This document shows, piece after piece, positions 1-38,206 of a stretch of 38,206 nt of DNA. The notes below the pieces were generated by a model that saw only the letters and a list, made by a program, of their open reading frames with translations, was not told the origin of the DNA and did not search any database. The stretch's first letter is position 1; every line of letters starts with the position of its first letter. Both the position numbers and the translations under genes were made by a program. Origin of the DNA: Kofleriaceae bacterium (lineage in GTDB: Bacteria; Myxococcota_A; Polyangia; Haliangiales; Haliangiaceae). The DNA is taken from the NCBI GenBank assembly GCA_018058095.1, contig JAGPCO010000076.1, forward strand, positions 1-38,206, read 5' to 3'.

Positions 1-119
<119 letters not shown>

Positions 120-144
120 CTAGCTCCTACCAGTTGCGTACATC

Positions 145-2349
145 TCAGATCGCACCGCGCGCGCTGACGTTCCTCGTCAGTTCATCGAGCACGCTGTGCG
201 GGACTTCGGCGTAGTGATTCAGCTCCATCGAGTACGTCGCCCTGCCCCGCGTCCTCGACCGCAGCGCGGTCGCGTATCCGAACATCGAGGCAAGGGGGGC
301 AAAACAGGCGACGGTCTGTACACCAGTCCGCGCCTGGATACCAGTGATCTTTCCGCGTCTCGCGTGCAAATCTCCGAGGACCTCGCCGACGCAGTCGTCC
401 GGAGTGACGACCTCGAGCGCCATCACTGGCTCGAGCACGGTCGGGCTGGCCTGACGAGCGGCCAGGGTCAGGGCACGGGCGGCGGCCAGGCGGAAGCCCT
501 GGGCCGAGCTGTCGACGGGGTGGTGCTCGACCTCGACCACCGTCAGCCCGAGGTCGACCAAGGGAAACCCGCAGGTTACGCCACGCTCGGCCGCCTCGTG
601 CAGGCCCTCGACGAGGGCGGCGACGAGGTCGGCCGGGATCGCCGCGGTGGCCGCCTGGTGGGTCAGGACCAGGCCGCTGCCACGCGGGCCGGCCTCGATC
701 CGCAGGTGGATGGCGCCGTGGCCAGGGAAACTCGCACCGGCAGCGGCGGCGCCAGCGCCGAGGCGGGGCACCTCGTGCCGACCCCAGGCCTGGGCTGCGC
801 TGGTCACGGTCTCCCGGTAGGCGACCTGGGGCCGCCCGACCTGGCAGTCGACCGCGAACTCGCGGCGCAGGCGGTCGACCAGGATCTCGAGGTGGAGCTC
901 GCCCATGCCGGCGATGAGGGTCTGGCCGGTCTCGGCGTCGGTGCGGACCCGGAAGGTCGGGTCCTCGGCCGCCAGGGCGGCCAGGGCGGGCGCCAGGCGC
1001 TCGTGGTCGGCCGTGGTGGCCGGGACCAGGGTGACCCCCAGGACCGGCTCGGGCACGTGGATGCGGTCGAGCACGACCGGGGCGGTCGGGTCACACAGGG
1101 TGTCCCCGGTGGTCGCCTTGCCGCCCCAGATGGCGCCGATCATGCCGGCGCCGATCTCGCGCACCTCCTCGCGGTGGTTGGCGTGCATCCGGACCAGGCG
1201 CTCGATGTGCTCGAGCCGGCCCTTGGTGGCGTTGAGGACGGTGTCACCGGTGCGAAGGGTGCCGGCGTAGACCCGGACGAAGGTCACGCTGGCGCCTGCC
1301 AGGCCGCCGCCATGGCCCTGGCCGCCGTGGACCTTGAACGCCAGCGCGGCCAGCGGGGCCGAGGGATCGGCGGCACGCTCGGTGGCGACCGGCGCCGCGG
1401 GGGCGCTGGCGCCGGCGGCGCCACCGGCGAGCTCACCGGCCGGGATCACCCCGCGCACCGGCGGGACCTCGAGGGGCGACGGCAGGAAGTCGACGATACC
1501 GTCGAGCAGGTCGTGCACACCCTTGTTGCGGAAGGCGGCGCCGAGCAGCACGGGGACGACCGCGCCCCGCAAGGTGGCGCGGCGTAGGGCCGCGACCAGG
1601 ATCGCCTCGTCGAGCGGCTCGCCGGCGACGAAGCGGGCCATCAGCGCCTCGTCGCGCTCGGCCAGCTGCTCGATCATCCGCTCGCGCGCGCGCTCGAAGT
1701 CGGCCAGCATGCCGACCGGCACCGGCTCGTCGACGAACTGCGCGCCCATGGTGCTGTCGATCCAGCGCCGGGCCCGGCGCCGGATGAGGTCGATGACGCC
1801 GAGGAAGCTCGGGCCCACGCCCCAGGCCAGCTGGATGGCGACCGGGTTGGCGGCCAGCCGGGTCTGCATCATGGCCATGACCCGCTGCGGGTCGGCGCCC
1901 TCGCGATCGCACTTGTTGATGAAGGCGATGCGCGGCACGCCGTAGCGATCGGCCTGCCGCCACACCGTCTCGCTCTGCGGCTCGACCCCGGCCACCGCGC
2001 AGAACACCGCGACCGCGCCGTCGAGGACCCGGAGCGAACGCTCGACCTCGATGGTGAAGTCGACGTGCCCGGGGGTGTCGATGAGGTTGACCGTGTGATC
2101 GCGCCAGCGGAAGGTCGTCGCGGCGGCGGTGATGCTGATGCCGCGCTCCTGCTCGGCCGCCATCCAGTCGGTGGTGGCGCCGCCGTCGTCGACCTCACCC
2201 ATGCGGGAGATCACGCCGCTGTAGAACAGGATGCGCTCGGTCGTCGTCGTCTTGCCGGCGTCGACGTGGGCCATGATCCCGATGTTGCGGATCGTGGCCA
2301 GCCCGCGCCCGGCGGGCGCGGTCGGCTTGCTGGAGGTTCCCGGGGCCAT
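145..2349 (-). CDS. fusA: Elongation factor G
   Basis: Translocation GTPase acting on the ribosome in the cytoplasm. Near the N-terminus are the G1 motif [19 protein letters not shown], the switch I segment [11 protein letters not shown] and the G3 motif DTPGHVDF. The C-terminus has the usual [15 protein letters not shown] signature. The G4 motif reads NKCD, where bacterial EF-G usually has NKMD. An Ala/Pro-rich stretch sits between the G domain and domain II. At 734 aa it is slightly longer than the ~700 aa norm. I chose the ATG at 2347-2349 because it gives an EF-G-like N-terminus; an in-frame GTG at 2392-2394 would add 15 residues with no family resemblance. It lies downstream of rpsG and 31 nt before tuf. 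Confidence 0.96.
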
Positions 2350-2557
2350 GGCAACTCGAGGTCGTAGCTCGGAGTGCGGGGCCGGGTCGACCACGGCGGG
2401 AGGGCCGTGGTCGTCGAGGACGGGGCGGGCGGGTCCGCGGTCCGATGACCGTGGCGGCGCCTGCCAGGGTGCTCGTGGTTCGGCCCCGCTCCGGTCTGGA
2501 GCGGCCGCCGCCGTGTGAGCCCCGCGCTGCTGCTGTGCGCTACGTCGTCCTCGCCTC

Positions 2558-2589
2558 CTGGGTGCCTGGGTGCCTGCGTGCCTGGGTGA
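2558..2589. repeat. Four tandem 8-bp repeats, consensus CTGGGTGC
   Basis: The plus strand reads CTGGGTGC, CTGGGTGC, CTGCGTGC, CTGGGTGA as four adjacent 8-mers. The block lies between rpsG and fusA. A 16-nt stretch of it (CCTGGGTGCCTGGGTG, 2557-2572) recurs exactly at 21768-21783 in the rplA-rplJ spacer. Confidence 0.85.
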
Positions 2590-2624
2590 TGTCGGTGTCG
2601 GTCGAAGCGGTGGTCCGGAGCAGC

Positions 2625-2649
2625 GCAGGGAGCCTGGCTGGCTCCCTGC
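2625..2649 (-). terminator. Strong hairpin downstream of rpsG (attenuator or processing site)
   Basis: A perfect 10-bp inverted repeat, GCAGGGAGCC / GGCTCCCTGC with a 5-nt loop, begins 15 nt past the rpsG stop on the transcribed strand. No U-run follows, so it is not a standard intrinsic terminator. Partial termination or RNase processing that sets the ratio of S12/S7 to EF-G is plausible. Confidence 0.55.
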
Positions 2650-2664
2650 CCTGTCTCCGCGGCC

Positions 2665-3153
2665 CTACCAGCGGTAGTGCGCGAACGCCTTGTTGGCGTC
2701 GGCCATCTTGTGCACGTCCTCGCGCTTCTTGACCGCGTTGCCGCGGTTCTGCGAGGCGTCGATGATCTCGTTGGCCAGGCGGTCCATCATCGTCTTCTCG
2801 TTGCGCTCACGGGCGTAGGCGATGAGCCAGCGCATGCCGAGGGCGAGCGAGCGGTCGGGACGGACGTCGACCGGGACCTGGTAGGTCGAACCACCGACGC
2901 GGCGGCTCTTGACCTCGACGCGCGGGCGCACGTTCGACATCGCGCGGTCCCACACCTTCAGAGGATCGTCCTTGGCCCGCTCGGCCACCAGGTCGAGGGC
3001 GCGGTACACGATCATCTCGGCGACCGGCTTCTTGCCGTCGATCATCACCACGTTGATGAACTTGGTGATGCGGCGACGCATGTCGGGGGGCGCATCCGTG
3101 AACTTGGGGTCCGGCAGGACGCGGCGCTTGGGAACTTCACCTTTGCGGGGCAT
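2665..3153 (-). CDS. rpsG: 30S ribosomal protein S7
   Basis: Primary 16S rRNA-binding protein that nucleates the 30S head. The 162-aa product starts [18 protein letters not shown] and contains [12 protein letters not shown], the segment [20 protein letters not shown] and a C-terminus ending [15 protein letters not shown], all typical of S7 (normally ~156 aa). It starts 21 nt after rpsL and belongs to the str operon. In other bacteria S7 represses its own operon by binding the rpsL-rpsG spacer; the short spacer here leaves little room for that structure. Confidence 0.98.
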
Positions 3154-3174
3154 GGCTATCTCTTCCCTTGGCTC

Positions 3175-3546
3175 TTACTTGGGGCGCTTGGCGCCGTACT
3201 TGGACCGGCCCTGCTTGCGGTTCTGGACGCCGGTGGTGTCCAGGGTGCCGCGGATGATGTGGTAGCGAACGCCCGGGAGGTCCTTGACGCGACCGCCACG
3301 GATGAGGACCACCGAGTGCTCCTGCAGGTTGTGCCCCTCGCCCGGGATGTACGAGGTGACTTCCATCTGGTTGGTCAGCCGGACGCGCGCGACCTTGCGC
3401 AGCGCCGAGTTCGGCTTCTTGGGCGTCGTGGTGTAGACGCGAGTGCAGACGCCGCGCTTCTGCGGGCACTGCTTGAGGGCGGGCGAGGCGCTCTTGGTGC
3501 GCACCTTCTCGCGGCCGTTGCGGACGAGTTGGTTGATAGTAGGCAT
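3175..3546 (-). CDS. rpsL: 30S ribosomal protein S12
   Basis: Decoding-centre protein of the small subunit, 123 aa as usual. The highly conserved segments [31 protein letters not shown] and [13 protein letters not shown] are intact, including the lysines that change in streptomycin-resistant mutants of other bacteria. It is the first gene of the str operon. A strong sigma-70-type promoter lies upstream at 3598-3625. Confidence 0.99.
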
Positions 3547-3597
3547 GCTCAGTTCACCGGGGGCATCGGACCAGATAGGGAGGCTTGGAACCGCGTG

Positions 3598-3625
3598 ATT
3601 CTATGGATCGGCCCCCGGGTGTCAA
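3598..3625 (-). promoter_or_regulatory. str operon promoter (TTGACA-N16-TAGAAT)
   Basis: On the minus strand TTGACA (3620-3625) and TAGAAT (3598-3603) are separated by 16 bp, a near-consensus housekeeping promoter in otherwise GC-rich DNA. Transcription should begin near 3590, giving a leader of about 45 nt before rpsL. Confidence 0.85.
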
Positions 3626-3707
3626 GGCCATTCCCCGGTTCCTCGCGTCCGGATCCCCGCCGAGGCGAAAGAAACCGGGCCGCGGGCCGGGCCGCGCCGG
3701 TCGGATC

Positions 3708-3724
3708 GGACCCGGGATGGGTCC
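3708..3724 (-). terminator. Hairpin after the small hypothetical gene
   Basis: GGACCC-GGGAT-GGGTCC forms a perfect 6-bp stem with a 5-nt loop, about 30 nt past the stop of the 3755-4150 gene. There is no U-run. It could end that transcript before the str promoter. Two imperfect copies of AT(T)GGGTCCGG follow at 3717-3737. Confidence 0.35.
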
Positions 3725-3754
3725 GGATTGGGTCCGGACCGCCGGGCGGCGCCC

Positions 3755-4150
3755 TCAGTGCGTCCACTTCTCGGTCTTGCTGTGCTGGGGCGCGTCGTAC
3801 TCGTGGGCCAGCACGAAGTGGTAGGCGACCTCGCGGGCGTCGGCGTTCTCGCTGACACACTCGAACAGCCACTCGCCCTCGTGCTCGGTCGGCTCGACCT
3901 GGACGTAGGCGATCTCGGCCGGGAACACGATGAGCTCGCCGACGAGGTCCTTGGCGCGCGCGAGCTGGACCACGAAGGTGGTCCCGTCCTCGACGGCGAG
4001 CGTCCAGTGGAAGTCGTCGTGGTCGACGAGGATAGCCTCGGGGGTGCCGGCGCGCAGGATGCAGTTCTGGTGGCCCTGCAGCCAGGTCCAGAACTTGTCG
4101 AACTGGATGGTGGTCGCGAGCGCGGTCAGCGACTTGGACGAGCGGGCCAT
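3755..4150 (-). CDS. Small conserved-looking protein of unknown function
   Basis: A 131-aa soluble acidic protein with no signal peptide or membrane segment. It is aromatic-rich near the N-terminus (FDKFWTWLQGHQNCILRAG), with alternating beta-like stretches such as FHWTLAVEDGTTFVVQLA and ELIVFPAEIAYVQVEP, and ends in a His-containing segment VAYHFVLAHEYDAPQHSK. I do not recognise the family. It is a monocistron between the str operon and the VCBS lipoprotein gene. A clear promoter ends 9 nt before the ATG, implying a nearly leaderless mRNA. No function can be assigned. Confidence 0.75.
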   Translation of the reverse strand: MARSSKSLTALATTIQFDKFWTWLQGHQNCILRAGTPEAILVDHDDFHWTLAVEDGTTFVVQLARAKDLVGELIVFPAEIAYVQVEPTEHEGEWLFECVSENADAREVAYHFVLAHEYDAPQHSKTEKWTH

Positions 4151-4159
4151 GGGGCGCGG

Positions 4160-4188
4160 GTTATACCGGGGCGATCGCCCCCTGCCAA
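4160..4188 (-). promoter_or_regulatory. Promoter TTGGCA-N17-TATAAC with a 14-bp palindrome as spacer
   Basis: On the minus strand TTGGCA (4183-4188) and TATAAC (4160-4165) are 17 bp apart. The spacer contains the perfect palindrome GGGGCGATCGCCCC (4168-4181), placed where a repressor or a MerR-type activator could act. The -10 box ends 9 nt before the ATG at 4150, so the transcript should have almost no leader. Confidence 0.7.
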
Positions 4189-4207
4189 GCGCGGCGACGG
4201 ACCGGGG

Positions 4208-6829
4208 CTAGCGACAGCCGCGCGCGCGGTCGCACTGCGCCAGCACCGTCAGCGTCGGCACCTGGGCGACGCGGGCGACCACGACGAGGTCGACCAGCCC
4301 GTCGGCGGTCAGGTCGCCCACCAGCAGGCGCTCGGGGTTCCCGGCGACCTCGACCCGCGGGCTCCCGGCCAGCGCGGCGTAGCTGGCCGCGTCGGTCCGC
4401 TCCAGGAGCTGGACGAAGGCCTGGCCGGAGTCATCGGTGCACAACGCGGCCAGCTCGGGCAGGCCGTCGCCGTCGGTGTCGATGGCGGCCAGCCCCGGGC
4501 AGGTGACCGCGTTGACGATCGGGGCCACCTGGAACAGCGGCGCTGCCGGCGACGCGCAGCCGGCGCCGATGGCCGGCCAGACCCGGTCGCCCAGCATCAC
4601 CTCGTCGCCGGGTTGCCCGTCGAGGTCGGCCGCAGCCAGGGCGCCGTCGCGCCGGCCTCCCGGGTGCTGCAGCGTCCAGGCCGCGCACGCGGTGCCGAGC
4701 ACGTCGGCCGCCAGGTCGCCCCGCGCCCCGCGCCCGACCAGGGCGTGGCCCCCGTCGCTGGTCCGGGCCACCACCAGCTCGGTCGGGTGCGCCACCTCGA
4801 CCTCGCCGTCGAGGTCGGCCAGCACCGTCGGCGCGCCCTCGCCCGCCGCGTCGTACACGCCCTCGCCCCGCGCTTGCCACCACCAGCGCTTGGCCGGCGG
4901 CACGTCGGCGCGTGCGACCAGGTGCAGATCGAGGAGCCCGGCCGGGCCAGGCACCGCGGCCGCCGCCAGCACCTCGACGTCGACGGCGGAGCCCCACTGC
5001 GGGGCGAACAGGCCGGCGCCGCTCGAGCCGAACGCCCGCCCGGCCGCGACTCGGCCCGGCGACGACTCGATGAGGAGGACGTCGTCGAGCCCGTCGCTGC
5101 CGAGCGCGGTGCCGTCGAACGTGTCGCCCAGGCGCAGCAGCGCGAGGGTGCCGGCGAAGCGGTCGTCGATCACCTCGATCGCCGCCGGGCCAGCCCCGGG
5201 CCGTCCACGCAGCAAGGTGAGCGCATCGGCGTCAGCGCCGTCCCCGTCGCCGAGCTGGCGCTGGTCGGCCATCAGCACGTCGGCCGCGCCGTCGCCGGTG
5301 AAGTCGGCCGCCAGCAGGGCCCGGACCGGGCCCACCGTCGGGAACCGGGTCGCGGCCAGGCGCACGCCGAGCGGGGTGGTGCCGAGGTTACGAAGCACCA
5401 GCACGGCGTCGAGCGGGACGTCGCCGGTGGCGCGGCGGTCGACGGCGCGCACCACCAGGTCGGGCTGGCCGTTGCCATCGACGTCGCCGACGACGGCCTG
5501 GCCCCATGGGTTGGGCAGGCGGGTCGCCGGGTACAGGCGTTGCCAGGTCGGGCCGGACGCGTCGCCGGTGAAGTGGCCGTACACGCCGGACTCGAACACC
5601 AGCTCGTCGGCGTCCTCGCCCCCGGCGTCGGGGTCGCCCAGGTTGACCACGGCCAGGGCATCCGTGGTCTCGGGGATGCCCAGCGGCGTCGGTCCGCGGT
5701 CGTACTCGCACGGCGCCTGGTCGTCGTCGTCGCCGAAGAAGTCGAACGCGCGAAGGCCAGTCGGAACCAGCAGGTCGAACCGGCAGCCGAGCCGCCGCAA
5801 TGGTGCGACCACCAGCTGCGCCGGGCTGCGGGCGCGCGTCGGGGCGCCACCGGAGTCGCGCCCGAACACCCGGGCCGACGGCAACGCGGTCCAGCGGGCG
5901 GCGGTCGCCACCGGTTCGAACACACACACCCGATCCGCGCTGACGCCGGCGACGGTGACGGCGATGGTGTCGCCCGGGCCGGCCCCGGCACCGGCGCGAA
6001 TGCTGGGCGCGCCGAGCAGGCTGGCGCTGGCCAGGCCGGTGTCACACATCGCGACGGTCGTGGCGGCCTGGCCCTGGTAGGCCTGCAGCGCGACCTGCAC
6101 GGTCCCGTCCACGACCGGCTGGAGCGCCACGAGGTACAGGCCAGCCCGGCCCAACCGATCGACGGCGGTGAACACCTCGGCCAGCGAGGTCACCGGCGGC
6201 ACGAACGGGTCGAGCCCGACGTCCTGCTGGAAGCCGCCGGCGCGGGCGACCAGCTTGAGCACCCCGCCCGACGTCGGCACCAGCAGATCGGTCGCCCCGT
6301 CATAACCGCCGTCGACCGACGCGTCGTCGAGGTAGTCGGCCGCGAAGACCGGCCCGGTCAGCGGCGGCGCCGGCTGCGCGAACGAGCGCGCCAGCGCGGC
6401 GGCCGGGTCGGCGCTGCCGAGGTGGACGGTGATGGCGCCTCCGCCAGCGCTGATCACGTCGACCGCGCCGTCGGCGTCGACGTCCCCGACCACGAACTGC
6501 TCGGCCAGCACGCTGACCGGATCCGACACCTGGGCGAACGCACCCGACGGCGCGCGACAGCGGCCATCGACGCCGCAGGCGTGGCCGGCCGGGCAGAAGG
6601 CGCCGGCGCCGACGTCGACGTAGCCGTCTGGCGCCGCCCCGGCGTCGACGCACAGCAGCTCGCAGGTCGCGCTGCACAGCGGGTCGGCGCCGCGATCACA
6701 CGCCTCGCCCCCGCTGGCCTCGACCACGCCGTTACCGCACGTGCCGAGCTCGGGCAGCTCGGCGCAGGCCGGGCCGAGGACGACCGCGACGAGGGCGAGG
6801 GCTTGGGCTTGGGCGACGGCGCGCCCCAT
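4208..6829 (-). CDS. Secreted VCBS/FG-GAP repeat lipoprotein
   Basis: An 873-aa predicted exported protein. The N-terminus has a hydrophobic stretch ending in a relaxed lipobox, LGPAC, with Cys22 as the likely lipidation site. Next comes a Cys-rich segment with CGNGVVEASGGEACDRG, the type seen in myxobacterial Cys-rich repeats. The rest is a series of FG-GAP/VCBS-like units with DxDxDGxxD calcium-loop motifs, for example GDVDADGAVDV, GDVDGNGQPDL, ADFTGDGAADV, DTDGDGLPEL and GDLTADGLVDL. This pattern predicts a beta-propeller on the cell surface. Its ATG overlaps the stop of the upstream PEGA gene by one base (TGATG), so translation is probably coupled. The partner and ligand are unknown. Confidence 0.88.
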   Translation of the reverse strand: MGRAVAQAQALALVAVVLGPACAELPELGTCGNGVVEASGGEACDRGADPLCSATCELLCVDAGAAPDGYVDVGAGAFCPAGHACGVDGRCRAPSGAFAQVSDPVSVLAEQFVVGDVDADGAVDVISAGGGAITVHLGSADPAAALARSFAQPAPPLTGPVFAADYLDDASVDGGYDGATDLLVPTSGGVLKLVARAGGFQQDVGLDPFVPPVTSLAEVFTAVDRLGRAGLYLVALQPVVDGTVQVALQAYQGQAATTVAMCDTGLASASLLGAPSIRAGAGAGPGDTIAVTVAGVSADRVCVFEPVATAARWTALPSARVFGRDSGGAPTRARSPAQLVVAPLRRLGCRFDLLVPTGLRAFDFFGDDDDQAPCEYDRGPTPLGIPETTDALAVVNLGDPDAGGEDADELVFESGVYGHFTGDASGPTWQRLYPATRLPNPWGQAVVGDVDGNGQPDLVVRAVDRRATGDVPLDAVLVLRNLGTTPLGVRLAATRFPTVGPVRALLAADFTGDGAADVLMADQRQLGDGDGADADALTLLRGRPGAGPAAIEVIDDRFAGTLALLRLGDTFDGTALGSDGLDDVLLIESSPGRVAAGRAFGSSGAGLFAPQWGSAVDVEVLAAAAVPGPAGLLDLHLVARADVPPAKRWWWQARGEGVYDAAGEGAPTVLADLDGEVEVAHPTELVVARTSDGGHALVGRGARGDLAADVLGTACAAWTLQHPGGRRDGALAAADLDGQPGDEVMLGDRVWPAIGAGCASPAAPLFQVAPIVNAVTCPGLAAIDTDGDGLPELAALCTDDSGQAFVQLLERTDAASYAALAGSPRVEVAGNPERLLVGDLTADGLVDLVVVARVAQVPTLTVLAQCDRARGCR

Positions 6830-8022
6830 CAGAAGCCACCGCCGTAGCCAAGGCCGAACCCGCCGTCGACGCTCATCGGCGTGAAGCCGCCATCGGCGCC
6901 CGCCCCGGCCGCCGGGACCAGCGGCGCCGCCTCGGCGCTGGGGGTGTCGAACAGGTACAGCACGGCGCCGGCCGCTCCGATCAGCGCGGCCCCGGTGCCG
7001 AAGCCGATGGTGGCGCTGCGCCAGCGGTCGCGGCTGGCCCGCTTGGCCTCGTAGCCCGCCTCCTGGTCGGACTGGAGCGGCTGGGCGTCACGCAGGTCGG
7101 TCGCCTGGCCGTTGCGGATCCAGGTCATCGTCCCGGCAGCGATCGTCGCCACGCCCAGCGCGCCGGCGCCGGCCAGCGCGAACCAGGCCGCCTTGCGCTG
7201 CCCGGTCGAGCCGGTGTGGGCGTCGAGCTCGAGCACCTGGCCCGGGCGCAGGTCGAGCTCGCGCGCCAGCGGCAGGCGGCCGCGCCGCGACGCCGTCAGG
7301 TAGCGGCGACCGTGCGCCAGCTCCAGGGTGCCCCGGCTGACCAGGACCGGCCGACCATCGACGGCGACGCGGGCGGCGCCCAGGCCGCGCAAGGTCAGGC
7401 GCGCCGGCAGCGGGCTGAGCATGGCCTGGACCGGGACCGGGTCGCCCGGGTTGACCGTGCGGGTGAGGGTCATGGGCGCGTGCCCCGGGGCCGAGATGAC
7501 GATGGTGTGGGCGCCCGGGCTGACGTCCTGGTACTGGTTGACCATGGCCGGCTTGCCGTCGACGGTGGCGCTGGCGTCGGGGGCCTCGACCGAGATGAGC
7601 AGGCGGCTGCGCGCGGCCTGGGACTTGAGCTGGTCGAGCTGGGCCTGGTCGAGCGCACGCAGCTGCGGCTCGAGGCGGCCGAGGTGATCGGTGGCGTCGG
7701 CGGCGCGGCTGCCGGTCGGAGCCTGGTCGAGGTAGGCCCGGTACAGCGCGACCGCGCGCTGGAGGTGGACCGGGTCCTTGCCGTCCTTGTCGGCCAGGGC
7801 CAGCCGATGCGCCTGCGCCGCCGAGAACGCGATCTCCGGCGCCGGCAGCTTGCTGTAGGCCAGCTCGAACTGGGCGGCGGCGTCGACGTACTGCTGGTCT
7901 TTGTAGGCGGCGGCGCCGACCCGGAAGGCGCTCTCGGCCTCGGCCCGGGCGTCGGCCCGGGCCGGCCCGGCCGCGCACACGATGGACGACACGAAGCACA
8001 GCGCGACGACGGCGAACCTCAT
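6829..8022 (-). CDS. Exported PEGA/TPR-like protein with two membrane segments
   Basis: A 397-aa protein with a signal peptide (MRFAVVALCFVSSIVCAA, cleavage likely after ARA at 23). A TPR-like helical region follows at about 27-135 (AFRVGAAAYKDQQYVDAAAQ and similar). Two PEGA-like beta modules follow at about 140-203 and 206-268 (VDGKPAM, VSPGAHTIVISAPGH; VDGRPVL, ELAHGRRYLTASRRG). Membrane segments are at about 278-302 and 335-358, and the tail is Gly-rich. This layout is common in myxobacterial envelope proteins. It lies 54 nt after the kinase gene and is coupled to the VCBS lipoprotein gene, so the three may form one envelope-sensing operon. Confidence 0.87.
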   Translation of the reverse strand: MRFAVVALCFVSSIVCAAGPARADARAEAESAFRVGAAAYKDQQYVDAAAQFELAYSKLPAPEIAFSAAQAHRLALADKDGKDPVHLQRAVALYRAYLDQAPTGSRAADATDHLGRLEPQLRALDQAQLDQLKSQAARSRLLISVEAPDASATVDGKPAMVNQYQDVSPGAHTIVISAPGHAPMTLTRTVNPGDPVPVQAMLSPLPARLTLRGLGAARVAVDGRPVLVSRGTLELAHGRRYLTASRRGRLPLARELDLRPGQVLELDAHTGSTGQRKAAWFALAGAGALGVATIAAGTMTWIRNGQATDLRDAQPLQSDQEAGYEAKRASRDRWRSATIGFGTGAALIGAAGAVLYLFDTPSAEAAPLVPAAGAGADGGFTPMSVDGGFGLGYGGGF

Positions 8023-8076
8023 CGGTGTCGAGCGTACTCGATCTGGGTCGGCCTCGCCGCCACGGCTCGCAGGACG

Positions 8077-9792
<1,716 letters not shown>

Positions 9793-9798
9793 GCGCTC

Positions 9799-9827
9799 AT
9801 TGTTCGTGACCGGACGCGATCGGTCAA
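9799..9827 (-). promoter_or_regulatory. Candidate kinase promoter (TTGACC-N17-AACAAT)
   Basis: On the minus strand TTGACC (9822-9827) and AACAAT (9799-9804) are 17 bp apart. The -10 box ends 6 nt before the kinase ATG, which again implies a nearly leaderless mRNA. It sits in the 49-nt gap after the HTTM-like gene. Confidence 0.5.
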
Positions 9828-9841
9828 CTCCGCCCCGAGAA

Positions 9842-11275
9842 TCACGGCCCCCCGCGGAACCGCCCGTGCTCGTCCAGCGCGCCGACCAGGCCGAGGTCGA
9901 CCACGACCGGATCGGGCGGCGCCGGATAGGCCGGGATGCGGTAGGCCGAGCGGTGGAGCCGAACCTCGCGCAGGCGGGCCCCCGGGAGCTCGCGCTGGAT
10001 GCGGGCGCGCAGCTCGCGCAGGCCGTCCTCCACCAGCGCCAGCGACCGGGCCCGCCACAGCTTCTTGTACAGGAGGTCGCGGCCCAGGGCGTCGAGGTAG
10101 CCCGGGGGCAGCGGCGGCTCGGCCGTCACCTCGAGCCGGCCGCCGATGACGTCGAACGGCAGGTGGCGGTCGTACGGCGGCGTGACCCGGAGGCGCGCGT
10201 ACATCGGGAAGCTGGAGATCGGGTACAGGCGGAGGCGCTGGTCGAGGCCGAGACCGGCCGACAGCAAGAGCACGACGAGGGCCGCGGCGTGGGCGCGCCC
10301 GACCTGATCCCGCCAGGCCGGCCGGGGCGACGGCGACGCCGGCCCTGCCCCAGCGCCGGCGATCGCGCGGCCGGACCACGCCCGGGCCCGGTCGGCCAGG
10401 CGATCCCAGTCGACGAACACCACCAGCAGGGGCAGCCAGTGCTGGTTCCAGAAGTTCATCACCAGGGCCAGGCCGAGGACCTCGACCGCGACGACCACGC
10501 CGACCAGTAGCCGCCACCCCGGCCGGTGCAGGACGAACAGCCCGGCGACCGGCGCCAGCTGGGCCAGCAGGTTGAGCGCCGCCGCGATCTGCCAGCGCAC
10601 CGGGCTGGCGATCAACCAGGCCGCCAGCGCCGTGCGCGGTTCGCCCCAGGTGGCGTAACGCGAGGCGATCTGGTTGCGCAGGTTGTCGGACAGGACCCAG
10701 GCCAGGTCGAGGCCGCCCGCGTACAGCTTGGTGGCCCCGGCCGAGCCGAACACGAAGGCGATCACGAACGCGCCGAGCACGATGCTCCGGCGATACGCGC
10801 GCCCGTCCGCGTCGGGCGCCGGTGCGCCGCGCCGGCGTCGCCGCCAGGCATCGACGCTCCAGGCGTCGCCGCCGCGGGCGCCGAGGAAGGCGATGAGAGC
10901 GAGCACGACCGGCGAGAACCCGTGTGACCACGGCAGCGAGAACGCCGACTCGTAGCTGGTGAGGAACCACACGCCGAAGACACACGCGGCCGCCGCGGCG
11001 CGACTGAACACGCCGAGCAACATGGCGACGGCGGCCGCGACCGCGATCCACCAGATCGACGTCACCACCGGCGTGGACGGCACGCCGGGCCAGGCCAGCA
11101 TGAGCCCGACCGGCCGGAACATCTGCCGGGGCGCGGCGTCGCCGAGCGCGACCGGGCCCCACTGCGCCAGCCGCGCGAGCGTGAGCAGCGCGCTCACCGC
11201 CAGGCCGATCCGCATCGCCGCGACGGTGCGCGCCCCGCCGCTGCCGAGCACGCTTCGCCGCCACCAGGTCACCAT
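9842..11275 (-). CDS. Polytopic membrane protein, HTTM/gamma-carboxylase-like
   Basis: A 477-aa integral membrane protein with about six to eight hydrophobic helices in the first 350 residues, for example GLAVSALLTLARLA, SIWWIAVAAAVAMLLGVF, SHGFSPVVLALIAFLG, GAFVIAFVFGSAGATKLYAG and VVVAVEVLGLALVMNF. A soluble C-terminal region of about 120 residues begins near YPISSFPMYARLRV. The layout and the SYESAFSLPWSHG segment resemble HTTM proteins, the bacterial relatives of vitamin-K-dependent gamma-carboxylase, but assignment without a search is tentative. A longer overlapping frame (9777-11282) reads as Arg/Ala/Gly-rich shadow and was discarded. The gene follows rpoC after 230 nt and precedes the kinase. 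Confidence 0.8.
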   Translation of the reverse strand: MVTWWRRSVLGSGGARTVAAMRIGLAVSALLTLARLAQWGPVALGDAAPRQMFRPVGLMLAWPGVPSTPVVTSIWWIAVAAAVAMLLGVFSRAAAAACVFGVWFLTSYESAFSLPWSHGFSPVVLALIAFLGARGGDAWSVDAWRRRRRGAPAPDADGRAYRRSIVLGAFVIAFVFGSAGATKLYAGGLDLAWVLSDNLRNQIASRYATWGEPRTALAAWLIASPVRWQIAAALNLLAQLAPVAGLFVLHRPGWRLLVGVVVAVEVLGLALVMNFWNQHWLPLLVVFVDWDRLADRARAWSGRAIAGAGAGPASPSPRPAWRDQVGRAHAAALVVLLLSAGLGLDQRLRLYPISSFPMYARLRVTPPYDRHLPFDVIGGRLEVTAEPPLPPGYLDALGRDLLYKKLWRARSLALVEDGLRELRARIQRELPGARLREVRLHRSAYRIPAYPAPPDPVVVDLGLVGALDEHGRFRGGP

Positions 11276-11435
11276 GCGTCACGGTAGTCCAGCCTCCGCG
11301 CCGCGCGGACGTCGTGGCCAGGGCGCCGTGGGCAAGGTCACCACGCCTGGCGTGCGGCTTGTCATCCGCACGCTGTGCGCGACCGCACCTCCGGTGGCCG
11401 GCCTCGTCGACGGCCGTCCCCCGCGCCGAAACGCC

Positions 11436-11467
11436 GACGGGCCCGGCGTGTCACCGCCGAGCCCGTC
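11436..11467 (-). terminator. Candidate rpoC terminator
   Basis: The arms GACGGGC (11436-11442) and GCCCGTC (11461-11467) pair around a second stem GGCG/CGCC. The structure lies about 40 nt past the rpoC stop on the transcribed strand and is followed by a weak TTT. It is the best candidate for the end of the rplKAJL-rpoBC transcript. Confidence 0.5.
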
Positions 11468-11505
11468 TGCGCCGCCGCGGGTCGCCCCGCGGCGCCGACG
11501 TGGCG

Positions 11506-15728
<4,223 letters not shown>

Positions 15729-15802
15729 GGGGCTCCTGACGGCGACGGGGCGCTAGTGGCTGTGGCTAGGTGATGAAGCGAAGGGAGGGCGAGGCGCCCG
15801 GG

Positions 15803-20011
<4,209 letters not shown>

Positions 20012-20237
20012 GGAGGAGCTGCCTTTGTGCCGAGGGTACGGATGAAGCCAGTGAGCACGAACCGAGCCCGGTGGCTCGGTGATGGGAACGACACGAGCGG
20101 ACTACGAGCAGAGGCTGCGGCGGGGTGTCGTGGAGCCGAAACGGGATCGAGTCGCCACCACCAGGGGGCCAGGCCCACGGTGGTGACGACGACAGGCCCG
20201 CACGTTTCCGGCGACGCAGCGCGACAAACTGGGGCCG

Positions 20238-20266
20238 CGTATAGCACGACGATGGGAAAAACAAGA
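20238..20266 (-). promoter_or_regulatory. Possible separate rpoBC promoter
   Basis: On the minus strand TATACG (20238-20243) is preceded by TG at the extended -10 position. A TTGT-containing -35 region is at about 20259-20266, with spacing 15-17 bp depending on the hexamer chosen. It is the only AT-rich patch in the rplL-rpoB spacer and would give a leader of about 220 nt. Confidence 0.4.
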
Positions 20267-20540
20267 GATCATTGACATGCAAGCTTGCGTGCCAGAAAAC
20301 CGAAACCCTGGCCCCATGGGACGAGACCGAGACACGGGCCGTCCCCGGGATGGCCCCAGCCGTGGTCCAGTCCCGGTCCGGGCGGGCCACCCGGAAAGAG
20401 ACCGTGCCCGGGCGGCCGAGGTGCCGGCCGGGCCGGGGCTAGCGAGCCAACGACGAAGGCGGGGCCACCCAGACATCTCCCATGGCCTCGGCCTAGCCGG
20501 ACCACGAGTGACGCTGAGCCCCCGCCCCCACCACGGGCCT

Positions 20541-20579
20541 GCCCATGCTCGGCCACCACCGGGGTGGTCGGGCCTGGGC
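20541..20579 (-). terminator. rplL-rpoB attenuator-like hairpin
   Basis: About 15 nt past the rplL stop, GCCCA...GGCC-ACCACC pairs with GGTGGT...GGCC-TGGGC, giving a three-part stem of about 14 bp with small bulges and a tight loop. No U-run follows. Its place matches the attenuator between rplL and rpoB known in other bacteria. Confidence 0.55.
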
Positions 20580-20594
20580 GGCAGCCCTGCCGGA

Positions 20595-20975
20595 TTACTT
20601 GATCTCGACCTCGGCGCCGGCTTCCTTGAGCTTCTTGGCGATGTCCTCGGCCTCGGCCTTGGGAATCGCGGTCTTGACCTCCTTGGGAGCGCCATCGACC
20701 ATGTCCTTGGCGTCCTTGAGGCCCAGGCCGGTCACCTCGCGCACGACCTTGATCACGTTGATCTTGGTGGCGCCGCCGTTCTTGAGGACGACGGTGAACT
20801 CGGTCTTCTCCTCGGCGGGCGCCGCGGCGGCGGCCGGGGCCGCGCCACCGGCGACGGCGACCGGGGCGGCCTTGACGCCCCACTTGTCCTCGAGGGTCTT
20901 GGTCAGGTTGACCAGGTCCATGACCGACAGGCCGCTGAGGTACTCGACAACTTGATCTTGGCTGATGTTCGACAT
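20595..20975 (-). CDS. rplL: 50S ribosomal protein L7/L12
   Basis: Stalk protein that recruits translational GTPases; several copies bind L10. The 126-aa product has an N-terminal dimerisation domain ([20 protein letters not shown]), an Ala-rich hinge at about 38-54 and the C-terminal factor-binding domain with [20 protein letters not shown] and a final AGAEVEIK. It starts 72 nt after rplJ and is followed by an attenuator-like hairpin. Confidence 0.98.
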
Positions 20976-21047
20976 GACGTTTCTCTCTTCGCTTGCGTGA
21001 TGAAGGCCCGCGGATGCGGGGGTGGGATGGTGGGGACGACCCCGTCG

Positions 21048-21569
21048 CTACTCGCCGGCCTGCTGGCGGCGGCGGGCGTCGACGAGGTAGAGGAAGTTCT
21101 GGGGGCCGGCGATGATGGTGCGGACGAAGTCCGTCGGCGCGGCCAGGAAGGTCATGAGCAGGGTCGACTGCATCTCCGGCTTGCCCGGCATCTTGGCCAG
21201 GGCGTCGATGCCCTTGGCGTCGAGCACCTGGCCGTCGAAGTAGCCACCCTTGACGACCAGCTTGGGCTGGTCCTTGGCCCACTTGAGCGCGACCTTGGCC
21301 GGCGCCTGCGGGGTCTCGGTCGACCAGATGACCGCGGTCGGGCCCTTGAGCAGCTTGCTCATGGGCTCCATCTTCGAGCCCTTGACCGCGATCTTGACGA
21401 GCGAGTTCTTCAGGACCCGGTACTGACAGCCGGCCTTGCGGAAGTCGTCGCGCATCGCCGTCACGGTCGGAACCGTCAGGCCGGCGTACTCCACGAGCAC
21501 GATGCTCTGGACGTCGGTGAAGGCTTCCTTGATCTGGCCCAGCGAAAGTTCTTTGGTTGCTCTATCCAT
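21048..21569 (-). CDS. rplJ: 50S ribosomal protein L10
   Basis: Stalk-base protein, 173 aa, of usual size. The N-terminal part (SIVLVEYAGLTVPTVTAMRD, YRVLKNSLVKIA) is the rRNA-binding domain. The C-terminal helix, which in the family binds L7/L12 dimers, ends NFLYLVDARRRQQAGE. A structured leader precedes it (21590-21720), consistent with feedback control by the L10-L12 complex. Confidence 0.97.
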   Translation of the reverse strand: MDRATKELSLGQIKEAFTDVQSIVLVEYAGLTVPTVTAMRDDFRKAGCQYRVLKNSLVKIAVKGSKMEPMSKLLKGPTAVIWSTETPQAPAKVALKWAKDQPKLVVKGGYFDGQVLDAKGIDALAKMPGKPEMQSTLLMTFLAAPTDFVRTIIAGPQNFLYLVDARRRQQAGE

Positions 21570-21589
21570 GGTGGCCTCGTGGCAAAAGC

Positions 21590-21720
21590 ATCGACCCCTC
21601 GGTCGCTGGACGAACCAGCAGGAGACGGAGGGGTCGGCTGCGCCGCGACGCGCGCGGCGAGAGACATCCCCATCTCCGCAGGCCCCGGAGGGTTTAAGGC
21701 GTCCGGCAATCGGACGCCGC
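21590..21720 (-). ncRNA. L10-leader-like structured mRNA before rplJ
   Basis: Three stems are visible on the transcribed strand: GGCGTCCG/CGGACGCC with loop ATTGC (21698-21718); CTCCG/CGGAG (21675-21691), whose strand carries GGCCTGCGGAGATGG, resembling the conserved L10-binding element of known L10 leaders; and a two-part hairpin GACCCCTC/GAGGGGTC enclosing GCTGG/CCAGC (21593-21635), about 24 nt before the rplJ ATG. Position and elements fit autoregulation by L10. The exact fold is inferred. Confidence 0.6.
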
Positions 21721-21801
21721 CTGCTTCTTCGACGGGTTTGATGGTTGGAGTGGCTGGGAGGGTCGCCCCTGGGTGCCTGGGTGGAGGTTCGTGCGGGCTA
21801 A

Positions 21802-22509
<708 letters not shown>

Positions 22510-22630
22510 GGGGGTGTCTCCGTCTGGTCAAGCGCCGACCGGTGGTCGGCTCCCAGGTGGGTGAGAACGGTTGGGAGCGTGGGGCGGTCGCCCCGGGGGA
22601 GTCGTCGAGTCGAGTCGTCAGGATCCGGGG

Positions 22631-23053
22631 TCAGTCGATGACGTCGAGGCCCATCGACCGGGCCGTGCCGGCGACCGAGCGGGTGGCCGCCTCGATGCTG
22701 GTGGTGTTGAGGTCGGGCAGCTTCTGCTCCGCGATCTCGCGCACCTGCTTGCGGGTGACCTTGCCGACCTTGTTCTTGTTCGGCTCGCCCGAGCCCTTGT
22801 CGATCTTCGCCGCCTTCTTGAGGAGGATCGAAGCCGGCGGGGTCTTGGTGATGAAGGTGAAGGAGCGATCGGCGTACGCGGTGATCACGCACGGGATGAT
22901 CAGGTCACCCATCTGCGCGGTGCGGGCGTTGAACTCCTTGCAGAACTGCATGATGTTCAGGCCGTGCTGACCGAGGGCCGGACCGACCGGCGGGGCCGGG
23001 TTGGCCTTGCCAGCGGGGCACTGGAGCTTGATGAACGCGGTGACCTTCTTCAT
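22631..23053 (-). CDS. rplK: 50S ribosomal protein L11
   Basis: GTPase-centre protein, 140 aa. The Pro-rich N-terminal signature [19 protein letters not shown] and the C-terminal rRNA-binding part ([30 protein letters not shown]) are intact. It starts 77 nt after nusG. Confidence 0.98.
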
Positions 23054-23130
23054 GGCGGCGGAAACCTATCTGCTACGTGGCGCTGACCGGACCGTCCCCG
23101 GCGTCGAGGCAGGTGGCCAGCGGGTCGGCG

Positions 23131-23739
23131 TTATGCTTTCTCGACCTGGGTGAAGTCAAGGGGGACCGGCGTGGCCCGGCCGAAAATCGTGACGAGCACC
23201 TTCAGCTTCTGCTTGTCCCCGTTCACTTCCTGGACGGAGCCAGAGTAGTTGGCGAACGGGCCGTCCGTGACGCGGACGGTCTCGCCGACCTCGAACGTGG
23301 CCTTGGCCTTGGTCTTGACCTTGGCCCCGCCGCTGGCGGTGCTGGTCTGGACCCCGGTGATCTGCGACTCCGGCACCGGCGTCGGCTTGGTGCCGCCGAG
23401 GAAGCCGGTGATCTTCGGGGTGTTCTTGACCAGGTGCATGGTGCGGTCCTCGAGGACCATCTGCACGAACATGTAGCCGGGGAAGAACTTGCGGGTCGTG
23501 GTCCGGCGCTGGCCCTTGACCATCTCCGACACGCTCTCGGTCGGGACCAGGACCTCGCCAAACAGCTCCGCCATGTTGGCGTTGCGGGCGCGTTCGAGGA
23601 GCGACAGGCGCGCCTTGTTCTCGTGCCCGGAGTAGGTGTTGACGATGTACCACTTCATCGGCAACGCAACCGCACCGAGCGGCTGGTCGATCGCCGACGA
23701 GACTTCGTCATGCGCGGGGTTGTCCGCCACATCAGCCAT
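23131..23739 (-). CDS. nusG: Transcription termination/antitermination protein NusG
   Basis: 202 aa. The NGN domain begins [20 protein letters not shown] and contains [19 protein letters not shown]. The C-terminal KOW domain has [20 protein letters not shown]. It binds RNA polymerase and, in the family, Rho and S10. The called start overlaps the secE stop by 8 nt. The internal Met28 directly before KWYIVNTY is an alternative start that would give the more usual length; the first 27 residues look like a disordered extension. Confidence 0.97.
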
Positions 23740-24106
23740 AGATCAACTCCGTGAGGCTCGACCACGCCATGTCGAACGTGAACAGGATCACCGCCGCGAT
23801 GATCGAGATGAGGATCACCACCGTCGTCGCCGAGCGGACCTCTTTGCTGGTCGGCCAGGTGACCTTCTTGAGCTCCGCCGCCACCTCGTTCACGAACCCG
23901 TACACGCGGTCGTTCCGGTACAGCACGGTGATGGCGACGACGGTCGCGACCAGGGCGATCCCCGATGCCACCGCCTCGCTCGGGGCGGTGACGAAGTAAC
24001 CCCAGATCCAGTCGATGCTCCAGCTGGTGATGAAGAACATCGCCAGGGCAGCGCCGAGGTAGAGGAGATGGACCGGCTTGTTGGGTGCGTTTTCTTGCTG
24101 AGACAC
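23732..24106 (-). CDS. secE: Protein translocase subunit SecE
   Basis: Membrane subunit of the SecYEG channel. At 124 aa it has three predicted membrane helices ([55 protein letters not shown]), as in the longer E. coli type. The conserved cytoplasmic amphipathic segment [13 protein letters not shown] precedes the last helix. It lies between tRNA-Trp and nusG, the standard position. Confidence 0.96.
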
Positions 24107-24126
24107 GGTGGCTCTACGGCTTGAGA

Positions 24127-24143
24127 GGACCCGGGCCGGGTCC
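24127..24143 (-). promoter_or_regulatory. Hairpin between tRNA-Trp and secE
   Basis: GGACCC-GGGCC-GGGTCC forms a 6-bp stem 18 nt past the tRNA 3' end. It may aid tRNA 3' processing or limit readthrough into secE. The sequence is nearly identical to the hairpin at 3708-3724 (15 of 17 bases). Confidence 0.35.
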
Positions 24144-24160
24144 CAGGCAGGTCAAGATCG

Positions 24161-24233
<73 letters not shown>

Positions 24234-24320
24234 AAGTGCGAACAACTTCAACGCGTTAGACTGGGCGATCGGCGGGCACTCCTCGGCTGTGTCCTGAAAA
24301 CGGAAGCGGACGTGTACCCT

Positions 24321-24341
24321 ACTTGCGAAGATGACGCAAGT
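24321..24341. promoter_or_regulatory. Inverted repeat ACTTGCG-N7-CGCAAGT upstream of tRNA-Trp
   Basis: Perfect 7-bp arms separated by 7 bp lie about 90 bp upstream of the tRNA, in the gap after the divergent-looking lipoprotein end. On the minus strand one arm contains TTGCGT, a possible -35 box with TACACG 17 bp downstream, so the repeat could be an operator over the promoter of the tRNA-secE-nusG transcript. Confidence 0.4.
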
Positions 24342-24414
24342 GCACGCACCGAAAGTTGCCGATCCGGCCTAACCTCCCGTGCGGGCTGGCGTTCGCGGCG
24401 CGGGATGGGGTCGG

Positions 24415-25260
24415 TCAGCAGCCGGACAACGTGACGAAGACCAGGGTCTGCGGGACCACCGCCAGGCCGTTGACCGCGCCGCAGGTCGTGGCGCCCCGGG
24501 CGCCGCCCAGGACGAAGGGGGCGGCGCTGGCCGGCGCGACCAGCGCGGTGCCGGTGACGCCGGAGGCCGCGAGAGGGCTGGCCAGGCTCAGGCCCTGGTA
24601 CGGCGTCGGCGCGTCGAAGTACCAGGCGTACGGCGGGGTGAGGTTGGACGCCGGCGGGGTCCCATCGATGAGGGCGGTCACCCCGCTGGCGGCGGCGCCG
24701 GCGCTGGTGAAGGCCACCAGGTAGCCGGTGTCGCGGGCCAGGTTCTGGCCGGGCAGCCAGGTCGCCGTCGAGGCGGTGGTCACCAGCTCGAGCGGCTCGG
24801 TCATCGCCGAGGTGCTGGCTGGCATCAGGTGGAGGACCCGCCGGTAGGTGCTGCCGGTGTCGGATACCTCGAGGCCAACCCGAGCGCCGGCGACGTCCGC
24901 GACCTGATAGCGCCCACAGTCGTCGATGCTGCCCACGACGGGCGTGGGCGACATGGCGGCGAACAGGGCGTCGGCGTCGACGCCGCGCACGGCCAGCGCA
25001 CACGGCCCCTCGGTCCCGGTGCAGGCCAGGCCGGTCGGCCGCGCTACTCGCAGCGGCGCCCCGGTTCCGGCGTCGACCAGCTGGCCACACACCGAGGTCC
25101 CTGCCCCGCTGCTCGGGCACGCCGGCGCCGCCGCACACACGGCGTTGGGGTCGGCGTCGACGCCGCCCTGGCTGGTGGCGTCGAGCCCCAGCAGCTGGGC
25201 GCACCCGGGTCCGAGCGCGAGCCCCACCAGGACGAGCAGGCGCGCGCCCACGCCGGTCAT
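24415..25260 (-). CDS. Exported lipoprotein with carboxypeptidase-regulatory-like region
   Basis: 281 aa from the ATG at 25258-25260. The signal peptide MTGVGARLLVLVGLALGPGC has a lipobox-like LGPGC (Cys20). It is followed by AQLLGLDA, a start I associate with myxobacterial lipoproteins. A segment starting VCGQLVDAGTGAPLRVARP and continuing to DDCGRYQVADVAGARVGL looks like a carboxypeptidase-regulatory beta-sandwich. The rest is beta-rich and ends in LVFVTLSGC. Its ATG overlaps the stop of the HMA gene (ATGA), so translation is probably coupled to that gene. An in-frame upstream ATG at 25492-25494 would add 78 Arg-rich residues and bury the signal peptide, so I reject it. Confidence 0.82.
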   Translation of the reverse strand: MTGVGARLLVLVGLALGPGCAQLLGLDATSQGGVDADPNAVCAAAPACPSSGAGTSVCGQLVDAGTGAPLRVARPTGLACTGTEGPCALAVRGVDADALFAAMSPTPVVGSIDDCGRYQVADVAGARVGLEVSDTGSTYRRVLHLMPASTSAMTEPLELVTTASTATWLPGQNLARDTGYLVAFTSAGAAASGVTALIDGTPPASNLTPPYAWYFDAPTPYQGLSLASPLAASGVTGTALVAPASAAPFVLGGARGATTCGAVNGLAVVPQTLVFVTLSGC

Positions 25261-25661
25261 GGCGGCAGCACCTGGGTGGTGGCCCGGTCGGGCCAGCCCG
25301 GCCGCGCCAGCCATGGGTCGTAGCCGACCGCGCGCAACGCGGCCAGCATCGGCGCGGTGGCCGCCTTGGGCGGGCCGAGCGCGGCGTCGTACGAGACCCA
25401 GATGGACTCGGTGTCGACGTCGACGCCGACCTCGTACACCCCCGGCACCTTGGCGAGCGCGGACCGCACTCGTTTGGGGCACTCCTCCGGTCATGTCACG
25501 CCGAGCGCCTTGAGGGTGACCTGGACCAGCTCGGCCGGGCGTGGCCGCACCGCCGGCGCGGCGGCCACGTCGGCGCGGTCACAACCGCTCGACCAGGCGG
25601 CCCCGGCCAGGACCAGCGGCAGCGCGGCCGCCAGCGCCAGCGGGCGCCACGCCGCCCTCAC
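25257..25661 (-). CDS. Candidate selenoprotein: HMA-domain lipoprotein with in-frame UGA (Sec57)
   Basis: One frame of 135 codons from GTG 25659-25661 to TGA 25257-25259 with one internal TGA at codon 57 (25491-25493). Residues 1-27 look like a lipoprotein signal (hydrophobic LALAAALPLVLAGAAWSSGC, Cys27). After a linker comes a full HMA fold: strand LVQVTLKALGVT, then U57-PEE-C61, helix PKRVRSALAKVPGV, strands YEVGVDVDTE and SIWVSYDA, helix PMLAALRAVG, and YDPWLA. HMA proteins have Cys where UGA stands (GMTC-type loop). The start overlaps the upstream stop (GTGA) and the stop overlaps the next ATG (ATGA), so the whole frame behaves as one gene. A SECIS-like hairpin follows the UGA. I infer an exported selenocysteine metal-binding or thiol-redox protein. 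Alternatives are a nonsense mutation of a Cys codon or a read error. Ordinary annotation would call only 25257-25469 from a GTG, losing the signal, strand 1 and both ligands. Confidence 0.7.
25455..25471 (-). promoter_or_regulatory. Bacterial SECIS-like hairpin
   Basis: On the transcribed strand GAGUGC-GGUCC-GCGCUC forms a 6-bp stem (one G-U pair) with a 5-nt apical loop starting GG. The loop begins 25 nt after the in-frame UGA at 25491-25493. Known bacterial SECIS elements have a short stem, a G in the first two loop positions and a UGA-to-loop distance of roughly 16-37 nt; the fdhF loop is GGUCU. I see no clear equivalent of the bulged U of fdhF. Confidence 0.55.
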
Positions 25662-28501
25662 CGCCGTCGTCCCCGTCGCGGCGCCGGCTCGGGCGCGGCG
25701 CCGTCCGCCTTGGGCAGCCCCAGCGCGGCCGGCAGCTGCTCGTCGATCAGCGCGGCGACGCGGGACAGCTCGGCCAGGCTGGGTGAGGAGGTCGCGCTGG
25801 CGCTGGCCTGCAGGCGCTTGATGATCTCGGTCGCGGCCGTGCGATCGGCGTCCTTGGCGCCCTTCACGCTGACCATCGCCTCGGCGTAGGCCAGCTCGAC
25901 CAGCGGCACCATCGGCGCCTTGTCGCGCTCGAGCAGGCCGAACAGCTCGAGCGCCCCGGCCGCGTCGCCCTTGGCCATGGCCAGCTTGCCCTGCAGCCCG
26001 CGCGCTGGCAGGAAGCCTGGGTTGGCGGCCACCGCCTTGTCGAGCTCGGCCGCCGCGGGCTCGAGTTCACCGGCGGTGATCATCAGCTGGGCCAGGGTCG
26101 TGTGGGTCCGGTACTCGACCGGGTTGGGCGCGTCGTCGCTGATGCCGTCGATGGCCTGGGCCAGCTTCTTGCGGGCCTCGGCCGGGTCGCCGCCGGTGGC
26201 CACCAGGGCGGCGCCGAGCGCGTGCTGGCCCAGCTTGGACTTGGTCCGGCGCGCCACCTTCTCGAGAGCCGCGAACGCGCTGTCGCGGTCCTTGCCCGAG
26301 CTCGCGGCCAGCACCGCCGCCCACTCGCGCATGACCTGGGCCTCGAGGTTCTCGGGCGCGCGGGTGATGAGCTCGTCGGCCTCGGCCAGCGCGCCCTGCG
26401 CCTTGCCGGCGTCGATGAGGCCCTGCACGCGGATGAGGCGGGCCCGCACGCCCTCGACCTTGCTGGCGATGTCGACCGCCTTGTCGGGCACGCCGCCGGC
26501 GAGGTTGAGGCCGGCCTCGACCAGCAGCACGAGCGGATCGGGCTCGGCGTCCTTGAACGACTTGATGGTGGCGCGGGCCTTGGCCGAGGCCTCGAGGCGC
26601 CCGCGCAGGTACTGGGCCATGGCCAGGCGGGCCATGAAGCGCGACTCGGGCAGGTCGCCGCGCTCGGCCGGGGCGCTGGCCGCGGCCATCGACTTGAGGA
26701 ACTCGGCGTAGTCCTCGGTGGTGTTCTGCGCCAGCGCCAGCGCCAGGTTGCGGTAGGCCGCCACCCGCGGGCCGAGCGGCTTGTCGAGCTTGGCCGACAG
26801 GTCGTCGACGGCGGCGGTGGTGTCGACGCCACTCTCGGCCCGCCCCAGGGCCCGGCCGAGCAGGGCCAGCGGGTGGTCCTTCTCCGCGGCCAGGACCTCG
26901 TCGTACAGCTTGATCGCCTCGCCCAGCTGGCCCTCGTCCACCAGCAGATCGGCGCGGTCGATGACGGCCACCAGCAGGCCGCTACCGCCGTCGGTGGCGG
27001 CAGCGCCGGCCTGCTTGAGCGAGGCGTGCGCCGCCTTGCGCTCGCCGGCGGCGAGCTGGGCCCGGGCCTTGAGCCAGCGCGCCCACTGGTCGCCGTCATC
27101 GGCGGTGAGCAGGGCGTCGAGCGCGGTCACCACCTCGGCCAGCGCGGTGGTCGGCGCCTCGCGCGTCGGCAGCCGGGCCAGCTCGATGGCGCTCCTGCCG
27201 ATCGCGATCTCGTGGTAGCCCTTCTGCGTCGGCTTCTTGATGTCGCGCGCGGCCTGCTTGCAGGCGGTGTCGACGGTGTCCGGATCGGTGCCGTACAGCA
27301 GCGCGCGCAGGCCGGCGGTCTCGCACACGTAGGCGTAGGTCAGCGCGCTCCGCTTGTCGGTCTGGATCGCGACCTTGAGGTCCTGCAGCGCGCCGTCGAG
27401 GCCGACCCACGACGCGGTGACGATCTTCTCCTTGGCCGACTTCTGCAGGCGGGCCACCTTCTCGGCCTTGACCTTGTTCGAGTACCACCAGTACCCGCCG
27501 CCGCCGCCGACGCCGAGGAACAGCAGCACGAAGAGAAAGATGAACATCCGGGTGGTCGACCGACCCCAGCGCCGATCCGGCTTGAGGTCGTAGTCGAGCT
27601 CGGGCACACGCACGCCGCCGATGTCGAGCAGGCCGCCGGTGAGCAGATCGTTGAGGTAGTTCTCGCCGACCGCGGCCGACCGGCGCAGCGACGGCGCGGC
27701 GGCGTTCTTCTCGCGGGTGTTGGACACCACCCGCGGCCGCACCACCTCCCCCGAGGGAGCAAGCGGCGGCGCCAGGCTGGCCGGCTTGCTGCGAGCGGGC
27801 GCCGGCGCCGGCGCGGGGGCACGGGCCGGCGGGCGGGCCGGCGCCGCGGCCGGGCTGCTGGCCAGCATCGCCGGGCCCGGCCCGGCGTGGTCGTCGAACG
27901 GGTTGACCGCGGTCGGGTCGGCGTCGATCGGCGCCGGCTGGGCGGCGGCGCGCATCGACTGCCGGGGTGGTGCGGGCGCCGCGGTGCGGGTCGGGGCCGG
28001 GGCCGCGGCCGGCGGCCGGGCCCGGGCATCCTGGCGCGGGCTGATGGGCGACGGGATCGGCGGCGGCGGGTCGAGCTGCTGCCCGGCGCGAGCCCGCCGC
28101 AACAGGGTCAACACCGTGCTGCTGGTCGGGTCGAGGTTCTGCGCGTGCTGCAGGACCGGGAGGGCCCGCTCGTAGTCGGACCGGCGCAGCAGCACCTCGC
28201 CCAGCAGGGCGAAGCCGCCGCGCGAGTTGCGGTCGACCTTGACCACCCGCAGCAGCTCGCCCTGCGCCTCTTTCCACTGGTGCAGCGCGCAGTGGGCGCG
28301 GGCCAGCATGACCCGGCCCTCCGAGCTGTTCGGGTCGGCCGACAGGCCGGTGGCGCCGACCCGGAGCGCGTCCTGGGGACGGCCCAGGGCCAGGTACGCG
28401 TCACCGAGGTCGATGAAGGCCGGGGAGGCCGGATCACGCCGGACCAGATCCTCGAGCTCCTCGATCTCCTGCGCAGACGGGCGGCGATCGGATTCGACCA
28501 T
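25658..28501 (-). CDS. Large TPR protein with a single central membrane segment
   Basis: 947 aa from the ATG at 28499-28501, which has AAAGG about 8 nt upstream. The cytoplasmic N-terminus has TPR repeats at about 10-145 (AFIDLGDAYLALGRPQDALR, GRVMLARAHCALHQWKEAQG). A Pro/Ala-rich linker runs to about 265, and one membrane helix is at about 319-341 (FIFLFVLLFLGVGGGGGYWW). A long extracytoplasmic set of helical repeats fills about 345-925, and the tail is basic (PAPRRGRRR). Such proteins usually scaffold envelope complexes, but I do not recognise this one. An in-frame extension to 28897 is Arg/Ala-rich shadow. Its stop overlaps the GTG start of the HMA gene by 4 nt, and it leads this three-gene operon. 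Confidence 0.9.
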   Translation of the reverse strand: MVESDRRPSAQEIEELEDLVRRDPASPAFIDLGDAYLALGRPQDALRVGATGLSADPNSSEGRVMLARAHCALHQWKEAQGELLRVVKVDRNSRGGFALLGEVLLRRSDYERALPVLQHAQNLDPTSSTVLTLLRRARAGQQLDPPPPIPSPISPRQDARARPPAAAPAPTRTAAPAPPRQSMRAAAQPAPIDADPTAVNPFDDHAGPGPAMLASSPAAAPARPPARAPAPAPAPARSKPASLAPPLAPSGEVVRPRVVSNTREKNAAAPSLRRSAAVGENYLNDLLTGGLLDIGGVRVPELDYDLKPDRRWGRSTTRMFIFLFVLLFLGVGGGGGYWWYSNKVKAEKVARLQKSAKEKIVTASWVGLDGALQDLKVAIQTDKRSALTYAYVCETAGLRALLYGTDPDTVDTACKQAARDIKKPTQKGYHEIAIGRSAIELARLPTREAPTTALAEVVTALDALLTADDGDQWARWLKARAQLAAGERKAAHASLKQAGAAATDGGSGLLVAVIDRADLLVDEGQLGEAIKLYDEVLAAEKDHPLALLGRALGRAESGVDTTAAVDDLSAKLDKPLGPRVAAYRNLALALAQNTTEDYAEFLKSMAAASAPAERGDLPESRFMARLAMAQYLRGRLEASAKARATIKSFKDAEPDPLVLLVEAGLNLAGGVPDKAVDIASKVEGVRARLIRVQGLIDAGKAQGALAEADELITRAPENLEAQVMREWAAVLAASSGKDRDSAFAALEKVARRTKSKLGQHALGAALVATGGDPAEARKKLAQAIDGISDDAPNPVEYRTHTTLAQLMITAGELEPAAAELDKAVAANPGFLPARGLQGKLAMAKGDAAGALELFGLLERDKAPMVPLVELAYAEAMVSVKGAKDADRTAATEIIKRLQASASATSSPSLAELSRVAALIDEQLPAALGLPKADGAAPEPAPRRGRRR

Positions 28502-28517
28502 GCGGAAGCCTTTCGAG

Positions 28518-28546
28518 ACTAAACCGAAATCGGGTGGCGCAGCAAA
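28518..28546 (-). promoter_or_regulatory. Candidate promoter of the TPR-HMA-lipoprotein operon
   Basis: On the minus strand TTTGCT (28541-28546) and TTTAGT (28518-28523) are 17 bp apart, 16 nt before the TPR start codon. Both boxes match the consensus only partly, but this is the sole AT-rich patch in the 82-nt gap. Confidence 0.4.
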
Positions 28547-28583
28547 CCCGCGGGCCGCGAATACACCACGAGCCCGCCCGCCC

Positions 28584-29219
28584 TCACGGCGCGCACGCGG
28601 CGCGGGCGGAAAAGCGCTGCCCGGGGCACGATCCCGAGGCGCGGAAGGTCTGCCCGTCGCAGCCGCAATAGCTGCGCAGATCACGCGTGCAGCCGCGTGC
28701 ACGCGCCGCGCACGTGCCGGGCTGATCGGACCCGCAGCCCTGCCCTTCACAAACGCCGCTGTCACACTCGCTGGCGGCCAGACATGGCGCACCGACCGGC
28801 CGCGCGGTGGCGGCGGTGCTGGTGCACGCGCCCCGGCTGGCGAAGCGGGCGCCCGGGCACGAGCCCGACGCCGAGAAGGTCGCGCCGTCGCAGCCACAGT
28901 AGGCCTGGATGTCCATCGTGCAGGCGCGCATCCGGCTCACACAGCGGCCGGCGCCGTCGCCACAGCCCTGGCCCTCGCACACCCCGCTGGTGCAGTCGGC
29001 CGCGGCGGTGCAGGCCGCCCCGTCGGGCTGGCCCGGGCCCGGCGCCTCGCTCGCCGAGCCGGCGCCGACGGACGAGCCGGCGCCCGAGCCTGGCCCCGGC
29101 TCGGTCGGCGGGGGCAGGTAGGTGGAGCCGCCCGACATCGGCGGCGGCGGCGGCGCGGTCGACACCGGGCAGCCGACCAGCGCGAGCAGCAAGAGCACCG
29201 GCACGATCGAGCGCGACAT
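28584..29219 (-). CDS. Cys-rich lipoprotein with two tandem Kazal-like modules
   Basis: 211 aa. The signal peptide MSRSIVPVLLLLALVGC has a canonical lipobox (LVGC, Cys17). A Pro/Gly/Ser linker leads to two tandem ~67-residue modules, each with C-x(5)-C-x(3)-VCEGQGC, a run of further cysteines, YCGCDG-TF-ASGSCPG-RF and a final Cys. The CGCDGxTF core resembles Kazal-type domains, known as protease inhibitors. The modules are closely similar, so the duplication looks recent. All cysteines are paired in number between copies, consistent with disulfides on the cell surface. It is transcribed away from aroC, 48 bp from its start. Confidence 0.85.
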   Translation of the reverse strand: MSRSIVPVLLLLALVGCPVSTAPPPPPMSGGSTYLPPPTEPGPGSGAGSSVGAGSASEAPGPGQPDGAACTAAADCTSGVCEGQGCGDGAGRCVSRMRACTMDIQAYCGCDGATFSASGSCPGARFASRGACTSTAATARPVGAPCLAASECDSGVCEGQGCGSDQPGTCAARARGCTRDLRSYCGCDGQTFRASGSCPGQRFSARAACAP

Positions 29220-29267
29220 GCCGGCAGCATACGCGGGCGGGAGCGGTCGGTGCTACCGTGACCGGCC

Positions 29268-30350
29268 ATGGGATCGACGTTCGGCCGGGCCCTGCGGGTC
29301 ACCACCTTCGGCGAGTCACACGGCCCGGGTGTCGGCGTGGTCGTCGACGGCGCCCCGCCCCGGCTGCCGCTGACGACCGCGGCGGTGCAGCACGAGCTCG
29401 ATCGGCGCCGGCCGGGCCAGAGCACGCTGGTGACGCCGCGGCGCGAGGAGGATCGGGTCGAGATCCTGTCCGGCGTCGCGGACGACCTGACGCTGGGCAC
29501 GCCGATCGCCATGCTGGTGCGCAACCAGGACGGCCGCGGCGGCGACTACCGCGAGCTGGCCGACCGCTACCGGCCGTCACACGCCGACTACACCTACGAC
29601 GCCAAGTTCGGCATCCGCGCCGTCGCCGGCGGTGGGCGCGCCAGCGCCCGCGAGACCATCGGCCGCGTCGCCGCCGGGGTGGTGGCCCGGGCCATCCTCG
29701 CCCCGCTCGGGATCGAGCTGGTGGCGTGGGTCGACCAGGTCGCCGACGTCGACGCCGACGTCGACGGCGAAGCGGTCACGGTCGACCAGGTCGAGGCGAC
29801 GCCGATCCGCTGCCCCGATCCGGCCGCCGCCGCGCGCATGATCGAGCGGGTCGAGGCCGCGCGCAAGGACGGCGACTCCGTCGGCGGTGTGATGCGCGCG
29901 GTGGCCCGGCGGGTCCCGGCCGGGCTGGGTGAGCCGGTGTTCGACAAGCTCGACGCCGACCTGGCCAAGGCGATGATGAGCCTGCCCGCGGTCAAGGCGG
30001 TCGAGATCGGCTCGGGCTTCGCCGGGACCCGCATGCGCGGCTCGGACCACAACGATCACTTCGTGCCCGGCGCCCCACCCCGCCCCATCCGCACCGATCG
30101 CAACCACTCGGGCGGCATCCAGGGCGGCATCTCCAACGGCGAGATCATCACCCTGCGCATCGGCTTCAAGCCGACGGCGACCATCATGCAGCCGCAGCCC
30201 ACGGTCGACCAGGCCGGGCGCGCGGTGGTGCTGGCCCCGCGCGGGCGGCACGACCCCTGTGTGCTGCCGCGCGCGGTGCCGATCGTCGAGGCCATGCTGG
30301 CGCTGGTGCTGGCCGATCACTGGCTGCGGCAGCGCGGCCAGTGCGGGTGA
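29268..30350 (+). CDS. aroC: Chorismate synthase
   Basis: 360-aa enzyme of the last shikimate step, 5-enolpyruvylshikimate-3-phosphate to chorismate, dependent on reduced FMN. Signatures present are [15 protein letters not shown] near the N-terminus, [51 protein letters not shown] and the C-terminal [17 protein letters not shown]. The ATG at 29268 gives the family start [19 protein letters not shown]. It is followed after 61 nt by the Rieske gene on the same strand. Confidence 0.98.
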
Positions 30351-30411
30351 GGCGGATCCCGTCGGCCCGACGCGCCGGCCGGCTGTCAGGGGGGTGACCT
30401 AACCTGGGCTC

Positions 30412-30795
30412 GTGCCGTCTCTGTCCGCGCTCCTGGCCGACCTGCTGCCACCCACCCTGGGCCGGCCGAGCGTGGCCGAGGTCGCGGCCGGGCTCGCGCC
30501 GGGGCAGCTGGGCGCGGCCGAGCAGGCCGGTCAGCCGGTGGTGGTCGTGCGCCAGGCCGACGGACAGCTGCACGTGCTCGACGACGCCTGCCCGCACGAC
30601 GGCGGACCGCTGTCGGACGGCTACCTCGAGGCCGGCCTGGTGGTGTGCGCGCGCCACGGGTGGGAGGTCGACCCGGCCAGCGGCGCCTGCCCGCGCCGGC
30701 CCCAGGCGGCGTGCCGGCGCCGGTCGGGCGCCGTCTCGGCCGGTCGGCCGGCGGTTTCCGCCGCGATTCTTGACCGGGTCGCCCCGGACCGCTAG
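30412..30795 (+). CDS. Small Rieske [2Fe-2S] protein
   Basis: 127 aa from a GTG start. A Rieske fold at about 40-95 has the cluster ligands Cys60-x-His62 (ACPHDGGPLSDG) and Cys79-x2-His82 (VCARHGWEVDPASGAC). There is no signal peptide, so it is probably a cytoplasmic ferredoxin-type carrier or the Fe-S subunit of an oxygenase-like system. The tail after residue 95 is Arg-rich and probably disordered. It starts a same-strand cassette with the ETF-like gene 12 nt downstream, which suggests that it passes electrons to or from that protein. Confidence 0.9.
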   Translation: MPSLSALLADLLPPTLGRPSVAEVAAGLAPGQLGAAEQAGQPVVVVRQADGQLHVLDDACPHDGGPLSDGYLEAGLVVCARHGWEVDPASGACPRRPQAACRRRSGAVSAGRPAVSAAILDRVAPDR

Positions 30796-30807
30796 CGTTC
30801 CGCCCCG

Positions 30808-32061
30808 GTGGCCTCGGTCCTCGTCTATATCGAGGCGGAGGGCGATGGTCCGACCCCCGCCACGACGCGCGCGATCGCAGCCGGCCGGCGGCTGGCGACC
30901 TCGCTTGGCGCAGAGCTGGCCGGCGTGGTGGTGGTGAGCGCGCCGCCCGGTAGCGACGGAGCCCCGGCCGATCCGGCGGTGGCCACCCACAGCGGCCTGG
31001 CCGCCCGCCTCGCCACCGGTGGCATCGACAAGGTCGTGCTGGCCACCGCGGTCGGCCCGATCGAGCCACGCCTGTGGGCCACCGTCGGCCCGACCCTGGC
31101 CGCGGTGTGTGACCAGCTGCGGCCCGGCATCGTCATCGTCCCGGCCGGGGACGCCGCCGACGAGCTGGCGCCGCGCCTGGCCGCCCACCTCGGCGCGCTG
31201 CTGGTCCGCCGCGGCGAGCTGGCGCCGGCGCCGCGCCTGACCCTGCTCGGGCGCGGACCGCGGCCGCAGGAGATCGACCTCGACGACCTCGATCGCGCGC
31301 TGGTGTTCGACAGCAGCGCGACCGAGGCGGCCGAGGCGCGCGGCGACGCCGACGCCGAGATCCTGCTGCTCGCGGTCGATCGGCCGGGCGACCCGGCGCT
31401 GCGGCTGGTGCCGGCCGGCGCGCCCCTCGACGGCCCCACCACGCGCACCGAGCCGGGCGAGGGCGACGGCGACCGCGCGGGCACGCTCGGCCGGGCCGTC
31501 GTCACCCTCGCCCTGACCGGCGCTGGCGCGGAGGTGGTGGCGCTGAGCGCGATGGCCGGCGCGCGCGATCCGGGCCGCTGGGTGGCGATCGCGGGCGGAC
31601 CGGACCGGACCGGCGCGCTGGCAGCGGCGAGCGCGGCCCAGGCAGGGCGCCTGGTCGACCTGGTCGACGACGACTTCGGCGAGCGCGACTACCTCGGCCA
31701 GGCCCAGGTGGTGGCCGCCGCCATCCGTCGCACCGGCGGCGAGGTGGTGGTGGCCGACGATCCCGTGCTGGCCGGCGCCCTGGCCGAGCTGCTCGAGCGC
31801 GGCCTGGTCACCGGCGTGACCGGGCTGGGCCACGGCGCCGACGGGCTGCGGATCGACCGCGGCGATCGCACCTTGCTGGCGCACGGCCCGGTCGTGCTGG
31901 CGTGGGCCGAGGTGGTCGCGCCGCCGGCGCCGGCCACCGCGGCCAGCCCGACCGCGCCGCCCGTGCGCGAGTCCTGGTCGCTGGCCGACCTCGGCCTCGA
32001 CGCCACCACGCTGCGGCACCGGCGCCGGCGCGATCGCCCGACCGGGAGCCCACCGTCGTGA
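30808..32061 (+). CDS. Electron-transfer-flavoprotein-like protein with tandem ETF modules
   Basis: 417 aa from a GTG. The N-terminal half (VLVYIEAEGDGPTPATTRAI, GIDKVVLATAVGPIEPRLWA, IVIVPAGDAADELAPRLAAH, LGALLVRRGELA) reads like the nucleotide-binding domain of the ETF alpha subunit. The second half (AEVVALSAMAG, then VLAGALAELLERGLVTGVTG and the end WSLADLGLDATTLRH) reads like ETF beta. I do not see the alpha-subunit FAD-binding C-terminal motif (GISGAIQH type), so flavin binding is uncertain. The stop overlaps the next GTG (GTGA). Its role as an electron carrier paired with the Rieske protein is inferred. Confidence 0.75.
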   Translation: MASVLVYIEAEGDGPTPATTRAIAAGRRLATSLGAELAGVVVVSAPPGSDGAPADPAVATHSGLAARLATGGIDKVVLATAVGPIEPRLWATVGPTLAAVCDQLRPGIVIVPAGDAADELAPRLAAHLGALLVRRGELAPAPRLTLLGRGPRPQEIDLDDLDRALVFDSSATEAAEARGDADAEILLLAVDRPGDPALRLVPAGAPLDGPTTRTEPGEGDGDRAGTLGRAVVTLALTGAGAEVVALSAMAGARDPGRWVAIAGGPDRTGALAAASAAQAGRLVDLVDDDFGERDYLGQAQVVAAAIRRTGGEVVVADDPVLAGALAELLERGLVTGVTGLGHGADGLRIDRGDRTLLAHGPVVLAWAEVVAPPAPATAASPTAPPVRESWSLADLGLDATTLRHRRRRDRPTGSPPS

Positions 32062-33524
32062 CCGGCGCGGCGTCGCCGCGTCCGACCGGCGAGGCCGCGG
32101 CCGCGGTGGCGATCTGCGCCGACGGTGAGCTGGCCGAGGCGGTGTGCCGGTGCCTGGCCGTGCGTGGCCTGCGCGCCCACCCGGTCGGCCCGGACCAGGC
32201 CAGCGCGGTGATCGCCGCCGGCACGGTGGTCGGGTGGGCCCTGGCCGAGCTGCCCGACCCGACGGTCGCGGCCCGGGTCGCGATCGCCGCCACCGCCGCG
32301 GCCCAGGCCGGGCGGCCGCTGGTGCTGCTGCTGCCGCCGGCGCGAGTGACCGGCCCGGGCGCGCGCGAGCGGGCCGCCGCGCTGGCCCACCTGCGCGCCG
32401 CCGGCGCCGCCATCGTTCACGACCCCGACCCGTGGATCGAGGCGCTCCTGCTGGTGGCGCTGTTCGGGCCGCCGCGCGGGCCGCGGGTGGCGATGATCGC
32501 CGACGACACCTCGCTGGTGGCGGTGGCGACCGCGGCCGCCGCGGCCGAGGCCGCGCAGCTCGGCGCGCGCGCGCACGAGCTGATGGCCGACCCCGACGCC
32601 CCGACCGACGTCGTGCTGCACGACGCCGCCCTTGCGCCGCCGGCGTCGATCGGGCCGGATCGAAGCCGACCGCTGGCGGTGCCGGTGTTCGCCCGGGCCG
32701 AGCTGGCCGATGCCCGGCCGGCCCTGCACGGCGTGCGCGCGGCACTGGGCGCGGCGCTGGCGGTCGGGCGGGCGATGGAGCGGATCACGGCCGGGCTGGG
32801 GCCGGCCCCCTCCGCCCGACCGCGCGACCTCACCGTCGACGCCGCCCGGGTCGAGCGGCAGCTGGCGCGGATCGGCTCGTGGGACCGACGCGTCGGTGAC
32901 CACGAGTGCAAGGTGCTGCTGGCCGCCTACGGCGTGCCGGTGATCCGGCAGGCGGTGGCGACCACGCCGTCGGCGGCGACCCGCATCGCCAAGAAGGTCG
33001 GCTTCCCGGTCGAGCTCAAGCCGTACGGCAACGAGGTGGCGACCGAACGCGCGGGCTGCCCGATCGCCCGCGCCATCACCACCGCGTCGGAGGTGCGGCG
33101 CGGCATGGCCACGGTCCTGACCGCGGCGCCGCCGGCGGCGGTCAGCGCGGCCGCGCCGTCGGGCGGGGATGGCGCGGTGATCGTGCGCGAGACCCCGCCG
33201 AGCGGACGGCCGGCCCATGCCCGGTTCGAGCGGGTCGCCGGGCTGGGGTGGATCGTCGTGCTCGAGGTGCCCGGCGCGGCCGAGGTGCTGGCCGCGCCCT
33301 GCCCGCTGCGCCCGCTCGACGCCACCGGGCTGGCGGCGATGGTGGCGGCGACCCGCCTGGGCGACGCCGAGCCCGACCACGCCGCCCTGGCCGACCTGCT
33401 GCGGCGCGCCTCGCACCTGGTGGTCGATCACGCCGACCGGATCGGCGCGCTCGAGCTCAGCGCCGTGGTCGGCGGCCCGCGCACGCTGGTGGTCGACTGC
33501 GTGATCGAGCTGGCGTCGAGCTGA
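32058..33524 (+). CDS. Divergent ATP-grasp acyl-CoA synthetase-like protein
   Basis: 488 aa from the GTG at 32058, which overlaps the preceding stop by 4 nt. The C-terminal part matches the ATP-grasp domain of ADP-forming acyl-CoA synthetases: HECKVLLAAYGVPVIRQAVA, then KKVGFPVELKPYG, TTASEVRRGMATV and VIVRETPPSGRPAHARFERV. The usual FGPVVMFGLGG segment is here LGWIVVLEVPG, so catalysis may be altered or lost. The N-terminal half has CoA-ligase-like segments (PRVAMIADDTSLVAVATAAA) but no clear CoA-binding Rossmann domain with the catalytic His. It is probably cytoplasmic. The gene converges on the tRNA nucleotidyltransferase gene with a 10-nt gap. Confidence 0.7.
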   Translation: MTGAASPRPTGEAAAAVAICADGELAEAVCRCLAVRGLRAHPVGPDQASAVIAAGTVVGWALAELPDPTVAARVAIAATAAAQAGRPLVLLLPPARVTGPGARERAAALAHLRAAGAAIVHDPDPWIEALLLVALFGPPRGPRVAMIADDTSLVAVATAAAAAEAAQLGARAHELMADPDAPTDVVLHDAALAPPASIGPDRSRPLAVPVFARAELADARPALHGVRAALGAALAVGRAMERITAGLGPAPSARPRDLTVDAARVERQLARIGSWDRRVGDHECKVLLAAYGVPVIRQAVATTPSAATRIAKKVGFPVELKPYGNEVATERAGCPIARAITTASEVRRGMATVLTAAPPAAVSAAAPSGGDGAVIVRETPPSGRPAHARFERVAGLGWIVVLEVPGAAEVLAAPCPLRPLDATGLAAMVAATRLGDAEPDHAALADLLRRASHLVVDHADRIGALELSAVVGGPRTLVVDCVIELASS

Positions 33525-33534
33525 CGGCGTCCGG

Positions 33535-34809
33535 CTACGCCGGCGGCAGCAGCACCCGCGCCCGCGCCAGCAGCCCCGGCCGGGTGTTGCCGGCCGGATC
33601 GGTCAGCACCTCGTCGAGCAGCGTCGCCAGGATCCGGCCGATGGCCGGGCCGGGCGTGAGGCCCAGCTCGGCGATCAGGTCGGCGCCACGCACCGCCAGG
33701 TCGGCCACCGCCAGGGCGTCGCCGGCGCCGACGATGGCGTCGAGGTGGGTGATGGCCTGGCCCAGGCCGGCGGCGACGGCCGGCTCGGGCGGCTCGGCCA
33801 GACGAGCCTGCCACAACGCGCGCAGGCGGGCGGCGTGGGCGCGGCCGACCGCGGCGAGCAGGCGACGGGTGGCGACGCGATCGGGGCCTCCGTCGCTCAG
33901 GTGCGGACCGACGGCGGCGCCGAGCAGGCGCACCACGCCGTCGCGTTCGTCACCGGAGAACTTGAGGCGCCGCAGCACCGCCTCGGCCGGGCCCGGCGCC
34001 AGCTCGGCCAGCAGGGCCGCCAGCCGGACCCCGCGCTCGGCGGCGTCGACCCGCCGGCCTCGGGCCTCGGCCGCGGCCGACAGCTCGGGCAGGATGAGCG
34101 CGGTGATGCCGGTGCGGTCGGCCACCGCCAGGCCACGCGACGGCTGGCGCGCCCCGAGCAGCTTGCCGAGCTCGACACACACCCGCTCGGCCGAGACCCG
34201 GGCCAGGCTGGGCAAGGCCCCGGCGATGGCCGCCTCGGTCGCCGGCGCCAGCGCCAGCTCGAGGGTGGCGACGAAGCGGACCGCGCGCATGATGCGCAGG
34301 CCGTCCTCGCCGAACCGCAGGGCCGGCTCGCCGACCGCGCGCAGCACGCCGGCGCGCAGGTCGCCGACGCCGTCGAACGGATCGATCAGGGCGCCCGCGG
34401 CCGGATCGAAGGCGATGGCGTTGACGACGAAGTCGCGCCGGGCCAGGTCCTCGACCAGCGGCACGCCGAACACCACCTGGTCGGGCCGACGCGCGTCGCT
34501 GTAGGCGCCCTCGCCGCGGAAGGTCGTGACCTCGACCGGCACCCCGCCCTTGCCCCACAACACGGTGACCGTGCCGTGGGCCAGGCCGGTCGGGATGGTG
34601 CGCCGGAACAGCGCGACCACCCGGTCCGGGCTGGCCGAGGTCGCCACGTCCCAGTCGCCGGCGGGCCGGCCCAGCAGCGCGTCGCGCACCGCGCCGCCGA
34701 CCGCCACCGCCTGGTGCCCAGCCGCGCTCAGCTCGGCGCAGATGGCGCGGACCGAGGCCGGCATGGCGGCGGCGATCCGGGCCCGGCCGGCGTCGACGTC
34801 GATGGTCAC
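33535..34809 (-). CDS. CCA tRNA nucleotidyltransferase / poly(A) polymerase family
   Basis: 424 aa from the GTG at 34807-34809. The nucleotidyltransferase head has GGAVRD (38-43), the metal-binding DWD (52-54), HGTVTVLW, a PVEVTTFRGEGAYSDARRPD segment and RRDFVVNAIAFD, followed by RFGEDGLRIMRAVRFVATL of the neck. These are class II CCA-adding/poly(A) polymerase hallmarks. An HD-like C-terminal body follows. The local tRNA-Trp gene lacks an encoded CCA, so such an enzyme is needed. GTG at 34819-34821 is an alternative start; the long upstream extension to 35031 is Ser/Arg-rich shadow. It starts 19 nt after the AAA-TPR gene. Confidence 0.92.
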   Translation of the reverse strand: MTIDVDAGRARIAAAMPASVRAICAELSAAGHQAVAVGGAVRDALLGRPAGDWDVATSASPDRVVALFRRTIPTGLAHGTVTVLWGKGGVPVEVTTFRGEGAYSDARRPDQVVFGVPLVEDLARRDFVVNAIAFDPAAGALIDPFDGVGDLRAGVLRAVGEPALRFGEDGLRIMRAVRFVATLELALAPATEAAIAGALPSLARVSAERVCVELGKLLGARQPSRGLAVADRTGITALILPELSAAAEARGRRVDAAERGVRLAALLAELAPGPAEAVLRRLKFSGDERDGVVRLLGAAVGPHLSDGGPDRVATRRLLAAVGRAHAARLRALWQARLAEPPEPAVAAGLGQAITHLDAIVGAGDALAVADLAVRGADLIAELGLTPGPAIGRILATLLDEVLTDPAGNTRPGLLARARVLLPPA

Positions 34810-34828
34810 GGGCGCCGCCACCAGCCGG

Positions 34829-37531
<2,703 letters not shown>

Positions 37532-37538
37532 CGAGGCA

Positions 37539-37568
37539 ACGTTACTGCCCGGGCACCACGGGTCGCAA
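37539..37568 (-). promoter_or_regulatory. Candidate promoter of the AAA-TPR gene
   Basis: On the minus strand TTGCGA (37563-37568) and TAACGT (37539-37544) are 18 bp apart, and the -10 box ends 7 nt before the GTG start. This is the third gene in the window with a promoter implying an almost leaderless transcript. The gap to the divergent lipoprotein gene is 83 bp. Confidence 0.35.
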
Positions 37569-37614
37569 GGCGAGATGACAGCGACCTCGGTTTGCGTGTA
37601 CGCTTGCGGGCGAG

Positions 37615-38079
37615 ATGGGGCTCACCACTGGCAGCGCATGGCCGCGCCTGCGGAGGATCGTACCGGCCGTCGTGGTCGCGGCGGCGGCCACCGGCTGCCC
37701 CACCGTCGACCTCGGCGACGAGCCGCAGGACGTCGGCCAGTGTCGGCCCGACCGGCAGTACTTCCAGGACGTGATCTGGCCCGAGTTCCTCGTCCCGGCC
37801 GATCCAAACCGGTCGTGTATCGGCGACGGCACCGGCGGCTGCCACGATGCCAGCCAGGGCCGCTCGGCGTTCCGGCTCATCATCCCCAGCGGCAGCGCCA
37901 CGCCCGACTACGGCCGCAACTACGACGTGACGACCCGCTTCCTCAACTGCGGCACGCCCGAGGCGAGCCCGCTCCTCACCAAGCCGCTGAGCGGGCGCGA
38001 CGTCCACGGTGGCGGCGATCTGTTCACCGCGACCGGCGATCCAGCGGTCGACGCCTTCAACAACTGGCCGGGCTTCTGA
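37615..38079 (+). CDS. Small lipoprotein with CX7CH motif
   Basis: 154 aa. The N-terminal signal ends VVVAAAATGC (Cys28, lipobox-like). The mature part has CRPDRQYFQDVIWPEFL, a CIGDGTGGCHD element, FLNCGTPEASPLLTKPLSG and a final GDPAVDAFNNWPGF. CH followed by SAFRLIIP and SPLLTKPL is reminiscent of the small domains next to planctomycete-type cytochrome c sequences, but spacing CX7CH rather than CXXCH makes covalent heme doubtful. It is followed 23 nt later by another exported protein on the same strand. Confidence 0.75.
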   Translation: MGLTTGSAWPRLRRIVPAVVVAAAATGCPTVDLGDEPQDVGQCRPDRQYFQDVIWPEFLVPADPNRSCIGDGTGGCHDASQGRSAFRLIIPSGSATPDYGRNYDVTTRFLNCGTPEASPLLTKPLSGRDVHGGGDLFTATGDPAVDAFNNWPGF

Positions 38080-38102
38080 GCGCCCGCCCCCGCCGCCCCG
38101 TC

Positions 38103-38206
38103 GTGACCCGCCCCGTGCCGCCCGCCCGCTCGCTCGCCGCCGCCGCCGCGCTGACCGCCCTGCTGGCGGCGCCGACGCTGGCGCAGGCCGAGGCGTACCT
38201 CCGGGT
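38103..38206 (+). CDS. N-terminus of an exported protein (cut by window edge)
   Basis: A GTG at 38103 opens a frame reading VTRPVPPARSLAAAAALTAL and continuing LAAPTLAQAEAYLRV, a clear signal peptide with likely cleavage after AQA. An in-frame GTG at 38115 is an alternative start. The gene runs past the right edge, so its product cannot be identified. It probably shares a transcript with the lipoprotein 23 nt upstream. Confidence 0.65.
   Translation, partial: MTRPVPPARSLAAAAALTALLAAPTLAQAEAYLR

Follow-up and report, generated by a model that had tools for sequence, protein, structure and literature searches.

A probable selenocysteine-containing HMA-domain lipoprotein with a U-x3-C metal loop in a member of the Kofleriaceae

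The window analyzed here, i.e., a stretch of 38,206 nucleotides from a soil-type bacterium of the family Kofleriaceae, harbours on its minus strand (25257–25661) a gene for a probable HMA-domain lipoprotein of 134 aa, the single in-frame UGA of which (codon 57, 25491–25493) is predicted, with a probability of about 0.9, to be translated as selenocysteine (Sec). Most likely, the product is anchored in the cell envelope and binds a soft metal through a selenolate and a thiolate ligand. Ordinary annotation would miss or truncate this HMA gene. The Kofleriaceae belong to the Myxococcota and were once classed in the Deltaproteobacteria.

Gene frame and domain architecture

The original prediction had given these coordinates without a strand; the position holds, but the gene is located on the minus strand, the plus-strand reading of 25257–25661 being nonsense. 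Translation from 25661 to 25257 yields 134 codons plus a terminal TGA and confirms that the frame is interrupted solely by the UGA at codon 57 (...LVQVTLKALGVT-U-PEECPKRVRSALAKVPGVYEVGVDVDTESIWVSYD...). As had been proposed, this UGA occupies the position of the first metal ligand and the second ligand Cys (codon 61, TGC, 25479–25481) is kept, resulting in the loop motif G-V-T-U-P-E-E-C (U57-x3-C61). Both predicted overlaps with the neighbouring genes are also present: at the 5' end, the GTG start (25661) forms a GTGA with the stop codon of the upstream TPR gene (25658–25660), and at the 3' end, the terminal TGA shares an ATGA with the start codon of the next gene (ATG at 25260). Since G+C amounts to ~77 % in this stretch and a run of 77 codons is open by chance ~40 % of the time at such composition, the openness of the frame is in itself little proof. 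The case therefore rests on homology across the UGA, with the joined protein being matched in 27 of the 30 genomes of the family (orthologues ~40–60 % identical across the UGA), and on the match to Pfam HMA (PF00403; 31.6 bits against a gathering cut-off of 24.8, 2.3e-7).

An AlphaFold2 model built with 18 orthologues displays a beta-alpha-beta-beta-alpha-beta domain of the HMA/ferredoxin-like type (residues 45–121; 25260–25529 on the minus strand, including a short C-terminal tail) with a pLDDT of about 97 over residues 41–120. The best PDB matches of the model obtained with Foldseek are MerP (1osd, E 1.1e-5), HMA7, ATP7B-type domains and CopZ; profile matches to PDB sequences agree, the alignment revealing that the metal loop is longer by one residue (CxxxC versus CxxC). 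The canonical GMTCxxC spacing, which is usual rather than obligatory for HMA domains, is thus replaced by U/CxxxC in the whole group. The N-terminus represents a putative signal peptide (25581–25661, minus strand) with a probable lipobox Cys27. This residue is invariant in the orthologues, many of which possess canonical boxes such as LVTGC or ALAGC, and the SSGC box of the window's own protein is weaker than these. The N-terminal signal and the invariant Cys27 suggest that the protein is probably a lipid-anchored lipoprotein.

If the UGA were a true stop, the distal part would be a separate gene or unused, and an out-of-frame ATG that overlaps the UGA does indeed open a 359-aa ORF (24415–25494) extending into the next lipoprotein gene. 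This ORF was rejected as a candidate, since its ATG exists only because T56 is encoded by ACA here (ACG or ACC in the other UGA orthologues) and the G+C content by codon position 3' of the UGA (0.74/0.57/0.95) keeps to the HMA frame. Conservation likewise follows the HMA frame, and at 25260 the next gene possesses a start codon and a signal-like N-terminus of its own. Termination at codon 57 is accordingly considered very unlikely.

UGA and Cys at the codon 57 column

The orthologues carry either UGA or Cys exactly at the codon 57 column, as expected from the original prediction. Seven genomes of the sister genus g6 contain exactly one TGA within the match, located at this column (GMT-U-xExC), whereas TGC is found in 13 genomes of g1, the genus to which the window belongs (GM(Y/N/T/D)-C-xE(S/T)CP). 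The second Cys (C61 column) is invariant in both groups, and only in the UxxxU relatives described below is it replaced by UGA. The two groups also share the locus order, i.e., aroC, often a Cys-rich protein, the TPR gene and the HMA gene. All named relatives are Kofleriaceae, Myxococcales or Deltaproteobacteria metagenome-assembled genomes, and the named-genome scan, conducted with family-specific search patterns, retrieved no organism outside these types. A phylum-wide search with A1, in which few candidates were scored per genome, missed known matches (e.g., G020), and absence elsewhere is therefore not to be read from it.

The presence of TGC in all 13 other g1 orthologues examined could indicate that the window simply contains a usual Cys-type HMA lipoprotein gene of the genus, in which TGC was turned into TGA by a sequencing or assembly error or by a recent nonsense mutation. 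Against this, seven independent assemblies of the sister genus also show UGA at this column, and the frame 3' of the UGA as well as the overlap junctions are intact. Furthermore, the window's copy branches outside the Cys clade: in the domain tree, it is sister to a 12-member Cys clade of its genus (support 91/96; Cys clade 98/95), and the other Sec copies lie outside this grouping. The root and several forks of the tree are unsure, and one Cys copy (L034) is placed elsewhere on a long branch. Considering also the loop codon discussed below, an error or fresh mutation is highly improbable.

In the closest pair of UGA orthologues, the coding region 3' of the UGA has a dN of 0.026 and a dS of 0.32, which points to purifying selection on this region; for the window's copy compared to the other UGA copies, dN/dS is not clearly below 1 by the simple method applied. 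UGA at the codon 57 column also occurs in more distant relatives from the order, and Sec is therefore plausibly the older state, with Cys representing a replacement within the window's genus.

Selenocysteine machinery

The host genome (G000, 97 % complete) encodes the full set of components for Sec insertion sought in order to assess the prediction that UGA is read as Sec: a tRNA-Sec (on C62) scoring 72.3 bits, i.e., above the cut-off, with the anticodon UCA according to ARAGORN, as well as selA (531.4 bits), selB (307.7 bits) and selD (296.9 bits). Together with the UGA/Cys column of the orthologues, these genes support the proposed decoding. The selD gene itself (L089, on C27 at nt about 1531) contains one in-frame UGA, at ARGGG-U-AAKI, which is the active-site Cys/Sec position of SelD; the genome therefore harbours one or more further Sec genes, including one from a long-established family. 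tRNA-Sec and selA are likewise retained in the Cys-type relatives. In one relative (G009), two tRNA-Sec matches of equal score are found 7 kb apart on a single contig (C163, at 3030 and 10027), possibly due to a duplication or an assembly repeat.

Reading of the UGA as another amino acid, e.g., tryptophan, by a change of the genetic code would equally account for the open frame, but for nothing further. UGA serves as stop codon in the HMA gene and its upstream neighbour, the tRNA-Trp has the normal CCA anticodon, the orthologues contain Cys and never Trp, and the genome possesses a full Sec system. A code change can hence be regarded as practically negligible. In the preferred scheme of Sec insertion, the SelA/B/C/D system of the host would read codon 57 as Sec, with a SECIS hairpin located a short distance 3' of the UGA directing the insertion.

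Candidate SECIS hairpin

Folding of the coding strand revealed a candidate upper hairpin of a bacterial SECIS (CGAGUGC-GGUCC-GCGCUCG; 25454–25472, minus strand), the apical loop of which opens 25 nt after the UGA and starts with GG, a dinucleotide invariant only in the UGA orthologues. The last two bases of the Arg codon at position +9 form the start of this loop; this codon is CGG in 8/8 UGA genes versus CGC or CGT in 13/13 Cys genes (Fisher p 4.9e-6 with rows taken as independent, a value overstated by shared ancestry), while no more than roughly one in three of the remaining Arg codons of these UGA genes is CGG. Helix cells are paired to 87.5 % in the eight UGA orthologues as opposed to 64.8 % in the Cys orthologues. 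In stability, the hairpin does not exceed shuffled sequence (z -0.25), and double-sided covariation in the helix is absent among the rows of the orthologue alignment; because of this, the candidate SECIS is based on the position of the hairpin and on the loop-codon contrast, the latter of which argues for a genuine element. Searches with Rfam over 22.5–27 kb of the window yielded no SECIS family, but only a tRNA-Trp and one chance hit. At the loop codon, the window's copy has CGG like the UGA group rather than the CGC of its Cys relatives, which makes it less likely that a Cys gene was misread in sequencing.

Relatives with two UGA codons

Genus g4 of the same family contains HMA proteins with GMT-U-xxx-U-PP (L080, L081, L085, L086 and L088) as well as one with U-xxx-C (L087), and further relatives from other families of the order show GMD-U-PRG-U-PP (L083) and GMT-U-RSG-C (L082). 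From the joint occurrence of UxxxU and UxxxC relatives it follows that either or both ligand positions can be UGA. Several UxxxU HMA copies are present per genome in genus g4. The paired UGAs of L080, L081, L083, L085, L086 and L088 stand four codons apart, and both could be served by one hairpin.

Possible metal or redox function of the U-x3-C pair

According to the proposed mechanism, the product would be an envelope lipoprotein with one HMA domain, in which U-x3-C replaces C-x3-C in the metal loop, and a soft metal ion, e.g., Cu(I) or Hg(II), would be held by a selenolate and a thiolate in place of the two thiolates used by MerP and CopZ. The main rival to this metal role assumes that Sec is inserted and that the protein is a thiol oxidoreductase or peroxide sensor of the envelope, with the U-x3-C pair as its redox (selenenylsulfide) centre. 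Such a function would be in line with the published view that most known prokaryotic selenoproteins are redox proteins (PMC9312934), with the spacer of three residues compared to two in canonical HMA loops, and with the lack of a metal transporter gene among the neighbours examined. On the other hand, fold and GMT loop are those of metallochaperones, and each of the two positions is independently capable of carrying Sec (UxxxU), as would be anticipated for two equal ligands. The redox function is therefore regarded as possible but rather unlikely, and metal binding is favoured, with reasonable though not high confidence, as the role of the Sec-containing HMA protein.

Relation to known selenoproteins

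The original prediction had described the protein as a candidate new selenoprotein, while pointing out that HMA/MerP-type Sec families had already been reported. The latter statement proved correct: among the entries of the GOS survey are a MerP selenoprotein and another one given as putative mercuric transport protein (PMC2398784), and a review from 2026, in which the latter appears as PF02411, lists MerT-type, NF041115 'UxxU' metal-binding and P-type ATPase selenoproteins (PMC13188914). Novelty is thus restricted to the branch: Sec-containing HMA proteins are already known as a kind, whereas the UxxxC/UxxxU lipoprotein is a new branch scoring below the cut-offs of NF041115, TIGR02052 and NF045683.

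The GOS entries resemble the window's protein in being mercury-transport-type selenoproteins, MerP itself being an HMA protein. The MerP model TIGR02052 matches the window's protein at 1.2e-7, but with 32.1 bits against a cut-off of 92.55, and in contrast to the MerP selenoproteins the present protein probably is a lipoprotein, has a spacer of three residues and is encoded beside a TPR gene with no mer genes around. NF041115 (UxxU_metal_bind) likewise represents a small HMA-like protein, listed with UxxU and two Sec (PMC13188914), and differs from the UxxxC spacing, single Sec and N-terminal lipoprotein part found here. The window's protein attains 25.2 bits and a UxxxU relative 73.6 bits against the NF041115 cut-off of 95, which was reached in 0/284 genomes of the phylum. 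The MerT/CopZ fusion-like heavy metal transport selenoprotein family NF045683 shares an HMA-like domain, to which the match of the window's protein is limited (24.7 bits, cut-off 375). Structures of MerP and CopZ (1osd, 1afi, 2qif) have the same ferredoxin-like fold (TM-score by target 0.75–0.85) and a GMTC metal loop, but with two Cys in a CxxC arrangement rather than the U/C-x3-C of the window's group.

The words UxxxC, UxxxU, lipoprotein and Myxococc- are absent from the text of the review (PMC13188914), and the window's protein is not by name among the nine families of deep-Sep, three of which are hypothetical proteins without a name (PMC12013277). Literature searches for Myxococcota, UxxxU or HMA-domain selenoproteins, with subscription papers mostly outside their scope, returned nothing relevant. 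On balance, it appears somewhat more probable than not that these HMA proteins of the envelope form a selenoprotein branch of Kofleriaceae and related families that had not been listed before, with Sec at either or both ligands of a CxxxC soft-metal site (UxxxC, UxxxU), Sec seemingly being the older state and Cys replacing it in one genus despite retention of the Sec machinery.

Most known bacterial Sec residues are thought to be catalytic redox residues; here, Sec would replace a metal ligand in a metallochaperone fold. The occurrence of U-x3-C, U-x3-U and C-x3-C relatives within one order renders the benefit of selenium to the metal site directly testable, and the alternation of Sec and Cys at one syntenic locus, together with the synonymous switch of the loop codon, would provide a clean natural case for gain or loss of a SECIS.

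Gene neighbourhood

The TPR protein gene (25658–28504, minus strand; Pfam TPR) lies next to the HMA gene in almost every named locus; this neighbour is conserved but uninformative with respect to function, and none of the neighbouring genes examined points to a metal. Directly downstream of the HMA gene, a probable lipoprotein without Pfam match is encoded at 24415–25260 (minus strand), which was not found by tblastn in the flanks of the named relatives. A protein with two similar Cys-rich repeats (28584–29219, minus strand), also lacking a Pfam match, is conserved in several relatives, where its gene lies between aroC and the TPR gene. The tRNA-Trp (CCA) is located at 24160–24233, beside secE and nusG on the minus strand and shortly after the HMA gene cluster.

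Follow-up and report, generated by a model that had tools for sequence, protein, structure and literature searches.

A predicted bacterial SECIS hairpin retained with UGA and lost with Cys codons in an HMA lipoprotein gene of the Kofleriaceae

We analysed a 38,206-nucleotide stretch of DNA from a Kofleriaceae bacterium (contig JAGPCO010000076.1, hereafter the window) and found a minus-strand gene for a predicted heavy-metal-type (HMA) lipoprotein that is interrupted by an in-frame UGA. A hairpin at 25472-25454 is predicted to be the bacterial SECIS element (bSECIS) for the UGA at 25493-25491, a reading to which we give a probability of about 80% from the comparison of related sequences. The computation revealed a selenocysteine (Sec) machinery, an exchange between UGA and Cys codons among orthologues, a conserved reading frame and a retention of the hairpin that is linked to the UGA. 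The features are collected in Table 1.

Table 1. Features of the predicted selenoprotein locus, in window coordinates.
Feature	Position	Strand	Remarks
UxxxC selenoprotein gene (predicted), 134-aa HMA-domain lipoprotein	25257..25661	-	Frame open before and after the UGA
In-frame UGA, predicted Sec codon U57	25491..25493	-	UGA in 8 orthologues, Cys codon in 13
Predicted bSECIS hairpin	25454..25472	-	CGAGUGC 25472-25466, loop GGUCC 25465-25461, GCGCUCG 25460-25454
Arg66 codon CGG (25466-25464) and next base U (25463)	25463..25466	-	Closing C, loop GG, then U
Arg64 codon CGA	25470..25472	-	Rare (3.5% of Arg codons); its A pairs with the U of CUC
TPR-repeat gene, upstream	25658..28897	-	Overlaps selenoprotein gene start; TPR_19 E 1.3e-19; conserved neighbour

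The gene starts with a GTG at 25661 and runs for 56 codons to the UGA and for a further 77 codons to its stop at 25259-25257. ORF calling with translation table 11 splits it at the UGA into two short ORFs (25491-25661 and 25257-25469). The read-through product has a signal peptide and a lipobox-like Cys (C27) that lines up with the lipobox Cys in every orthologue, and it matches the HMA domain PF00403 (E 2.3e-7, 31.6 bits vs a gathering score of 24.8). Its AlphaFold model adopts the babbab HMA fold (mean pLDDT 85, and 97 across the domain), with the first helix formed by residues 60-69. The nearest solved structures are MerP and copper-chaperone domains, the best Foldseek match being MerP 1osd (E 1e-5). 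The metal-binding loop reads GVT-U-PEE-C; the classical GMxCxxC loop is absent from 21/21 orthologues, which have UxxxC or CxxxC, one residue longer. The lipoprotein also has a conserved C-terminal W...WP extension, and W117 and W123-P124, downstream of the UGA, are conserved. Judging from the fold and the lipobox, the product would be a membrane-anchored lipoprotein that faces the periplasm, and its Sec-x-x-x-Cys loop probably either binds Cu(I), Hg(II) or another soft metal or performs redox chemistry. Downstream of the gene, on the minus strand, lies an ORF of 281 aa (24415-25260) with a lipobox-like start (MTGVGARLLVLVGLALGPGCAQ), for which we found no Pfam match and no counterpart in the orthologous loci searched.

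When 56 related genomes were searched, orthologues were recovered from 20 others, 13 of them of the same genus as the window and seven of a sister genus. Immediately upstream of the orthologue lies the same TPR gene at 19 of the 20 loci, and in the remaining one (L021) the contig ends before the TPR gene. All seven sister-genus genes have UGA at the same codon, which together with the window's gene (L009) makes eight UGA genes in two Kofleriaceae genera; all 13 syntenic own-genus orthologues have Cys at this position (GMYCEESC). In a tree of the TPR proteins the window's gene branches first within its genus, and a single Sec/Cys change is enough; the short HMA tree largely agrees with this topology, with one long branch uncertain. 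For the closest pair of genes, L028 and L029, dN is 0.02 vs a dS of 0.29 downstream of the UGA, and for this pair selection on this part of the protein is clear. A profile of the family searched against 282 genomes of the phylum returned one distant extra match, an ordinary CxxC HMA protein, and thus no wider set of UGA genes.

An earlier note on this DNA had described the hairpin as GAGUGC-GGUCC-GCGCUC, with a 6-bp stem and a loop that starts with GG 25 nt after the UGA, and we confirmed each of these features. Read 5' to 3' on the minus strand from 25493, the sequence is UGA-CCGGAGGAGUGCCCCAAAC-GAGUGC-GGUCC-GCGCUC, with arms at 25471-25466 and 25460-25455; the 6-bp stem includes one U.G pair. 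An outer C-G pair (25472/25454) lengthens the stem and the first and last bases of the loop are able to pair, and RNAfold prefers an 8-bp form with a GUC loop (-11.2 kcal/mol). As set out in the excerpted text of a recent catalogue, bSECIS elements have a loop of 3-9 nt, a stem of 4-16 bp, a UGA-to-loop distance of 16-37 nt and an energy of <= -7.5, with a G within the first two loop positions and a loop of the form N1-G-[G/U]-N-N2 in which N1 and N2 are able to pair (PMC13188914). Set beside these excerpted rules, the general bacterial SECIS form claimed for the hairpin held: it has a distance of 25 nt, a 5-nt loop and a 7-bp stem (or 26, 3 and 8, respectively), the loop G is present, and the energy in the window's gene (-10.0 to -11.2 kcal/mol) lies below the -7.5 limit. 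GGUCC fits the loop consensus and nothing essential differs in the hairpin, SelB binding being a prediction. The hairpin does overlap the first HMA helix, as had been proposed, and covers residues 64-69 within the helix of the AlphaFold model. The hairpin dominates a short stretch of RNA just past a ribosome positioned at the UGA, where its mean pair probability is 1.0 (nt +13 to +50) or 0.53 (+13 to +60); in a 101-nt fold, longer-range pairs replace it.

SelB-dependent decoding through a bSECIS is a known mechanism. Here, SelB with GTP and Sec-tRNA(UCA) would bind the GG(U) apical loop just downstream of the ribosome and, with the UGA held in the A site, would deliver Sec there in place of termination. 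The ribosome would then melt the hairpin and translate it into residues 64-69 of the first HMA helix. SelB binding, the efficiency of readthrough and the identity of the metal are what we infer in this model.

To compare genes, the hairpin site was fixed by the window's gene and then tested on the other orthologues. A stem of 6 or more contiguous pairs with a loop that begins GG, at the fixed spacing, was found in 7/8 UGA genes (the window's own counted) and in 0/13 Cys genes; with the protein held fixed and synonymous codons allowed to vary, the chance of a retained hairpin is about 0.6% per UGA gene. Conservation of the stem among UGA-containing orthologues, which the earlier note had named as a check, was therefore observed. 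As to covariation, named with it, the changes seen were one-sided (U.G, U-A and C-G at one pair), and counting of the pairs in the 8 UGA sequences found none altered on both sides relative to the commonest form.

The codons within the hairpin follow the same division. The loop has GG in 8/8 UGA genes, and a loop G is the third base of the Arg66 codon, which is CGG in all 8 UGA genes and CGC or CGT in all 13 Cys genes (genome Arg codon usage: CGC 57-64%, CGG 0.21-0.31). The Arg64 codon is CGA or CGG in 8/8 UGA genes and never CGC. At the stem and loop Arg codons of the UGA genes CGC is used in 0/16 cases vs 37/67 at other Arg codons of the same genes (Fisher 2.8e-5), and the window's gene shares identical codons with the Cys genes of its own genus at 24/55 positions in the hairpin and 152/230 elsewhere (p 0.003); because related sequences were treated as independent and the tree needs one Sec/Cys change, these p-values are too small and it is the direction that counts. 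Codon identity between the window's gene and the UGA genes of the sister genus is 0.75 in the hairpin and 0.73 outside, i.e. no higher. The one UGA gene that falls short, L013, has 5 contiguous pairs, two of them G.U, and a site energy of +0.7 kcal/mol; in L013 and L027 the local pairing probability of the hairpin is close to 0 and the energy at the site does not reach -7.5 kcal/mol. Separately, wherever a UGA gene has Pro at +5 (25478-25476 in the window), between the UGA and the stem, its codon is CCC or CCA (7/7); in 13/13 Cys genes this codon is CCG.

In a GC-rich genome such hairpins are common, so the hairpin alone proves nothing. For an RNA of this composition the folding energy is unremarkable (z of -0.7 to +0.2 against dinucleotide shuffles). 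In genes of the same genome, a hairpin that passes the bSECIS rules (<= -7.5 kcal/mol) follows 20.6% of random codons and 25.9% of Cys codons, and an equally stable one follows 6.9% and 8.4%, respectively. When codons were redrawn from genome usage with the protein fixed, such an energy arose in 2.1% of cases at the site and in 8.4% anywhere allowed. A scan of the window with Rfam at gathering thresholds returned a tRNA-Trp only.

This abundance of hairpins bears on an alternative in which the UGA does encode Sec and the SECIS lies elsewhere, as a stem at +18 or a non-canonical element, the +25 hairpin being a by-product of the VRxAL codons in a GC-rich genome. Encoding VRxAL does fix part of the stem (GUGC/GCGC) and by itself yields an incomplete stem in Cys genes, some of which keep half of it. 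A competing hairpin, CCCGC-CGGGU-GCGGG (-7.5 kcal/mol, loop 18 nt past the UGA), is also present in 5/8 UGA genes, all from the sister genus (L013, L021, L027, L028 and L029), among them both genes that fail to fold the +25 stem. However, L009, L019 and L026, in which the +25 stem is strongest, lack the +18 stem, and the loop GG and the stem codons follow UGA vs Cys beyond what the protein constrains. We therefore regard a SECIS elsewhere as unlikely, although it survives better than the other alternatives considered. In the five sister-genus genes, the +18 hairpin could act as a competitor of the +25 hairpin or take its place.

The reading of the +25 hairpin as the SECIS can be set beside an independent case, selD, which in the window's genus alternates between UGA and Cys (L158 from the window's own genome, L152, L154, L169-L172 and L176-L183). 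All seven selD genes with UGA (L158, L169-L172, L181 and L183) have a 7-bp stem and a GGU or GGC loop 18 nt past the UGA. The hairpin was found in 0/7 selD genes with Cys, in which only 0-2 pairs form at the site. Reading of the sequences showed that the outermost pair is U-A in the UGA copy L181 and C-G in the others. Within this lineage, a GG-loop hairpin thus accompanies UGA and is lost from genes with Cys. The selD element resembles the predicted bSECIS of the lipoprotein gene in its perfect stem, its GGU/GGC apical loop and its loss from Cys homologues; it differs in the distance from UGA to loop (18 nt vs 25 nt) and in the sequence of the stem.

Decoding of UGA 25493-25491 as Sec is close to certain. 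The same assembly encodes a tRNA-Sec with a UCA anticodon, SelA, SelB (above its curated cut-off) and SelD, the last with an in-frame UGA of its own (motif GGGUAAK). The two short ORFs returned by ORF callers would suit a real stop or an inactivating mutation, that is, a split gene, a pseudogene or an assembly error. Yet the same UGA occurs in 8 separate assemblies from two genera with Cys aligned to it in 13 orthologues, the protein is conserved beyond it as far as the C-terminal Trp and Pro residues, and the full Sec machinery is present, which makes this explanation very improbable. Even less probable, with nothing found in its favour, is that a suppressor tRNA or a changed code inserts another amino acid, since other genes, as well as this one, end in UGA, a tRNA-Sec(UCA) is present and Cys is what aligns with the UGA, as it does for Sec. 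The shared UGA, the Cys alignment, the Sec machinery and the use of UGA as a stop elsewhere led us to reject a pseudogene, a sequencing error and a code change.

Among known families, NF041115 (UxxU_metal_bind) is similar in that it combines an HMA fold with Sec in the metal-binding loop. Its members have UxxU (e.g. GMTUGTUP in L116), and the loop of the window's protein, UxxxC, is one residue longer; tested against this model, the window's protein (P0001) scored 25.2 bits vs a curated cut-off of 95, and it has no UxxU. NF045683, a MerT/CopZ fusion-like selenoprotein, also links a CopZ/HMA domain with Sec, but it is a MerT fusion of 235 positions, and the window's protein, a lone HMA lipoprotein, scored 24.7 bits vs 375. 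The MerP and CopZ metallochaperones share the predicted babbab fold and have CxxC, in contrast to the Sec/Cys-xxx-Cys loop, the lipobox and the W...WP extension found here. Three HMA homologues from other genera (L031, L032 and L033 in G025, G016 and G030) have two in-frame UGAs in a GM[TD]-U-xxx-U loop (UxxxU) and score 54-75 bits, below the NF041115 cut-off. The +25 hairpin is not kept in these three, so the SECIS cannot be aligned beyond the two genera.

In its excerpted text, a 2026 catalogue of prokaryotic selenoproteins describes UxxU, C/SxxU and UxxC metal-binding proteins (PMC13188914). The terms 'UxxxC', 'HMA' and 'Myxococc' do not occur in that text (PMC13188914), an absence from one review that does not prove novelty, and a search of the literature on myxobacterial or HMA selenoproteins found nothing on a UxxxC HMA lipoprotein family. 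As far as these sources extend, the hairpin appears to be an ordinary bacterial SECIS in a seemingly unlisted UxxxC subfamily of HMA selenoproteins. With some reserve, we favour an unlisted Kofleriaceae family of Sec-x-x-x-Cys HMA lipoproteins in which one genus changed from Sec to Cys and lost the SECIS at synonymous codons.

If this is correct, an RNA constraint is seen switching off while the protein stays, and the set of metal-binding selenoproteins would gain a UxxxC HMA lipoprotein. Sister lineages that carry this syntenic gene in a Sec or a Cys form would offer a clean natural comparison of the codon choice that a SECIS imposes, and selD of the same genus would provide an independent second case.
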